From contig NZ_CAKMSR010000010.1 in the NCBI RefSeq assembly GCF_928381705.1, positions 62,001-126,000 of the forward strand: DNA of 64,000 bases, given 5' to 3'. Both the position numbers and the translations under genes were made by a program. Under the pieces are notes generated by a model. It worked only from the letters and a program-made list of their open reading frames with translations. It had not been told where the DNA came from and searched no databases. Shown piece after piece: positions 1 through 64,000 of the stretch; the first letter of the stretch is position 1; every line of letters starts with the position of its first letter. Source of the stretch: Rothia nasimurium. GTDB lineage: Bacteria; Actinomycetota; Actinomycetes; Actinomycetales; Micrococcaceae.

Positions 1-1294
1 GACCTTCGACGCCACCCTGCTGGGCTAGCTGCTGCCGGGCGCGCGCCAGGGGGCTGGCGGCGTCCGCACCGGTGCCAGACGCGGAACCTGCCGGTGCAGA
101 ATGACCGCCCGCGGGCGCAGGGAACTGCCCCGACGCCAGCTTGCGCTCAAGCCGATCAAGGCGGGCAGCTAGGTTACCGACACCCTGCTCCCCGGCAGCC
201 AGCAGAATGCGGGCGCAGAGTAGCTCCAGGTGAAGCTGGGGATTCATGGCCCCGCTCATCTCATTCAGGGCTTCGTTGGTGACGTCCGCAGCCCGCGATA
301 GCTCCGCCGAACCCAGCTGCTCAGCCTGAGCCCGCATACGATCAAGCTGGTCAGCGGCCAGGCCTCGCAGAATTGAACCCGCTGAATCGGGTACAGCTTT
401 GACAATAATCAAGTCGCGGAAACGTTCGAGCAAGTCCTCGACAAAGCGGCGGGGGTCCTGGCCGGTCTGAATCACCCTATCGACCGAGGCAAAGACCTCA
501 GCAGCAGAACCAGAAGCGAAGGCATCGACGACCTCATCCAGCAACTCACCGTGGGTAAAGCCCAGCAGAGCAACGGCCAGGTCATAGGAGATGCCCTGCT
601 CATCAGAGGCACCCGCCATGAGCTGGTCAAGGATCGACAGCGAGTCACGCACCGAACCGCCACCGGCGCGGACAACCAGCGGCAGCACGCCATCGGCGAC
701 CTTAACACCCTCTTCGGCGCAGAGCTTAGCCAGGTAGTCCCCCAGAATCTGCGGGGGCACCAGGCGGAAGGGGTAGTGGTGAGTACGCGAACGAATAGTG
801 CCGAGCACCTTATTAGGCTCGGTGGTCGCAAAAATAAACTTAATGTGCGCCGGGGGCTCTTCCACGATCTTGAGCAGGGCGTTGAAGCCCTCGCGGGTGA
901 CCATGTGCGCCTCGTCGATAATGAAAATCTTGTAGCGGTCGCGCACCGGCGCAAAAGTAGCGCGTTCACGCAGGTCACGGGCGTGGTCTACACCGCCGTG
1001 GCTGGCGGCGTCCATCTCAATCACATCGAGGGAACCGCCACCGTCGCGGGAAAGCTCCTTACAGGACTCACACACACCACACGGGGTAGGGGTGGGGCCC
1101 TCAGCACAGTTGAGGCAGCGCGCCAAAATACGCGCAGAAGTGGTCTTGCCACACCCGCGCGGCCCCGAGAACAGGTAGGCGTGGTTCACCCTGTTCTTCT
1201 CAAGGGCAGTCATGAGAGGTTCGGTGACATGCTCCTGCCCGATAACGTCGGCAAACGACTCAGGGCGATAACGGCGATACAGCGCAGTGCTCAC
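1..1294 (-). CDS. dnaX: DNA polymerase III subunit gamma/tau, N-terminal part (runs off the left edge)
   Basis: Clamp-loader ATPase of the replicative polymerase. The visible 431 codons start at a GTG (complement of 1292-1294) preceded by GAAGG 6 nt upstream. Walker A GPRGCGKTT lies at about residues 44-52. Four zinc-ligand cysteines lie at about 63, 72, 75 and 78. Walker B is FIIDEAH, followed by the gamma-type SRT motif in TIRSRTHH. The last visible part is an Ala/Gln-rich linker that normally leads into the tau-specific region, so the gene continues beyond base 1. It is transcribed leftward, away from the 4.5S RNA on the same strand. Identification is very secure. Confidence 0.97.
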   Translation of the reverse strand, partial: MSTALYRRYRPESFADVIGQEHVTEPLMTALEKNRVNHAYLFSGPRGCGKTTSARILARCLNCAEGPTPTPCGVCESCKELSRDGGGSLDVIEMDAASHGGVDHARDLRERATFAPVRDRYKIFIIDEAHMVTREGFNALLKIVEEPPAHIKFIFATTEPNKVLGTIRSRTHHYPFRLVPPQILGDYLAKLCAEEGVKVADGVLPLVVRAGGGSVRDSLSILDQLMAGASDEQGISYDLAVALLGFTHGELLDEVVDAFASGSAAEVFASVDRVIQTGQDPRRFVEDLLERFRDLIIVKAVPDSAGSILRGLAADQLDRMRAQAEQLGSAELSRAADVTNEALNEMSGAMNPQLHLELLCARILLAAGEQGVGNLAARLDRLERKLASGQFPAPAGGHSAPAGSASGTGADAASPLARARQQLAQQGGVEG

Positions 1295-1475
1295 AATAAA
1301 CCTTCGGTTGAGTGCAGAAAAACTGAGCCCGGCCCAGGGAGAAAAGCAAGAGAAAGAATCAGGCGCTCGCCGCCCCGGGTGTGCTGATTAACAGTGTAGT
1401 GGGGGTGGCTGACGTTTTAAGAACCGTGCGCGAAAGGCTTAAGCTGCTCCCGGCGTCTGCTCCGCTGTGTGTCAG

Positions 1476-1541
1476 TAGGGACCAGATTCCTCCCGAAATC
1501 CCTAACGCCCACACATACTATTGTGATTTTTCTGGTCCCTA
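1476..1541 (-). terminator. Inverted repeat downstream of the 4.5S RNA gene
   Basis: An 11-bp perfect inverted repeat (TAGGGACCAGA, 1476-1486 / 1531-1541) encloses a 44-nt loop. It lies 32 nt past the 3' end of the 4.5S RNA on the minus strand. The long loop makes it an atypical terminator. No other role is evident. Confidence 0.4.
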
Positions 1542-1572
1542 GTGGGGAGGCTGGCAGATTTGGGCAAAATAA

Positions 1573-1666
1573 AGACCCCCTACGCACCCGTCAGAGCCCA
1601 GATACCCTTGCTGCCTTCCGGCCCTGGGGGAGTTTTCCAAGATGACGCCACGTAAGGGGCTCCAAT
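1573..1666 (-). ncRNA. ffs: 4.5S (small bacterial) signal recognition particle RNA
   Basis: On the minus strand the apical SRP hairpin is clear: CAGGGCCGGAAGGCAGCAAGG, here split as CAGGGCC, the GGAA tetraloop and GGCAGCAAGG. This is the Ffh-binding domain with its asymmetric loop. The outer arms GAGCCCCTTACG and TGCGTAGGGGGTC close a rod of roughly 94 nt, the short SRP RNA type that lacks an Alu domain. A position next to dnaX and a tRNA-Ser is typical of Micrococcaceae. The exact ends are approximate. Confidence 0.93.
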
Positions 1667-1867
1667 AACTGTACCCTAAGCCGCCGCGAAAAACAAAGGG
1701 CGGGTAAAGCTACTTTGCAGGCTCCGGCTAGGTTTTGTGTGCCCCCGGTTTAGCGGTGCGGACGCCACACCCCGCCCGCACCCCCGATTTGCGCGGACGC
1801 CCGAGCATGGGGTATGCTCGTATCTGTTCGCTTTCGTGAAGCTACGCAAATAGCTAAGCAACAGCCT

Positions 1868-1952
1868 GGAGGATTCGCCTAGCGGCCTATGGCGCACGCC
1901 TGGAACGCGTGTTGGGTTCACGCCCTCGGGGGTTCAAATCCCCCATCCTCCG
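1868..1952 (+). tRNA. tRNA-Ser (anticodon GGA)
   Basis: The acceptor stem is GGAGGAT (1868-1874) with ATCCTCC (1945-1951) and discriminator G1952. The anticodon loop CTGGAAC carries GGA, there is a long variable arm as in class II tRNAs, and the T loop is GGTTCAAATCC. CCA is not encoded; CTG follows. A strong terminator follows within a few bases. Confidence 0.96.
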
Positions 1953-1955
1953 CTG

Positions 1956-1996
1956 AAGCCGGTTTCATCGCCCACTTGATGAAACCGGCTTTTTCT
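1956..1996 (+). terminator. Intrinsic terminator of tRNA-Ser
   Basis: A perfect 14-bp stem, AAGCCGGTTTCATC (1956-1969) with GATGAAACCGGCTT (1978-1991), is followed by a T-rich tail (TTTTTCT). Confidence 0.85.
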
Positions 1997-2053
1997 ATGC
2001 CCAGATTCTTTTGTATAGCCAGAATCTTGAGCAGTTTGCTGGAGATGTAGGCA

Positions 2054-2229
2054 GGCGCCCCGCACTCGCAGCGAAGCTGCTGGCTCGGCGGCTGGCGTGA
2101 ATCGCCGGTGATGAGCACCGAGATTCCGAGTGCGCGAGGAAAATAAATCTCGGTGCGAATCTGGCGAGCTTGCGAGCCAGCTAGCGAACCAGGCGAGAGG
2201 GTCGGCAGCGAGCGCGAGTGCGGAGCGCC
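2054..2229 (+). repeat. Dyad repeat element, long copy (A)
   Basis: The element is bounded by a 16-bp inverted repeat with one mismatch (2054-2069 / 2214-2229, inner part CCGCACTCGC / GCGAGTGCGG). Inside are two blocks shared with the copy at 63213-63315: CAGCGAAGCTGCTGGC followed 5 nt later by GGCTGGCGTGAATCGC, and near the right end AGCGAACCA with GAGAGGGTCGGCAGCGAG. About 66 nt unique to this copy hold a perfect 11-bp hairpin (2115-2125 / 2146-2156). The element fills the gap between tRNA-Ser and the convergent pnuC. Confidence 0.7.
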
Positions 2230-2267
2230 TTCTCGCGGGGTGCCTTCTCTTGGCTAGTTCTCTAGTT

Positions 2268-3150
2268 CTAGTCCTGCACCCCGCGAGACAGCTTGGTCCA
2301 GTTGTACCAGCCGTAGACCGAGTTGGCGATAAAGCCCAGGTACATGGCCATGATGGCCATGTTGCCGCCGCCCTCTACGGTTGACCAAAGGTAGATCTGC
2401 ACGGCGTTCAGTACCAGCCAGCCGACCCACTGCTCGCGGAAGCGGTAGACCATCAGCACCTGCGAAATCAGGGCGATGACGGTGGTGAAGGCGTCAACGT
2501 AGGGCTGGTTGGAGCCCCAGCCGTTTAGTAGCACCCCGTAGCCCCACGATGCTGCGGCCAGTAGTGCCAGCACGCCTGCGATAGCGGGCAGGGTCAGGCG
2601 ACGGGTCTGCACATCTAGCGGGGTGCCCTCGGCGGCACGTGCCAGGACGGACGCACCGCCCTGCTCACGGGCGTCCGCGCCCCTAGTTCCGGTACCGCTG
2701 GTCACCGCGCGGCTACCGGCCAGCTGCCCTGCCCCGTCAAAGGAGGCACCGCCTAACTCGGGCCGGGTCTTGGCTGCCCGCATGTTCTTGCGCCACATGT
2801 AGAGGCCCCAGAACTGGGTGAGCACGTAGAAGGCGGCGATGGTGATTTCACCGATGAAGTAGGCCTGGTAGGCCAGCACCAGGTAGGGCACGTTCTGCAC
2901 GATGCCGAAGAAGTAGTTCGACAGACGCCCCTTGCCCACCAGAATCACGCAGACCATGCCCGCAAAGGCGGTGATGAAGCTCAGCCAGCCCTCAAAGGCT
3001 ACGGTGCTCACCACGACTTGCAGCAGAATCAGGGCGGGGAAGAAGACCTTCTCGAAGGGGCTGTAGCCGGTGAAGAGGTCGGTGTAGGTGGCCTTAGCAA
3101 GGCGGGCCAGGGGGGTTGGCAGGTACCTGGCCGGTTAGTGATGCGCTCAT
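2268..3150 (-). pseudogene. pnuC: Nicotinamide riboside transporter PnuC, frameshifted near the N-terminus
   Basis: PnuC imports nicotinamide riboside, which NadR (upstream, same strand) phosphorylates. The 3' 248 codons are open from 3014 and encode a hydrophobic multi-spanning protein with motifs such as QFWGLYMWRKN and a C-terminal VYGWYNWTKL, as in the family. Upstream in another frame is a natural N-terminus starting at ATG 3150 (MSASLTGQVPANP), then LARLAKATYTDLFTGY in the frame of the body. The two join if one C is removed from the C6 run at 3110-3115. The corrected length is 293 aa, normal for the family. Between the putative TM segments near the middle is a low-complexity hydrophilic loop. 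The shift could be real inactivation, a reversible slippage switch, or a sequencing error. Without correction, translation from 3150 stops after 18 codons. Confidence 0.85.
3110..3115 (-). repeat. C6 homopolymer at the pnuC frameshift
   Basis: Six consecutive G on the + strand (C6 in the pnuC message). Removing one base fuses the natural N-terminus to the transporter body. A second run, G8 at 3170-3177, lies just upstream between nadR and pnuC. Confidence 0.8.
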
Positions 3151-3185
3151 GGTGAATCTTTCGGTGACAGGGGGGGGATAGGAAG

Positions 3186-4286
3186 TTAGGGGAGGAGGCG
3201 CTCGATAGCGGCTTTGGCCTGCTCGTAGCGCTCAGCGTAGCCCGCGCCGTCCAGCAGGACCAGGCGGTCGAGTAGACCGGCCGCCTCAACCTCAGCCAGC
3301 ATGATGCGGGAAATCTCGCCGAGATAGTCATCGGAGTTATTGGTCTGGGAGCGGAAGCCGTCGAGAGTGTAGCCGGAGGCTCCCACCGGCGGGATAAAGA
3401 GAATTAAATCCCAGCGGGCCTTGGCAATCAGGGAATCAGCCAGGGGCAGTAGCTTAGCGTAGTCGCTCTCGCTCAGTTCGCTGGCGGGGTCAGCGGCGCT
3501 CATGGCGGCGTAGGCCTTGGTGACCATGGCGTCGGTGTCCATGAGGGTAAGGCCCCGGTTGCCGGGGTTGTCGATGGTCTCCCGGTTGAGGTTGAACTGG
3601 CCGGTCAGGACATTCTGGTAGTCCAGCAGGTCATAGTCCTCATCGCGGATATTGGCCTCGACCTGGTAGACCCGCGCGTACTCGTAGGAGTAGGGGGCGT
3701 TATAAAGCTTGCCGAGGTCCTCCACCAGGGTGGTTTTGCCGCCCGAGGCAGCCCCCATGACCAGGACGTTGCGGGTAAAGAAACGGCGGAAGGGCGGGGC
3801 GATAAGATCCCAGTAGGCCAGCGGGTTTTCCCGGATGTCCGGTTCGGACGCCGCCAGCGGGCAGGGTGCCAGGCGGGCGGCAGGCTGCCCGCCGGCGTCC
3901 TGATTTCCTGCCTGGAAGCGGGAGCTGTGCTCTTCATCAAGCAGGTAGAGGCGGCGTTCGGCGCCCGCCGCAACGTGGGTAGCCCAGAAGCCGTCCAGGG
4001 CGTTAGCCCAGGCCTCGGGTGTGCTGAGGTTAGTTTCGTCGAGGGAGTCGACAATCACCAGGGGGTCGTTCTTGAAATGCTCAGACACATAGCGGTAGCG
4101 CTTGGTGTGCTTCATACCTGCCTGTTCCCCGGCGTCCTGCTGGGACCCCGCGACAATTACCAGGGTGCCGCCGGGGTTCTCCTTCTTGGCACGCAGAATC
4201 TGGTCAATGTGGCCGCGGTGCAGGGGAGCGAAGCTGCCCACCACAAGCCCCACGTGGGAGCCGGTGAGCTGTTTTTTGTAAAGCAT
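3186..4286 (-). CDS. nadR: NadR-type NMN adenylyltransferase / ribosylnicotinamide kinase
   Basis: Converts nicotinamide riboside to NMN and then NAD. The 366-aa protein starts at ATG 4286 behind AAGGA. The N-terminal nucleotidyltransferase domain has GSFAPLHRGH (residues 17-26), with the HxGH signature. The C-terminal kinase domain has a P-loop GAASGGKTT, YEYAR, and an LTLMDTDAM strand. There is no N-terminal HTH, so unlike enterobacterial NadR it should be purely enzymatic. The linker between the domains is extended and rich in Asp/Gly/Pro. The next gene on the same strand, 35 nt downstream, is pnuC, the matching transporter. A G8 tract (3170-3177) lies in the gap. Confidence 0.93.
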   Translation of the reverse strand: MLYKKQLTGSHVGLVVGSFAPLHRGHIDQILRAKKENPGGTLVIVAGSQQDAGEQAGMKHTKRYRYVSEHFKNDPLVIVDSLDETNLSTPEAWANALDGFWATHVAAGAERRLYLLDEEHSSRFQAGNQDAGGQPAARLAPCPLAASEPDIRENPLAYWDLIAPPFRRFFTRNVLVMGAASGGKTTLVEDLGKLYNAPYSYEYARVYQVEANIRDEDYDLLDYQNVLTGQFNLNRETIDNPGNRGLTLMDTDAMVTKAYAAMSAADPASELSESDYAKLLPLADSLIAKARWDLILFIPPVGASGYTLDGFRSQTNNSDDYLGEISRIMLAEVEAAGLLDRLVLLDGAGYAERYEQAKAAIERLLP

Positions 4287-4490
4287 GGTGTCCTTGGGCT
4301 GAGGCGGGCCGGGCGACCCGCGCATAGCCACGATTAAACACCCGAAGCGCCACCAAAGCAAATAAGGTCAATATGACTCTAAGTAATAGAGTGTCACGAA
4401 TGTGACCGGCACCATGCAAGGGTGTCGGTGGGGTCCTTTGAGCCGCAGCCCTAGCGGGAGCAAGCTGCCGCCCGGCGTAGAATAGAAGCC

Positions 4491-4814
4491 ATGATTTTCA
4501 AAGGAGTCGGCGACACCCGCCCCTACCCAGACCACGGGCTCACTCAGCGCACCTGGGGATCCATCGCGCCCTCCCAAGTCCGGCTAGACCGCCTCATCAC
4601 CACCCAGAAAAACCTCAACCTCGAAACCCTCCTGGCCGAAGACTCCACCTTCTACGGGGACCTCTTCCCGCATGTCGTCCGCTACCGGGGTGAACTCTAC
4701 CTTGAAGACGGCGTCCACCGCGCCCTGCGTACCGCCCTGCAGCGCCGCGCCGTTATGTACGCCCGCGTGCTCGACCTCGACTCCCTTGCCCCCTCGCTGC
4801 TGGCCCAGGGCTAG
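4491..4814 (+). CDS. Conserved actinobacterial protein of unknown function (107 aa)
   Basis: A 107-aa soluble protein. It begins MIFKGVGDTRPYPDHG and has a conserved-looking core LLAEDSTFYGDLFPHVV, then YLEDGVHRALRTALQ. I recall close relatives throughout Actinomycetota, some labelled VapB-family antitoxin in automatic annotation, but no toxin partner is visible here, so I would not assign that role. TAGAAT lies at 4478-4483, 7 nt before the ATG, which suggests a leaderless transcript. It is divergent from nadR and tail-to-tail with the TetR gene, 15 nt apart. Confidence 0.85.
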   Translation: MIFKGVGDTRPYPDHGLTQRTWGSIAPSQVRLDRLITTQKNLNLETLLAEDSTFYGDLFPHVVRYRGELYLEDGVHRALRTALQRRAVMYARVLDLDSLAPSLLAQG

Positions 4815-4829
4815 GGGCGCCAGCTACAG

Positions 4830-5498
4830 CTAGGAAGCAGCTACCAGGTGCACCTCGGGGGTGCCGTCCAGGCGGACGGGGCGCCCGCTCTCGTCGAAGC
4901 GCGCACCCAGACCCAGCTGAATAAAGCGAATCGTGTTTTCAATGTGACGCTCGCGGGCCGCCCTATCGCTGGCCTCATCGGTGCGGTCGGCGCTGGATGA
5001 TAGGGAACCGTGAACCAGCTGCGCCAGCTCGCGGATATCGTTCTCGGGTAGGTAGCCGCGCTCAATCGCCGCGGAAAGAATGCCTGCCAGAACCATCTGC
5101 AGCTCGCGCACGTGATCGCCCAGCTTGGCGAAAGCCTCGGGCGAAAGAACCGACCGCATGGCAGGGCCGGGGGGCATATGGCGGCGGGAAAGGTCCTCAA
5201 TCTGCAGGCGCACGTAGACAGCCAGCTGGTCGATGGGGTTCTCGACCCCGGCCAGGGCCTCGCGCAGCTCGGTGAGGAAGCGCTCGGTCTCGTCGAGGGC
5301 GTAGGCAATAAGTAGTTCGCCCATGTCGGCAAAGTAGTTGTAGACCGCGGTGCGGCCGATGCCGGCGGTCTTAGCTACGTGGGTCATGGTGAGGCCGGGC
5401 AGGCCGCGCTCGTAGAGCAGGCGACCAAAAGAGTCGAGGATGGCGCGTTTGGTGTTCTCGCGCTGGGCGGCATTGGTGGCGGCAGTAATTCGAGGCAT
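4830..5498 (-). CDS. TetR-family transcriptional regulator
   Basis: A 222-aa one-component regulator. The N-terminal HTH covers about residues 14-60 (KRAILDSFGRLLYERGLPGL, then HVAKTAGIGRTAVYNYF). The remainder is an all-helical ligand domain with no recognisable specificity. It is divergent from yhhQ. The upstream sequence 5501-5523 has TGACA/TGTCA half sites around GATAG repeats and overlaps a TAGGGT that could be the -10 of a nearly leaderless message. This suggests autoregulation, and possibly control of the divergent transporter gene. Confidence 0.9.
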   Translation of the reverse strand: MPRITAATNAAQRENTKRAILDSFGRLLYERGLPGLTMTHVAKTAGIGRTAVYNYFADMGELLIAYALDETERFLTELREALAGVENPIDQLAVYVRLQIEDLSRRHMPPGPAMRSVLSPEAFAKLGDHVRELQMVLAGILSAAIERGYLPENDIRELAQLVHGSLSSSADRTDEASDRAARERHIENTIRFIQLGLGARFDESGRPVRLDGTPEVHLVAAS

Positions 5499-5500
5499 AA

Positions 5501-5523
5501 TGACACCCTATCGCTATCTGTCA
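5501..5523. promoter_or_regulatory. Candidate TetR operator between the TetR gene and yhhQ
   Basis: Five-bp arms TGACA (5501-5505) and TGTCA (5519-5523) flank two GATAG-like repeats and begin 3 bp upstream of the TetR start codon. Its position suggests an autoregulatory site; no binding data. Confidence 0.35.
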
Positions 5524-5715
5524 CTAAAACCTATTTTTTGCCACAAAACCCAGCAAACTGTCAGCAAAATCTTCCATCAACTCACCCGCGGACGGTCCTG
5601 CGCCCCATCGCACACCCGGCGGCTCGTGCGGGGCCGCCTAAAAATCGGTAAGCTAGTGTGCGCCCAGGTGGCAGGTGGGCACTCTTCAAACCGATACTTA
5701 ACCCAGGGGATAACT

Positions 5716-6426
5716 GTGTCTACACCTCCCACTAGCTCACCGGCGTCCGCCCACAAGCAGGGTGCCGATACCGGCTTCGCCCGCCCCACCCGCACCTACT
5801 ACGACCTGCTTCTGGCAGCCACCTGCGTGGTCTTTATTCTCTCTAACATCGGGGCTACCAAGGGCGTCACCTTCGGGTCAATCATCACCGACGGCGGCTT
5901 CTTCCTCTTCCCCCTGGCCTACGTGCTGGGCGATGTGATCAGCGAAATTTACGGCTTTAAACTCGCCCGCCGCGCCATTATCACCAGCTTCGTTGCCGCT
6001 GCTGCCGCCGCCGCTAGCTTCTGGGTGCTCATCGCCCTGCCCGCCGCCGACTTCTACGAGGGGCAGGCCGCCCTTGAAACCGTACTGGGCCCCGTGCCCC
6101 AGATTCTTGCGGGCTCCCTGCTGGGCTTCCTGGCGGGCCAGCTACTGAACTCCTGGGTGCTAGTGAAGCTCAAAGCGGCAACCGGCGGCCGCCACCTCTG
6201 GGGCCGACTCATGGGCTCAACCCTGGTCGGCGAACTGGTTGACACCATCATCTTCTGCTCCATCGCCGCTCCCATTATTGGAATTACAAGTTTCGGCGAC
6301 TTCCTCAACTACGTCATCGTGGGCTACATGTACAAGTGCGCCGTAGAGCTACTCCTGCTGCCCATCACCTACCCCGTCATCGGCTGGTTCAAGCGCAAGG
6401 AACCAACCTACAGCCCTGCCCGATAG
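5716..6426 (+). CDS. yhhQ: Queuosine precursor transporter YhhQ (VUT / DUF165 family)
   Basis: A 236-aa membrane protein of the COG1738 family, which takes up queuosine precursors (queuine or preQ0/preQ1). It starts at GTG 5716 with AGGGGA 5 nt upstream. It has about six hydrophobic segments; the first follows the family signature YYDLLLAATCVVFILSNIGA. FLFPLAYVLGDVISEIYG and the later GELVDTIIFCSIA are typical family motifs. A tRNA-guanine transglycosylase gene is in this same window (16517-17998), while no de novo queuosine gene is seen, which fits salvage. A small stem-loop (5658-5682) sits in the leader. A TAAGCT at 5649-5654 may be the -10. Confidence 0.92.
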   Translation: MSTPPTSSPASAHKQGADTGFARPTRTYYDLLLAATCVVFILSNIGATKGVTFGSIITDGGFFLFPLAYVLGDVISEIYGFKLARRAIITSFVAAAAAAASFWVLIALPAADFYEGQAALETVLGPVPQILAGSLLGFLAGQLLNSWVLVKLKAATGGRHLWGRLMGSTLVGELVDTIIFCSIAAPIIGITSFGDFLNYVIVGYMYKCAVELLLLPITYPVIGWFKRKEPTYSPAR

Positions 6427-6430
6427 GGTA

Positions 6431-6495
6431 AGTGCCCACCAGACTCGCGCGTCGTCCACTCGCGGCCTAAGCACTGCGAGAGTCTCGTGGGCACT
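6431..6495 (+). terminator. Long inverted repeat after yhhQ
   Basis: AGTGCCCAC with AGACTC on the left (6431-6445) pairs with GAGTCT and GTGGGCACT on the right (6479-6495), around a 33-nt GC-rich loop. There is no T tract. It probably separates yhhQ from the permease operon. Confidence 0.5.
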
Positions 6496-6694
6496 CAGGT
6501 GGAGGCGGACGCTCGCCGCCACGGACGTCCGCCCGCCGCGCACTGCCCGCCAAGTGCCCTGCACCTGCCGCCAAGAGGGTGATGTGTCTCTCACTGCATA
6601 ATGGTGAGCGCTGAAGACCGGTTTTCCCTCAGAAAACCTGTGTAAACTTTCGGTTCATTGCATACACCACACTCTCTTGAAAGGGAGGGCACCC

Positions 6695-8152
6695 GTGGCA
6701 TCAACCACCACCGGCCAGCAGGAGGGCGGCAACCTCAGCCGCGCCCTCTCCCACGGCCAGCTCACCATGATTGCCCTCGGCCTCGCCGTGGGCACCGGCC
6801 TCTTTTTGGGCTCCGGCGCAGCTATCTCTATCGCGGGGCCGGCCGTCATCGTCTCCTACGCCATCGGCTCACTGATCGCCGCCATTATCGGTGCCTGCGC
6901 CGGTGAAATGGCCGTACGTTACCCCGTGCGTGGCGGCTTCGGCACCATCGCCGGTAAGTTCCTCAGCCCCTACGCGGGCTACCTAACCCGCTGGGCCTAC
7001 TGGATGACCACCGTAACCCTTGCCGGTGCCGAGGTCGTAGCCGTTGGTGCCTACATGGCCTACTGGTACCCCAACGTCCCCCTCTGGGTCTGGGTGCTCA
7101 TCGCGGGCGGTGCAATCTTTGTGCTCAATCTGACCAGCGTCAAGTCCTTCGGTGTGGTGGAATTCTTCCTGTCCTCGATCAAGGTGAGCGCGGTCGTCCT
7201 CTTCATCATCTTCGGCCTGGCCCTGGTCTTCTTCGGCCTGCCCGGCCAGGACGCCACCGGCGTCTCCAACCTCACCGCCCACGGCGGCTTCATGCCCAAC
7301 GGCCTTTCCTCCATCTGGATCGCCCTGGCCGTGGTCATGTTCTCCTTCGGCGGTATCGAGCTGATCTCCATTTCAGCGGCAGAAGCCAAGGACCCGGTCC
7401 GCTCCGTACGCTCCTCGGCTAAAGCCATGATGTGGCGCCTGGCTACCTTCTACGTGCTCTCCCTCTTCATCGTGGTTGCCATCATCCCCTGGACGAGCGC
7501 CGCCGCCCTGGGCAAGGACATCGAAGGCTCCCCCTTCGTCATGGTCTTCACCGAACTGGGTATTCCCTACATCGGCGGTATCACCAACTTCATCCTGCTG
7601 ACCGCAGCCCTCTCCGGCGCAAACGCCGCCCTCTACGCCGCCACCCGCCTGCTGCACGCCCTGGGCCACGAGGGCATGGCACCCAAGGTACTCTCCCGCA
7701 CCAGCTCCTCAGGCATTCCCGCCCTGGCACTGACTGTCTCGTCCCTGGGAGCTGTGGTCGCCATGATTATGGCCATCTCGGGTGTCGGCGGAATCTTCGG
7801 CTACATGATGGCCCTGGTGACCGTCTGCGTGCTGGTGGTCTGGTCCATGATTCTGCTGTCTTACATGGCCTACAAGAAGGTCGAAGGCGATGCCTCCCCC
7901 TTCCGCGTCTTCGGCGGCTCCGCCACTGCCGCGGTTGGCCTGACCGGCGTGATCGCCACCTTCATCGCTATGTTCTTCGCAGGCGGCTCCATGCTCCCCT
8001 CCATCTTCGTGGGCCTGGGCTTCTTCGGCCTGATCACCGTCATCTACTTCGCCGGTGTTAACAAGAACATCAGCACCTCAGACGACGCCTTTGAAGAGGT
8101 CCGCACCGTCACCACCCAGGTGCCCGTCGTCGACGGCACAAAACAGCGATAA
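6695..8152 (+). CDS. Amino acid permease, AAT/APC superfamily (copy 1)
   Basis: A 485-aa, about 12-TM secondary transporter. The N-terminus (LSHGQLTMIALGLAVGTGLF, then LGSGAAISIAGPAV) is the TM1 substrate-binding signature of the AAT family of amino-acid:H+ symporters, and EMAVRYPVRGGF follows. I chose GTG 6695 because GGGAGGG ends 5 nt upstream; an upstream TTG at 6677 in the same frame has no ribosome site. Substrate cannot be inferred. The next gene is a close paralog, suggesting tandem duplication. Confidence 0.92.
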   Translation: MASTTTGQQEGGNLSRALSHGQLTMIALGLAVGTGLFLGSGAAISIAGPAVIVSYAIGSLIAAIIGACAGEMAVRYPVRGGFGTIAGKFLSPYAGYLTRWAYWMTTVTLAGAEVVAVGAYMAYWYPNVPLWVWVLIAGGAIFVLNLTSVKSFGVVEFFLSSIKVSAVVLFIIFGLALVFFGLPGQDATGVSNLTAHGGFMPNGLSSIWIALAVVMFSFGGIELISISAAEAKDPVRSVRSSAKAMMWRLATFYVLSLFIVVAIIPWTSAAALGKDIEGSPFVMVFTELGIPYIGGITNFILLTAALSGANAALYAATRLLHALGHEGMAPKVLSRTSSSGIPALALTVSSLGAVVAMIMAISGVGGIFGYMMALVTVCVLVVWSMILLSYMAYKKVEGDASPFRVFGGSATAAVGLTGVIATFIAMFFAGGSMLPSIFVGLGFFGLITVIYFAGVNKNISTSDDAFEEVRTVTTQVPVVDGTKQR

Positions 8153-8280
8153 AATCAGTAGCAGGTCTACACAAGGACGCCGGTAGCCCGCTCCCCGCCG
8201 CCCGGCAGGGGAGCAGCGCACCGGCGTCCGCGCATTAACACCGCTACCGCACACGACGTTTTCTCACAGTAAGGCTTACC

Positions 8281-9726
8281 GTGGCACACACACCTCCGCA
8301 GGGGCAGGCCCAGGCGACCACCCTCAAACGCTCACTCACGCACGGGCAGATGACCATGATTGTGCTGGGCTCGGCCCTGGGTACCGGCCTCTTTTTGGGC
8401 TCCTCGGGCGCTATCGCCCTGGCGGGCCCGGCCGTCATTCTGGCCTACGCTATCGGCTCCCTGGTCGCCGCCATTATTGCCGCCTCTACCGGCGAAATGG
8501 CCGTGCGCTACCCGGTGCGCGGTGGCTTCGGCTCCATCGCTGGCCGCTACCTGGGCCCCTACGCCGGCTACCTGACCCGCTGGGCCTACTGGACCGTCAC
8601 CGCCATTATCACCGGTATTGAGCTGGTCGCGGTTGCTACCTACCTGCAGTACTGGTGGCCCTCCCTGCCCCTGTGGGTGGGCATCGTGCTCTTTGGTGCT
8701 GTAATTGTGCTGCTGAACATTCGCTCGGTCAAGTACTTTGGCACCATGGAGTTCTTCCTGTCCTCCATCAAGGTCATCGCCCTGCTGCTTTTCGTGGTGG
8801 TGGGCCTGGCCCTGGTCTTTGTGGGCTTCCCCGGCCACGAGGCCACCGGCACTGGCAACCTGACCAACGACGGCGGCTTCATGCCCACCGGCTTCCACGG
8901 CATCTGGCTCTCACTGGCCGTGGTCATGTTCTCCTTCGGCGGCATCGAAATGCTCTCCATTTCAGCGGCTGAGGCCAAGGACCCGGTGCGCTCGGTACGG
9001 GCCTCGACCAAGGCGAACATGTGGCGCCTGGCTACTATCTATGTGGTCGCCCTCTTCATCGTGGTATCGATTATTCCCTGGCAGTCAGCAGCCCAGCTGG
9101 ACGGCTCCGTTGAGGCCTCACCCTTCGTTCTGGTCTTCTCAGAAATCGGCGTGCCAGCCATCGCCTCCATCACCAACTTCATCATTCTGGTTGCTGCTCT
9201 GTCTGCCGCTAACGCTAACCTCTACGCGGGCACCCGCCTGCTGCACTCCCTAGCCAGTGAGAAAATGGCACCTGCGCCCCTGGCCCGGGTGAGCGGTAGC
9301 GGTATTCCCGTGCTGGCCATGTGGGCCTCAACCTCGGGCGTGGTGCTGGCCATTCTGCTGGCTCTCTTCCTGCCCGGCCAGGCCTTCGGGCTCATGATGA
9401 CCCTGACCATGGTCTGCGCCCTCACCGTCTGGGTGCTGATTCTACTGGCCTACATCGCCTTCAAGGGGGTTGAGGGTAACTCTTCGGCCTTCCGCATGTG
9501 GGGCGGACGAGCCACCGCTGGCCTGGGCATCTTCCTGCTGCTGGCAATCTGGGCTGCCCTCTTCGCCCGCAGCGGTAACGCCGCCCCCGCAACCATGGGC
9601 ATCGCCTACTTCCTGATTCTGACCATGATTTACTTCGGCGTGGTCAAGCGCGTGCACACCGGGCACGAGGACGCCTTCGCCGAGGCGGACGCCGCCGTGG
9701 CGGCCCACAGCGGTGGCAGGGGCTAG
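8281..9726 (+). CDS. Amino acid permease, AAT/APC superfamily (copy 2)
   Basis: A 481-aa tandem paralog of the preceding permease. Long stretches are identical, for example LAVVMFSFGGIE, SISAAEAKDPVRSVR and NMWRLAT versus MMWRLAT. The GTG start at 8281 has AAGG upstream. The 128-bp gap from copy 1 holds a GC-rich dyad. Differences cluster in the later TM helices (after about residue 300), as expected if the two carriers diverged in substrate. The thioesterase ORF starts only 2 nt after its stop. Confidence 0.92.
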   Translation: MAHTPPQGQAQATTLKRSLTHGQMTMIVLGSALGTGLFLGSSGAIALAGPAVILAYAIGSLVAAIIAASTGEMAVRYPVRGGFGSIAGRYLGPYAGYLTRWAYWTVTAIITGIELVAVATYLQYWWPSLPLWVGIVLFGAVIVLLNIRSVKYFGTMEFFLSSIKVIALLLFVVVGLALVFVGFPGHEATGTGNLTNDGGFMPTGFHGIWLSLAVVMFSFGGIEMLSISAAEAKDPVRSVRASTKANMWRLATIYVVALFIVVSIIPWQSAAQLDGSVEASPFVLVFSEIGVPAIASITNFIILVAALSAANANLYAGTRLLHSLASEKMAPAPLARVSGSGIPVLAMWASTSGVVLAILLALFLPGQAFGLMMTLTMVCALTVWVLILLAYIAFKGVEGNSSAFRMWGGRATAGLGIFLLLAIWAALFARSGNAAPATMGIAYFLILTMIYFGVVKRVHTGHEDAFAEADAAVAAHSGGRG

Positions 9727-9728
9727 GT

Positions 9729-10205
9729 ATGGGTGCAGTCTATGAGGTCGAGGTTCCCCTGCGCTGGGGCGACATGGACGCCTACGGCCACGTCAACAAC
9801 GTGACCATGATGCAGGTGCTCGAAGAAGCCCGCGTAGCCCTCTTCGGGCCGCCGCCCTCGTCAGGTGAACCTGCCCCGCTGGTAGGGGAGAGCTCTGCGG
9901 GGGAGTCGGGGCGGGCATCCGCTCAACTTCCCCTCTTTGAGGCCCTGCCTGCCGGCACCCAGGCCCTGGTCGCTGAAAACCATGTCAAGTACCGCAGCCC
10001 CCTGGCCTACCGCGGGGTGCCGGTGCGGGTGCAGATGCAGGTCAGCAAGGTTACGGCAGCCTCGCTGGTAGTTGCCTACGAGCTGTATGACCCGGTAACC
10101 GGCGTCCACTGCGTTTCAGCCAGCACCACCTTGGCCTTCTTTAACGTTGAGACCGGCTCCCTGGTGCGCCTGAGCTCCGAGCAACGGGAGTACTTGGTGG
10201 CCTAG
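9729..10205 (+). CDS. Acyl-CoA thioesterase of the hotdog (4-HBT/YbgC) family
   Basis: A 158-aa single hotdog domain. RWGDMDAYGHVNN near the N-terminus carries the catalytic Asp and the HVNN motif of the 4-hydroxybenzoyl-CoA thioesterase family. ENHVKYRSPLAY is the second conserved stretch. A Gly/Ser/Pro-rich insert of about 30 residues (45-75) is unusual. The start lies 2 nt after the stop of permease copy 2, so the two are probably translationally coupled, although no functional link is obvious. It is the last gene before the AT-richer island. Confidence 0.9.
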   Translation: MGAVYEVEVPLRWGDMDAYGHVNNVTMMQVLEEARVALFGPPPSSGEPAPLVGESSAGESGRASAQLPLFEALPAGTQALVAENHVKYRSPLAYRGVPVRVQMQVSKVTAASLVVAYELYDPVTGVHCVSASTTLAFFNVETGSLVRLSSEQREYLVA

Positions 10206-10239
10206 GTTGTAGATGCCCTTTTAAAGGGGGCTTGGTCCG

Positions 10240-10887
10240 TCATACCTTAAGCTCAAAGATCTGATCGCACATATGCGCTACCTCGGGGTCATGAGTAACA
10301 ACTACAAGAGTTTTACCGTATGCACGATGTAGATGAAGCAGCTCGGTCATCGCTACCATAGCAAGCTCCCTATCGAGAGATCCTGTTGGCTCATCGGCCA
10401 GTATCAGATTGCCGGGTTTCAGCAGGCACCTGGCCATTGCTACCCTCTGTTGCTCTCCACCCGAAAGGGTAGCTACCTTCTGATGGGCAAGGCGCTCAAC
10501 AGAAAGCTGCTGAAGAGTTTCCATGATTCGTTTATTTTTCTCGCTTTTCGACTGACTTACGTATTCCATGCCCAAGAGAATATTCTGCATTACGGTTTGA
10601 GACGGAATAAGAGCAAAGCTTTGGAAAAGATAGTTGATAGTGTTGCGACGGAGCAACATTGCTTTACGAGAGTGAACCCCAGGCGCTGCCTCGCCCCCCA
10701 AGCGTAAGCTGCCCGAATCTGCAGACTCAAGTAAGCCGATAATGTTGAGTAGCGTCGATTTTCCAGAGCCGGATCTGCCGATGATCGCTAAAGAGCTGCC
10801 TTCTGGCACTTGCAATGAAACTCCATCGAGAACTGTTCTTCCACCAAAATGTTTTGAAATGTTCGAAACTTCAACAAAGTTTTTCAT
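10240..10887 (-). CDS. ABC transporter ATPase of a lactococcin-972-type bacteriocin cluster
   Basis: A 215-aa MacB-like ATPase. Walker A is GRSGSGKST (about 37-45), there is a Q-loop FQSF, the signature is LSGGEQQRVAMARCL, Walker B is LILADEPTGSLD, and the H-loop is VVVTHD. Architecture and neighbours match the TIGR03608 family found with lactococcin 972. It is the third gene of a three-gene minus-strand operon, 9 nt after the membrane component. In that family it works with the membrane protein in export or self-immunity. Base composition is clearly lower in GC than in flanking genes, which suggests transfer. Confidence 0.9.
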   Translation of the reverse strand: MKNFVEVSNISKHFGGRTVLDGVSLQVPEGSSLAIIGRSGSGKSTLLNIIGLLESADSGSLRLGGEAAPGVHSRKAMLLRRNTINYLFQSFALIPSQTVMQNILLGMEYVSQSKSEKNKRIMETLQQLSVERLAHQKVATLSGGEQQRVAMARCLLKPGNLILADEPTGSLDRELAMVAMTELLHLHRAYGKTLVVVTHDPEVAHMCDQIFELKV

Positions 10888-10896
10888 ACTGTATAC

Positions 10897-13098
10897 CTAC
10901 GATTCTTTAATGAGGCTGACCATATGGGAGTAAGCAAATTTTTTAGAAAGCATATGTAGTAGTACTGGTTGTCCGACTAGCATAAGAACAGCAATGATTA
11001 GCCCCACCCGTGACTCAACAATAATCATTGCCAAGAGCCCAAGCGCGTTTACCAGAATAACAAGCAGGTAGGCCGGCTTGAAAGAAGACCAGAGATGGTG
11101 CCCTAGTAGTCTTGAGACAGCTATCTGATTGCGGAAGAGAAGCGAATAAAGCATGATAAATGCTGATAATGCGAAACCCGCAATAAGTCCAAGAATTAGG
11201 GTTACTGCACCAAATAGCTGAAGGTACTGATATATGCTTTTTTGTAGGCCAGCCACAAAGCTTTTAGATGATATAAAGATAGGCTGGTTATCGTCTAGGT
11301 TGTAAGACTCCAGGTATGAGAGGGAAGTATATTTATGAACTGCTTCTTCTGAAAGCTTTATATAACTTTGTTCTAGCCCAGAAGCGGATAGACTTTCCGA
11401 CTCAAAGTAGGTCATGTTAGCGGATGTCGCAACATAAATAACTACATCAGAGCTGAGGAAATCTTTTTCTGGATCGGCGTTCCAAGTAAAAATATCACCG
11501 TCAAGAGAATATTCTTCAATATACGTGCTTTGATTCTGTGTAAAAGCTGTGACTATATTTTGTTCTGCTTTTCCTTTCCGCTGTGCTTCTTGTTCCAGCC
11601 AACTGGTCAGTGAGGCCTTATCTTGAGGGCTAAAATGCTCGGGCAATAAGAATACCTGTTCACCTTCTTCAGCTCTCTTAAGGGTAGCTGGTGGAATTTC
11701 TATGCCGATTCTTTTCAGGTAGTTAGGGGAAGCTGCCATGTACCAGAACTCCCGGTACGGAGCGTCTTCACCGAGAGCTCTCCACTGCTGGAGGATTTCC
11801 TGGTCTGCATAATAAGTGTTGACCAGCGATACCCCGTTGTCTTTCTCGATGGAGGCGTACCAAGCGTAGAAATCTTCGGCTAACTCAGTGGATTGACCGG
11901 TGAAACTTGCGCTATCTGAGCCTGCACTTTGAGAGTAAAGGATGTATTGATCGGCAACCTTGTCCCATTCTTTTTGTACTGTGGTTATTTTCTCTACCTC
12001 TTTGATTGGAGTATCAAGAAAAGAGGCAGTGGTATAAAGGCCTGCTGTGGTTGTTATGAACCCCAGGGCTAGCAGGGCCACAAAAAGTTTTTGTGGCCTG
12101 TATCCACGAACTGCATGAATCGGTTTCATGCCCAGCAGGGGCAAAGACGACAGCAAGAAACTAGCAATAGCAATACCTATAGTGAGCATAAGGGGACGGA
12201 ATAGGGTAGAAGCTAGTGCCAGGCTTACTCCGAAATCTTTTAGGGTTAGCCAGGTTCCGATTGCAGTTAGTAGCGAGGTAGGTATAAGGGTGTAGGCCAG
12301 AGGTTTGGCTATGGTGAGTAAGTAGTTAGTCTTTGACCAGCCCAAGATAAGATAGGTGCCGAGTTCTTTTGCTCCTTGGGTGATGTAGATAAAGAGAACT
12401 AGAGTGAGCAGGGCTGTTGTCGAGAGCAATGACGTGAGGATAAAAATAGGCCATAGGCTAGTGCTTTGGTTACTTCCGGAGAGGGGGTTCAGAAGCTCTT
12501 CTTGGCTGATTCCACTGACTGCTGAGAGTTCTTGAAGGAAATCATTGAAATCCTCTTCACTGAAGCCGTACAGGAAATATTGTCCGTTGACTGTATTTGT
12601 TTCCTCCACCAAATCTGAAAACTTTCCTATGCTCAGATTTGGCCCGAAGGTAACTTCTGGTAGTTCTTGTAGGATGTTTTCCTCTACTGTGTAGAGTCCA
12701 AGGGTTTTTCCTTGTTCTGATGTGAGGAGATCCCCAATATTTTTGGTACCCAGAATAGTCACGCCCAGATAATTCAGTTCTGGCAAACTACTAAGATTGT
12801 TGGGGTCTGCGAGTAGACCTAGATGGGTTCCGTCCGCTGATCCGTCGACAGCAGATAGTTTTTTATCTGCCCTGATAAGGACAGCCTGCTCTTGAAAAAT
12901 CTTTGCGTTTAGGTAGCCTTCAACCTGCGCTGCTTGGTCAGGGTTCAGGCTTGAAATGGTAAAATTTTTCCCTTGGTGCAAATAATTGGTAATTTCTTTT
13001 TCGTAGCCATCTGCTCGAACAGCAGCGAAAAGAGCTATATTCACGACCGCTAGCAAGACTAATAATGCGCTAGCAAAGTATTTAAGAGTTTGGCGCAT
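10897..13098 (-). CDS. Bacteriocin-associated integral membrane protein (lactococcin 972 group)
   Basis: A 733-aa protein that resembles the TIGR01654/DUF1430 bacteriocin-associated family. One TM helix lies at residues ~7-28, followed by an extracytoplasmic region of ~185 residues. A block of TM helices follows (~215-345), then a second large extracytoplasmic domain (~370-605) and a final group of TM helices (~635-715). The overall plan is FtsX/MacB-like. I prefer ATG 13098 because AAGGGGG sits 11 nt upstream; a GTG at 13110 abuts that site. The gene lies 31 nt after the bacteriocin gene and 9 nt before the ATPase. Expected role: the permease half of the ABC system giving export and/or immunity. 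Codon use is AT-richer than in core genes. Confidence 0.88.
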   Translation of the reverse strand: MRQTLKYFASALLVLLAVVNIALFAAVRADGYEKEITNYLHQGKNFTISSLNPDQAAQVEGYLNAKIFQEQAVLIRADKKLSAVDGSADGTHLGLLADPNNLSSLPELNYLGVTILGTKNIGDLLTSEQGKTLGLYTVEENILQELPEVTFGPNLSIGKFSDLVEETNTVNGQYFLYGFSEEDFNDFLQELSAVSGISQEELLNPLSGSNQSTSLWPIFILTSLLSTTALLTLVLFIYITQGAKELGTYLILGWSKTNYLLTIAKPLAYTLIPTSLLTAIGTWLTLKDFGVSLALASTLFRPLMLTIGIAIASFLLSSLPLLGMKPIHAVRGYRPQKLFVALLALGFITTTAGLYTTASFLDTPIKEVEKITTVQKEWDKVADQYILYSQSAGSDSASFTGQSTELAEDFYAWYASIEKDNGVSLVNTYYADQEILQQWRALGEDAPYREFWYMAASPNYLKRIGIEIPPATLKRAEEGEQVFLLPEHFSPQDKASLTSWLEQEAQRKGKAEQNIVTAFTQNQSTYIEEYSLDGDIFTWNADPEKDFLSSDVVIYVATSANMTYFESESLSASGLEQSYIKLSEEAVHKYTSLSYLESYNLDDNQPIFISSKSFVAGLQKSIYQYLQLFGAVTLILGLIAGFALSAFIMLYSLLFRNQIAVSRLLGHHLWSSFKPAYLLVILVNALGLLAMIIVESRVGLIIAVLMLVGQPVLLHMLSKKFAYSHMVSLIKES

Positions 13099-13129
13099 GG
13101 TGCTACTCACCCCCTTGTGTCTTGTTTAA

Positions 13130-13426
13130 TTAGCCACGGCAGTTCCAGTAGGCGGTTGCCTGCTGTGTGCCAACGAATTGAACAGCTGATGCCAAAACAC
13201 CTGGCTTCTTCCAGCCAGAGAAGGTGGTGTTAGCGGTTGCAGAGTGGTCGTACGTGCCGCTTTGTACCTTGGAGTAGCTGTTGACACCCAGGCTGCGACC
13301 ATAATCCCAGCTCACTGCACTGTTTTTGTAGTACACGGTTGCAGCTTCGGCTGCCGTTCCAGCACCAAAAGCCGCCGCAAGTACCAGAGAAACCCCTGCT
13401 ACTGCTTTCAGAATTTTGTTCCTCAT
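13130..13426 (-). CDS. Lactococcin 972 family bacteriocin precursor
   Basis: A 98-aa precursor starting at ATG 13426, with AAAGGAG 9 nt upstream. The signal peptide is MRNKILKAVAGVSLVLAAAF followed by GAGTAAEA, with AEA/A cleavage predicted after residue 28. The mature peptide would be ~70 aa, close to the 66 aa of Lcn972. Family features are visible: WDYG near the start, GVNSYSKV, a HSATANTTFSG block, a GxxASAV segment, and a C-terminal AYWN. In Lactococcus, Lcn972 binds lipid II and blocks septum formation; activity here is an inference. The two cysteine-poor strands agree with a beta-sandwich fold; only one Cys is present, near the end. The next two genes encode the ABC pair. Confidence 0.9.
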   Translation of the reverse strand: MRNKILKAVAGVSLVLAAAFGAGTAAEAATVYYKNSAVSWDYGRSLGVNSYSKVQSGTYDHSATANTTFSGWKKPGVLASAVQFVGTQQATAYWNCRG

Positions 13427-13482
13427 TTCAATCAACTCCTTTGTGATTTCTTGGTGGGTGTGATTAGCGCCATGTGTGATTC

Positions 13483-13511
13483 ATAATATATATATATATA
13501 GTGATTTGCAA
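13483..13511 (-). promoter_or_regulatory. Bacteriocin promoter with a TA-dinucleotide repeat as spacer
   Basis: On the minus strand, -35 TTGCAA (13511-13506) and -10 TATTAT (13488-13483) are separated by exactly 17 bp. Twelve of the 17 bp are six TA units, and the run continues into the -10. The ribosome site and start follow about 57 bp downstream. Gain or loss of one TA unit would change the spacer to 19 or 15 bp. Confidence 0.65.
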
Positions 13512-13569
13512 CACCTTGAGCTGTTTGAGGTGAAGGAATCTTTTTATCAGTCTGAGGCCAAGTAGGCAT

Positions 13570-13590
13570 GCAGCGAAGCTGCTGGCTCGG
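13570..13590 (+). repeat. Dyad repeat element, core fragment (copy B)
   Basis: The 21 bases are identical to 2068-2088 of copy A (GCAGCGAAGCTGCTGGC plus TCGG). The flanks do not match and no partner arm was found, so this is a degenerate or truncated copy. Confidence 0.55.
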
Positions 13591-13762
13591 ACGAAATGGG
13601 CGGGTGCATAGCACGCAAGAGCAAACGCAGTCTGCCGTAAGGCGAGGCATGAACCGCCGAGTAAAAGAAGCTCACCAGATGAGCTGGTGACAGTAAGGGC
13701 AAGCCTGCGAAATGAATAAGCCTCAAGATTCTTGGGGCTTTCGCATTCGCTGGGGGTGCAAT

Positions 13763-13798
13763 AAACCCCACCACCTGCTCATGCAGGAGGTGGGGTTT
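13763..13798 (-). terminator. Terminator hairpin of the frameshifted SRPBCC gene
   Basis: A 16-bp stem with one mismatch (13763-13778 / 13783-13798, AAACCCCACC...GGTGGGGTTT) encloses a 4-nt loop. It ends 17 nt before the SRPBCC stop codon. Its T-rich arm end allows use in both directions. Confidence 0.65.
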
Positions 13799-13815
13799 GC
13801 ACGTCGCTGGCCGGC

Positions 13816-14306
13816 TTAGTTGGCACCGAGCAGACGGTTGAGCTTGTTGAAAGAGGACTTCCAACCAGCTACCGACATTTCGTGCATGGCAGGGTCGAGA
13901 GGGCCCTGGGTGATGGTGACGCGAGTGGTGTTCTCGTCAATCTTCTCGAAGGCGGTGCGGTTGAGGAAGTAGGAGCCGGCTTCCATACCGTGGGCTTCAG
14001 CCAGCTCCTCACCGATAGCCTCATAGCCCTCGATCAGTTCACCGGGTACCAGCTTGTGGAAGGTGCCGTTGACGGGGGAGGTGAACTCGGGGTTCTCTTC
14101 GCTGACCATGACGAACTTCTGGGCACCGCCCTCGCGCACGTCAATCTCAACGGTATCCAGGGGCACGGTGAAGCCTTCGGGACCAAACCACTGGGGCATC
14201 AGGTCAGCTGAGGTGAAGGCCTCATAAAGGGCTTCGGGAGTGGCCTCAAAATCGTGGGTAAAGGTCAGGACTTCTTCGGGGGCAATGGTGCAAAATCAAA
14301 GTTCAT
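13816..14306 (-). pseudogene. SRPBCC (AHSA1-like) domain protein, frameshifted near the start
   Basis: The long open part (13816-14199, 127 codons) begins MPQWFGPEGF, which is internal in AHSA1/SRPBCC proteins. Upstream, in frame with it, is the missing first strand and helix (EEVLTFTHDFEATPEALYEA). The best start, ATG 14306 with AAGGA upstream, is in another frame and stops after 13 codons. Inserting one base near 14280-14295 (next to a C5 run) restores a 163-aa protein. The paralog at 16010-16513 shows the intact layout (TYRHEFAATPQQVFEAFTNP). The C-terminus GPLDPAMHEMSVAGWKSSF matches the paralog's GPLPAGVHEQTLASWQGSF. Either a recent loss or a sequence error. Confidence 0.8.
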
Positions 14307-14481
14307 GGTGTTTTCCTTAGGGTGGGAGCGATGGGCGCTCTGAAAGCGATTTACCTATTCTAATAGGTATATTTCTCGGGGTTCAGACAGAGATATCTGC
14401 TCTTGCACAAAAAATTTTTGACGAAACACTTGCATCCACCTAGCCCCAGGGGTTACATTTATTACAGATGGAGGTAAGACT

Positions 14482-14928
14482 ATGAGTGCTCAGACAGCAA
14501 CTCGCCTAAACCCAAACGAATTAACTGCCCATGAGGTGCAGACTCTTGAAAGCCTCGCTGCCGAATATTCAGCCAGCCCCGCGCTTCACATCCTTGTAAA
14601 CATGATTCTAGCCGCGAAGGAAAGCGGTGAACCTCTTGAAATCTTTTCCCACGATAAAGAACTATCACCTAACCAGGCTGCTCAGCTCATCGGTATGAGC
14701 CGTCCTTTCCTGCTCCGTTTCATTCGTAATGGGGAACTGAAAAGCCATACTGTAGGAACTCATCAGCGCATCAAACTCCCCGACCTTCTAGATTTTCAAG
14801 AGCGTCGAGTACGAGCCAAAGCAGGTCATGAAGAAGCTGTGAAGGCTCCTGTTGCTGAGTCTGTACTAGATCTTTCCGACAGTGAACTTGAAGAGCTCCG
14901 TCTAGGGTTCCAGGTTGGCGAGGAGTAA
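14482..14928 (+). CDS. Excisionase/HTH-type antitoxin-like DNA-binding protein (orphan)
   Basis: A 148-aa protein with GGAGGT ahead of ATG 14482. A helical N-terminal region (~1-60) precedes an excisionase-type winged HTH at ~62-115 (LSPNQAAQLIGMSRPFLLRF, then IRNGELKSHTVGTHQRI). The C-terminus is acidic. Proteins of this type in Actinomycetota commonly act as antitoxins of PIN-domain toxins. No PIN gene follows; instead the next gene is on the opposite strand and overlaps the last 27 bp. A promoter TTGCAT-N18-TACATT lies at 14430-14459. It is AT-richer than core genes. It may be an orphan antitoxin or the partner of the opposite-strand gene. Confidence 0.8.
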   Translation: MSAQTATRLNPNELTAHEVQTLESLAAEYSASPALHILVNMILAAKESGEPLEIFSHDKELSPNQAAQLIGMSRPFLLRFIRNGELKSHTVGTHQRIKLPDLLDFQERRVRAKAGHEEAVKAPVAESVLDLSDSELEELRLGFQVGEE

Positions 14929-15969
14929 ATCTATAACTCGCTGAGCGATGGGTTCCTTCAGTTCACACTCCTGACAGATGGGGAGAGCGCCGCTTTCCCC
15001 ATCTCTCGTTGGTACAAAAAATACTCCGCATAGGGATTGAACCGCTTTCCCCATGACGATGCTTTCTGTCAATTTCACCTTACTTGTGTAGTGGGCAACT
15101 ACCTGTTCGGTTGGCTCAATATCTGACAGGCGGATTTTACTGCTCTGACTGTTGGTGAGTAGCTGAGCTAGATGGGAGTAGCTGACAAAAAGTTCGAAGA
15201 CTAAACTGTCGGGGTCTCCCTGCGCATAAACGGACTCTACAAGACGTGTATCTGGTTGGAGCGGGCTCACCCAGTATCTGCGAATATCCTGCAGCGCTTT
15301 TTGATTCGATACTTTTACGCGGAGCGAAATAGAGGTATCACAATAGGTTTGGTGTGCTGTGTCGAGAGAAATATCAGGGTCACTTGCGGGTGAGATGTTG
15401 AGCGAGATGCTTGCCTTGTCTCCTTGAACCGTGACGGTATCGGAGACCGTAGCGCCGGGGGTCTTGACTGCTTGGTCAAGAATTGAAAGGAAAGCCGTTA
15501 AGGATTTTTGTCGTTCCTCTGCTAGTTTCTTCCGTTTCTCGTCCATGGTGTGAATAACGAGATCAAGCTTTTGAGGAAAGGCAGAGACCTTGCTCCTCTT
15601 CAAAAATTCTTGTGTTTCTGAATGGAAATGATCATGGGTAGCTGCATAGATAAGCCAGGGGACTGGTGCAAGAAAAATGACGGCCCCGCGCCAAGCGGCC
15701 CCGCACCGGTCGCGAACCTCGTATACAGTCTTACCTTCGATAGATGAACCTCGGTGTTTATCTGGTCTGAGTCCATACGCGAAGAAAGAGTCTGCATCAC
15801 TGAGAAGAGGGTGGCTGAGGTGCAGAAAAGAAATACTTTCGAGTAACTCTGCAAAGGCAGACGAATCAGCTGTTTCCAGCTTCCTGACCCTGTCGTACAT
15901 GACAGGGTCAGCAAAACTGTTGCGTGGAAGCCGTCTTAGAGTTTTGAGAGTGGGTCGAGTGATGCGCAT
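14902..15969 (-). CDS. Unknown 355-aa protein with possible RelE-like N-terminal and zinc-ribbon-like C-terminal parts
   Basis: I do not recognise the whole protein. Around residues 85-120, VYEVRDRCGAAWRGAVIFLA followed by WLIYAATHDHFH resembles the strand pattern of RelE/HigB-type toxins (VYELR...WR..Y). The centre (~125-300) is predicted mixed helix and strand, with a Lys/Glu-rich helix (DEKRKKLAEERQK). The C-terminus has HYTSKVKLTESIVMGKAVQS, then LCGVFFVPTRDGES and PICQECE, resembling the CG...CxxC ribbon of actinobacterial DUF3039 proteins. TAGAAT lies 6 nt before ATG 15969, indicating a leaderless start. It overlaps the HTH gene tail-to-tail by 27 bp. Function unknown; a toxin-like or nucleic-acid role is speculative. 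Confidence 0.75.
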   Translation of the reverse strand: MRITRPTLKTLRRLPRNSFADPVMYDRVRKLETADSSAFAELLESISFLHLSHPLLSDADSFFAYGLRPDKHRGSSIEGKTVYEVRDRCGAAWRGAVIFLAPVPWLIYAATHDHFHSETQEFLKRSKVSAFPQKLDLVIHTMDEKRKKLAEERQKSLTAFLSILDQAVKTPGATVSDTVTVQGDKASISLNISPASDPDISLDTAHQTYCDTSISLRVKVSNQKALQDIRRYWVSPLQPDTRLVESVYAQGDPDSLVFELFVSYSHLAQLLTNSQSSKIRLSDIEPTEQVVAHYTSKVKLTESIVMGKAVQSLCGVFFVPTRDGESGALPICQECELKEPIAQRVIDLLLANLEP

Positions 15970-16009
15970 ACCAATATTCTAGGTGTTGGTACGCAAATAA
16001 AGTGGCAGT

Positions 16010-16513
16010 TTATGCCTGCTTGAGCAGTTCAGCCAGCTTGCCGAAAGAGCCCTGCCAGGAGGCCAGGGTCTGCTCATGCACACCGGCGGGCAGGGGCCCC
16101 TGGGTGAGCTTCAGAATGGTGCCTTCGCCGACGCCGTCTTCAGTTACCGCGGTACCCGCCTCAAACTCAAGGCGCAGACCAATCAGGGTATCTGAGGGCT
16201 GGCCGGACGGGGTGGGCAGGGCCTCCCGGTACTCGATCGTGTGGGGCTCCGCCAGGGTCACAAACCGCATGTACATGGGGGCCTGGAATTTAGCCTGGTC
16301 CTTGTGGCGCATGACGAACTGCTTGCGGCCGCCAATCACCGGTTCCAGGGTCAGGGTGTTGGGGATGATCTTCCAGTCGGCAGGCCCAAACCACTTGATG
16401 AAAAGCGTGGGGTTGGTGAAAGCCTCAAAGACCTGCTGCGGGGTTGCCGCGAACTCGTGGCGGTAGGTGATAGTTTCCTCGGGCTTGAGGTCGTCAATCT
16501 TAAAGTCGTTCAT
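16010..16513 (-). CDS. SRPBCC (AHSA1-like) domain protein
   Basis: A 167-aa single START/Bet v1-like domain. HEFAATPQQVFEAFTNP, FIKWFGPADW and the C-terminal TQGPLPAGVHEQTLASWQGS followed by FGKLAELL are the AHSA1 landmarks. The ligand is unknown. It starts 3 nt after the tgt stop, so it is probably cotranscribed with tgt. A frameshifted paralog lies 1.7 kb away at 13816-14306. The unknown gene and the orphan HTH gene lie between the two copies. Confidence 0.88.
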   Translation of the reverse strand: MNDFKIDDLKPEETITYRHEFAATPQQVFEAFTNPTLFIKWFGPADWKIIPNTLTLEPVIGGRKQFVMRHKDQAKFQAPMYMRFVTLAEPHTIEYREALPTPSGQPSDTLIGLRLEFEAGTAVTEDGVGEGTILKLTQGPLPAGVHEQTLASWQGSFGKLAELLKQA

Positions 16514-16516
16514 GTT

Positions 16517-18105
<1,589 letters not shown>

Positions 18106-18136
18106 GCGACATTCGGTGCGAGTGTGGGGTGCGATC

Positions 18137-18556
18137 TTAGTCGTCAGAGACGGTGACGGTCACGGGGATGTTGCCGCGGGTGGCGTTGGAGTAGGGGCAG
18201 ACCTGGTGGGCTGCGTCGGCCAGTGCCTGGGCCTCGTCCTGGGGAAGTTCAGGAATGACGACCTCAAGCTCAACAGCCAGGCCAAAACCCTCACCCTGCT
18301 TGCCGATAGACACCTTAGCCCCTACGGAGGAGCCCTCGATGTTCTTCTTCTGCATGCGGGCAACCATCTGCAGGGCAGAGTGGAAGCAGGCCGCGTAGCC
18401 GGAGGCAAAGAGCTGCTCGGGGTTCAGGCCCTTACCGGAGCCACCCATCTCAACGGGAATGGCGAGATCGGCGTCAAAAGCGCCGTCAACGGTGCGGACG
18501 TGGCCGTTGCGGCCTTCGCCGGTTGCTAGAGCTTCGGTGGTGTAGAGGGGTTCCAT
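18137..18556 (-). CDS. ohr: Organic hydroperoxide resistance protein Ohr
   Basis: A 139-aa OsmC/Ohr-fold thiol peroxidase that reduces organic hydroperoxides. The two active cysteines are visible in YAACFHSALQ and HQVCPYSNATRGN. The C-terminal IPVTVTV strand is also typical. ATG 18556 was chosen over 18571 because AAAGGA lies 6 nt upstream. It is divergent from an OhrR-type MarR regulator, and the shared 100-bp gap holds a perfect operator-like palindrome, so induction by peroxide through OhrR is expected. Confidence 0.95.
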   Translation of the reverse strand: MEPLYTTEALATGEGRNGHVRTVDGAFDADLAIPVEMGGSGKGLNPEQLFASGYAACFHSALQMVARMQKKNIEGSSVGAKVSIGKQGEGFGLAVELEVVIPELPQDEAQALADAAHQVCPYSNATRGNIPVTVTVSDD

Positions 18557-18579
18557 GGGGTTTCCTTTCATGAGGTTTT

Positions 18580-18603
18580 AATTAGATTGTACACAATCTA
18601 ATT
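18580..18603. promoter_or_regulatory. Predicted OhrR operator
   Basis: AATTAGATTGT (18580-18590) and ACAATCTAATT (18593-18603) form a perfect 24-bp palindrome with AC in the centre, lying between divergent ohr and ohrR. AT-rich perfect dyads of this kind are known OhrR sites. A looser half-site (AAATTGTTGG) follows at about 18614. Confidence 0.75.
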
Positions 18604-18656
18604 GCGTGCAAGTAAATTGTTGGCTGATAATTTGCCCACAACCTATACTGGGTGGA

Positions 18657-19121
18657 ATGAACCAAGACAGCAGCCTCGCCCTCGACAACCAGCTCTGCTT
18701 CTCCCTCTACCGCTCCAGCCGGGCCGTCACCCGCGCCTACCAGCAGCACCTGGGGGAGCTAGGTCTGACCTACCCCCAGTACCTGGTCATGCTGGTCATG
18801 TGGGAGAACCCCAACGGGCTGGGCATGAAAGAACTTGCCGCCCGCCTCGACCTCGACAGCGGCACCCTAACCCCGCTCATCAAGCGCCTGATTAACCACG
18901 GCCTGCTGACCAAGACCCGCGACGCCCGCGACGAGCGTCGCACCCTCATCAGTCTCACCCCTGCCGGGCAGGAGCTGAGAGGACGCGCGGCGTCCGTCCC
19001 CGGGGCCATCTACGCTGCCTGCGCGGTTGAGGGCCTCGACGTCCTGGCCCTCAAGGCCGAACTCGATGCCCTAGCCGAGCACCTGGCCGAAACACCTCCA
19101 CGGGCAGATGGAACCAAGTAG
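18657..19121 (+). CDS. ohrR: MarR-family peroxide sensor OhrR
   Basis: A 154-aa winged-helix repressor. The redox-sensing Cys of OhrR is present in LDNQLCFSLYRSSRA near residue 15. The DNA-binding segment is MKELAARLDLDSGTLTPLIK and the wing RDARDERRTLISLT. ATG 18657 follows TATACT (18644-18649) by exactly 7 nt, so the message is probably leaderless; upstream in-frame starts lie inside the promoter. It represses the divergent ohr until its Cys is oxidised. It may also be cotranscribed with the downstream membrane protein. Confidence 0.92.
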   Translation: MNQDSSLALDNQLCFSLYRSSRAVTRAYQQHLGELGLTYPQYLVMLVMWENPNGLGMKELAARLDLDSGTLTPLIKRLINHGLLTKTRDARDERRTLISLTPAGQELRGRAASVPGAIYAACAVEGLDVLALKAELDALAEHLAETPPRADGTK

Positions 19122-19130
19122 GTTAGGGGT

Positions 19131-19787
19131 ATGATTTTTGCGCGTTTCAAAGCCCGCCCCTTGCTCACCTGCGTCGCTCTGGTCCTCTGCATAGCGGTTG
19201 CATCGCTGCTGAGCAATATCACCACAGAAGCCCAGCTCTCGGGCCAGTCTGAGGCCATCACCTATGTGCGTAAAGTGGTGAGCAAGTTCCTCAACTCGGG
19301 TACCCTATGGGCGGCCCTGGGGTTCTACGCGGGCTGGCTGTGGTCTGGCAGTAGAACTCGCCCCGCCCCGCTCTGGGTGCCTGTAGCAGCCGCGGTGGCA
19401 GCGTCCTTAGGTGCCCTAGCCGGGCACTACGCCCTGGGGAACCTGCTGGGCATCATGGAAGCCAGCATCTGGATTGAGAACTACCACTGGTTTATTGCAG
19501 CCGTTATCATATCGGGGCCCCTGGGCTGGTTGGGCGCTAGGTCCGCGCAGGACGACCGCACAGGGAAGCTCCTGCGCTATCTGGTTCCCGCGGGGGCTGT
19601 AGCAGAGCCCCTCGTCACCGGCATGTTCTGGTATCCATCAGGGTTCAGTTTCCCGGTGTCTGAGATTGCCTCAAGCTATACCGTGGGCCTATTGCTGATG
19701 CTTCTAGGCGCGCTGGGACTTTGGGCCGTCTACTGCGCGAATAAGGCGGCCGCCCCCACCCTAGAAAACCCGCGCCGCCGCTTCTAA
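19131..19787 (+). CDS. Hypothetical integral membrane protein (218 aa)
   Basis: A protein with about six hydrophobic segments: LLTCVALVLCIAVASLL, a second around LWAALGFYAGWLWSG, a third around PVAAAVAASLGALAGHYAL, then WFIAAVIISGPLGWLGA, a segment near VPAGAVAEPLVTG, and VGLLLMLLGALGLWAVY. It has the general look of small actinobacterial membrane proteins such as DUF6518, but I cannot confirm a family. It starts 9 nt after the ohrR stop and overlaps the convergent GH76 gene by 27 bp. Confidence 0.75.
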   Translation: MIFARFKARPLLTCVALVLCIAVASLLSNITTEAQLSGQSEAITYVRKVVSKFLNSGTLWAALGFYAGWLWSGSRTRPAPLWVPVAAAVAASLGALAGHYALGNLLGIMEASIWIENYHWFIAAVIISGPLGWLGARSAQDDRTGKLLRYLVPAGAVAEPLVTGMFWYPSGFSFPVSEIASSYTVGLLLMLLGALGLWAVYCANKAAAPTLENPRRRF

Positions 19788-21023
19788 CACCATCCAGGCC
19801 TGGAGCTGGGTCGAAAGATCAACCGGCTGGGCAGGCTTGAGCACCTCAGAAATATGCCGGGTGACATCGGGTGAAAAGAGGGCGACAGCCTCACCGCGAA
19901 TCTCGGTGGGGTCGATACCGAGTTCGTTCATGGGCAGGTCGGGGTCGAACTCGCGGCGTCCGTCCCAGAAGAGTTCGGCGGTTGCAAGGACGAGATCCTG
20001 CGCCTGCTCCCGCACGCCCTGCGGCAGGGCAGCGTGAGTGGCAACCTCGGCAAGGTAGCGCACCAAAATACCGGTAAAAAGCCCGCCGTCCCCGCCGCCC
20101 TGGGTCGCTAGAACCCGCAGGGTTTCTGCCTCTGACACCTCAAAATCCCGGCCAAACTCCCGGTCAATACCGGCCAGAACCTCGGCGATATGCTCAGCCG
20201 GGTCAACCGTCAGCAGCTCAGACTTGCCGGCATCAAGCACCGCCAGATAGGCCGCGAGAACCGGCCCCTGGTTATAGGTATAAAGACCGCTCTCCACCGA
20301 AGAAATCTCGGCGCGAGCCCCGCGCCCTGCCACCTTAACCCCGTCCAGATAAAGGCCGCGCTCCGCATCAAAGAGGTTGGCGTGCAGCCAGTTCAGCAGG
20401 GCTGCTGCCTCGTCATACCGGTGGGCCCGCGCGAGAGCCAGAGCAATGGGAGCGGTCGCCGGAGTGTTCTTAAAATCGTGGTCCTTGGACCAGAAGGCAC
20501 CCCCGCCCACCTCAGCGGTGCAGGCAGCGGCCAGCTCCCGGTACAGCCGGGTGGCGGCGTCCTGGGCTGCAGAATCCCCGTTACCTTTCACCGCGAGCGC
20601 CAGTCGGTTGAGGCGCTCGCAGGCCAGGGTCAGCCAGGCCATGTCGTCGTAGAAGGAGTTGGGGTAGGAGCCGAGGTTGCGCATCTGGATGCCGCGCAGT
20701 ACCGCGCGGGCCTGGCGCAGGGACGCTTGTGCCTGGCCCTGCCCGTCGGGTGTGGTGAGCTGGCGGAAGCCTGCATCGACGAGGTTGTCGAGCAGGTGGG
20801 CCTGCCACCAGTAGTGCCATTCACCGTGCCGCTGGCTGCGGCGGCGGGTGTCGGGGTGGAGGGTGCGCCCTAGCAGGGTACCGGGGACGCCTGCGACCCG
20901 GTGCCCGAAGAGCCGCGTGACGGAGTGGGCTGCTGTGCCTGCCCGCTGCCCCAGGGTGTGGCGGTGCTCGGCGGTGAGCGCTGCGAGCTGGTCGGGTGAG
21001 TGCTGCAGGTGCTTGGGGTGCAT
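19761..21023 (-). CDS. Glycoside hydrolase family 76 protein (alpha-1,6-mannanase-like)
   Basis: A 420-aa (alpha/alpha)6-type protein. The family landmark is the Asp pair in SFYDDMAW, the catalytic pair of GH76 endo-alpha-1,6-mannanases; WHYWWQAHLLDNLVDA and TYNQGPVLAAYL are other family signatures. There is no signal peptide, so it acts inside the cell or is exported by an unknown route. Actinobacterial GH76 proteins of this kind are usually uncharacterised. It is divergent from the MFS gene, and one copy of the 69-bp repeat lies between them. Confidence 0.85.
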   Translation of the reverse strand: MHPKHLQHSPDQLAALTAEHRHTLGQRAGTAAHSVTRLFGHRVAGVPGTLLGRTLHPDTRRRSQRHGEWHYWWQAHLLDNLVDAGFRQLTTPDGQGQAQASLRQARAVLRGIQMRNLGSYPNSFYDDMAWLTLACERLNRLALAVKGNGDSAAQDAATRLYRELAAACTAEVGGGAFWSKDHDFKNTPATAPIALALARAHRYDEAAALLNWLHANLFDAERGLYLDGVKVAGRGARAEISSVESGLYTYNQGPVLAAYLAVLDAGKSELLTVDPAEHIAEVLAGIDREFGRDFEVSEAETLRVLATQGGGDGGLFTGILVRYLAEVATHAALPQGVREQAQDLVLATAELFWDGRREFDPDLPMNELGIDPTEIRGEAVALFSPDVTRHISEVLKPAQPVDLSTQLQAWMVLEAAARVF

Positions 21024-21107
21024 GGCGTTTCTTTCTTTGGCGCGTCGGTGGGCGGTGGTGTGGGCCGGTTTTTAGTCTACCGGCTGGGCGGTGCCGGTGC
21101 TCTTGTG

Positions 21108-21176
21108 CCGAATGTGCCTCTTATTCCCGAGCGGGTGGGCTTACTCCCGACATTCGGGAAAAGGCGTCACATTCGG
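21108..21176 (+). repeat. 69-bp dyad repeat, copy 1 (upstream of the MFS gene)
   Basis: Nearly identical to 22543-22611, including 39 identical bases in a row (from CCCGAGCGGG to GGGAAAAGG). Arms CCGAATGTG...CCCGA and TCGGG...CACATTCGG form an imperfect ~23-bp stem. It lies between divergent GH76 and MFS genes, so it is not simply a terminator. Confidence 0.8.
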
Positions 21177-21206
21177 TGGCAGGGTGCTTCTGCTAAAGTA
21201 TGGTGA

Positions 21207-22526
21207 ATGCACACCTCTTCTTCTGCTGGGCGGGCTTCTGCCGTCTGGGTTTATTTATCGTCTGCTGCCCTGTCGATGTTGGGCAATTCTATTGCCGGTA
21301 TTGTGTGGCCTTGGCTGGTGCTGGAACGCACTGGCAACCCGGCCGCGGCGGGTATTGTGGCTGCTGCGATTGCGGTGCCGTCGCTGGTTTTTGCCTATTT
21401 TGGTGGCAACCTGGTCGATAGCCTGGGCCGTAAACCGGTATCGGTGATTTCGGATATTATTTCGGGTCTGTCGGTGGTGGCTGTGATTGCGGTCGATATG
21501 GTCTTTGGACTGACGCTGAGCTGGTTCATCATTATCGGTATTTTGGGTGCGGTGGGTGATATTCCCGGTATGAGTGCCCGGGCTGCCCTGGTCGGCGATG
21601 TTGCTGAAACATCGGGTAAGAAGGTCGCCCAGATTTCTGGCTGGAATCAGGCCCTGAGCGGGGTGAGTTTCTTGGTCGGACCCGCTGCGGCCGGTGTGCT
21701 GATGACGGCCCTGCCCATTGAGCAGGTCCTGTGGATTACAGCTGGCTGCTCCCTGCTTGCTGCCGCCCTGACCGCCTGCTTGCGCCTGCAGAAGGCGGGC
21801 GCGGACGTCCGTGCTGAGGGTCAGGACGCCGCTGCCCAGCTGGGTGAGGACGGGCAGGTGCCAGCGTCCTCCCCTGAAGCCCCTACCGAAGACCCTTTCA
21901 AGGGGCTGGCGGGCTGGAAGAAGGCCCTGGGCTACCCGGTGATTCGTCTGCTGGCTCTGGATTCTTTGCTATCGATGGCCCTGGTAATGCCCTATCTAAT
22001 GGTGCTTCTGCCCGCCCATTTCCAGGGGATTAACCAGCCGGGGCTGTACGGGGCGTCCATGTCTGCCTTTGCCGTGGGCATAATGGTGACCAGTATGGTG
22101 GCGGGGAAGATTATTCCCTTCCCGCGCCGGGCCTGGGTGGTGGGTATGGTCTTCTATACCCTGGCCTTCTTTGGCATGGCCTTGCTGGAGACTTCCTGGC
22201 TAGCCATCGTGGGCTTGGGGATTTCCGGCTTGGGCGGGGGTATTATGAACCCCCTGCAGACCCTGCTGGTGACCGAGGGTGTACCCGAGCAGATTCGCGG
22301 CCGGTCGTTCTCAATCTTTATGGCTATTAGCCAGGTGGCCGCCCCAATCGGTCTGGTGGCAACCTCGGCGGTGCTAGCCTTTGTGACGATTTACCAGGTG
22401 GCCTGGGCGCTGGCTGGCCTTTGGCTACTGGTGGCTATCTACCTGGTGATTCGGGGCCTGCAATTACTCCCAGCAAGGAGCACTGAGTCGGTAGAAGAGA
22501 GCAGTTCTGTTCCTGTAGCTGACTAG
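21207..22526 (+). CDS. MFS transporter (exporter-type)
   Basis: A 439-aa, 12-TM major facilitator. The loop 2-3 signature appears as GNLVDSLGRKPVSVISD, and the C-terminal half has GGGIMNPLQTLLVTEGVPEQ and IRGRSFSIFMAISQ, as in the DHA3-like drug or siderophore exporters. A Gln/Ala/Glu-rich cytoplasmic linker lies at ~200-230. TAAAGT (21194-21199) lies 7 nt before ATG 21207, indicating a leaderless start. The gene is bracketed by two copies of a 69-bp repeat (21108-21176, 22543-22611). Confidence 0.9.
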   Translation: MHTSSSAGRASAVWVYLSSAALSMLGNSIAGIVWPWLVLERTGNPAAAGIVAAAIAVPSLVFAYFGGNLVDSLGRKPVSVISDIISGLSVVAVIAVDMVFGLTLSWFIIIGILGAVGDIPGMSARAALVGDVAETSGKKVAQISGWNQALSGVSFLVGPAAAGVLMTALPIEQVLWITAGCSLLAAALTACLRLQKAGADVRAEGQDAAAQLGEDGQVPASSPEAPTEDPFKGLAGWKKALGYPVIRLLALDSLLSMALVMPYLMVLLPAHFQGINQPGLYGASMSAFAVGIMVTSMVAGKIIPFPRRAWVVGMVFYTLAFFGMALLETSWLAIVGLGISGLGGGIMNPLQTLLVTEGVPEQIRGRSFSIFMAISQVAAPIGLVATSAVLAFVTIYQVAWALAGLWLLVAIYLVIRGLQLLPARSTESVEESSSVPVAD

Positions 22527-22542
22527 CTTCAGCCCGCCTGTA

Positions 22543-22611
22543 TCGAATGTACCTCTTAGTCCCGAGCGGGTGGGCTTACTCCCGACATTCGGGAAAAGGT
22601 GTCACATTCGG
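22543..22611 (+). repeat. 69-bp dyad repeat, copy 2 (downstream of the MFS gene)
   Basis: Same length and orientation as copy 1, differing at only a handful of positions in the outer arms. It lies in the short gap between convergent MFS and pseudouridine synthase genes, where it could also serve as a terminator for both. Confidence 0.8.
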
Positions 22612-22614
22612 CGG

Positions 22615-23730
22615 CTAGCGAGCGGCACCCTCAAGGAGACCTAGCCTCCGCCCACTCTGTACCGTCACGGTCTGCCCGGTGAAGGGGTGGGGGAAGGTCA
22701 GCGACCTAGCCAGTAGCTGCAGGGGTAGGGCGGGTTCGTCCTCGGCGATGGGCAGGACGGCCGGGTAGACCACATCCCCCACAATCGGCGCCCCTGCCGC
22801 CGCCAGGTGCACCCGCAGCTGGTGGGTCTTGCCGGTATGCGGCTCCAAAAGATAGTGGGCCAGGAGCGTACCCGCCTGCGGCAGGGGCAGGGCCGGGTTG
22901 GCCTCAGAGGCTGGGGGCAGGACGCCGTCCGCCATCTCAAACACCTTCAGGCAGGTAATACGCGACTGGGCATTGAGCCCCTCAAAGGAGGCACCGGAGC
23001 GGCGCCGCTCGCGCCGCTCAGCTTTGGTCTCAACGGGCAGGGGACCGGTGTCACCGGGCAGGAGCTCAACACCGGTATGGGCTACCTGCATAGCCCCGTG
23101 CTGGTTATCAATGCGCGAGCGTACCGTCAGGCTCTCACCCACCTCCAGCCCGGTGATAGGGGCCGCGATGGCCTCGTAGGTCTTGGTGGGTTCGCGCCGC
23201 TGGAACATGGTTTGAAAGGGGGCACGGGCCTCGGGGGTCTTGGCAAAGAGAACGACCCCGGCGGTTGCCCTGTCCAGGCGGTGAATCGGAATCAAATCGG
23301 GGTTGTTCTCCCGAACCCGCAGCTGGGTCAGGGCAGTATGCGCGACAAAGGAGCCGTTGGGGGTGGTGGGCAGGAAGTGGGGCTTATCAATGGCCAAAAC
23401 CCACTCATCCTCGTAGAGCACCGGCATGTCAAAGGGCACGGGCTTTTCAACCCCCAGTTCCCGGTAGTACCAAATCTTTTGCCCTGTCAAAGGCGCATCG
23501 GGGGCAACCGCCTGACCGTCGGCGTCCTTCACCTCATCGCGCTCAAAGCGGGAGGTAAAGAGGGAGCGCTCGTGGGGGTAGAAGCGGGCAACCAGGTAGT
23601 CCAACACCGTGCTTGCGCCCAGGGTGTCGTCCTCGGGATTGCACGCGTCGGGCAGCACAAAAGAGACGGCGTCAATCCCGTTGCGCTGGGGCAGGGGCTT
23701 GGGGGAAAGGTGGCGGTTGATTCGGCGCAT
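22615..23730 (-). CDS. RluA-family pseudouridine synthase
   Basis: A 371-aa enzyme that isomerises uridine in rRNA or tRNA. The catalytic motif HRLDRATAGVVLF carries the essential Asp. Preceding strands (LYEDEWVLAIDKPHFLPTTP) and KTYEAIA are family features, and KTHQLRVHLAAAGAPIVGD is the last conserved block. The target site cannot be assigned. ATG 23730 (MRRINRHLSP) follows GATAAT by 7 nt, so the longer upstream reading is unlikely. An internal segment (~240-260) rich in Arg/Glu is an addition relative to E. coli RluA. Confidence 0.92.
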   Translation of the reverse strand: MRRINRHLSPKPLPQRNGIDAVSFVLPDACNPEDDTLGASTVLDYLVARFYPHERSLFTSRFERDEVKDADGQAVAPDAPLTGQKIWYYRELGVEKPVPFDMPVLYEDEWVLAIDKPHFLPTTPNGSFVAHTALTQLRVRENNPDLIPIHRLDRATAGVVLFAKTPEARAPFQTMFQRREPTKTYEAIAAPITGLEVGESLTVRSRIDNQHGAMQVAHTGVELLPGDTGPLPVETKAERRERRRSGASFEGLNAQSRITCLKVFEMADGVLPPASEANPALPLPQAGTLLAHYLLEPHTGKTHQLRVHLAAAGAPIVGDVVYPAVLPIAEDEPALPLQLLARSLTFPHPFTGQTVTVQSGRRLGLLEGAAR

Positions 23731-23856
23731 GGGCTCTATTATCGCAGGTAGACCCCAAGGCCTGCTTGATAGAGTTGAACTGCCTCTCTCGTGGACTCCA
23801 CGCGGTACATCCATCCTTAAGAAAATCTCCGCGAGCGTGAGACCAGAGAGGAGGTA

Positions 23857-23985
23857 ATGGCTGTGGCTAAAAGCAAGGCTAAGAAAAACAGCCCCGACAA
23901 GATTGCAGTCAGAATCGTCGCTACTGCAATACTCATCGGAGCTGTAGCAAAGCTTTTGGAAGCTATCGAACCGTTCATTCGATAG
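23857..23985 (+). CDS. Small cationic/hydrophobic protein (42 aa), unknown function
   Basis: ATG 23857 has a strong ribosome site (GAGGAGG, ending 3 nt before the start). The product begins MAVAKSKAKKNSPDKIAVRI, continues VATAILIGAVAKLLEAI and ends EPFIR. A basic N-terminus is followed by a helix of about 18 residues that is hydrophobic enough to associate with membrane. It stands alone between an RluA-type gene and pepT, both on the other strand. I know no family for it. It could be a small membrane protein or toxin-like peptide. Support rests on the ribosome site and codon quality. Confidence 0.6.
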   Translation: MAVAKSKAKKNSPDKIAVRIVATAILIGAVAKLLEAIEPFIR

Positions 23986-24102
23986 GTCCTACAGCAAGGG
24001 GTGACTCTGGTAGTAAGCGGCTACCGGGGTTGCCCCGCCTTGTTTGCTGTCATCCTTAAGATAAAACCAGTTTATCTGCTTTGTATTGTGCGTCAAGGGT
24101 GG

Positions 24103-25431
24103 CTAAAGGGAACCCACCATCAGCTCCCGCACCACCCGGTAGCTGGCCTCAAAAGCGGGCAGGGGCAGGAACTCGCAGTTGGAGTGGAAATTGTGTGCCC
24201 CCGTGAAGAAATTGGGGGTGTAGATTCCCCGGGTGGAGAGATACGAGCCGTCGGTGCCCCCGCGCATGGCCAGGTTGATGGGCTCGATACCCAGCCGGGC
24301 AAAGGCGGCGCGCAGATGCTCGGCCGCCACGGCGTTGGCGCTGGTTTTGGCGTCCTCAAGGTTGCTGTAGATATCTGAGATATCCAGCTGCACGGACGCC
24401 CGCGGGTTGGCTTCTGCCGTCCGCTCAGCTAGGTCGCACAGGAAGTCTTTTTTTGCCTCGTAGCCGGCCCGGTCGTGGTCGCGGATGCTGATATCGACGG
24501 TTGCGGTGGCCTGGTTGCCCGCTATCCCGTTGACCCAGAGGTAGCCCTCACGCCCCTCGGTGTGCTCGGGGGTTTGGGTGCGGTCGAGGGCCGCCACAAA
24601 GTCGTGGGCCACCAGAATCGGGTTGACCAGGTTGCCCTTGGAATTCATGGGGTGGGCGGTCACGCCCTCAACGTGCAGGCGGGCATGCCCGGCATTGAAA
24701 GTAGCCTCGACCAGCTCACCCAGTTCGCAGCAGTCCAGGGTGTAGGCATAATCCACGGGGAAGCGCGCCAGGTCCATGGTGCGCACGCCCAGCAGGCCGA
24801 TTTCTTCATCCGGCACAAAGGAGAGGTAGATATCGGGGTGGGCGGACGCACCCGCCCCGCTTCCCTGCCCCTGGGCACCTGCCTGCCCGGCGGCGTCCGC
24901 GTCCGCAGCTAAGAGCCGCACGGCTGCTTCCATGACCGAGGCGACCCCGGCCTTGTCGTCCGCTCCCAGCACACTGGTGCCGTCGGTGATGATGATGCGC
25001 TGGCCCGTATAGCGGATGATCTCGGGGTGCTCGGCCTCGCGCAGCCAGATGTCGAGGTCGGTGTTGAGGCAGATGTCCCCGCCGGGGTAGTCGATGACGC
25101 GGGCGTGCACGTCGGGGGAGAGGTTGACATCGACCGTATCGAGGTGGGTGCAGAAGCCGATGGCGGGGGCTTCGGTGCCCGCGGGCAGGGTGGAGGGAAT
25201 GTGGGCGGTCAGCACGCAGGTGTCGCTCAGGTGCACGTTGTGGGCACCGGCTGCCGTGAGTTCGTCCTTGAGCAGGCGGGCCAGCTCCCACTGCCCCTGG
25301 CTGGTGGGCACGACCGACGCTGAGGCGTCCGACTGGCTAGAAATCACCGAGTAGCGCAGAAAGCGGGCAGCTAGCGCTTCTTGTAGGTCGGTATCGGGGG
25401 CGTAGGTGGGGGTGAATGTGGTGGTGCTCAT
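24103..25431 (-). CDS. pepT: Peptidase T (tripeptide aminopeptidase)
   Basis: A 442-aa M20B metallopeptidase that releases the N-terminal residue from tripeptides. Zinc-site motifs: GFCTHLDTVDV (His/Asp), TSVLGADDKAGVA (bridging Asp), SFVPDEEIGLLG (catalytic Glu-Glu), DCCELGE, and the C-terminal NFFTGAHNFHS His. MRGGTDGSYLSTRGI is typical. An Ala/Gly/Gln-rich insert (~180-200) is a local addition. TAGACT lies 7 nt upstream of ATG 25431, indicating a leaderless start. Confidence 0.96.
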   Translation of the reverse strand: MSTTTFTPTYAPDTDLQEALAARFLRYSVISSQSDASASVVPTSQGQWELARLLKDELTAAGAHNVHLSDTCVLTAHIPSTLPAGTEAPAIGFCTHLDTVDVNLSPDVHARVIDYPGGDICLNTDLDIWLREAEHPEIIRYTGQRIIITDGTSVLGADDKAGVASVMEAAVRLLAADADAAGQAGAQGQGSGAGASAHPDIYLSFVPDEEIGLLGVRTMDLARFPVDYAYTLDCCELGELVEATFNAGHARLHVEGVTAHPMNSKGNLVNPILVAHDFVAALDRTQTPEHTEGREGYLWVNGIAGNQATATVDISIRDHDRAGYEAKKDFLCDLAERTAEANPRASVQLDISDIYSNLEDAKTSANAVAAEHLRAAFARLGIEPINLAMRGGTDGSYLSTRGIYTPNFFTGAHNFHSNCEFLPLPAFEASYRVVRELMVGSL

Positions 25432-25462
25432 GGTGAGTAGTCTACTCTTGGGGCGCGGAAAC

Positions 25463-26347
25463 TTAGCTCAGTAGCTCCTGGCAGCCGGGGCAGCGGAAAC
25501 TGATGCGGTCGGTGTCTTCCTCACGGGCGTACAGGTGGCCCGCTGTGTAGCGGTCGGCGCCGGTACCGGTTTCTGAGAGGTCTTCCTTGATGATGGTTTC
25601 CCCGCAGCGGTAGCAGGGGCGACCCGCCCGCCCGTAGCACCAGAGCGGTTCGGCGCTGGTGCGGGTGACCCGGTGCGGACGCCCGCGGTTAGCATCCAGC
25701 AGCAGGCGGGCAATGGAGACCATGGCAGCGATATCGGGCACCGCCCCCACCGGGGTGCGCGGGTCAAGACCCGCGAGAAAACAGGTCTCAGCCCGGTAGA
25801 TGGTGCCGATACCGGCCAGGTTCTTCTGATCGAGCAGGGCTACCCCTAGGGGACGCTCCGGCCGGGCGGTCAGGTTAGCTACCGCCTGCTCAATCGACCA
25901 GTCGGGGCCAAGCAGATCGGGGCCCAGGTAGGATAGGCGGTCAGCTTCTTGGCTAGTGGGGAAAACCTCAAGTAGTCCCAGGGTGAAGCCCACGGCTTCG
26001 ACCGGGTGGCTGCCGGGCACTACCTGCCCGTCGCTATCAAGCCTTGCATTAGCCTGAATCAGAGCCCGTACCTGATCAGCCGGGCGCCGCCACTTCTCAC
26101 GTGTACCGTCCGTATCTAGCCCGTAAAGGTGCCAGATGCCGTCCATCTTCAGGTGGGAGTGCACGGTCATCTCACCAATGCGCAGCAGAATATGCTTACC
26201 CCGGGCCAGGGCCCCGTGAATGGGCTGACCCGCCAGATTGATGTCGGCAACCTGGGGGTAGCGGAAATCCGTAGTGTGGGCTGTTCTACCGGCAAGAGCG
26301 CGGTGGAGTGAGCGGGCCTGCCGCCACACGGTATCACCTTCAGGCAC
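25463..26347 (-). CDS. nei: Fpg/Nei family DNA glycosylase (Nei2-like)
   Basis: A 294-aa bifunctional glycosylase/AP lyase removing oxidised bases. The N-terminal MPEGDTV supplies Pro2/Glu3; the conserved Lys lies in ARGKHILL; the H2TH region contains LLDQKNLAGIGTIYRAE; and the C-terminal zinc finger is CYRCG...CPGCQ. It lies downstream of lhr on the same strand, separated by a 47-codon ORF on the other strand. The lhr-nei neighbourhood is also seen in mycobacteria (Rv3296-Rv3297) and suggests a shared repair role. Confidence 0.95.
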   Translation of the reverse strand: MPEGDTVWRQARSLHRALAGRTAHTTDFRYPQVADINLAGQPIHGALARGKHILLRIGEMTVHSHLKMDGIWHLYGLDTDGTREKWRRPADQVRALIQANARLDSDGQVVPGSHPVEAVGFTLGLLEVFPTSQEADRLSYLGPDLLGPDWSIEQAVANLTARPERPLGVALLDQKNLAGIGTIYRAETCFLAGLDPRTPVGAVPDIAAMVSIARLLLDANRGRPHRVTRTSAEPLWCYGRAGRPCYRCGETIIKEDLSETGTGADRYTAGHLYAREEDTDRISFRCPGCQELLS

Positions 26348-26630
26348 TGCTAAACACCCCTCCGTGTTATCAAAATGTGACCTGTCTAATATGACCTATC
26401 TATGACGCCTTGCGCGCCCCTCTGCTCACAGTGTAGACCAGATTCGCTGCAAAACTTGCGTGCCACCTGCTGAAAGGGTGTATAGTCGTTTCACGTCATG
26501 CTTCACCGTTGAAGTTTATGGCCCAGCACTAACTTAATACAAAGGGCAGGCTCATGCGATGTTGCTAGAGTAGGCCCTGACTCCTTAGGCGGTCTCCCAG
26601 CCGCCTGTCCCCTAGATGGAGGTCAGAACA
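26348..26630 (+). other. Long 5' region of the 47-aa ORF with competing hairpins
   Basis: A TATAGT box lies near 26481. Further down, GGGCAGGC (26544-26551) can pair with GCCTGTCCC (26603-26611), but the same GCC bases also belong to a GGCGG/CCGCC hairpin (26589-26605). The two folds exclude each other. No known riboswitch class is recognised. Confidence 0.35.
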
Positions 26631-26774
26631 ATGAATCTGCTCTTTGCCGCACTCATGGTTGTTATGGTCATGATGCTTGTGATGTCTCTCGGTGCTTTCT
26701 ACGTGCACCTTACCCGCAGCGTCCGCGCCTTCCGCGCTGGCTACGAGGGCATGGAGTACAACCTCACCGCCTAA
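26631..26774 (+). CDS. Small single-span membrane protein (47 aa), unknown function
   Basis: ATG 26631 has GGAGG 8 nt upstream. The product starts MNLLFAALMVVMVMMLVMSL, a single Met-rich TM helix, followed by a cytoplasmic tail with RSVRAFRAGYEGMEYNLTA. A bidirectional terminator follows at 26799-26840. The 5' leader is long (a promoter-like TATAGT near 26481) and contains competing hairpins. I recognise no family. It lies on the opposite strand between lhr and nei. Confidence 0.7.
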   Translation: MNLLFAALMVVMVMMLVMSLGAFYVHLTRSVRAFRAGYEGMEYNLTA

Positions 26775-26798
26775 TCAATGAGAGACCGCTAGCCACTC

Positions 26799-26840
26799 AG
26801 AACCTCCCTTGCCCCACGCAAGGGAGGTTCTGCTGTTTTT
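26799..26840. terminator. Terminator between the 47-aa ORF and lhr
   Basis: A perfect 14-bp stem AGAACCTCCCTTGC (26799-26812) with its complement (26818-26831) is followed by GCTGTTTTT. It overlaps the last codons of the convergent lhr region. Confidence 0.85.
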
Positions 26841-29800
26841 AGGAATAGTCCTTCCGCATGCGCAGGCCGCGCGGGGTGGCGTAGAAACCCGCGGCCAGCA
26901 GGGCCCGGCGCAGGGTGAGGACGGGGTGCTCGCCGCCCTCTGCTGCTGCGTCCGGCTGGTCGGGAGCAGGGGGTAGGGGGCCCGGCGCGCTGAGCACATC
27001 CACCCCGCCCGCGGTTTCGATGACGATTTTGTCGGCTACTCCGGCGCGCACCAGCTGGCCGATCAGAGGTGCGGACGCCTCCACCCGGTCGGCTCGGTCG
27101 GTAAAGGGCAGCAGGGTTTTACCGCCGCGTTCCAGGTAGAGGGTGAGCTCCCCGTCAACCAGGATGATGACGGCCCCGGCCTTGCGCCCTGGCTTGTGCT
27201 TGATGGGGGTGCGGTCGCTGTCCCAGGCCACGGGGACGGGCCAGGGTAGGGCGGCACCGTAGGGGTTAGCCGGGTCGGTGGCAGCGAGCAGGGTGACCGA
27301 GTGGCGGGTGCGGCGCACCGGGGCGTAGGCGGACGCGCCGGGTGCGGCGCCTTGCCCCTCGTCTGTGGCGGTGGTGTCGTCCGCCGCCCGGAGCCTATCG
27401 ACGGTGGAGGAGGTTGAGAACTGGGCGGCGCCCAGGCCCTCTATGAAGTAGCCGCGGCGGGCCAGGCCCTTTTCTTCGGCGGCAGACAGTACCCGGTAGA
27501 CCCCGGCGAAGCCGCCGGGGGTGTCCTCAACGGTCACGGCCCCGCGGGTGAGCACCCCGTAGCGGTCCATGAGCAGTTCGGCGCGGGCGGCAGCTGCCAC
27601 GGTGGCATCGAGCGGTTCGGCCTCGATACGGGCCCAGCGTCCGCCGTCGATAGGGGCGACCTGGGCGGATACCGCCGGGGCCCGGCCCACGCCCACCCCT
27701 AGGCGGGAGGCCGAGAGGCGGGAGGCCCCGCGTCGCATTCCCACGGAGCGGGCCCGGGGAGCGGGGGCGGCCACCTTGTGGGCCGAAGCCCCGCCCGAGA
27801 TCAGGGCCCGCACCGGGGCGAAGGTATCGCCGGTGACTAGCCCGGCCCAGATCAGGTTCCAGAGGGCGGTTGAAATCTCCTGGGCGTTCGGGGGCGTGTT
27901 ACCCAGTGAGGCGGCCAGGGTGGCGAGCTGGGTCTGAATCTGGCTGAAGAAGAGCCCGCCGGTTAGCAGCTCGTAGATGGTGTTTTCGAGGGCTCCCAGG
28001 GCGGCGAGCGCCTCGGTGCGTTCTACCTCATCGGGCAGGGTCAGGGCCGCGCTCTCACCCAGGTGTAGAGCGACCCAGCCGTCGTCCCCGGCGAGCTGGC
28101 CGGCGCCCGTCCAGATGACGTCCCCGGCGCTCATGGCTGAGTCGAGCAGGGCGGGGGTGTAGTCGCTGATGCGGGCCTTGAGAATCAGAGGTTCGAGAGC
28201 TGAGGCGGGCACCCGCACCCCGGCGAGCTGGTCGATCACGGTGAGTAGGCCGTCGTAGCCGCTGAGCATGGCGCTTTCGTCCCGGCGGACGCTGATGGGC
28301 TGGGCCGGTGCCCCGAAGGTGCCGGGTGCGGCGGTGGTTTCGGTGACCTGCCAGGAGCCCACATGCTGCCAGGGCGGCAGGAAGCGGGCGTAGGTACCGG
28401 GGGTAACGGGTTCGACGTCGGCGCGCAGGGCTGCCAGGGAGCGGGAGCGTAGGGTGCGCAGGACGGCGGCGTCCACCCATTCGGTTCCGGCCAGGTAGGC
28501 GGGGTCGGTGGAGCCGGTACGGGCGGCGGCTAGCTCGGCGCGGAGCTCTTCGGGCAGGAACTCACCGGAGATAACCCGCCGGTCTGCTGCCAGGGTGCGC
28601 AGGGCGGTATCGACCACCGAGACGCCCAGGGAAAGGGCGGCAGCAGCCTGGGCAGCGGTAAAGGGGGCGTGGGTACGGGCGTAGCGGGCGACCAGGTCAA
28701 CCAGGGGAGCCTCGACCGGCTCCAGGAAGGCTAGGGGGACCCCGATGGGCAGGGGTACGCCCAGGGCGTCTCGCAGGCGGGCGGCGTCCTCAATGGCGGC
28801 GTAGAGTTCCCGCCCGTGCAGGCGGAAGCGCAGGGCCCGCCCGGCTGTCACCAGGGCCTCAAGGTGGTCGGTGGCTTCGGCTTCGGTCAGGACGCGCTCG
28901 CTCGGTTGACCTGCCTTGGTGCCGGGAGCGGGGGCGTTGGCGTCCTCACCGGAGCCTGCCCCTGCGTCCTCACTGGTGCCCTGGTCCAGAAGCACCCGCA
29001 GGCGCTGGGCTGCCTCGGCGGCGGTCAGGGGGCCGAGCAGGCGCAGCAGGTCGGCGGCTCCCTCCACCCCGCGCAGGCGGTAGCCCGCAGCGGTGCGCTG
29101 GAGTCGAGCCTCGGTGGAACGGATGACCTCAACATCGAGCAGTTCGCGCAGCTCGTCCTTGCCGAGTAGTTCAGCTAGCAGGGCAGGATCCAGGGCCAGA
29201 GCAGCGGCGCGGCGCTCGGCCAGGGGGGAATCCCCGTCGTAGAGGAACTGGGCCACATAGCCAAAGAGCAGGGTGCGGGCGAAGGGGGAGGGGGTTTCGG
29301 TTTCCACCTCGCTGATGCGTACCTTTTTGGCCTCAAGATCCTTGTGCAGGGCGGTCAGGGCGGGCAGGTCGTAGACGTCCTGCAGGCACTCGCGGGCGGT
29401 CTCCAGCAGGAGGGGGAAGGTGGGGTACTTGCGGGCCACATCCAGGAGCTGGGCGGAGCGCTGGCGCTGCTGCCACAGGGGAGTGCGGCGGCCCGGGTCC
29501 TTGCGGGGTAGCAGTAGGGCGCGGGCGGCGTTCTCGCGGAAGCGGGAAGCAAAGAGGGCAGAGTTACCCACCCGCTCGGTCACGATGTCTTCGAGCTCGG
29601 CCGGGTCGAAGATGAAGAGGTCAGCCCCGGGCGGTTCGGCCTCCATAGCAGGGATGCGTAGCACGATGCCGTCGTCAGCGGCCATAGCTGAGGCATTGAC
29701 CCCGTAGCGTTCCTCAGCCCGGGCGCCGACGGCCAGGGCCCAGGGGGAGTGGACGGGCATACCCAGGGGCGAATGCAGAATCAGCCGCCAGTCCCCCAGC

Positions 29801-32592
29801 TCATCGCGGAAACGCTCGACCAGCAGGTGCTTCTCGCTGGGCACCTGGCCGGTCGCCTCTGCCTGCTCCGCCACGTAGGCCAGCAGGTTATCGGCGGCCC
29901 ACTGATCCAGGCCAAGGCCGCGCAGGCGGGCGTGGGCGGCACCGGCGTCCTTACTGTTCTCAAGGGCCAGCTCCCGGGTAAAGGCCCCCAGAGCCCGCCC
30001 CAAATCGACGGGACGGCCCGGCGAATCCCCATGCCAGAAGGGCAGGCGCCCGGGGACGCCGGGGGCGGGGGTCACCGTCACCCGGTCGTGGGAGATGTCC
30101 TCAATCCGCCAGGACGAGGCCCCTAAGGCAATGACGTCCCCGGCCCGGGATTCATAGACCATCTCCTCATCCAGCTCACCCACCCGCTTGGGAGCCTTGG
30201 AATCCTCAGCCCCGGCAATGAAGACCGGGAAGAGACCGCGGTCAGGGATCGTACCGCCGGAGGTTACCGCCAGGCGCTGGGCCCCGGGGCGGCCCTCAAT
30301 CGTCCCGGCATCCCGGTCCCAGACAATGCGGGGGCGTAGCTCGGCAAACTCGTCCGAGGGGTACTTACCGGCCAGCAGATCCAGGGTTGCCTCAAAGGCC
30401 GCCCGGGGCAGGGTAGCAAAGGGAGCCGTTGCCCGCAGGGCCTCAAACCAGGCCTCCACGCTAATCGGCCCCAGGGCGCAGGCGGCTACGGTCTGCTGGG
30501 CCAAAATATCCAGGGGGTTAGCGGGAATGGCCAAGGGCTCAATCTGCCCGGCCAGCATACGCTGTACGGTCACTGTGGCGTTCAGCAGGTCACCCCGGTG
30601 CTTGGGGTAGAGGTAGCCGCGCGACACCTCTCCCACCTGGTGGCCAGCTCGCCCCACCCGCTGCAGGCCAGAAGCTACCGAATGCGGGGCCTCCACCTGA
30701 ATCACCAGGTCCACATGGCCCATATCAATACCCAGTTCCAGGGAGCTGGTTGCCACCACGCACCGCAGCTGCCCCGACTTCAGGGCCTCCTCAATCAGGG
30801 TGCGCTGGTCCTTGGACAGCGACCCGTGGTGGGCCCGCGCCAGCACCGGTGGAGCCCCGGCAGCCGCCGCCGAGCCCCCCATCACCTGGGCAGGGGGCTG
30901 GGTCGAAAGGGGTAAGGACGCACCCGCCCCCGGCAGGCGCTCATCGTCAGCTTCCAAGCGGGCTGGGGTGTCCTTGGCTAGAGCCTCAGCCAGTACATCG
31001 GCCAGGGCCTTCGGCTCCCCGCCGGTAGCCGCGTAGGTGCGGGCACCGGTGGAGGCGCTCGCGGTCACCTCACCCAGCTCCCCGCGGGCCTCTAGACGGC
31101 CCAAGTAAATCTCGTTGAGGCGGGCCGTTAACTTCTCAGCCAGCCCGCGCGAGTTAGCAAAGACAATGGTGGAGCGGTTAGCCTCCACCAGGTCCACAAT
31201 GCGCTCTTCCACATGTGGCCAAATGGAGGCCTGGTAGCCGTTGAGGTTCGGGGTTTCGCCCCCGGCGCCGGAGCCCGGGGCGGACGCCGCCACCTGCACC
31301 TCCTCGATGGTGAGGTCAGGCTGGGTTCGGTTCTGTGCCTGGGGAGCAGATTCTGTTTCCTCACCGGGGAAAACACCCACAGCATCCCACAGGGCCTGCT
31401 CGGCACTTGCCCGTGCAGGCAGGGGCTGGTCAAAGTAGTCAGAAGAAGGCTCGTCTGGTTGGGAACCCAGGGCAGGGCCTGCCACCGGGCGGATACCCAG
31501 GGCCTCAGCCACCGTTACCCCTTGAGGCAGGGACTCCGCCAGCCGCACAGAGACTTCCGGCCGGGTGCCGGCGTCCGCCAGGGTATCGGCCTGCACGGTG
31601 CCGTCGTCGAAAGCGCGGTCCTCGAACTCGGTGGCGTCCAGGGAGCGAATCTGGGAGCGGGTACGCTCGGTGAGCTTATCCAGGTAGGCACCCGACCCGG
31701 CGGGCGCTGGGGCTGGCCGGGGGCTACTGCCCTGCTTGAAGGAGTTACCCCCCTCGCCGTAGGTGTTGGGGCCGCCCAGAGCCGTCATATCGGGCACCGG
31801 CACCGAAAGGGTCAGCTCCCACTCCTTGGCCGAGGGCGGGCGCACAATCTGCACCGGCACACTGCCACCCAAAAAGCGGGCGACGGTTTCAACTGGCTCC
31901 ACGGTAGCCGACAGCCCCACGCGCTGGGCCGGGGTCTCAAGAATCTGGTCCAGGCGTTCAAGGGTCACCGCCAGGTGAGCACCACGCTTGGTACCGGCAA
32001 CCGCGTGCACCTCATCGATAATGACCGTATGCACCTTGGTCAGGGTCGAGCGGGCCTTAGAGGTCAGCATCAAAAAGAGAGACTCGGGGGTGGTAATCAG
32101 AATATCCGGCGGGTTAGAAATCAGCTGGCGGCGTTCCTTAGCCGGGGTATCACCGCTGCGCACACCCACCCGCACCTGCGGCGGCTCTACCCCCAGCTGC
32201 CGGGCGGTCTGGGCAATACCGATCAGGGGAGCGCGCAGGTTGCGCTCAACATCCACACCCAGGGCCTTGAGGGGGGAAATATAGAGGACGCGGGTGCCCC
32301 CGCCCCCTGCCTGCTGCGCCTGCCTGCCACCGGCGTCCGCCCCCTCATCGTTAGCGGCCCCGAGTCCCCCGCCCCCGTGGTTCTCAAAATGCAAGCGGTC
32401 AAGGGCCCACAGAAAGGCCGAAAGGGTCTTACCCGATCCGGTCGGAGCCACAATCAGGGCATGGTGACCCGCCGAAATCGCCTCCCAGGCCCCCGCCTGG
32501 GCAGCCGTGGGCGCAGAAAAAGCCCCCTCAAACCAGCGACGGGTGGGGGCCGAGAAAAAACTCAGGGCACGGGAGGTAACGGGTTCTGCCAT
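26839..32592 (-). CDS. lhr: Large ATP-dependent helicase Lhr
   Basis: A 1,917-aa long-form Lhr: a 3'-5' SF2 helicase core with winged helix and Lhr domain, plus the long C-terminal extension found in Actinomycetota. Motif I is APTGSGKTLSAF, motif II IIDEVHAV, motif III GLSATV, motif VI QRVGRAGHQ. A low-complexity Ser/Pro/Gly insert of ~150 residues lies between the two RecA lobes. ATG 32592 (MAEPVTSRAL) follows GATAAT by 7 nt, so a leaderless start is favoured over a 58-codon N-terminal extension. Family members act in DNA repair, and nei2 follows on the same strand. Confidence 0.96.
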   Translation of the reverse strand: MAEPVTSRALSFFSAPTRRWFEGAFSAPTAAQAGAWEAISAGHHALIVAPTGSGKTLSAFLWALDRLHFENHGGGGLGAANDEGADAGGRQAQQAGGGGTRVLYISPLKALGVDVERNLRAPLIGIAQTARQLGVEPPQVRVGVRSGDTPAKERRQLISNPPDILITTPESLFLMLTSKARSTLTKVHTVIIDEVHAVAGTKRGAHLAVTLERLDQILETPAQRVGLSATVEPVETVARFLGGSVPVQIVRPPSAKEWELTLSVPVPDMTALGGPNTYGEGGNSFKQGSSPRPAPAPAGSGAYLDKLTERTRSQIRSLDATEFEDRAFDDGTVQADTLADAGTRPEVSVRLAESLPQGVTVAEALGIRPVAGPALGSQPDEPSSDYFDQPLPARASAEQALWDAVGVFPGEETESAPQAQNRTQPDLTIEEVQVAASAPGSGAGGETPNLNGYQASIWPHVEERIVDLVEANRSTIVFANSRGLAEKLTARLNEIYLGRLEARGELGEVTASASTGARTYAATGGEPKALADVLAEALAKDTPARLEADDERLPGAGASLPLSTQPPAQVMGGSAAAAGAPPVLARAHHGSLSKDQRTLIEEALKSGQLRCVVATSSLELGIDMGHVDLVIQVEAPHSVASGLQRVGRAGHQVGEVSRGYLYPKHRGDLLNATVTVQRMLAGQIEPLAIPANPLDILAQQTVAACALGPISVEAWFEALRATAPFATLPRAAFEATLDLLAGKYPSDEFAELRPRIVWDRDAGTIEGRPGAQRLAVTSGGTIPDRGLFPVFIAGAEDSKAPKRVGELDEEMVYESRAGDVIALGASSWRIEDISHDRVTVTPAPGVPGRLPFWHGDSPGRPVDLGRALGAFTRELALENSKDAGAAHARLRGLGLDQWAADNLLAYVAEQAEATGQVPSEKHLLVERFRDELGDWRLILHSPLGMPVHSPWALAVGARAEERYGVNASAMAADDGIVLRIPAMEAEPPGADLFIFDPAELEDIVTERVGNSALFASRFRENAARALLLPRKDPGRRTPLWQQRQRSAQLLDVARKYPTFPLLLETARECLQDVYDLPALTALHKDLEAKKVRISEVETETPSPFARTLLFGYVAQFLYDGDSPLAERRAAALALDPALLAELLGKDELRELLDVEVIRSTEARLQRTAAGYRLRGVEGAADLLRLLGPLTAAEAAQRLRVLLDQGTSEDAGAGSGEDANAPAPGTKAGQPSERVLTEAEATDHLEALVTAGRALRFRLHGRELYAAIEDAARLRDALGVPLPIGVPLAFLEPVEAPLVDLVARYARTHAPFTAAQAAAALSLGVSVVDTALRTLAADRRVISGEFLPEELRAELAAARTGSTDPAYLAGTEWVDAAVLRTLRSRSLAALRADVEPVTPGTYARFLPPWQHVGSWQVTETTAAPGTFGAPAQPISVRRDESAMLSGYDGLLTVIDQLAGVRVPASALEPLILKARISDYTPALLDSAMSAGDVIWTGAGQLAGDDGWVALHLGESAALTLPDEVERTEALAALGALENTIYELLTGGLFFSQIQTQLATLAASLGNTPPNAQEISTALWNLIWAGLVTGDTFAPVRALISGGASAHKVAAPAPRARSVGMRRGASRLSASRLGVGVGRAPAVSAQVAPIDGGRWARIEAEPLDATVAAAARAELLMDRYGVLTRGAVTVEDTPGGFAGVYRVLSAAEEKGLARRGYFIEGLGAAQFSTSSTVDRLRAADDTTATDEGQGAAPGASAYAPVRRTRHSVTLLAATDPANPYGAALPWPVPVAWDSDRTPIKHKPGRKAGAVIILVDGELTLYLERGGKTLLPFTDRADRVEASAPLIGQLVRAGVADKIVIETAGGVDVLSAPGPLPPAPDQPDAAAEGGEHPVLTLRRALLAAGFYATPRGLRMRKDYS

Positions 32593-32695
32593 AGCCCCCA
32601 TTATCCCCTTAAAAACAAACGGGCCGGGCACACCGGGCAACCTGGAAGGTAGCCCGGTGCACCCGGCCTTGAGAGCACAGATGCCCGCCGCTTGG

Positions 32696-33475
32696 CTAGG
32701 GGGTAGCCCCCACCGCGCCCACCGAAAGCTGGGCGACAGAGGTGTTAGAGCAGGCTTCCGCCGCAAAGTTCAGCACCAGGGCCTGGGAGGAGCCAGGAGC
32801 CTGCACCGAGTAGCCCGCAGCAGAAACGCTCTGGCAGGCATCCCCGTAGAGCTGGGCCCGGGTCTCACGCAGGGTAGCGGTCAGAGAATCGCCGGGAGCA
32901 ATCACGCCACCCGAAGACGACCACTCGGTAGCATTCGCAGCTGCCGCCCCCACCTGCTGGCCGGCCGCATTAACGTAGTGCACAGCGGGGTAGCCGCTCA
33001 TGGTGCAGTTGGCATCCCCGGTATTGGTAAAGGTCAGGGTGATATAGCGCGAACCCGCTGCACCACCGCCCTGAGCCACCGCGGCCTCAATATAGAGCTG
33101 GTCGTAATCACAAACAGCAACACCAGCTGCCGAGCTGGCGAACTGGCTACCGCTCGCGGCAGGGTTCTGGGCGCTCACGGTGGGCTCTACGGTGATAACG
33201 GTGCCGGTGGGCACCGGTTCAGGGTCAGCGGAGGTACTGGGGGCCGGGGTGACCTCTTGCACGGTGGGCTGACGGGTGGTTGCCGCTGCAGAAGGCGCGG
33301 CGCTGGTAGCCAATCCGGTGGGCGAGGGGGACGCCTGCGCGGACGAGGTCGTAGCAGCCGGGCTGCTCACGGTGCTTTCTGCGGTGGTGGTGCCGGTAGT
33401 GGCGCTACCGCAGGCGGTGAGTACTGTGAGCAGGCCAAGTGCTGCGAGGGGGAGAAGGGGGATACGTGCTTTCAT
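32696..33475 (-). CDS. Lipoprotein with a DUF4232-like domain
   Basis: A 259-aa lipoprotein. The signal peptide ends in the lipobox LTAC (MKARIPLLPLAALGLLTVLT then ACGS). A ~90-residue Ser/Thr/Ala/Pro-rich spacer follows, then a beta-rich domain (YITLTFTNTGDANCTMSGYP, later GVIAPGDSLTATLR) with four cysteines, as in DUF4232 proteins. The start ATG 33475 lies 5 nt after the ferredoxin stop, so the two are cotranscribed. Function unknown; extracytoplasmic. Confidence 0.85.
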   Translation of the reverse strand: MKARIPLLPLAALGLLTVLTACGSATTGTTTAESTVSSPAATTSSAQASPSPTGLATSAAPSAAATTRQPTVQEVTPAPSTSADPEPVPTGTVITVEPTVSAQNPAASGSQFASSAAGVAVCDYDQLYIEAAVAQGGGAAGSRYITLTFTNTGDANCTMSGYPAVHYVNAAGQQVGAAAANATEWSSSGGVIAPGDSLTATLRETRAQLYGDACQSVSAAGYSVQAPGSSQALVLNFAAEACSNTSVAQLSVGAVGATP

Positions 33476-33480
33476 GCAGC

Positions 33481-33801
33481 CTACATTCCGGGCTGTAGGG
33501 TGACGCTTGCCCCGTCCATTCCCTCGGTGTATTCGGTCTGGCAGCTCAGGCGGGAGCACTCGTTGGCGATGTCGTCAATCATGTCGAGCAGGTCTTCTTC
33601 TGCCTCTTCGCGGGGCAGGGTTGCTTCGATGTGCTCGGGGTCGATGAAGGCGTGGCAGGTGGCGCAGGAGGCGTTGCCACCGCAGGTTGCCAGCACGGGG
33701 AAGCCTGCTGCGAGGACGGCCTCAAGCATGGTCTGGTGGGGTTCCCAGGTGACGTCCTTGGTGGTGCCGTTTTCGTCAGTGACCGTGATGTTTACGCTCA
33801 A
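33481..33801 (-). CDS. [2Fe-2S] ferredoxin
   Basis: A 106-aa adrenodoxin/putidaredoxin-type ferredoxin. Cluster ligands are in CGGNASCATC (three Cys), with the fourth in LSCQTEYTEGMDG. TTG 33801 is preceded by GGAG with good spacing; no ATG fits. The redox partner is unknown; it may serve a P450 or oxygenase outside the window. It heads a two-gene unit with the lipoprotein. TAAAAT at about 33859 on the minus strand is a likely -10. Confidence 0.9.
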   Translation of the reverse strand: MSVNITVTDENGTTKDVTWEPHQTMLEAVLAAGFPVLATCGGNASCATCHAFIDPEHIEATLPREEAEEDLLDMIDDIANECSRLSCQTEYTEGMDGASVTLQPGM

Positions 33802-33961
33802 TGTGTTCTCCGTGTGCTGGGCAGCTGTGAGGCTGCGGGTCTAGGGTCTGTCCCTATTTTATGGGGGCAGGTGCGCCTATCCCCGCTTTTTGTGGTTAAA
33901 ACTACGGTGGGCGGACGCCTGCCGCCAGCTTGGTAACGGGGTGTTACGCTGGGAGACAGCT

Positions 33962-33975
33962 GGGGGGGGGGGGGG
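33962..33975 (+). repeat. G14 homopolymer
   Basis: Fourteen consecutive G between the ferredoxin upstream region and the tRNA-Arg terminator. It lies 160 bp upstream of the ferredoxin start and about 100 bp beyond its predicted -10. Such a tract is rare and is expected to be unstable in length. Confidence 0.9.
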
Positions 33976-33981
33976 ACAAGA

Positions 33982-34013
33982 AAAAACCGGCCTCCCGAAG
34001 GAGGCCGGTTTTT
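33982..34013 (-). terminator. Terminator of tRNA-Arg
   Basis: A perfect 14-bp stem (AAAAACCGGCCTCC / GGAGGCCGGTTTTT) encloses a CGAA tetraloop. With A and T runs on its two sides it can act in both directions. Confidence 0.9.
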
Positions 34014-34018
34014 ATCGG

Positions 34019-34094
34019 TGGTGCGCCCGAAGGGATTCGAACCCCCAACCTTCTGATCCGTAGTCAGATGCTCTATCCGTTGAGCTACAGGCGC
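34019..34094 (-). tRNA. tRNA-Arg (anticodon ACG)
   Basis: Minus-strand cloverleaf with acceptor GCGCCTG / CGGGCGC, D-arm AGCTCAACGGATAGAGC, anticodon stem TCTGA-CTACGGA-TCAGA with anticodon ACG, and T-arm GGGGGTTCGAATCCCTT. Discriminator A is at 34022; CCA is encoded (34021-34019). A34 is expected to become inosine to read CGN codons. Confidence 0.97.
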
Positions 34095-34537
34095 ATCATG
34101 CGTTGACCGGCTTTCTCGGCCCGTCGCGGCAACAGGTAATACATTACGCAGGTTTGCGTTGCTGTGCAAATCGAAAATGCGTGACCCTGCTCTCAAAAGG
34201 GGTGAATCTGGGGTGAAAACCGCGTAAATACGCGGAAAAAGAGGGGGTGAAGAAAGTTGAAAAAGTTTACCCGGGCCCGCATTCTGTTGGCCAGACCACA
34301 GGTCAAGAGGACTGTAACGAAATATTTACGTACTAATGAGGACAAACCGGGGCGAGCTATGTACTCTGGAAACACACGATGAAGTGAAAGTGCACCGCGC
34401 GACGCGTTTATTCATTGATATGGGTGGCGCGTTTTTCTGTTTCTACCCGCCTGCGGGCTAGTGGCAGGGCGGGGCACGCGCACCTGAACAACACAGTGGA
34501 GTGTTTCAGGTCAACGATTTATAAGGGGAAGCGTCAG
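34095..34537. other. Intergenic region between tRNA-Arg and pckG
   Basis: Holds the tRNA-Arg promoter (minus), a small CCGCG/CGCGG hairpin (34219-34234), an AT-rich stretch (34290-34340) that probably contains the pckG promoter, and a long pckG leader. The leader has a GCGCG-rich dyad ending in GCGCGTTTTTC (~34427-34438), terminator-like. I see no credible ORF. Carbon-source control of pckG through this leader is possible but unproven. Confidence 0.5.
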
Positions 34538-36361
34538 ATGACTGACATTTCAATCGACAACGTAACCGCACAGGCACCCACCACTCACGCAGAGCTGCTG
34601 CAGTGGGTTGCTGATATTGCCCAGATGACCCAGCCTGATCGTATCTACTGGGCCGACGGCTCCCAGGAAGAATACGACCGCCTGGCAGGCGAATTGGTAG
34701 AAGCCGGTACCTTCCGCAAGCTCAGCGACCATGAGTTCCCGAACTCCTACGTTGCCTTCTCAGACCCCGACGACGTAGCTCGTGTAGAAGAGCGCACCTT
34801 TATCTGCTCAGCCACCGAAGAGGGGGCTGGCCCCACCAACAACTGGCGTGACCCCGCCGAGATGAAGGCTACCCTGACCGAGCTCTTTACCGGGTCTATG
34901 CGCGGCCGCACCATGTACGTCATTCCTTTCGTCATGGGCTCGCTCGATGCCACCAACCCCAAGTTTGGCGTCGAAATCACCGACTCAGCCTACGTGGTGA
35001 CTTCCATGCGCATCATGGCGACCATCGGCGCCGATGTGCTGAAGAAGATGACCGAAACCGAGGCCTTCTTCGTTAAGGCTCTGCACTCGGTGGGTGCCCC
35101 CCTCGATACTGGACAGGCGGACGTCCCCTGGCCCTGCAACCCCGAAAAGTACATTGTGCAGTTCCCCGAGGACCGTGAAATCTGGTCCTTCGGCTCCGGC
35201 TACGGCGGTAACGCCCTGCTGGGTAAGAAGTGCTACGCCCTGCGTATCGCCTCAGCTATCGGTCATGACGAGGGCTGGATGGCCGAACACATGCTGGTGC
35301 TCAAGATGACCAACCCCGAGGGCGAGAGCAAGTACATCTCGGCGGCCTTCCCTTCAGCGTGCGGCAAGACCAACTTTGCCATGATGGACCCCACCATTGA
35401 CGGCTGGAAGGCCGAAATGGTTGGCGACGACATTGCCTGGATCGAATTCCGCAACGGCAAGCCCTTCGTTGTCAACCCCGAGGCAGGCCTCTTCGGCGTA
35501 GCCCCGGGCACCGGCTGGTCTACCAACCCCAACGCCATGCGCGCCATTGCCAAGGGCAACACCATCTTCACCAACGTTGCCCTGACCGACGATAACTCTG
35601 TCTGGTGGGAGGGCAAGACCGATGAGGTGCCCGAGCATCTCATCGACTGGCAGGGCAATGACTGGACGCCCGAATCTGGCCGTCCTGCTGCCCACCCCAA
35701 CTCGCGTTTCTGCACCCCTATTTCCCAGGCAGACATGCTGGCTGAAGAATACTACGCACCGGACGGGGTTCCCCTCTCCGCCATCATCTTCGGCGGCCGC
35801 CGCAAGACCACCGTGCCCCTGGTTGCTGAGGCTTCTAGCTGGGAGCAGGGCGTCTTCCGCGGTGTGACCCTCTCATCCGAGACCACCGCTGCCGCTAAGG
35901 GCGCTGTGGGCGTGGTCCGCCGTGACCCCATGGCTATGCTGCCCTTCATCGGCTACAACGCCGGTGACTACATCCAGCACTGGATTGATCTGGGTAAGAA
36001 GCACGGCGAAGAGAACATGCCCAAGATTTACTACGTCAACTGGTTCCGTCGCACCCCCGATGGCGGCTTCGCCTGGCCCGGCTTCGGCGAGAACTCCCGC
36101 GTGGTCAAGTGGATTTTCGACCGCTTGGACGGCAAGGCAGCCGGCGAAGAGACTTTCCTGGGCGTTGTTCCCGGTAAGGGAGATCTCGATCTAGCCGGTC
36201 TTGATATCAGCGATGCAGAACTGGCCGCTGCACTAGCCGTCAATAAAGATGAGTGGGCAGAAGAGCTGCCCGGTATTGACGAGTGGCTAGCTTTCCTCGG
36301 CGATAAGGTACCCGCTGAAATTCACGCCCAGCGCGATGCCCTGGCCGCTGAGCTGAACTAA
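34538..36361 (+). CDS. pckG: Phosphoenolpyruvate carboxykinase (GTP)
   Basis: A 607-aa GTP-dependent PEPCK, the gluconeogenic entry from oxaloacetate. The kinase-1a P-loop with active-site Cys is [11 protein letters not shown]; kinase-2 is MVGDDIAWI; other family blocks are [28 protein letters not shown] and YVNWFRR. The ATG at 34538 has AAGGGGAAG upstream. A 23-bp perfect palindrome follows at 36438-36484. Confidence 0.97.
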
Positions 36362-36686
36362 GGCATATCGGACTTTCGCTCATGTAGGGCACTGTTATCA
36401 GCGTCCTTGCGAGTGAAAGTAAATAGAGCGACACGGATAAGGAGGTGACCTGTATAAAAAGTTTTTATACAGGTCACCTCCTTAACCTCATGGGCGTAGT
36501 AGGACGACCCCAAAGAGTGGACGTAAAGCCGACTTAATATTCTGTAGAATGCTTAAGAATGGCTGAATTTTGTGTCGCCCTGCTGTGCTTCCCCCACAAA
36601 GCTCATCGACTAGCCACCGACCTACCACAGAGCTTTTTGCACGGCACCCCGGGCGCATCACTCGCATGTTGGAAGGAAAGAACAGA
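36362..36686 (+). other. Intergenic region between pckG and the ABC ATPase
   Basis: Besides the palindrome, TAGAAT near 36543-36548 is a likely -10, giving a ~130-nt leader. In that leader, AAAGCTC (36597-36603) can pair with GAGCTTT (36628-36634), which ends in T5, an attenuator-like hairpin. No ORF is seen. Confidence 0.4.
36438..36484. terminator. Perfect 23-bp palindrome after pckG
   Basis: TAAGGAGGTGACC...AAAAA (36438-36460) is followed by one G and then its exact reverse complement (36462-36484). Lying 76 bp after pckG, it is probably its terminator. Its arms contain a full consensus Shine-Dalgarno AAGGAGGTGA and its complement TCACCTCCTT, the conserved 16S rRNA 3'-end sequence. Confidence 0.6.
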
Positions 36687-38174
36687 GTGGGAAATCTGCT
36701 GAGTGTCAAGAACCTCACCAAGAACCACGAGCACCTTCGTGCCCTCAAGGGCGTGAATCTAGAGGTAGCTGCCGGTGAGATCGTAGGTCTTCTCGGCGAA
36801 AACGGTGCAGGAAAGTCAACCTTCCTGTCGATTCTGGGCGGCTGGGACCGCCCCGGTGGTGGCACCATCACCCTGGGCGGCGAAAAGTACGCCCCCCACA
36901 CCCCCGAAGAAGCTCTTGAAGCCGGTGTCGGTTCAATCCGCCAGAAGTTCAAGGTCGATCCCGAACTCACCGTTGCCCAGGCTATCTTCCGCTCTACCGA
37001 GCACGCCGGTGACGACGAAGAAGCCCTGGTCGCCCGCGCCCAGGAACTGATTTCAGAGATTGGCCTGGCGGTAGACCCCCGCGCCAAGATGGGCGATTTG
37101 GTACGCGCTGAGCAGGCCCTGGTTGAGGTCGTGCGCATGGAGGCCGAGAACACCCGCCTGGTGCTCATGGACGAAGTCGCCGCAACCTTCAACGACTACG
37201 AGATTTACCAGCTGCACGAGGTGACCCGTAAGCTGGCTGCCGAAGGCCGCGCGGTCATTTACATCACCCACCGCATCGACGAAATCCGCTCCCTGGCTAA
37301 CCGCGCCGTCATCCTGTCTGAGGGCACCATCAACACCGAAATTAACCCCGGTACGATGACGGCAGAAGAAATCGCCTTTAAGATGTTCAACCGCGAAATC
37401 GAGATGGGCGGACGCCCCGACGAGTTCGCTGGTGAGGACGCCAAACTGGTGATTGAGAACCTGACCAGCGCCAAGGGCTCTCTCAACAACGTCACCTTCT
37501 CGGTAGACCGCGGTGAAATCTTCGGCCTGACTGGCCTGCGCCGCTCAGGCATCAACGAGGTCGCCGCCGCCCTGGTCGGTGTGGACGAGACCGCCAAGTT
37601 CGGCACCCTCAAGATTAACGGCGAGGACGCCACCATCAGCTCCCCCGAGGACTCGGTTGCCCACGGCATCGGCTACCTGTCAGATAATGACGACGAGCTG
37701 GGCCTGGCCAACGAACGCTCCATCGCTAAGACCCTGATGGAAAACGCCGGCCTTAAGGAAAGCCCCGAAGGCTTCCTACACGAGGTTTCCGCCCTGCGCG
37801 AGGTAGCTGAGCAGATCCAGAAGCTGCGCATCAAGACCACCAACATTCAGGGCGAAGTTGGCAAGCTCTCGGGCGGTGACCAGCAGAAGGTCGCCCTGGC
37901 CCGCTGGATGACCACCGACTGCGAGATTCTGATTCTCAACCACCCCACCCGCGGCATCGACGTAAGCGCCAAGAGCGAGATTTACAAGATGCTGACCGAG
38001 CTGACCGAGAAGGGTACCTCTATCATCCTGATCGGTTCAGATATGTCGGAGCTCATTGGCCTCTGCAACCGCATCGCCGTGATGCGCTCCGGCGAACTGG
38101 TCTCAATCCAGCAGAACAAGGCAGCGACCGAAGACACCCTCATGGGCGAGGCCCTGGGCGAAGACCTCGTCTAG
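36687..38174 (+). CDS. Tandem-NBD ABC transporter ATPase (sugar/nucleoside-import type), orphan
   Basis: A 495-aa protein with two fused ATPase domains, in the RbsA/MglA-like layout. NBD1 has Walker A GENGAGKST, Walker B LVLMDEV and switch His ITHR, but a degenerate signature (GDLVRAEQA in place of LSxGEQQ). NBD2 has a degenerate Walker A (GLTGLRRSGINEV), an intact LSGGDQQKVALARW, and a Walker B in which DEP is replaced by NHP (ILILNHPTRGID). Only one composite ATP site would be intact. GTG 36687 was chosen because GGAAGGAAAG lies 6 nt upstream. No permease or binding-protein gene adjoins it, which is unusual for an importer. Confidence 0.88.
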   Translation: MGNLLSVKNLTKNHEHLRALKGVNLEVAAGEIVGLLGENGAGKSTFLSILGGWDRPGGGTITLGGEKYAPHTPEEALEAGVGSIRQKFKVDPELTVAQAIFRSTEHAGDDEEALVARAQELISEIGLAVDPRAKMGDLVRAEQALVEVVRMEAENTRLVLMDEVAATFNDYEIYQLHEVTRKLAAEGRAVIYITHRIDEIRSLANRAVILSEGTINTEINPGTMTAEEIAFKMFNREIEMGGRPDEFAGEDAKLVIENLTSAKGSLNNVTFSVDRGEIFGLTGLRRSGINEVAAALVGVDETAKFGTLKINGEDATISSPEDSVAHGIGYLSDNDDELGLANERSIAKTLMENAGLKESPEGFLHEVSALREVAEQIQKLRIKTTNIQGEVGKLSGGDQQKVALARWMTTDCEILILNHPTRGIDVSAKSEIYKMLTELTEKGTSIILIGSDMSELIGLCNRIAVMRSGELVSIQQNKAATEDTLMGEALGEDLV

Positions 38175-38201
38175 CCGCCCACCGGCGTCCTAACGCTACA
38201 A

Positions 38202-38234
38202 AGAACCCCGGCAGGTTACCTGCCGGGGTTCTTG
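38202..38234. terminator. Bidirectional terminator hairpin
   Basis: A 15-bp stem, AAGAACCCCGGCAGG with its complement, encloses a TTA loop between the convergent ABC ATPase and roadblock genes. The T run is short. Confidence 0.75.
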
Positions 38235-38270
38235 AGCTATAAGGCTTGAGAGACTGCCTCTACCTGTAAC

Positions 38271-38639
38271 TTACAGGGAGATGCGGCCTGAGATGGCGTT
38301 CAGCTTGTGACGAGCCAGAGCCAGGTTAGCGGTGTTGCGGTCCAGCACCAGGTAAACGAAGAGGCCTGAGGTCTCTGAAGCGTTCAGAACGTTGATCAGG
38401 TGGTACTGGGAAGACAGGGTGATCATGATGTCTTCGATGTTACCGTTGAGGCCCAGGTCGTTCATGGTCTTGAGCTTGGCGCGTACTACGTTGGAGTTGC
38501 CAGCTGCTGCAACGGTCAGGTCGAAGCCGGGTGAACCGCCGGAGGCCAGAGCCATGCCGGAGGAGATGTCAACGAGAGCTGCGCCGGTTGCGCCTTCGAT
38601 GGACAGGAGTTCCTGGATGGAGGTATCGAGCTGTGACAA
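38271..38639 (-). CDS. Roadblock/LC7 domain protein
   Basis: A 122-aa single roadblock/LC7 fold. It starts SQLDTSIQELLSIEGATGAA, followed by LVDISSGMALASGG, as in actinobacterial regulators linked to small GTPases and to gliding or polarity-type modules. TTG 38639 has AAGGAA 5 nt upstream. Its usual partners (MglA-like GTPase, DUF742) are not adjacent, so its role is unclear. Confidence 0.8.
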   Translation of the reverse strand: MSQLDTSIQELLSIEGATGAALVDISSGMALASGGSPGFDLTVAAAGNSNVVRAKLKTMNDLGLNGNIEDIMITLSSQYHLINVLNASETSGLFVYLVLDRNTANLALARHKLNAISGRISL

Positions 38640-38996
38640 GATAATTCCTTATGTCTAGTTCTGCACCGGCACGCTACGGGGGAGTGGCCGGTGAAGAGAC
38701 GGTGGGTGCGGTCAGCGTGACCCTTGTCTTCAGCTAGTGTGTGATGACTGGGTGTGTGCGCCCGCGAGTGTTTACAGTATCAATACTACTCTTACAGGTG
38801 CCCTAACTGCTACAAGTGAGCGGGCAGGTGTGCCGTGTGAAACTTCTTGCAGATAAGGGCACTGTGCTTGTCAGTGGTGCAAGGGCGGGGGAAAATTAAG
38901 ACCTTCAGGCAGGCAAAGGTTGAACCGTGAACCTTTTTGGCTGTACCGTGAGAGAGAAAGCTTCACCCTCGCTCATACGATTCAAGGAGTTGGCCC
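38640..38996. other. Intergenic region between the roadblock gene and nsrR
   Basis: A 357-bp gap shared by two divergent genes. It contains a nested inverted repeat (38846-38883: CTTGCA/TGCAAG outside, CACTG/CAGTG inside), an AT-rich patch (38765-38820), and the nsrR ribosome site AAGGAG (38984-38989). No ORF is supported. Confidence 0.45.
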
Positions 38997-39476
38997 GTGC
39001 GTCTTACCGCATTTTCTGACGTGTCACTGCGCGTCCTGATGCTGCTATCGGGTCTCGACGGTGAGCAGATATCTACCCAGAAGATCGCTGAGGGGGTGGG
39101 TACTCCTTACAACCATGTGGCGAAGTCAGTGGCCTTTTTGGCCAACATGGGCCTGGTGGAGTCCACCCGCGGACGCACCGGCGGGGTACGCCTGTCAGAG
39201 GCCGGCGCCCGTGCCACGGTAGGGCAGGTACTTCGTGCCTCCGAGGGCGATATTCCCATGGTGGAGTGCGAGGGCGGCGCGAACGAATGCCCCATGCGCC
39301 ATTCCTGCTCTCTGAAAAAAATTCTGGCGAACGCCCGCGAAGAATTCTTCAAAATGCTCGACCCGGTGGTTATTTCTGAGCTGTCTAACGAGAAGCAGAT
39401 GGGCCCGGTTTTCTTGGAACTGGGTCTTGGGCCCCTGGCTCAGACAAAAAAGCTGCCCCAGGCGTCCTTCCTCTGA
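38997..39476 (+). CDS. nsrR: Rrf2-family nitric oxide sensor NsrR
   Basis: A 159-aa Rrf2 regulator. The winged HTH covers ~1-60 (RLTAFSDVSLRVLMLLSGLD, then QKIAEGVGTPYNHVAKSV). Three Cys in VECEGGANECPMRHSCSL are the iron-sulfur cluster ligands of NsrR. It precedes hmp, the NO dioxygenase it normally represses, on the same strand with a terminator between them. GTG 38997 has AAGGAG 7 nt upstream. Confidence 0.92.
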   Translation: MRLTAFSDVSLRVLMLLSGLDGEQISTQKIAEGVGTPYNHVAKSVAFLANMGLVESTRGRTGGVRLSEAGARATVGQVLRASEGDIPMVECEGGANECPMRHSCSLKKILANAREEFFKMLDPVVISELSNEKQMGPVFLELGLGPLAQTKKLPQASFL

Positions 39477-39490
39477 CAAGCCCCCATACG

Positions 39491-39528
39491 CCGTTCCCGC
39501 GCAAAAAGTGCGGGGGCGGTTCTTTTTT
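39491..39528 (+). terminator. Terminator after nsrR
   Basis: A 12-bp stem with G-T wobbles (39491-39502 / 39508-39519) encloses an A5 loop and is followed by a TCTTTTTT run. Confidence 0.75.
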
Positions 39529-39542
39529 CTCCCAAAACTGGC

Positions 39543-39553
39543 ATTCTGTATGC
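39543..39553. promoter_or_regulatory. Possible NsrR site in the hmp promoter
   Basis: A GCAT/ATGC dyad (within GCATTCTGTATGC, near 39541-39553) lies 46 bp upstream of the hmp start, close to the expected promoter. Position is the only support. Confidence 0.3.
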
Positions 39554-39598
39554 TAAATTGAGGGTGGTTTAACAACACTCTGTCACCAAGGAGGAGCC

Positions 39599-40786
39599 GT
39601 GCTCTCAGCAAAGTCCCGCCCCGTCATCGAGGCAACCCTGCCCGTCATCGCCGAGCGAATCAACGACATCACCCCCGACTTCTACCAGCGCATGTTCGCC
39701 GCCCGCCCCGACCTGCTCGACGGCATGTTCTCCCGCTCATCCCAGCTCGAAGGCACCCAGCCTAAGGCCCTAGCCGGCTCCATCGCGGTCTTTGCCTCCT
39801 ACATTCTGGCCAACCCCGACAAGTACCCCGACGAGGTGCTCTCCCGCGTCGCCCACAAGCACGCCTCCCTGGGCCTGCGCGAAGAAGAATACCCCACCGT
39901 CTACAAGTACCTCTTCGAGGCTATCGCCGCTAACCTGGGCGACATCCTGACCCCCGAAATCGCAGAAGCCTGGACCGAGGTCTACTGGCTCATGGCCGAC
40001 GCCCTCATCAAGCTGGAAAAGGGCCTCTACGCCTCCCAGGCCAACGACGTCATGTTCGCCCCCTTCCGCCTGGTAGAGCGCAAGGAAACCGGCGAGAACG
40101 TGCTCGACCTTACCTTCGAGCCCGCCAACGCCGTCGCCATGACCGACGCCGTTGCCGGCCAGTACGTTTCTATCGTCACCAAGGCTAAGGACGGCCTGCG
40201 CCAGGCCCGCCAGTTCACCCTGCTGCCCGCCGAGAAGAACCAGCGCCGCGTCGCTATCAAGCTGGATACCGCCGGTGAAATGACCCCCATCCTGCACGAG
40301 CTGCAGGTCGGCGCTATCGTTGAGGTCTCCAACCCCTACGGCGACGTCACCCTGGGCGGTTTTGGCGATGACGACTCCCAGCCCCTCTACCTCTTCTCAG
40401 CCGGTATTGGCGTGACCCCCATGATTGCCTTCCTGTCTGAGCTGGCAGCAACCGGCTCCAAGCGCGAGGTTGTCGTGGTGCACGCCGACCGCTCCTTCAC
40501 CACCTGGCCCCTGCGCGATGAGATGACCGCCTACGTTGAGATGCTCGAAAACGGCCGCCTGGTCTCCTTCATCGAGGCCGACGGCGAGGGCAACTTCAAG
40601 GGCCGCGTCAATGTGGCTGAGCTGAACGTGCCCGCTAACGCTTCTGCCTACCTGTGCGGCCCTCTGGGCTTCATGCAGGGCGTCCGCTCCCAGCTGATCG
40701 AAGCTGGCCTGCCCGGCACCAACATCCAGTACGAGATCTTCGGCCCCGACCAGTGGATGCTGCACGATCAGGCCCGTGCCTCCTAA
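39599..40786 (+). CDS. hmp: Flavohemoprotein, nitric oxide dioxygenase
   Basis: A 395-aa protein converting NO to nitrate. The globin domain is ~1-140; the proximal His lies in VAHKHASLGLREEEYPTVYK. The FAD/NAD reductase domain follows (QYVSIVTK, RQFTLLP, LFSAGIGVTPMIAFL, YLCGPLGFMQGV) and ends YEIFGPDQWML. GTG 39599 has a strong AAGGAGGAG. The upstream gene nsrR encodes the matching NO sensor. Confidence 0.95.
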   Translation: MLSAKSRPVIEATLPVIAERINDITPDFYQRMFAARPDLLDGMFSRSSQLEGTQPKALAGSIAVFASYILANPDKYPDEVLSRVAHKHASLGLREEEYPTVYKYLFEAIAANLGDILTPEIAEAWTEVYWLMADALIKLEKGLYASQANDVMFAPFRLVERKETGENVLDLTFEPANAVAMTDAVAGQYVSIVTKAKDGLRQARQFTLLPAEKNQRRVAIKLDTAGEMTPILHELQVGAIVEVSNPYGDVTLGGFGDDDSQPLYLFSAGIGVTPMIAFLSELAATGSKREVVVVHADRSFTTWPLRDEMTAYVEMLENGRLVSFIEADGEGNFKGRVNVAELNVPANASAYLCGPLGFMQGVRSQLIEAGLPGTNIQYEIFGPDQWMLHDQARAS

Positions 40787-40808
40787 GCTGACCTAAGGGA
40801 AGATAGAA

Positions 40809-40871
40809 AAGGACGCCCGCCCCACCTTCCTTGCCGTATGGCAGGAAAGCGGGGCGGGCGTCCTTGTTTTT
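40809..40871 (+). terminator. Terminator of hmp
   Basis: A 15-bp outer stem (AAGGACGCCCGCCCC / GGGGCGGGCGTCCTT) encloses an inner TTCCTTGCC/GGCAGGAA stem, followed by TGTTTTT. Confidence 0.9.
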
Positions 40872-40875
40872 ACCT

Positions 40876-40931
40876 TTTGTACCGCGTCCTGCTCACTTTA
40901 AGCCTGAAAAGTGGGCAGGAGCTGGTACAAA
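40876..40931 (-). terminator. Hairpin downstream of manB
   Basis: TTTGTACC/GGTACAAA ends with internal CCTGC..CACTTT / AAAGTG..GCAGG pairing form a broken stem, just past the manB stop codon (40948). Confidence 0.65.
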
Positions 40932-40947
40932 GTGGAGGTGCTTGGGC

Positions 40948-42351
40948 TTAGCCCTCACGCACAATCTTCAAGATGGTATCGCGCACACGCTCCATGGTGG
41001 CCTGGTCGGGGGCCTCAAGGTTCAGACGCAGAAAGGGCTCGGTATTGGAGGGGCGCAGGTTAGCCCACCAGCCCTCGGTCTTGTGCTCGAAGGTGGTGCC
41101 GTCCATGTCGGATACCTCAACGGTATCGCCGAAGTACTCGGCAACGCGGGCGATAGCACCGGCCTTGTCTTCCAGCTCAGAGTTGATTTCGCCGGAGGGG
41201 ACGTAGGGGGAGTAGGCAGCGCCCAGCTCAGAAAGGGGCTGCTCGCCCTCACCCAGGGCAGCCAGTACGTGCATGGCAGCCAGCATGCCGGTATCGGCGT
41301 TGAAGAAGTCCTTGAAGTAGTAGTGAGCGGAGTGCTCGCCACCGAAAACGCCAGACTCTTCAGCCATAACAGCCTTGATGAAGGAGTGGCCCACGCGGGT
41401 CTTGATAGCGCGTCCGCCCAGCTTCTCAACCAGCTCAGGCACAGCCTTGGAGGTAATCAGGTTGTAGATGATCACGGGCTCGTCGTTGCCTTCGGCCTTG
41501 GCGCGGGCAATCTCGCGCTCAGCTACCAGGGCGGTAATAGCGGACGGAGTAACGGGCTCGCCCTTCTCATCGATGACGAAGCAGCGGTCGGCATCGCCGT
41601 CGAAAGCCAGGCCGATATCTGCACCGTGCTCAACAACAGCCTTCTGCAGGTCAACCAGGTTGGCAGGCTCCAGGGGGTTGGCGGGGTGGTTGGGGAAGGT
41701 GCCATCCAGCTCGAAGTAGAGGGGCACGATCTCCAGGGGCAGGCCGGGCAGGATTGCATCGCCCAGTACAGCGGGGGTGGTCATGCCGCCCATGCCGTTA
41801 CCGGCGTCCACAACAACCTTGAGGGGGCGGATGCCCGAGAGATCAACCAGGTTACGCAGGTATTCTGAGTAGGCCTTTAGAACGTCCTTCTCAGTTACAG
41901 AACCCGGGGTATCAACGGCGGGAATTTCACCCTCGTTCAGGTACTTCTGGGCCAGGTCACGAATATCAAAGAGCCCGGACTCAGATGACAGGGGAACAGC
42001 GCCCGCCTTAGACATCTTCATGCCGTTGTACTCGGCAGGGTTGTGGGAGGCGGTGAAGGTGACACCGGCAGCGTTCTCAACGCCACAGGCGAAGTAGAGC
42101 TCGTCGGTAGAAATCAGGCCGATGTTGATGACGTTAGCGCCGCGGGCGGTGGCACCCTCAGCGAAAGCGGCCATAAACTCGGGGCCGGAGGGGCGCATGT
42201 CGGCGCCCACCAGAACGTCCTGGCCAGCTAGGCCGAGAACGTCTACGAAAGCTGCGCCGGTTGCGCGAACGGTCTCGGCGGTGATGGTTTCGCCCACGAT
42301 GCCGCGAACATCGTAAGCCTTAAAAGATGCGGTTAAATCAATAGTATTCAC
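40948..42351 (-). CDS. manB: Phosphomannomutase (alpha-D-phosphohexomutase)
   Basis: A 467-aa enzyme interconverting mannose-6-P and mannose-1-P for GDP-mannose and cell-envelope mannans. Motifs: KAYDVRG (residue ~10), active-site phosphoserine loop TFTASHNPAEYNGMK, metal loop DGDADRC, sugar loop GGEHSAHYYF, and phosphate-binding loop LRPSNTEPFLRL. GTG 42351 is favoured; TAGACT ends 8 nt upstream. It is divergent from manA, and the shared 139-bp region is probably a common control point. Confidence 0.95.
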   Translation of the reverse strand: MNTIDLTASFKAYDVRGIVGETITAETVRATGAAFVDVLGLAGQDVLVGADMRPSGPEFMAAFAEGATARGANVINIGLISTDELYFACGVENAAGVTFTASHNPAEYNGMKMSKAGAVPLSSESGLFDIRDLAQKYLNEGEIPAVDTPGSVTEKDVLKAYSEYLRNLVDLSGIRPLKVVVDAGNGMGGMTTPAVLGDAILPGLPLEIVPLYFELDGTFPNHPANPLEPANLVDLQKAVVEHGADIGLAFDGDADRCFVIDEKGEPVTPSAITALVAEREIARAKAEGNDEPVIIYNLITSKAVPELVEKLGGRAIKTRVGHSFIKAVMAEESGVFGGEHSAHYYFKDFFNADTGMLAAMHVLAALGEGEQPLSELGAAYSPYVPSGEINSELEDKAGAIARVAEYFGDTVEVSDMDGTTFEHKTEGWWANLRPSNTEPFLRLNLEAPDQATMERVRDTILKIVREG

Positions 42352-42490
42352 GAAAGGTAAGTCTAATTGCCCTGTGACCTGTTTAGACAGTATCCAGACA
42401 GATTTCCTGTGTGATTTATGGCGATAAACACCAGGTTTCTGCGCCACAAACTGCGCACTGGGCAGGGGCGAACATGGTTTGATGGTGCCT

Positions 42491-43690
42491 ATGGGTGAAC
42501 TTTTTTCTTTAGATAATCCGATTCAGAACTACGCCTGGGGCTCCTACGAGACACTGGCCCGCATGCGCGGCGTCCCCGCCCCCACCGAGCAGCCGGAGGC
42601 TGAGCTGTGGGTGGGCGCGCACTCGTCCGCCCCCTCCGTAGCTCATGTGGACGGCGGTGCCTTCCCGCTCGATGCCCTGGTGGGCGAGCAGCCTGCTCGC
42701 TTCCTCAACCCGCAGCGCACCAGCGACACCTTCCCCTTCCTCTTCAAGATTCTTGCCATTGAATCCCCTCTGTCGATTCAGGTGCACCCCACCGACGAGC
42801 AGGCCCAGGCAGGGTTTGCGGACGAGAACGCCCGCGGCATCGCTCTTGACGACCCGGCCCGTAACTACAAGGACCGCTTCTCTAAGCCCGAAACCGTCAT
42901 CGCACTTTCGCCCATGCGCATCCTGACCGGTGTGCGCGAGTTCGCAGAGCTGCGTGCTATCGCCGAGCACTTCTCCCTGCCCTGGCTGACCGGGGCCCTC
43001 GGGGCGGCCAAGACCGCCAAGGAGCTGCTCACCGTCATTATCCGCATGCCGCAGGACGCCGCCTCGGCAGCTGTCGAGCAGACCGTCGCGTCCGCGCGTG
43101 CCTGGGTAGCCAAGAACGGTGAAGTTCCCGGTAACGAATCAACTGCCGCCGGTGTTGCCGAGCTGGTAACCCTGATTGACAGTAAGTACCCCGGCGACCG
43201 CGGCCTGCTGGTCGCCCTGGTCATGAACCTGGTCTACCTTGCCCCCGGCGACTCTGCCTACACCCCCGACGGCCAGGTGCACGCCTACGTCTCGGGTACC
43301 GCTATTGAGCTGATGAACCCCTCAGATAATGTCATGCGCGCCGGTCTTACCCCCAAGCACATCGATGAGGAAGAACTCATCAAGATTCTGGGCGAGGGCC
43401 AGGGCGCACCTACCATCCAGCGTCCTACCCCCACCAGCGAGAAGGCCGCCGAGTATTCCATGTGGGACGAACGCCTCTCTGTCACCCACCTGGTCGTTGA
43501 AGAGGGCGAAACCATCACCCTTCCCCTGGCCGGTGTAGCCACCGCCCTGTGCGCGGGCGGCACCGTTGTGGTCAGCGACGAGGTCAAGACCTTCACCCTG
43601 ACCGGCACCCAGTCGGTTATGTACGTGGGCGAACCCACCGAGGTGACCGTCACCGGCGCCGGCGAACTCTACATCGCAGCCCAGCGCTAA
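42491..43690 (+). CDS. manA: Mannose-6-phosphate isomerase, class I
   Basis: A 399-aa zinc enzyme linking fructose-6-P and mannose-6-P. NYAWGSYETLA at the N-terminus, LSIQVHPTDEQA with zinc ligands, YKDRFSKPETVIAL, and DGQVHAYVSGTAIELMNPSD are family signatures. ATG 42491 (MGELFSLDNP) is chosen; TTTGAT lies 7 nt upstream. Divergent from manB, with which it supplies mannose-1-P. Confidence 0.94.
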   Translation: MGELFSLDNPIQNYAWGSYETLARMRGVPAPTEQPEAELWVGAHSSAPSVAHVDGGAFPLDALVGEQPARFLNPQRTSDTFPFLFKILAIESPLSIQVHPTDEQAQAGFADENARGIALDDPARNYKDRFSKPETVIALSPMRILTGVREFAELRAIAEHFSLPWLTGALGAAKTAKELLTVIIRMPQDAASAAVEQTVASARAWVAKNGEVPGNESTAAGVAELVTLIDSKYPGDRGLLVALVMNLVYLAPGDSAYTPDGQVHAYVSGTAIELMNPSDNVMRAGLTPKHIDEEELIKILGEGQGAPTIQRPTPTSEKAAEYSMWDERLSVTHLVVEEGETITLPLAGVATALCAGGTVVVSDEVKTFTLTGTQSVMYVGEPTEVTVTGAGELYIAAQR

Positions 43691-43779
43691 GATGGGCGGA
43701 CGCCACCGCACGGCTTTCTTTGTTGCCTAGGCCACGTTCGCGGCGAGAACTGGGTAAAGTAGAAGGGACGAAAAACCTC

Positions 43780-43809
43780 GCCCCGCTCCACACCCTTGGG
43801 GAGCGGGGC
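43780..43809 (+). promoter_or_regulatory. 5'-leader hairpin of the ACT-domain gene
   Basis: GCCCCGCTCC (43780-43789) pairs with GGAGCGGGGC (43800-43809). TAAAGT at 43755-43760 is a plausible -10, so the hairpin lies in a ~67-nt leader and ends 24 nt before the start codon. Confidence 0.45.
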
Positions 43810-43833
43810 TACAAGTCCCCACAAGGAAACCTC

Positions 43834-44103
43834 GTGAAAATTATTCTGACCGTCACCGGCCTTGACCACGAAGGCATTATTGCCGGTGTGACCACCAAGC
43901 TCGCCGAGCGCAAGGTTAACATCGAAAACGTCTCCCAGACCCTCATGCAGGGCTACTTCACCATGATTTTGCAGGGCAGCTTCGACGATTCTGCCCAGTC
44001 GATTACCGACCTGCAAGAGGCTATGAAGTCGGTTGAAGAAGAACAGCGCGTGCAGATTCGTATTCAGTCTGACGCCATCTTCCAGGCCATGCACACCCTC
44101 TAG
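43834..44103 (+). CDS. ACT-domain protein (UPF0237)
   Basis: An 89-aa single ACT domain (IILTVTGLDHEGIIAGVTTK, then LAERKVNIENVSQTLMQGYF). Start GTG 43834 has AAGGAA. The family is nearly always encoded just before a UPF0210/PFL-like protein, as here (12-nt gap), and is presumed to be a ligand-sensing partner of it. No reaction is known. Confidence 0.92.
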   Translation: MKIILTVTGLDHEGIIAGVTTKLAERKVNIENVSQTLMQGYFTMILQGSFDDSAQSITDLQEAMKSVEEEQRVQIRIQSDAIFQAMHTL

Positions 44104-44115
44104 GAGTTACCGACT

Positions 44116-45480
44116 ATGTTTAGCGACCGTTCCGGTAACATCCTTGAGACCCTGCAGATGATCAATGAAGACAAGCTTGATATCCGCACGGTTACCATGG
44201 GCATTTCTCTGCTGGACTGTGCCGACTCTGACGGCGCTGTAGCCCGCCAGAAGATTTACGACAAGATTACCTCCCGTGCAGCCCGCCTGGTTGAGGTAGC
44301 TGAGGGTATTGAGGCTGAACTCGGCATTCCCATTATCAATAAGCGTATTTCGGTGACCCCGATTGCCCTGGTGGCGGGTGCCTCAAACGACGAGGACTAC
44401 GTGGAGTTCGCCAAGACCCTGGACGCCGCTGCCAAGGCCGTGGGCGTTAACTTCATCGGTGGCTTCACCGCCCTGGTTGATAAGGGTGCTACCCCGGCCG
44501 ATGAGAAGCTCATGCGCTCTATTCCGCGTGCCCTCAATGAAACCGACGTGGTTTGTGCTTCGGTGAATATCGGCTCCTCCCGCGCTGGCATCAATATGAC
44601 CGCCGTGCGCACCATGGGTGAGGTCATTCGCGAGACCGCTGAGGGCTCTGCCGAGGCCCACGGCTTTGGTTGCTCCAAGCTGGTGGTCTTTGCCAACGCT
44701 GTTTCTGACAACCCCTTCATGGCAGGTGCCTTCCATGGCGTGCAGGAGGCCGATACCGTTATCTCGGTGGGCGTCTCTGGCCCCGGTGTGGTCAAGCGGG
44801 CCCTGGAGAAGGTGCGCGGGGCGTCCTTCGACGACTGCGCCGAAGCTATTAAGAAGGCGGCCTTCAAGATTACCCGCATGGGCCAGCTGGTGGGTACCCT
44901 GGCAGCTGAGCGCCTGGGCGTGGAGTTCGGCATCGTCGATCTTTCCCTGGCCCCCACCGCCGAGGTGGGCGACTCGGTCGCCCATGTGCTGGAAGAGATG
45001 GGCCTGGAATCGGTGGGTACTCACGGCACTGTTGCTGCCCTGGCCCTGCTCAATGACGCGGTGAAGAAGGGTGGGCTCATGGCCTGCTCGCATGTGGGTG
45101 GCCTATCAGGCTCCTTCATTCCGATTTCTGAGGATATCGGCATGATTGAGGCCGCTGCTGCCGGCAAGATTACCCTGGATAAGCTCGAAGCCATGACCGC
45201 GATTTGTTCCGTGGGCCTGGACATGGTGGCGATTCCCGGCGATACCTCGGCCGCGACGATTTCGGCCATGATTGCCGACGAAGCGGCGATTGGCGTCATG
45301 AACCACAAGACTACCGCTGTGCGCGTCATTCCGGCGATCGGCCTGGAAATTGGCGAGATGGTGGAGTTTGGTGGGCTGCTGGGCCGGGCTCCCGTCATGC
45401 CTGCCCACCCCGAGTCGGCCGAGGTCTTTGTGGCCCGTGGCGGTCGTATCCCCTCCCCGGTGCACGGCTTCCGCAACTAA
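44116..45480 (+). CDS. UPF0210 (PFL-like) family protein
   Basis: A 454-aa conserved protein. It starts [20 protein letters not shown], includes [32 protein letters not shown], and ends [14 protein letters not shown] with the Gly-rich PSP(V/L)HxxRN ending of the family. Structures place the family near pyruvate formate-lyase-like barrels, but it lacks a confirmed activity. Paired with the ACT protein. Confidence 0.93.
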
Positions 45481-45488
45481 CCTCCGCA

Positions 45489-45555
45489 GTAGGTACCATC
45501 TAAATCGGAAAAACCCACCTGGTTGGTGGGTTTTTCTGACTTAAGTGGTACCTAC
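45489..45555. terminator. Long hairpin, copy 1 of a repeated terminator
   Basis: Stem of about 31 bp with four imperfect positions (two G-T wobbles) around CCCACC/GGTGGG; ends GTAGGTACC/GGTACCTAC. It lies between convergent genes. A near copy with a perfect 29-bp stem lies at 50211-50277. Confidence 0.85.
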
Positions 45556-45801
45556 CCCTGATGAGGGGCGCGGACGCGGGGTGAGCGGCACCGTCACGTA
45601 GGGCAGGAACCAGCCGATGAGGGGCCCCACAGAAAAAGTGATGATTAGGGCGCCCAGGCCAGCCTTGATGAGCAGTGCGCAGGAGGCCCCGAAACCTACC
45701 AGGCCGACCACGAGTAGGGGCAGGCGCAGGGCAAGTTTTCCTGCGCGCAGCTGCTGCAGGGGCCCCAGGTGGGCGAGCGGACGGGGAGCGGACTGGGCCA
45801 T
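45541..45801 (-). CDS. Small membrane protein (86 aa), unknown function
   Basis: Two TM helices (LPLLVVGLVGFGASCALLIK and ALIITFSVGPLIGWFLPYVT), with a basic N-terminal segment and a Pro-rich tail. It is the third gene after tmk and holB on the minus strand, 35 nt after holB. Its stop codon lies inside the terminator hairpin. I recognise no family. Confidence 0.7.
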   Translation of the reverse strand: MAQSAPRPLAHLGPLQQLRAGKLALRLPLLVVGLVGFGASCALLIKAGLGALIITFSVGPLIGWFLPYVTVPLTPRPRPSSGVGTT

Positions 45802-45836
45802 GTGGGTGCTTTCTGGCAGGAGAAGGGCCGGGGGGG

Positions 45837-46994
45837 CTAGGCGATGAAGCTGGTCATCATGGCTTCGAAGGCCAGGCGGGCGCCGGCGTTGGTGCGGATG
45901 CGGCGGCGGGTGGTAGCTACCGTATCGAGGTGGGCTAGGGTGCGCTCGGGGCTGGTGCGCTCGGCGTAGGCGTAGATGTCATCGGCTAGGTGGGCATTGA
46001 TGATGTCTGCCCCGGTGGAGAGCTGCACGGTGAGCACATCGCGGAAGACGGTTTGAATATCGGCCAAGAACCGGTCGAGGGTATCGGTTTGAATGCGCTT
46101 GGCGCGGCGTTTTTGATCTTCTTCGAGCTGGCGCACCTGGGCCCGGTGGGTGGGGGAGAGCTTCTCGCCGTCATCATAGCCCAGGGCTGTGAGCAGGGCG
46201 GAACGCTCGGTCTCGTTGCGGGCTTCGGCGTCCGCTTCGGCTTCTGCCTCGGCGATGGTGATGAGGTCGTCGGCGGCCTCCATGGCAGCGGCAATGGAGC
46301 GCAGAGTGATGGGCATCTGCACCACGGTGCTGCGGCGTTTGCGGGCTTCGGGGTCGGTGGCTAGCTTGTGGGCTACTTCCAGATTGCCCTGGGCCAGGCG
46401 GGCTACGAAGTCTGCCTGGTGGGGCTCAAGCGGGGTGCCGCTTGCCTGCGCGTCGGCAAGAAGCCGGGCGGCGACGTCCGCCACCGATGGCAGGCGCAGC
46501 TTGACCGGGCGACAGCGGGAGCGGATGGTCACCAGGACGTCCGCGGGCGAGGGGGCGGTGAGCAGCCAGATGGTGTAGGGCGGGGGCTCCTCAATAGCCT
46601 TGAGTAGCACGTTGGAGGTGCGCTCGGGCATGCGGTCGGCGTCCTCAATGAGCATGACGCGCCAGCGCCCTACCGCGGGGCGGTCCTGGGCTTTGACCAC
46701 GAAGTCGCGGGCTTCTTCGATGGTGATGGTTGTTTTTTCGGTGGTGAAGTGCAGGAAGTCGGCGTGGGAGCCACTGAGCACCGTCTGGCAGGAGCGGCAG
46801 TGCCCGCAGCCCCGGGCAGCCGGGTCTGGCTGGTCGCAGAGCAGGGCAGCGGCGAAGGCTAGGGCCGCGGTGGAGCGGCCTGCCCCGGGAGGGCCGGTGA
46901 AGAGCCAGGCGTGGGTTGGTTTCTCTTCGGCGGCGGCGCGGGTGAGCTGGGCGCGTACGTCGAGCTGGCCGGTGAGGGTGTCAAAGACGCTCAT
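45837..46994 (-). CDS. holB: DNA polymerase III subunit delta'
   Basis: A 385-aa clamp-loader subunit. P-loop-like GPPGAGRSTAALAF (Arg instead of Lys, as expected for the inactive delta' site), a zinc Cys cluster CGHCRSC, LIEDADRM in place of DEAH, LLKAIEEPPPYTIWLLTAP, and the SRC motif TIRSRC. Its start overlaps the tmk stop by 4 bp (ATGA), so it is translationally coupled, the usual tmk-holB order. Confidence 0.95.
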   Translation of the reverse strand: MSVFDTLTGQLDVRAQLTRAAAEEKPTHAWLFTGPPGAGRSTAALAFAAALLCDQPDPAARGCGHCRSCQTVLSGSHADFLHFTTEKTTITIEEARDFVVKAQDRPAVGRWRVMLIEDADRMPERTSNVLLKAIEEPPPYTIWLLTAPSPADVLVTIRSRCRPVKLRLPSVADVAARLLADAQASGTPLEPHQADFVARLAQGNLEVAHKLATDPEARKRRSTVVQMPITLRSIAAAMEAADDLITIAEAEAEADAEARNETERSALLTALGYDDGEKLSPTHRAQVRQLEEDQKRRAKRIQTDTLDRFLADIQTVFRDVLTVQLSTGADIINAHLADDIYAYAERTSPERTLAHLDTVATTRRRIRTNAGARLAFEAMMTSFIA

Positions 46995-47695
46995 GCGATA
47001 CTCCCCAGGGCTGTTGCCAGCACGTCGGCGTGGACGTCCTCGATCGGGCGGGCGCCGTCAATGCGGGTGTACCGCTCGGGGCTGGCGTCGGCTAGCTGCT
47101 GGAAGGTGGCGTGTAGGGTGCGGTGGAAGGCGTCATCTGCCGATTCCATGCGGTCGGCGGCGCCTCGGGCACCTGCGCGGGAGCGTCCTTCGGCCAGGGG
47201 CACATCGAGCAGAATAGTGGTGTCGGGCAGCAGATTAGAGGTAGCCCAGCGGCTGAGATCGACCACGGTGTCGATGCCCAGGCCCCGGCCGGCCCCCTGG
47301 TAGGCGGCTGAAGAATCGATGTAGCGGTCGCAGAGCACCACCTGCCCGGCTTCAAGGGCGGGGCGGATTTTCTGGTGGGCGTGGGCTGCGCGGGAGGCAG
47401 CAAAAATCAGGGCCTCGGTGTGAGGATCAATCTCACCGTTGCCGTGCTCAAGAACGAGGGCGCGGAGTTTCTCACCGATATCGGTTCCGCCGGGTTCGCG
47501 GGTGACCAGCACCGAGTAGCCGCGTTCGGTTAGGGCGTCGGCCAGGAGTTTAATCTGGGTGGTTTTGCCCGAGCCGTCCCCGCCTTCGAAGGCGATGAAG
47601 GTGCCGGGGTAGGGGCGGGCCGCGCTGCTCGCGTCCGCCGGGTGGGGGCGGACGCCCGGGTCGGCTTCTGGGGTGTAAGAAAGTGCGTGGGTCAC
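46991..47695 (-). CDS. tmk: Thymidylate kinase
   Basis: A 234-aa dTMP kinase. Walker A FEGGDGSGKTTQ, the TREPGG motif, and CDRYIDSSAAYQG (DRY) are clear; the lid segment is Arg-rich (GRSRAGARGAADR). An N-terminal extension of ~30 residues precedes the kinase fold. GTG 47695 follows TAGGCT by 7 nt (leaderless). Heads the tmk-holB operon. Confidence 0.96.
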   Translation of the reverse strand: MTHALSYTPEADPGVRPHPADASSAARPYPGTFIAFEGGDGSGKTTQIKLLADALTERGYSVLVTREPGGTDIGEKLRALVLEHGNGEIDPHTEALIFAASRAAHAHQKIRPALEAGQVVLCDRYIDSSAAYQGAGRGLGIDTVVDLSRWATSNLLPDTTILLDVPLAEGRSRAGARGAADRMESADDAFHRTLHATFQQLADASPERYTRIDGARPIEDVHADVLATALGSIA

Positions 47696-47824
47696 GGGTA
47701 TAAGCCTACCAAGGCGCTGCGCCTGCCGTCCGGTCTACCCGAGACTACTCTCTAGCCCGTCCCATATGTCACCCTGTGGCGTACCTCTGGCACTGGGCCT
47801 AGTGCTGCGCGTATCGTTGAATCT

Positions 47825-49006
47825 ATGACTGAACAGAACCTCTCACCCGAAACCCGCCTGGTAGCCGGTGGCCGCCCCGCCCACGACGATCTGGCTCCCG
47901 TGAACCCGCCGATTGCCATGTCGTCCACCTTCCGCCAGACCGGCCCCTCAGACCTCAACACCTACGCCCGTTTCTCCAACCAGTCCTGGGACGGCATCGA
48001 AGAGGTCGTCGCTGACCTTGAAGGAGCAGAGCTTCCCGGTCTGGTCTTTGCCTCCGGCATGGCAGCTGTTGCGGCTGTGCAGGATCTGGTACCCGTAGGT
48101 TCTATCATTCTGCTGCCCGAGCACACCTACATGGCCTCAGTCTCTATGGCTAAGCGCCTTGAAGCTCGCGGTATCACCACCGTGGTGCGCCTGGACATCG
48201 AAAACACAGAGTCCGTCATTGCCGAACTCGAAAAGGCCGCCGCTACTGCCGGTACCACCCCCGAGAACATCAACTACGCTGCCCCTAAGGTACTGCTGTG
48301 GATGGAGTCCCCCACCAACCCCATGATGGAGGTCGCCGATCTGCCCGCTATCCTCGCGGCAACTCAGCGCCTGGGCATTGTTTCTGCCGTTGACAACACC
48401 TTCGCCACCCCGCTGGGGCAGAACCCGCTGGCCCTGGGTGCCGATGTGGTTGTCCACTCTGCCACCAAGTCCATCGCCGGTCACTCCGATGTACTGCTGG
48501 GTATCACCGTCACCTCTAACCCGACCCTGCGCGAAGCCATGCAGGCCCACCGTACTACCAACGGCGCTATCGCCGGCCCCTTCGAGGCATGGTTGGGTCT
48601 GCGTGGCGTCCGTACCCTGGGTGTGCGCGTTGAACGCGCTGCCGCTAACGCCCTCGAACTGGCCCAGCGCCTGCAGGCCCACCCCGCCGTTAAGGCCGTG
48701 CGCTACCCCGGTCTGCCCACCGACCCCGGCTTTGAGCGGGCGTCCGCACAGATGCGCACCTTCGGCTCAATCCTTTCCATCACCCTGGACGCCACTGCCG
48801 AAGAAACTGACCGCGTAGTGCAGGCCCTGAACATCTGGACGCCCGCTACCAGTCTCGGTGGCGTAGAATCACTGATTGAACGCCGCCGCCGCCACGGTTC
48901 GGAGCCCCACTCAATCCCCGAGTCGCTACTGCGCCTGTCGGTAGGTATCGAGAACGTCGATGACCTCTACAACGACCTGGCCGCGGCCCTCGACAACCTC
49001 AAGTAA
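47825..49006 (+). CDS. Cystathionine gamma-synthase/lyase family PLP enzyme
   Basis: A 393-aa fold-type I PLP enzyme of sulfur amino acid metabolism. The PLP Lys lies in VVHSATKSIAGHSDVL, the phosphate-binding stretch is FASGMAAVAAV, and LGGVESLIERRRRH is the C-terminal signature of the Cys/Met metabolism family. The exact reaction (gamma-synthase, gamma-lyase or sulfhydrylase) cannot be decided. TATCGT (47812-47817) lies 7 nt before ATG 47825, so it is leaderless. Confidence 0.9.
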   Translation: MTEQNLSPETRLVAGGRPAHDDLAPVNPPIAMSSTFRQTGPSDLNTYARFSNQSWDGIEEVVADLEGAELPGLVFASGMAAVAAVQDLVPVGSIILLPEHTYMASVSMAKRLEARGITTVVRLDIENTESVIAELEKAAATAGTTPENINYAAPKVLLWMESPTNPMMEVADLPAILAATQRLGIVSAVDNTFATPLGQNPLALGADVVVHSATKSIAGHSDVLLGITVTSNPTLREAMQAHRTTNGAIAGPFEAWLGLRGVRTLGVRVERAAANALELAQRLQAHPAVKAVRYPGLPTDPGFERASAQMRTFGSILSITLDATAEETDRVVQALNIWTPATSLGGVESLIERRRRHGSEPHSIPESLLRLSVGIENVDDLYNDLAAALDNLK

Positions 49007-49018
49007 CGAACGGACGCC

Positions 49019-49333
49019 ATGACCCCCATCGCCCTGATTATGCTGGTCACCTACTATGTGGGCCTGGCCCTGGCCCTGGTAGTTGCCGCCCTGTCGATCT
49101 TCGCCCTGGTTGAGGCCGCCCGCGCCTCAAGCTACGCCTACCAGAGCGCCTTCAAGCGCACTAAGGGCTTCTGGGTAGGAGCCACCGCTGCTGCGGCCGT
49201 CTTCTCCGTGCTCATGGTGTGGCAGTCACTGACTATCGGCGGCGGCTCTATTTTCTTGCAGCTCATTGCCGCCACCGCCGTGGGTGTCTTCCTCGCGGAC
49301 GTCCGCCCCGCCGTCGCGGTACGCCGCCGCTAG
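49019..49333 (+). CDS. DUF2516 family membrane protein
   Basis: A 104-aa protein with three TM helices (IALIMLVTYYVGLALALVVA, then around FWVGATAAAAVFSVLMVW, then LQLIAATAVGVFLADVRPAV). The KRTKGFWV stretch and DVRPAV ending match the actinobacterial DUF2516 family as I know it. It begins 12 nt after the PLP gene. Function unknown. Confidence 0.8.
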   Translation: MTPIALIMLVTYYVGLALALVVAALSIFALVEAARASSYAYQSAFKRTKGFWVGATAAAAVFSVLMVWQSLTIGGGSIFLQLIAATAVGVFLADVRPAVAVRRR

Positions 49334-49357
49334 CCGCAGCTTGCGTTAAGGTCTGAA

Positions 49358-49424
49358 AAACCCACACATATTCACGAAGAAACCCCCGTAAAAGACCGGG
49401 TTTTCCGTGAATATGTGTGGGTTT
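49358..49424 (+). terminator. 19-bp inverted repeat between the DUF2516 gene and gpmA
   Basis: AAACCCACACATATTCACG (49358-49376) and its exact complement (49406-49424) enclose an AACCC/GGGTT inner stem. It ends 38 nt before the gpmA start, so it may separate transcription units. Confidence 0.75.
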
Positions 49425-49462
49425 ATCTTTGCTTTGGAGGGCGTGAGTGGGATAATGGGGGT

Positions 49463-50203
49463 ATGACTTACAAATTGGTACTGCTCCGTCACGGGCAATC
49501 AGAATGGAACGAAAAGAACCTCTTCACCGGCTGGGTAGACGTTGCCCTGACCGAGAAGGGTCGCGCCGAAGCTACCCGCGGTGGCGAACTGCTCAAGGAA
49601 CGCGGCATCCTCCCCGATGTCGTCCACACCTCCCTGCAGCGCCGCGCCATCAACACCGCTAACCTGGCTCTCGATGCCGCCGACCGCCACTGGATCCCCG
49701 TCAAGCGCAACTGGCGCCTGAACGAGCGCCACTACGGTGCCCTCCAGGGTAAGGACAAGACTCAGACCCTCGAAACCTACGGCGAAGAGCAGTTCATGAC
49801 CTGGCGTCGCTCCTACGACATCGCTCCTCCCGTTCTTGACGACAACGACGAGTTCTCACAGGCTAACGACCCCCGCTACGCAGACATCGAGAACGCTCCC
49901 CGCACCGAGTGCCTCAAGGACGTCCTCGAGCGCATGCTGCCCTACTGGGAATCAGACATCAAGGAAGACCTGAAGGCTGGCAAGACCGTTCTGGTTGCTG
50001 CCCACGGTAACTCCCTGCGCGCCCTGGTCAAGAACCTTGAAGGTATCTCAGATGAGGACATCGCCGGTCTGAACATCCCCACCGGTATCCCCCTCTACTA
50101 CGAGCTCGACGAGAACTTCAAGCCTGTTGGCCCCGGTGAGTACCTCGACCCCGAGGCTGCTAAGGACGCCATCAAGGCTGTTGCTAACCAGGGTAAGAAG
50201 TAA
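49463..50203 (+). CDS. gpmA: 2,3-bisphosphoglycerate-dependent phosphoglycerate mutase
   Basis: A 246-aa glycolytic enzyme. The phosphohistidine motif [10 protein letters not shown] lies at residues 7-16, followed by [23 protein letters not shown], and the second catalytic His in [15 protein letters not shown] 49463 is chosen; GATAAT ends 6 nt upstream, so the 16-codon longer reading is unlikely. Confidence 0.97.
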
Positions 50204-50210
50204 ATCCCCG

Positions 50211-50277
50211 GTAGGTACCACTTAAATCAGAAAAACCCACCAACTAGGTGGGTTTTTCTGATTTAAGTGGTACCTTC
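50211..50277. terminator. Long hairpin, copy 2 of a repeated terminator
   Basis: A 29-bp perfect stem (AGGTACCACTTAAATC... with CCCACC/GGTGGG at the top) encloses a 5-nt loop, between convergent gpmA and phoU. Related to 45489-45555. Confidence 0.9.
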
Positions 50278-50300
50278 TGACGGAGATGGTACCTACCAGC

Positions 50301-50957
50301 CTAGATGCTGGGGACGGCGTTCCAGTCGCCGGTGACCAGGTAGGTGACCTTGCGGGCTACCGACACACCGTGGTCGCCAAAGCGCTCCAGGTAACGGGAG
50401 GCCAGGGTGACGTCAACGGTGACCTGGGCGTTCTGGCCCCAGTCGGGGGCTGCCATACGGTTGAAGACCTCAACGTGGAGTTCGTTGATGCGCATCTTGT
50501 TCTTGATGATGTCCTGGGTATGGGAGAGCTCGCGGGTCTCGAGCAGGCTGATGACGCTGGCGATAATCTTCTGGTCAAGCTCAATGATTTCGCGGAAGAC
50601 CGGCACGATGGACTCGGGCAGGACGTGCTCGGGGTAGCGCATGCGGGCAACCTGGGCGACGTGGCGGGCAAGGTCGCCCATGCGTTCCAGGGAGGAGCTC
50701 ATGCGCAGGGCGCCAACAATCATGCGTAGGTCGGAGGCTACCGGGCCCTGCAGGGCCAGAATGTCGATAGCGCGCTCATCGAGTTCGTTTTGCATGAAGT
50801 CGATGCGGGCATCGTTGGTGATAACCTCTTCGGCTTCTTGAATATCGGCCTGCAAGAAGGCGTCCGAAGCGCGGCCGAGAGCCTCCTGGACCAGGGTAGC
50901 GATATGAATCAGCTCTTCGCCGACGTGCTGTAGTTCGGCTTGGAAGACTTTGCGCAC
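50301..50957 (-). CDS. phoU: Phosphate transport regulator PhoU
   Basis: A 218-aa protein of two three-helix bundles. The repeated metal-binding motif appears as SSSLERMGDLARHV and SRYLERFGDHGVSVAR. It restrains the phosphate two-component system. GTG 50957 has AAAGGA 7 nt upstream. Divergent from senX3-regX3, the kinase-regulator pair it normally acts on. Confidence 0.96.
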   Translation of the reverse strand: MRKVFQAELQHVGEELIHIATLVQEALGRASDAFLQADIQEAEEVITNDARIDFMQNELDERAIDILALQGPVASDLRMIVGALRMSSSLERMGDLARHVAQVARMRYPEHVLPESIVPVFREIIELDQKIIASVISLLETRELSHTQDIIKNKMRINELHVEVFNRMAAPDWGQNAQVTVDVTLASRYLERFGDHGVSVARKVTYLVTGDWNAVPSI

Positions 50958-51141
50958 GTGCGCGTCCTTTCCATCTGGGGAAGTGTGGGGTGCCGGGCAG
51001 ACTCCTGCCCATGGCTACCCCTTTAGAGTGCCAAGGTCACATGAACACAAGCACATGGTTGGGTAAACGTTAGTTGAACCCCGGGATATTTGGGGGTCTG
51101 CGGGGCACGGGGTAGGGCCGGTAGGCTCTAAGCTGGTAGAT

Positions 51142-52389
51142 GTGAACCCTACTGTGATTGCTTTGTCTGCCGCTGTGCTGGGGCTCCTCATCGGCGTGGT
51201 GAGCATGCTCGCCGTACAACGGAGTGAGCGTCAGCGCGCTCGCTGGGCCGACGTTGAAGAGCCGACCATTAGCGACGGCGCCGCCGAGGTGCTGGCGGTC
51301 ATTGGTCGCGCCTACATGGTGGTGGACGCCGTGGACGGGGTGGTGCAGGCTTCTCCGGGCGCCTACGCCTTAGGGCTGGTGCGCGGGCATACAGTGGTCT
51401 CTGACGAGCTGCTAGAGATGATCGACGCGGTGCGCTCCAAGGGCATTATCGTCGAAAAAGAAATTATCTTAACCCGTGGCTTTTACGACCAGAGCCGCCT
51501 GGTAATTGACCTGCGCGTGGCCCCGGTGGGCGACGAGTACATCTTGGTGCTGGCTGACGACCGTACCGAGATCGCCCGCGCGCAGACCGTCCGTACCGAC
51601 TTCGTCGCCAACGTATCGCACGAGCTCAAGACGCCGGTGGGCGCGGTGGGGCTCATGGCCGAGGCCATCGAGTCGTCGGCTGACGACCCCGAGTCGGTAC
51701 TCTATTTCTCGGGCAAGCTAAAAAAGGAATCTCAGCGGCTGGCAGCCCTGGTGCAGGACGTCATCGAGCTCTCCCGCCTGCAGTCAGCCGATATGGTACT
51801 GAGCTCCACCCTGGTCGATGTTGAGCAGGTGGTCACTGAATCAGTCGACCGTAACCGCCTCACAGCCGAGGGCAAAAACATTGAACTCCTGGTGGGCGGA
51901 AAGGCCCCCCGCCCGGTCCACGGCGACCCCGAGCTGCTGGGCACCGCCCTGCGCAACCTAATTGAGAACGCCATTCGTTACTCGCCCGAGAACACCAAGG
52001 TGGGCATCGGTATGGCTGTGAAGGGTGACACTGTTAGAATTTCTGTGAAAGACCAGGGCCCGGGCATTCCCGAGGACGAACAGGACCGCATCTTCGAGCG
52101 GTTCTACCGGGTTGACCCGGCGCGTTCCCGCCAAACCGGGGGCACCGGCCTGGGCTTGAGCATCGTGAAGCACATTGTGGGCCAGCACGGCGGCGAAGTG
52201 ACCCTCTGGTCCCAGCCCGGCTCCGGCTCGACCTTCACGATTGCCCTGCCCACTGTCGATGAAGAAACCGAACAAGACCTGCTGGGGGAGCACCCGCCGA
52301 CGGGATCCCTTACCCAGATAACAGACCACAACACCAACGCTGCTCCGCGCCCCGCGGGGTCGGCTCAAACTGCGAAGGAAGCAAAGTAA
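51142..52389 (+). CDS. senX3: Phosphate-responsive sensor histidine kinase SenX3
   Basis: A 415-aa kinase. One N-terminal TM helix (IALSAAVLGLLIGVVSML) is followed by a PAS-like region (~50-145), then HisKA with VSHELKTPVGA (phospho-His), the N box NLIENAIRYSP, and G boxes DQGPGIPED and GGTGLGLSIVKHI. The C-terminal tail is low-complexity. GTG 51142 follows TAAGCT by 7 nt (leaderless). regX3 starts immediately after its stop codon. Confidence 0.95.
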   Translation: MNPTVIALSAAVLGLLIGVVSMLAVQRSERQRARWADVEEPTISDGAAEVLAVIGRAYMVVDAVDGVVQASPGAYALGLVRGHTVVSDELLEMIDAVRSKGIIVEKEIILTRGFYDQSRLVIDLRVAPVGDEYILVLADDRTEIARAQTVRTDFVANVSHELKTPVGAVGLMAEAIESSADDPESVLYFSGKLKKESQRLAALVQDVIELSRLQSADMVLSSTLVDVEQVVTESVDRNRLTAEGKNIELLVGGKAPRPVHGDPELLGTALRNLIENAIRYSPENTKVGIGMAVKGDTVRISVKDQGPGIPEDEQDRIFERFYRVDPARSRQTGGTGLGLSIVKHIVGQHGGEVTLWSQPGSGSTFTIALPTVDEETEQDLLGEHPPTGSLTQITDHNTNAAPRPAGSAQTAKEAK

Positions 52390-53070
52390 GTGACCCGTAT
52401 TTTAGTGGTTGAGGACGAAGAGTCGCTGAGCGAGCCCCTGGCCTTTTTGCTGGGTCGTGAGGGCTTTGAGGTGCAGGTGGTCGATAACGGCCTGGACGCC
52501 GTGGTTGAGTTCGAGCGAAACGGTGCAGACCTGGTGCTCCTCGACATCATGCTCCCCGGCCAGTCCGGCACCGAGGTCTGTAAGCAGATTCGCGCCACCA
52601 GCGCGGTTCCCATCATCATGCTGACCGCTAAAGACGCAGAAATCGATAAGGTGCTCGGCCTTGAACTGGGTGCTGACGACTACGTCACCAAGCCCTATTC
52701 CTCCCGCGAGCTCATCGCCCGCATCCGCGCCGTCCTGCGCCGCCAGGGCGAACCCGAAGAGCACGACGCCGGGGCGATTGAGGGCGGCCCGGTGCGCATG
52801 GACGTTGAGCGCCACGTGGTGACCGTATCCGGCGAAACCGTAGCTATGCCCCTCAAGGAGTTTGAGCTACTTGAGATGCTGCTGCGGAATGCAGGACGCG
52901 TGATGACGCGCTCGCAGCTGATCGACCGGGTCTGGGGTGCTGACTACGTGGGCGATACCAAGACCCTTGATGTGCACATTAAGCGCCTGCGCTCCAAGGT
53001 TGAGCCCGACCCCTCGTCCCCGCGCTACGTGGTCACCGTGCGCGGCCTGGGCTACAAGTTTGAACCCTAA
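52390..53070 (+). CDS. regX3: Phosphate response regulator RegX3
   Basis: A 226-aa OmpR/PhoB-type regulator. Receiver domain: acidic pair VVEDEE (residues ~6-11), phospho-acceptor Asp in LVLLDIMLPG, and KP in YVTKPYSSREL. Winged HTH: LKEFELLEMLLRNAGRVMTR and VHIKRLRSKVEPDPSSPRYV ending GLGYKF. The GTG start abuts the senX3 stop (TAAGTG), so it is translationally coupled. Confidence 0.96.
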   Translation: MTRILVVEDEESLSEPLAFLLGREGFEVQVVDNGLDAVVEFERNGADLVLLDIMLPGQSGTEVCKQIRATSAVPIIMLTAKDAEIDKVLGLELGADDYVTKPYSSRELIARIRAVLRRQGEPEEHDAGAIEGGPVRMDVERHVVTVSGETVAMPLKEFELLEMLLRNAGRVMTRSQLIDRVWGADYVGDTKTLDVHIKRLRSKVEPDPSSPRYVVTVRGLGYKFEP

Positions 53071-53095
53071 ACGGCACCCTAGGCTGGACAAAGCA

Positions 53096-53136
53096 GTGGG
53101 GCGGGCCCCTTCAGTTACCTGAAGGGCCCGCCCCAC
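53096..53136. terminator. Bidirectional terminator after regX3
   Basis: A nearly perfect stem of about 18 bp (GTGGGGCGGGCCC... / ...GGGCCCGCCCCAC) with TTAC at the tip lies between convergent regX3 and the lipoprotein gene. Confidence 0.85.
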
Positions 53137-53156
53137 ATCTTTAAAGCGAAAGGGTT

Positions 53157-53702
53157 TTAACCGTTGCTGCTAGCGGTTTCGGTAGCGCTGGGAGTAGCCG
53201 CTGCGGTGGGCAGGTAGGGGGCGTACTCTTCCAGGGCGCCGTCAAGAACCGGAACGTTGAAGGTAGTGGTGCTGGAGGTGACGTTGGAGGAGACTTCGAC
53301 GTCCTTCAGCAGCAGACCGGGGTTAGCGCCGGCCTCAGCCAGAAGAAGTTCGTTCTCGTCGTTTTCCAGGCGGACTTCCTGGCCAGCGGGAACCTCAACG
53401 GTGAGAGTTTCGGTGGGGAAGGCCAGGGTAACGGTGGCGTCTTCCTCGGTCTGGTTCAGAATGGTGCCCAGCACGCGGCCCTGTGAGGCCTCATCGGCTG
53501 CGATGACCATGATGTTGCGGAGCTGGATATCCTGCTGGTTGTTCTCGCCTAGCAGGTTAGCCATCTGGCCGTCGGAGGCGGAGTAGACGATGGTGGTAGC
53601 GGGCTGGTTGGTGTAGGTGCAACCGGTGGTGGCCAGCAGGGCACCAGCGATGGCGACGAGGGCGCTGGCGCGCTTGACGGTCAAAGAAGCGGTGTTCTTC
53701 AC
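53157..53702 (-). CDS. Lipoprotein of unknown function
   Basis: A 181-aa lipoprotein. The signal peptide with lipobox TTGC (VAIAGALLATTGCTYTNQ) is followed by a beta-rich domain (RNIMVIAADEASQGRVLGTI, later TLTVEVPAGQEVRLENDENE) and a Thr/Ala/Ser-rich tail. GTG 53702 has AAGGAG 8 nt upstream. Homologs occur near phoU/senX3-regX3 and carD in related genomes as I recall, but I know no function. Confidence 0.8.
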   Translation of the reverse strand: MKNTASLTVKRASALVAIAGALLATTGCTYTNQPATTIVYSASDGQMANLLGENNQQDIQLRNIMVIAADEASQGRVLGTILNQTEEDATVTLAFPTETLTVEVPAGQEVRLENDENELLLAEAGANPGLLLKDVEVSSNVTSSTTTFNVPVLDGALEEYAPYLPTAAATPSATETASSNG

Positions 53703-53959
53703 AGCTCTAGCTCCTTGTGTAGGGTCGTAGTCTGCCGAGGGGCAGAGAAAGTGTGTGTGCTCCGCGCCGAGGTACGGAATTTTTGGTCTGTTCAGGTCAC
53801 ATTCTATCTGGTTTAACGACAATACGTCTGTATCAACGAGGCAAAAGGGCGTAAATGAAGCGCACAGGTTCGCTGAGAGCACCGGGCCTATTTTGAGACT
53901 TTAAGGGTGCTGTCTTTCGTTGCATGGTAGAATAGGTAGGCTGAAAGGGGTTTATCCAT

Positions 53960-54445
53960 ATGGTTTTTGAGGTTGGCGAAACAGTCGTTTACCCTCACCA
54001 CGGTGCCGCAACGATTGAAGAAATCAAGATGCGCAAGATCCGTGGCGAAGAGAAGATGTACCTGAAACTCAAGGTCGCTAACGGTGACCTGGTCATTGAG
54101 GTGCCCGCTGAGAACGTCGATATGGTGGGCGTGCGCGATGTCGTTGACGAGCGCGGTCTGCAGGAAGTCATCGACGTACTCCAGGCTACCGATACCGAAG
54201 AAGCAGCAAACTGGTCCCGCCGCTACAAGGCTAACGTTGAGAAGCTGGCATCTGGTGATGTGCTGAAGGTTGCCGAGGTCGTGCGTGACCTGTGGCGCCG
54301 TGAGAACGACCGCGGCTTGTCGGCAGGCGAGAAGCGTATGCTGGCTAAGGCCCGTCAGATTCTGTCGTCTGAGGTTGCCCTGGCTAAGGACATCGACGAA
54401 GAAGCTGCCGAGGTTGAACTCGATAAGATTCTCGAGGGCGTCTAA
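53960..54445 (+). CDS. carD: CarD-family RNA polymerase-binding regulator
   Basis: A 161-aa essential activator that stabilises open complexes, notably at rRNA promoters. The N-terminal RNAP-interaction Tudor-like domain has [18 protein letters not shown]; the C-terminal helical domain contains the DNA-wedging Trp in [19 protein letters not shown]. The order carD-ispD-ispF is standard in Actinomycetota. Ribosome site GGGG lies before ATG 53960. Confidence 0.97.
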
Positions 54446-54468
54446 ACTTTCGGGTATGCTCACTAGCT

Positions 54469-55245
54469 GTGAGCACTCTAGATTTTTCTGATACAGCGGG
54501 CACCGTAACCACATCTGGTGGTTCGGTGCTCGCTGTCGTTATTGTGGCGGCCGGTTCTGGGTCGCGTCTGGGCGCAGGTATGCCGAAGGCGGCAGTACAG
54601 GTTGCCGGGCGCACCCTGCTGGAATGGGCCTTGGCCGGTGCCCGGGAGTCGGGCGTGGCGGCACGGCTGGTGGTGACGGTACCCCCGCAGGACGTTGCGC
54701 TGCGGCAGGTCTGTGCCCGGTACGGTGCCCTGGCGGTGCCCGGCGGCGCAACGCGCGCCGAATCGGTGACGGCTGCCCTGGCCGCGATTGCGGACGCCGC
54801 CCCCCTGCCGGGTGCCCCCGAGCAGCTGCCCACCGGCGTCCTGGTGCACGATGCCGCCCGCTGTTTCACCCCTGCCAGCGTCTACCACCGGGTGGCTGCC
54901 GCCCTTGAGGCGGGGGAGAAGGCTGTAATTCCGGTGCTGCCCGTGGTCGACACCATCAAAACAGTGGATGATCATGGGTACGTGAGCGGTACCCCGGCCC
55001 GGGCACAGCTGCGGGCTGTGCAGACCCCCCAGGGCTTTGACCTGGCTACCCTTGTGCAGGCCCACCGCGATGTTGCCTCTCTGGCCCCCGAGTTTGCCGA
55101 AAGCATCACCGATGATGCCATGCTGGCTGAAACCCTGGGGCTACCGGTTGCGACCGTCGAGGGGGCTGCCGAAGCCTTCAAGATTACGACCCCCCTTGAC
55201 CTGACCCTAGCTATAGCCCTCTACGACGAAAAGAGAGAATCATGA
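54469..55245 (+). CDS. ispD: 2-C-methyl-D-erythritol 4-phosphate cytidylyltransferase
   Basis: A 258-aa enzyme of the MEP isoprenoid pathway. The CTP-binding Gly-rich loop is [19 protein letters not shown], with LVHDAARCF and AVQTPQGFD as further signatures. The N-terminal 20 residues are extra. TATGCT ends 8 nt before GTG 54469, so it can be transcribed separately from carD. ispF overlaps its stop by 4 bp. Confidence 0.95.
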
Positions 55246-55718
55246 TTCCCCGTATTGGCACCGGTACTGATGTGCATGCTTTTGGTGAAGAAGGCACCGA
55301 ACTGTGGGTGGCAGGTTTGCACTGGCCGGGCCAGCGCGGGCTCTCAGGCCACTCGGACGGCGACGTGGTGGCTCACGCGGCTGCTGACGCCCTTTTTTCG
55401 GCCAGCGGTACGGGCGATTTGGGTTCGAACTTTGGTGTGGACCGGCCCGATATGGCTGGGGCCTCCGGCGTGCGGATTCTTTCTGAGGCGGCTGCGATTG
55501 TGCGGGCTGCCGGGTTCGAGATTGGCAACATCGCGGTGCAGCTGATTGGCAATAAACCCAAGTTTTCTCCGCGCCGGGACGAGGCTAACCGCGTCCTGTC
55601 TGAGGCTGCCGGTGCCCCGGTGACGGTCACCGCCACGACCACCGACGGGCTGGGCCTAACCGGCCGGGGTGAGGGTGTGGCGGCTACCGCCGTAGCCCTG
55701 GTTTATCCGCGGAGCTAG
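55242..55718 (+). CDS. ispF: 2-C-methyl-D-erythritol 2,4-cyclodiphosphate synthase
   Basis: A 158-aa zinc enzyme forming the next-but-one MEP pathway product. Metal ligands lie in GTDVHAF (Asp/His) and [16 protein letters not shown]; the phosphate loop [17 protein letters not shown] is intact. ATGA overlap with ispD makes the pair translationally coupled. Confidence 0.96.
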
Positions 55719-55730
55719 CTGGCGTAGAGG

Positions 55731-57071
55731 TTACTGCAGACCGGCGCGCTGCCCCAGCCAGGGCAGGGCGTCGGCGAAAGCCGCTTCCCAGACCTTCCAC
55801 TCGTGTTTGCCCCGGTAAGTTTTCCACTGCACGTCGAGCCCGGCCTGCTGGGCTGTGGTGTAGAGGCCTTCTAGCCCCGAATGGTAGGAGGGGTCGTCGT
55901 CCGTCCCCATGGAGAAAATCCCGGTGGGGCCGGGTTTCGTGTAGGTACCTTGGGCCAGCATACTGGCCGGGTCGTTAGCCCGGTAGGCTGCTGTATCGCC
56001 GCTAAAGCCCTGGCTGATGGTGAGTTCTTCACTGCCGAGGGAGGGGTTAGCTTCGCCCGACATATCCAGGAAGGTGGGGTAGACATCGGGGGCCCGCAGG
56101 GCGGTCTGGAAGGCGCAGGTGCCGCCGTTCGAGAGCCCGGCGATAGTCCAGTGAGAATGGTCGGTATCGACCTGCAGGTTGCTAGTAATCCAGGTGGGAA
56201 CAGTCTCTTGCAGATAGGTGGCTACCTGCCCCTGCGCAGCATCGCTACAGAGGGGGTTATTCCAGTCGCCGCCAAGCTGGTCGACCACCACCACAACGGG
56301 GGCTAACCCGGCGTGATCCGCAGCGTAGGAGTCGAGTATGGTCTGCACCCCGCCGAGGTTGAACCAGTCGGCAGGAGCGCCGGGCTGCCCGGCCATGAGG
56401 ACGACGACGGGCAGCAGCGGACGCGGATTACTGAAGTAGGCTGGGGGTAGATAGACATAGGCATCACGTGGTGTAAAAGCAGGATCATCTGCGGGTATAT
56501 TTTCGCGGATGACGGTTCCTGCGCTCGCCATATCGGCCGGGGCTTTCCACGCGCTTGCCAGGGTTTGCCCGCCGGTATCGTAGGCGGTGACGGGGGTAGA
56601 GGCATCTGCCTGGGCCAGGCTGCTGGTGGGTACGGTAATTCCCAGGGCGGACGCCAGGGTGGGGTAGCCCCCGTAGTAGGCGTTGAGCCCCAGCCCGGTA
56701 AGGACAAGCCCCAGAACTACCGTGAGGGTAGCTGCCGTGACCGAAAGAGCCCGGCGCAGGCGTCCGCGCCCTGCCCAACCTGCCGCGGTGAGAATTACTG
56801 CATAGATCACCACCCACAGGGCGTAGCCCGACCAGAGCCAGGTGGGCGCGTCAATGCCCTCAGCGACGGGGTGCCACACGTTGTTGGTGAGGTAGGCAGT
56901 GAGGGCAACGAGAGCCGCAACCACCAGCACAATCAACAGCTGGGTACGCCAGCGCACAGCTCCCCTAGACCGCACCAGGAGCACTAGCGCCAGCACCACC
57001 GCAAGCCCAATCGCTAGCGGCCCCCAAAAGTTGGCGCGCAGGTCAACGGAGCGGGCAAGGTCAGCGAACAT
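55731..57071 (-). CDS. Membrane-anchored esterase (antigen-85/esterase-D-like alpha/beta hydrolase)
   Basis: A 446-aa protein. Four TM helices occupy ~15-150; the extracytoplasmic hydrolase has the nucleophile elbow GLSNGGTCAF, an acid-region DDDPSYHSGLEG, and the final His in GKHEWKVWE. Its start overlaps the stop of the MprF-like gene by one base (TAATG), so the two are coupled. Aminoacyl-phosphatidylglycerol hydrolases are known beside synthases of this type in other Gram-positives, so such a role is a reasonable inference. It could also be a mycolyl-type or other esterase. Confidence 0.82.
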   Translation of the reverse strand: MFADLARSVDLRANFWGPLAIGLAVVLALVLLVRSRGAVRWRTQLLIVLVVAALVALTAYLTNNVWHPVAEGIDAPTWLWSGYALWVVIYAVILTAAGWAGRGRLRRALSVTAATLTVVLGLVLTGLGLNAYYGGYPTLASALGITVPTSSLAQADASTPVTAYDTGGQTLASAWKAPADMASAGTVIRENIPADDPAFTPRDAYVYLPPAYFSNPRPLLPVVVLMAGQPGAPADWFNLGGVQTILDSYAADHAGLAPVVVVVDQLGGDWNNPLCSDAAQGQVATYLQETVPTWITSNLQVDTDHSHWTIAGLSNGGTCAFQTALRAPDVYPTFLDMSGEANPSLGSEELTISQGFSGDTAAYRANDPASMLAQGTYTKPGPTGIFSMGTDDDPSYHSGLEGLYTTAQQAGLDVQWKTYRGKHEWKVWEAAFADALPWLGQRAGLQ

Positions 57072-59614
57072 TACTTCTCCTGGGAGCCTATGGCCTGCAC
57101 GATACCCAGTACGTCTTTAGCCTTCATTTCGGGCAGGTAGGCGTGGGAGACCGCGATGCCGATCGCCGGTAGGTCACCGGAGTCGGGGGTGACCAGATAC
57201 ATGGGCTCAAAACGCGGGCGGAACTTGGCCTTGAAAGTCAGCAGAGAACGGAAGCCGTAGAGGGGCTCCATACGCTCACCCAGGTAGTCTAAGAGCCGGT
57301 CAAGGCCGCTGCGTTCTGCCGGAGCAACAGAGTGGGCCAGGGGAGCGCCGGAGAGGGAGAGAATCTTGAGCCCCTCGTCCTTGGCGTCCTGGGCTGCCGA
57401 GGCAATCAGGAACTCCATGGAGGCAGCGAAGACGCCCTCGGCGTCGCGGCGGCGCATGAAGTCCAGGGTGAGGCCGATGACGCGGCCCTGCCGGTGCACA
57501 GGCATCCAGGAGGTTACCCCGTGAATGAAGCCGCTCTCATCAAGGGCGAGCAGGATGCGGGTATCGGGGTCCTTGAGCTCTTCGAGACCGCCGAGCGTAA
57601 AGCCCATCTCGGGCAGGGACTTCTCAGAGACCCAGCCTTCAGAAATCTCAACAATCTGGGCCCATTCGGCCAGGAGCAGGTCATTGTAGGTGGTCCACTT
57701 GGTGGTGATGCCCTGCTTGCCTGCCTGATTGAGGGCGGTGCGGATGGACTGGAATTTTTTACCCGAGAACTTGAGGTCAGCCAGGTCGATGATGGCTTCC
57801 TCGGCAACCTGCCAGGAACTCCACCCCAGGGCCTGGGCAGCCTGCTGGGTGGGAGCGTGCACCGAGTAAAGGGCCGGAGCCAGTCCCCGGTCGGTGCAGA
57901 AACGGGCGAACTCCTGCACGGCCTGATCAACTCGCTCGGGGGCCGCTGCCGGGTCACCGACAGTCAGGGCTACACCCCCGTGGTCGAGATAGGCAAAGCC
58001 CTCTTGCCCGCTGCTAGAAATCCAGTAGTTGCGGTTATCCCAGGTGCCAATCCAGCCCAGGGTGCCCGCCCCGTGGGCACGAACCAGCTCAAGGTAACGG
58101 TTGCGGTTCTGGGCGGTATCCCCGGCAGGAACGGTCAGTACCCGGTAGGTGCAGATAATGAGGGTGAGCCAGGTCAGGGCGGGGGCCAGCCAGTGCAGCG
58201 AGGTAGTGAGCCAGGAGGTGCCGGCGTAGGAGGGCGGGAGCACATACCAGGCGGCTGAGGGCAGGAGCTTGACCAGGTAGTCCAGGGCAAAGGGCAGGGG
58301 AGTGGGGTGAGGGGCAAAGCCCTGCGGGAAGACCGTGGCTACAACCGTGACCAGCACCAGCCCGGTAAGGGCTACCAGCCCTACGGTCTGCGCGGACGCC
58401 CGCAGTGCCCGGCTCGATGAGGCCAGCGGGAAGTAGCGCCAGGTGGCTAGAACCAGGGCAATCAGGGCGGCAGGTACCAGCACGGGCACGAGCAGGCGGG
58501 TGCCGGCGTCCTCAAGTTCTGCGATTGCGCCCAGAGGCGCAAGGTGCTGGCCTAGCACACCGGAGTAAATCACTAGGCGCAGTACCGAAAAGAGCAGGAT
58601 GACCCCCTGCAGCACCAGGATGCCGTAGGCGGCTAGACGTCGCCCTCGCGCTAGTCCCTGGGCAAGAACAAGCTGAAGGATGAGGGGGAAGAGGGCCAGT
58701 GCGCTCGCTAAGAATCCCTTGGTCTGCTCTAGATAGACCTGGTGGGCGCACAGGGTGCTCGCTGCATTGCTGGCGCAGAGCGAGTTAAGGGCGGCATCGG
58801 TAAGGTTGCCTGCTCCCACTTCGTAGCGGGCTGCCGCTAGGGGGCCTACGGGGTTGGGGGCATGGGCGGCGAAGAAGATACCCAGAGAAATTGCAGCGAT
58901 GGTGAGAGCTACCAGGGTACGAGCTTCATGGCGGGTTCCCACCAGAGAATGCTCGCGGGTGGGTGCCGGTATCAGAAAGACTCCGCAGGCCCAGCCGGTG
59001 AGCGCTGCCAGCACCAGCCCGATATCGTGCAGGGAGCCACCAAAAAGGAACAGGCCCAGGAGCAGGGTACAGGCGAGCAGGCGGACGCGGCGCCGCCAGA
59101 TGATGGAGTAGGTACGACTTGCAGCCAGGAGGGAACCGGTCAGCATGAGAGGCAAGCCAAAGACCGAGTGGGTGGTCAGTGCCTGGGCCCAGCCGGGTAT
59201 GAGCCCCTCTGCTACTGAGAAGACGATGGTGAGGGCTGCAGCGGGGGCCAGATAGCTCGCTAGCGCTGTGAGTGTGAACCGCCAGGTGCCCAGGGCTCGT
59301 TCGATCAGGGGCCCGACCAATACAAGGATTATCAGGAAGAAGATGGTGCTGACCGGCTTGTAGTTGATGATGATGCCGGTCAGCGGCTCCCATGTTGCGG
59401 TGAAGTTACCCGGCTGGAAGGTCAGGGCCGTTGCCCGCTCCCGCCCGAGCAGGAGCTGGGTGGGTAGGCCAATGAGGGCCAGCACCACCAGCAGGGCTGT
59501 TAAGGGCGCAGCGGTGATGTAGGTGGTGAGGTATTCACGGGCCCAGCGCAGGCGCCGGGCGGACGCACGCTGAGAGTCGGTGAGGGCCGGGGCCGGGGGA
59601 GGTGTCGAGGGCAC
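57071..59614 (-). CDS. MprF-like aminoacyl-phosphatidylglycerol synthase (DUF2156)
   Basis: An 847-aa protein with about 13 hydrophobic segments. The first ~200 residues look rhomboid-like; more TM helices follow to ~500. The C-terminal cytoplasmic GNAT-like synthase domain (~520-847) has GFAYLDHGGVALTVGDPAA, KKFQSIRTALNQAGKQGI and GLTLDFMRRR, as in LysPG/AlaPG synthases. It would transfer an amino acid from tRNA to phosphatidylglycerol, giving resistance to cationic peptides. Which amino acid is unknown. Coupled to the esterase gene. Confidence 0.85.
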   Translation of the reverse strand: MPSTPPPAPALTDSQRASARRLRWAREYLTTYITAAPLTALLVVLALIGLPTQLLLGRERATALTFQPGNFTATWEPLTGIIINYKPVSTIFFLIILVLVGPLIERALGTWRFTLTALASYLAPAAALTIVFSVAEGLIPGWAQALTTHSVFGLPLMLTGSLLAASRTYSIIWRRRVRLLACTLLLGLFLFGGSLHDIGLVLAALTGWACGVFLIPAPTREHSLVGTRHEARTLVALTIAAISLGIFFAAHAPNPVGPLAAARYEVGAGNLTDAALNSLCASNAASTLCAHQVYLEQTKGFLASALALFPLILQLVLAQGLARGRRLAAYGILVLQGVILLFSVLRLVIYSGVLGQHLAPLGAIAELEDAGTRLLVPVLVPAALIALVLATWRYFPLASSSRALRASAQTVGLVALTGLVLVTVVATVFPQGFAPHPTPLPFALDYLVKLLPSAAWYVLPPSYAGTSWLTTSLHWLAPALTWLTLIICTYRVLTVPAGDTAQNRNRYLELVRAHGAGTLGWIGTWDNRNYWISSSGQEGFAYLDHGGVALTVGDPAAAPERVDQAVQEFARFCTDRGLAPALYSVHAPTQQAAQALGWSSWQVAEEAIIDLADLKFSGKKFQSIRTALNQAGKQGITTKWTTYNDLLLAEWAQIVEISEGWVSEKSLPEMGFTLGGLEELKDPDTRILLALDESGFIHGVTSWMPVHRQGRVIGLTLDFMRRRDAEGVFAASMEFLIASAAQDAKDEGLKILSLSGAPLAHSVAPAERSGLDRLLDYLGERMEPLYGFRSLLTFKAKFRPRFEPMYLVTPDSGDLPAIGIAVSHAYLPEMKAKDVLGIVQAIGSQEK

Positions 59615-59737
59615 AGCAGGATCCTGGTCAGTTATGCAAAGAGTGAGGTGTTATTCTCGTTCAGTATAGACCCGGCCTATCAGCGCTAAAATAAGCCTGT
59701 CCCTGTTAACACCACCCCAAGCTGTAAAGAAGTACCT

Positions 59738-60628
59738 GTGAACGCCGACCCCCTTGAACCCCGCCCTCACCTGCTAAGCCAGGACGGGGGACGCGTCATC
59801 GCCTGGCACGAATTCGGGCAGACGGAATCGCCCAGGGCTACCGCCGTGTACTGCCACGGAACCCCTGGCACCGGCTACGAGGCACTTTTCCTTGACGAGG
59901 CAGCCCGTGAACTGGGTATCCGCATTATCGCCCCGGACCGCCCGGGGCTGGGAGCGTCGGACGCCGTCCCCTACCGGCTGGTTGGCACCTGGGCAGAAGA
60001 GGACGCCGCTGCCATCATCGACCACCTGGAGCTTGGCCGCTTTAGCGTCATCGGCTTCTCCGGCGGTGGGCCCCACGCCATGAGCCTGGCGGCCCTCCAC
60101 CCCGACAAGGTAGAACAGCTTATCCTACTGGCCCCCTTCACCCATCACCCCCTCTGGGAGTCCCACTTAGGGCTTAACCTCACCCCGCTGCGCGTTCACT
60201 TCTCCCACCTCACCCTCTCCTGGTTCCCCAAACCGCTCATCGACCTCACCTCCCGCGCCCTGAGCCGCCCCCTGGCGTCCGCCTCGACCTTGGCCTCCGC
60301 CCTGGGCCGCGACGTGCAGGGCCACACCGCCGCCTACCGCATGACCATCTCCCACGACTACGCCCTGCAGTTCTCCATCAAAGGCGGGGTGCAAGACGAG
60401 TACGCAATTCAAGACGACTGGGGATTCGCAGAGTCCACCGTTAAAGCCCCGGTTCATCTCTGGGTAGCCGGGCGCGATCTGGCCATCAAACCCGCCCGCG
60501 CTCGCAACTTAGGGCTCCGCCTGGGGGCTCAGATTCACGAGCTGCCGAGTGACGGACATTTTTCCCTGCTGATTAACCATGCGGCAAGCGTCCTCGCACC
60601 GGTTCTACAGCGCACGGTAAACTGTTAG
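59738..60628 (+). CDS. Alpha/beta hydrolase
   Basis: A 296-aa soluble hydrolase. Oxyanion region [19 protein letters not shown], nucleophile elbow GFSGGGPHA, acid in WVAGRDLAI, and catalytic His in [10 protein letters not shown]. The substrate is unknown. It ends 2 nt before the cysS start, so it is probably cotranscribed with cysS. TAAAGA-like sequences precede GTG 59738, without a strong ribosome site. Confidence 0.9.
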
Positions 60629-60630
60629 GC

Positions 60631-62055
60631 GTGACTCTACGTTTTTATGATTCAGCAACAGCAAGCGTCCGTGATTTCACCCCGGTTCACCCCGGCGAAG
60701 CCCGCATCTACTACTGCGGTGCCACCGTTCAGGGTGCCCCGCACATTGGGCACGTGCGCTCGGGCCTGGTCTTTGACCAGCTCTCTCGCTGGCTGACCTA
60801 CCGCGGTTACAAGGTCACCACGGTTCGTAACGTCACCGACATCGACGACAAGATTCTGGTGAACTCGGCCGCCTCTTTTGAGCCCGGCTACGCCGGCGAA
60901 CACCCGGCTGAAGAGTGGTGGGCCCTGGCCTACCGCTTCGAGCGGGTCTTCGGGCAGGCCTACGCCTCCCTCAACATCGCACCCCCCACCTACGAACCGC
61001 GCGCTACCGGGCATATCCCCGAGATGTTTGCCCTCATTCAGCGCCTCATTGACCGCGGCCATGCCTACCCGGCGACGGATGGTTGCGGCGACGTCTACTT
61101 CGATGTGCGCTCCTGGGAGAAGTACGGTGCCCTGACCCGCCAGAAGATTGACGACATGCAGGCCGCTCCGGACGCCGACCCCCGCGGCAAGCGCGACCCC
61201 CGCGACTTTGCCCTCTGGAAGGCTTATAAGGAAGGTGAGCCCGTCACCGCCTCCTGGGATTCCCCCTGGGGTAAGGGACGCCCCGGCTGGCACCTGGAAT
61301 GCTCGGCTATGGCGGGTAAGTACCTGGGTGAGACTTTTGATATTCACGGTGGCGGCCTCGACCTGCGCTTCCCCCACCACGAAAACGAGATGGCCCAGTC
61401 CCAGGCGGCCGGCTACGGCTTTGCCAACTTCTGGATGCACAACGGTCTGGTCAACTACGAGGGCGAGAAGATGTCCAAGTCCATTGGCAACATCATCACC
61501 CCCGCCCAGATGCTCGAAGCTGCCCGCCCCCTGGTCGTCCGCTACTACCTGGGCCAGGCCCACTACCGCTCCGTCCTCGACTACCACCCCACTTCCCTCG
61601 AAGAGGCTCGTGTAGCCGTTGAACGCGTTGAAGCCTTCTTGGCCGCAACCCGCGACTACCATCGCGAAGACGCTGCGGTACCCGATGCTTTTGCCGAGGC
61701 CATGGACGATGACCTCAACATCCCCAAGGCTCTGGCTGCCCTGCACGCGGGCGTCCGCGCCGGTAACGCAGCCCTGGCTGCCGGTGAATCCGCCCAGGAA
61801 GCCGCCGAGCAGGTCTACGCTATGGCCAAGGTGCTGGGGCTGGTTGAGCTCATGTCCTTCAGCCAGGCGGGGGCTGCCGCCAACGAACCCGGCGAACACG
61901 CAGCGCTCGACTCTCTGATTCAGACCATGCTGACCCAGCGTGCCGAAGCCCGTGAGGCTAAAGACTGGGCCCGCGCCGACCAAATCCGTGACGCCCTGGC
62001 CGCTGCCGGTATCACCGTCAAGGACGGCGCATCCGGCTCCACCTGGTCCCTCTAG
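60631..62055 (+). CDS. cysS: Cysteinyl-tRNA synthetase
   Basis: A 474-aa class I synthetase. Zinc/Cys ligand [12 protein letters not shown] motif [11 protein letters not shown], second zinc region [29 protein letters not shown], and KMSKS in [10 protein letters not shown] are all intact. GTG 60631 lies 2 nt after the hydrolase stop. An N-terminal motif close to the MshC ligase pattern is not seen, so this is true CysS. Confidence 0.96.
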
Positions 62056-62160
62056 GCCTCATAGCCCTCCCGCTACCGTGCTCCATCTCTCGCCCCACAG
62101 GGGGCAGGGGGTCGGTAAGCTAGAAAACAATTCATAGACATCAAACAAAGGACACACCCC

Positions 62161-63141
62161 ATGGCGAAGGCAGGCTCACGCCCCGGCGCAACCAATAAGA
62201 AGAAGGGCCCCACCAAGGGCACCGGCGGCCACGGCCGTAAGGCCCTCGAAGGCCGCGGCAACACCCCCAAGGCAGAAGACCGCGTCTACCACAAGGCCTA
62301 CAAGATGAAGAAGGCCGCCGAAAACCGCAAGGCAACAAACACCCTGCGCTCCCGCCAGCCCCGCCTGGGCGGCAAGCGTGCCTCCGACGAACTTGTCACC
62401 GGCCGTAACTCCGTACTTGAGGCCCTGCAGACCGAGATCCCTGCCAAGACCCTCTTCGTCATGTCCCGCATCGAGGTCGATGACCGCGTCCGTGACATCA
62501 TGACCGAAGCCAACAAGCAGGGCCTGCCCATGCTCGAAATTGGCCGTAACGAGCTGGACCGCCTGACCGACCACGCCGTCCACCAGGGTGTCGCTCTGCA
62601 GATTCCCCCCTACAAGTACCCGGACGCCGGCAATCTGGTCCTCGACACCATGGATCTCTGGTACGACAAGAAGATGAGCACCCCGCCCCTCTTCGTTGCC
62701 CTGGACGGTATTACCGATCCCCGCAACCTGGGCGCCATCATCCGCTCCGTTTCAGCCTTCTCGGGCAACGGCGTCATCATTCCCGAGCGCCGCTCGGCAG
62801 CTATGACTGCTTCGGCCTGGAAGACCTCATCCGGTGCTGCTGCCCGTATCCCCGTAGCTAAGGCCACTAACCTGACCCGCGTGATCCAGCAGGCTAAGGA
62901 CGCCGGCATCTTCGTCGTCGGTCTGGACGGCGGCGGCGACGTAGACCTGCCCAACCTCGAACTGGCCTCTGAACCGCTCATGATTGTTGTTGGTTCAGAA
63001 GGCAAGGGGTTGTCACGACTGGTCACCGAGAACTGCGACCAAATCGTTTCGATTCCCATTAGCTCAGCGATGGAATCGCTCAACGCCTCCATGGCAGTAG
63101 GAATCTCCCTCTACGAGGTATCCCGCCGCCGAGCTGCCTAA
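62161..63141 (+). CDS. rlmB: 23S rRNA (guanosine-2'-O-)-methyltransferase RlmB
   Basis: A 326-aa SPOUT methyltransferase. The first ~70 residues are a Lys/Gly-rich basic extension typical of actinobacterial RlmB. Then VTGRNSVLEAL (substrate-binding domain), and the knot motifs DGITDPRNLGAIIRS, IVVGSEGKGLSRLV and ISSAMESLNASMAVGISLYE. ATG 62161 has AAAGGA nearby; TAAGCT (62116-62121) is a candidate -10. Usual partner of cysS. Confidence 0.95.
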   Translation: MAKAGSRPGATNKKKGPTKGTGGHGRKALEGRGNTPKAEDRVYHKAYKMKKAAENRKATNTLRSRQPRLGGKRASDELVTGRNSVLEALQTEIPAKTLFVMSRIEVDDRVRDIMTEANKQGLPMLEIGRNELDRLTDHAVHQGVALQIPPYKYPDAGNLVLDTMDLWYDKKMSTPPLFVALDGITDPRNLGAIIRSVSAFSGNGVIIPERRSAAMTASAWKTSSGAAARIPVAKATNLTRVIQQAKDAGIFVVGLDGGGDVDLPNLELASEPLMIVVGSEGKGLSRLVTENCDQIVSIPISSAMESLNASMAVGISLYEVSRRRAA

Positions 63142-63156
63142 GCTCTATATAAGAAC

Positions 63157-63196
63157 GAAGTGCTCTCCCGCGATAGCGGGGGAGCACTTCTTGTTT
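63157..63196 (+). terminator. Terminator of rlmB
   Basis: A 15-bp stem with one G-T wobble (GAAGTGCTCTCCCGC, 63157-63171, with 63176-63190) encloses a GATA loop and is followed by TTGTTT. Confidence 0.9.
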
Positions 63197-63212
63197 ATCT
63201 AGTCTTTAGGGT

Positions 63213-63315
63213 GCGGCAGACTCACTCTCGCTGCCGACCCTCTCGCTGGTTCGCTGAGGCTCACAAGCGATTCACGCCAGCCCCGGTGCCAGCAGCTTCG
63301 CTGTGAGTCTGCCGC
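63213..63315 (-). repeat. Dyad repeat element, short copy (C)
   Basis: In the opposite orientation to copy A at 2054-2229. A perfect 13-bp terminal inverted repeat (GCGGCAGACTCAC / GTGAGTCTGCCGC) encloses the same core blocks as copy A. The outer arms differ from copy A, but pairing is kept. Confidence 0.75.
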
Positions 63316-63711
63316 CCCCGCACAAACATAAGAAACTTATGTGAGTCAGAATAAGGGCCTGGCTCACATAAAATCCCTAAAATCAAGCCTTCTGTAGATC
63401 TTTAAAAAAACTTTAAAAAATCTTTTCTTCTGGTAATTATGGTTTTGACTAGGTCGTTTGCTGTTCTTGGTGGTGGCTCTTGGGGTAGAAATGCCCCAAA
63501 AGTATCTCTTTCGGGTTGCGCGGTCTGAAAAACCTGCGTAGAGTATTACGAGTCGCCACGGCACAGGGGAAACCCACCAAGCGACAAAACACCTAGTCAC
63601 ATAGCGAATTCAGGCCCAAGCAGGCAGCTGATCATCAGGACTCATACGAGTCAGGTTGTGAAGTAACAAACCAGCCAAAAGCCACTGTGAGACACAACAC
63701 GGAACACCGAG
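63316..63711. other. AT-rich gene-free region upstream of the rRNA promoter
   Basis: Contains a small ACATAAG/CTTATGT hairpin (~63325-63341), A/T tracts (63402-63425) and short GACTC/GAGTC repeats (~63549 and 63640-63654). Two minus-strand ORFs of 78 and 95 codons here have no support. It may include further rRNA promoters or UP-like elements. Confidence 0.45.
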
Positions 63712-63741
63712 TTGACACACAGAAAAGAAACGCGATAGACT
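63712..63741 (+). promoter_or_regulatory. rRNA operon promoter
   Basis: Consensus -35 TTGACA (63712-63717), an 18-bp spacer and -10 TAGACT (63736-63741). It is the strongest promoter match in the window. Confidence 0.85.
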
Positions 63742-63747
63742 AGACGA

Positions 63748-64000
63748 GTTGCCCAAACGGGTAACACGAAAAACTGAGAATGACCGATACGAAACACCGG
63801 CCAACATCTGGCTAGGGTTGAGAATGCGGTTTGTTGCTTGAAAACTCAATAGCGTACCAATGTTATAAATAACATTCTTATCGTCCACACTACACACTAG
63901 TGTTCACAACGAACACCAGGTAGTGCGGAAATTGAACTGATACCAAATATTTATATAACAATGTGAGAAACCAACGGTTTCTCACAGAATTTGATAATCA
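63748..64000 (+). other. rRNA operon leader (5' external transcribed spacer), continuing past the window
   Basis: The leader has GCTTGAAAACTCAATAG (63829-63845), like the conserved antitermination/processing segment upstream of actinobacterial 16S genes. A GAGAAACC/GGTTTCTC stem (63964-63983) also fits RNase III processing or a boxB-like hairpin. The last bases (TTTGATAATCA) resemble the sequence just before mature 16S rRNA. The 16S gene itself should start within tens of bases beyond 64000. Confidence 0.8.

Follow-up and report, generated by a model that had tools for sequence, protein, structure and literature searches.

A TA repeat in the predicted promoter spacer of a lactococcin-972-like cassette in Rothia nasimurium

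The window analyzed here is a 64,000-nt stretch of a 126-kb contig from the genome of Rothia nasimurium (G000). A three-gene cassette is located on its minus strand in the order peptide, membrane protein, and L_ocin_972 ABC ATPase. The first gene (13130–13426, ATG at 13426) encodes a lactococcin-972-like peptide of 98 aa with a start that looks signal-like by eye. The second (10897–13110) encodes a bacteriocin-associated membrane protein, with matches to TIGR01654 (E 2.3e-22) and DUF1430 that fall short of the respective cut-offs. For the ABC ATPase encoded by the third gene (10240–10887), the best NCBIfam match was TIGR03608 (L_ocin_972_ABC, E 1.6e-70, 236.8 bits vs 254.85 cut-off), so the profile matches of both downstream genes are under curated cut-offs. 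On a Macrococcoides plasmid, too, the peptide match has a permease gene and an ATPase gene after it.

The 98-aa peptide had no match to PF09683 and reached 19 bits against TIGR01653, under the curated cut-off of 32.1. All nine aligned relatives matched TIGR01653 at E up to 1 (best 5.7e-07); relatives were found in Plantibacter, Mycetocola, and Frigoribacterium, in Clostridiales and Coriobacteriales assemblies, and on Macrococcoides/Macrococcus plasmids. When profiles were compared between the peptide family and ten PF09683 proteins from the genus, the probability was 9.8%, the AlphaFold model (8-row alignment) had a mean pLDDT of 47.5, too low for a fold search, and nothing below E 0.6 was found among PDB sequences. 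The peptide is called lactococcin-972-like here, as a putative divergent branch. Among 395 genomes of the family, close copies were present only in G000 and in its closest relative in the comparison, G030 (Rothia sp. isolate S13M_Sa_13, a metagenome assembly). In viral contigs, neither a relative of the peptide (searched by protein) nor the exact promoter flank was found.

Upstream of the peptide gene, the minus strand carries a −35-like hexamer TTGCAA (13511–13506, 4/6 consensus, within TTGCAAATCAC and the same in G030), the spacer ATCAC(TA)6, and a −10-like hexamer TATTAT (13488–13483, 5/6). The hexamers are separated by 17 bp, of which 12 bp are TA units, and the whole TA run detected by the sequence scan is 15 nt long (13486–13500), consisting of these 12 bp and 3 bp of the −10. 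A preliminary description of this DNA had noted the repeat, its continuation into the −10, and the exact 17-bp spacing, and all three were seen as described. A Shine-Dalgarno-like AAAGGAG was recognized by eye at 13436–13442.

The two hexamers match the promoter consensus at 9 of 12 bases. In the 5 kb scanned, this was the sole match, which agrees with the earlier statement that it is the only good promoter ahead of the gene, but the uniqueness is not proof, as shuffled sequences are expected to hold 3.0 matches and one match is not above chance. The promoter call is favoured by position: the ATG at 13426 lies downstream, preceded by AAAGGAG. In addition, G030 has the same two hexamers. Transcription would start near 13476 and leave a leader of roughly 50 nt. 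A 72-aa minus-strand ORF (13432–13650) spanning the repeat was rejected as coding, because the 2-bp difference in G030 would shift its frame. The repeat was also considered as a terminator and rejected; two terminator-like sites were located at 13669–13690 and none on the run. Separately, the hexamer AATCAC occurs four times on the minus strand within 13443–13506 (starts 13506, 13481, 13465, and 13448), and the middle two copies read AATCAT in G030.

A 15-nt alternating run was present in none of 100 dinucleotide shuffles of the 64-kb window, and the second-longest alternating run of the contig was 8 nt. Among the 35 genomes of the genus, (TA)7 was found in one, at one place, this being the source genome, and (TA)6 in two. 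The run is thus not due to chance, as judged from its absence from the shuffles and the single (TA)7 in the genus. Additionally, 429 upstream regions of G000, G030, and a third genome, G005, were surveyed by crude gene calls, which evidently missed the peptide genes themselves; none of the 429 contained a TA run of at least 9 nt. Distant relatives of the peptide in G029 (50% identity) and G362 (35%) had no TA run upstream, and none was found upstream of seven named distant homologues or the Macrococcoides homologue.

G000 and G030 are species representatives in a comparison with one genome per species. Their contigs were aligned over 101473 positions, with 8763 substitutions (8.6%). In the block holding the cassette (10240–13560), only 31 substitutions were found in 3321 bp (about 99% identity). 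When identity was calculated in 1-kb half-overlapping segments (n = 176), the median was 91.5%, and five of the six segments reaching 98.5% were within the cassette. Synonymous changes numbered 0 in the peptide gene, 10 in the membrane protein gene, and 4 in the ATPase gene. The sole indel of the block is one TA unit of the promoter spacer, missing from G030 and aligned at 13499–13500 (the exact placement inside the run is arbitrary). Five of the 31 substitutions, all C/T, fall inside 39 promoter bases (13460–13498), a clustering equalled in 189 of 20000 random placements. Since the tract holds the only indel of the cassette and lies where substitutions cluster, it is labile; since no other part of the contig is as similar between the two genomes as this block, the change is recent. 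The cassette was probably shared recently between the two species, the promoter changing fastest. Elsewhere in the alignment, the region 14400–15980, with an excisionase-type HTH gene (14482–14928) and a convergent DUF3039 gene (14902–15969), hardly aligned to G030 and probably reflects an insertion or deletion that distinguishes these genomes.

The promoter of G030 (TTGCAAATCACCACATATATATATTATG) has both boxes intact, a 15-bp spacer, and 10 nt of pure TA. Its run (CACATATATATAT) is shorter and interrupted, so that the uninterrupted tract is not retained in the relative and may be decaying there.

The effect of slippage on the spacing was scored with ad hoc spacing penalties. The run itself supplies an alternative −10, TATATT (13485–13490), which overlaps TATTAT and lies 2 bases upstream of it; each hexamer matches the consensus at 5 of 6 bases. 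With eight units, TATATT is placed at 17 bp from the −35-like hexamer. With six units, the best combinations are GTTGCA (3/6) at 16 bp or TTGCAA at 15 bp. The earlier expectation that slippage by one unit would give spacers of 15 or 19 bp, both poor, thus does not hold in full: an added unit is buffered, since the run extends into the −10 and brings TATATT to 17 bp, and only the loss of a unit gives up a good register. In the 429 upstream regions, −35-like hexamers preceded loose TAnnnT sites (n = 390) 24, 21, and 21 times at 17, 18, and 19 bp vs 14 and 14 times at 15 and 16 bp, with counts at distances outside the expected range also reaching 19 or 20. For strict −10 sites (n = 102), the counts were 3, 4, 2, 7, and 5 at 15, 16, 17, 18, and 19 bp, and a smaller survey limited to the G000 and G030 contigs showed no preferred spacer length. 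The genus preference for 17–19-bp spacers is weak, and the asymmetry, by which loss weakens and gain is tolerated, follows mainly from the logic of the hexamers rather than from a measured preference of the genus.

These observations are consistent with a TA microsatellite that sets the strength of the cassette promoter through the length of its spacer, a reading to which we give an even chance. According to it, the cassette would be driven by the predicted vegetative-type promoter, and TA units of the spacer would be gained and lost through replication slippage, so that spacer length, and hence promoter strength, would be reset lineage by lineage. The present seven-unit state would hold the −35-like and −10 boxes 17 bp apart. 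Loss of a unit would give 15 bp and is expected to weaken transcription, and gain of a unit would be buffered by the overlapping TATATT. We infer from the sequences that the promoter is in use, that expression changes with the spacer, and that slippage is the cause. The probabilities stated here and below belong to readings that overlap.

The same tract may have a plainer origin, namely an AT-rich run that grew in a little-constrained spacer and on which expression hardly depends. Spacer bases are generally under weak constraint. The absence of the run from distant homologues and the good register retained by an eight-unit allele agree with such neutrality, and the joint clustering of the substitutions and the indel fits relaxed constraint. 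However, the boxes of G030 are unchanged while its spacer differs in length, TA runs of at least 9 nt are otherwise missing from the upstream regions surveyed, and a variable tract occupies the corresponding position at an unrelated second locus for this class of peptide (see below). We consider a neutral microsatellite rather unlikely.

Another possibility is that (TA)7 slips within a clone often enough for cells to shift reversibly between high and low bacteriocin production, in the manner of the hif system of Haemophilus; this was also the suggestion of the preliminary description. The position of the tract and its seven units are in line with it, as are the one-unit difference in G030 and the five-unit threshold for dinucleotide repeats in H. 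influenzae, where hif carries (TA)9–11 (PMC2651432). The mismatch repair background points the same way: the source genome had no match in a MutS_V search that was positive for 11 of the 14 control genomes, and it contains one NucS. As NucS is unable to correct indels (PMC8228993, a review), slippage products might escape mismatch repair. Against this, the proofreading activity of actinobacterial DnaE could itself account for the suppression of short indels (PMC8228993), and tract changes in Cutibacterium acnes track clades, which its authors read as slow accumulation (PMC4746626). An extra unit is buffered in silico, and the interrupted, shorter run of G030 is evidence against a maintained switch in that genome. 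A clonal switch is possible but unlikely. What does stand of the earlier suggestion is that the tract varies in length, as shown by the one-unit difference between the two species; a second promoter has a G-rich tract that varies at the corresponding position.

This second promoter was found by inspecting the regions upstream of PF09683 peptides in the genus. In G004 it reads TTGCATATCACCAAGAAGGGGGGGTAGTAT, with a G-rich tract in the spacer, and lies about 130 bases before a PF09683 peptide gene (36 vs 22-bit cut-off). The two loci share the form TTGYANRTCAC...TANTAT. At the G-rich locus, the spacers are 18 bp in G004, 17 bp in G016 (where an A interrupts the G run), 16 bp in G018, and 17 bp in G019. 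Over 240 bp around the promoter, G018 and G019 differ by two substitutions and one internal gap, which is the G; over a longer 1600 bp, the mismatches number 23 and there is a second gap, of 6 bp. The other pairs have nearby gaps as well (a one-base gap, A, at −13 in G004, a two-base gap at −61 in G016, and, over 3 kb, 17 gap openings in the alignment of G016 with G018), so the G-rich tract is not the sole indel at its locus. In G019 (L084), the peptide gene has been lost and replaced by other sequence with no PF09683 match, while the promoter and the following frame are kept. The frame after the second peptide gene was considered as a DUF1430-like permease and rejected, its best match being FtsX at E 0.64 on the 306-aa part compared. 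The leader of the G-rich locus also contains an inverted repeat (L081, about 1564–1601; GATGCATGGA...TCCATGCATC), located after the promoter and ahead of the start codon.

The shared form of the two promoters allows that TTGYANRTCAC is bound by a regulator or an alternative sigma factor, the AATCAC copies from 13506 to 13443 being part of the site, and that the distance to the −10 matters in a way other than sigma-70 spacing. The pattern TTGYANRTCACN{8,16}TANTAT occurred at 7 places in the 395 family genomes, all within the genus. Six were at the two kinds of lactococcin-972-type locus (G000 and G030 at the window locus; G004, G016, G018, and G019 at the G-rich locus), against 3 places for the reversed pattern, 1 of them in the 35 genus genomes. 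The seventh, in G034, has a 13-bp spacer, precedes a frame that is transporter-like by eye, and was taken as chance. BLASTP detected no significant similarity between the peptides of the two loci or between their following frames (306-aa part), so the common promoter form is not explained by close gene descent. In the 429 background regions, the box was found at no more than one mismatch in 0 and at two mismatches in 1, and AATCAC is repeated four times within 64 bp at the window locus. The pattern count is partly circular, however, because the pattern was written from these same promoters and G019 was found through it. Moreover, of 21 other loci scored, only L010–L013 came within two mismatches of the box, the 126 kb holds 5 comparable clusters, the AATCAC one among them, in which some 6-mer is repeated four times within 69 bp, and a regulator gene was not identified. 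A binding site of this kind is possible, if somewhat unlikely. L013 (G020, TTGCACAACAC, 17 bp, one mismatch to the box) is only suggestive of a further promoter of this type.

Simple tracts were scanned at 30 peptide loci from −250 to +90 of the presumed start, some of the presumed starts lying too far upstream. Twenty-one loci had none, and the tracts of the remainder (L003, L005, L008, L010, L017, L025, L026, L030, and L032) were mostly A or T runs, so promoter tracts are a habit of some loci and not of all. Among the 429 upstream regions, G6 or longer was found in 5, G7 in 2, and C6 in 6. A chance estimate of 0.0008–0.0017 for two such promoters among 13–19, vs 0 of 429, was set aside, the number of independent promoters being itself only estimated and the 429 regions depending on the crude gene calls. 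In L017 (G005, 1302–1410), a signal-like frame from the ATG at 1302 stops just past a C8 tract at 1387 and the mature domain is in a different frame, making this gene a candidate for translational phase variation or a pseudogene.

A wider version, in which several independent tracts (TA, G, and the C8 of G005) form a contingency system that randomises bacteriocin output among siblings and lineages of Rothia, is tentative, and we would sooner doubt it than rely on it. If true, it would mean that unrelated loci share the TTGYANRTCAC box and that spacer tracts slip freely in a genus without MutS. In the open-licence literature on Rothia, bacteriocins, and phase variation, as far as it was accessible, we found no Rothia bacteriocin gene described as having a spacer repeat.

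Among known systems, the hifA/hifB promoter of Haemophilus influenzae carries (TA)9–11 (van Ham 1993, via PMC2651432 and PMC3899988). As in Rothia, the TA run lies between the −35 and the −10, and its length varies among strains of Haemophilus; strain R2866 has a decayed, interrupted tract, (TA)4ATTA, comparable to the interrupted run of G030 (PMC2651432). In Rothia, the repeat lies in a predicted spacer and differs between the two genomes, but the run of the relative is interrupted. The hif promoter differs in being a divergent promoter of two genes with a reported change in expression, whereas the Rothia run enters the −10 of one gene. HPT_37 of C. acnes is likewise an actinobacterial promoter in which the spacer, as inferred by its authors, differs by 2 bp via a simple tract (5 vs 7 C, with a 2-fold change in expression), but the tract is a homopolymer rather than TA and the gene is metabolic rather than for a bacteriocin (PMC4746626). 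The poly-G spacer tract of Neisseria porA, which sets the transcript level, resembles the G-rich locus, although porA encodes an outer-membrane protein in another phylum (PMC3899988). In the gonococcal nap island, bacteriocin-like peptides are thought to be phase variable via tracts, but these are within reading frames and not in a promoter (PMC11798529). Streptococcin B (scbABC) is lactococcin-972-like, and strains without the peptide gene retain B and C, much as the following frame is retained in G019; it differs in its ComE/competence regulation, and the accessible part of the source notes no spacer repeat (PMC11796350). Promoter tuning by spacer repeats is best known from Gram-negative mucosal pathogens and surface structures (as in PMC3899988). 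Here, such a repeat precedes an antimicrobial-peptide gene in an actinobacterium, and another promoter of this gene class behaves alike. Should output depend on tract length, mutation alone could give rise to producers and non-producers, which would bear on the persistence of bacteriocins in mixed communities.
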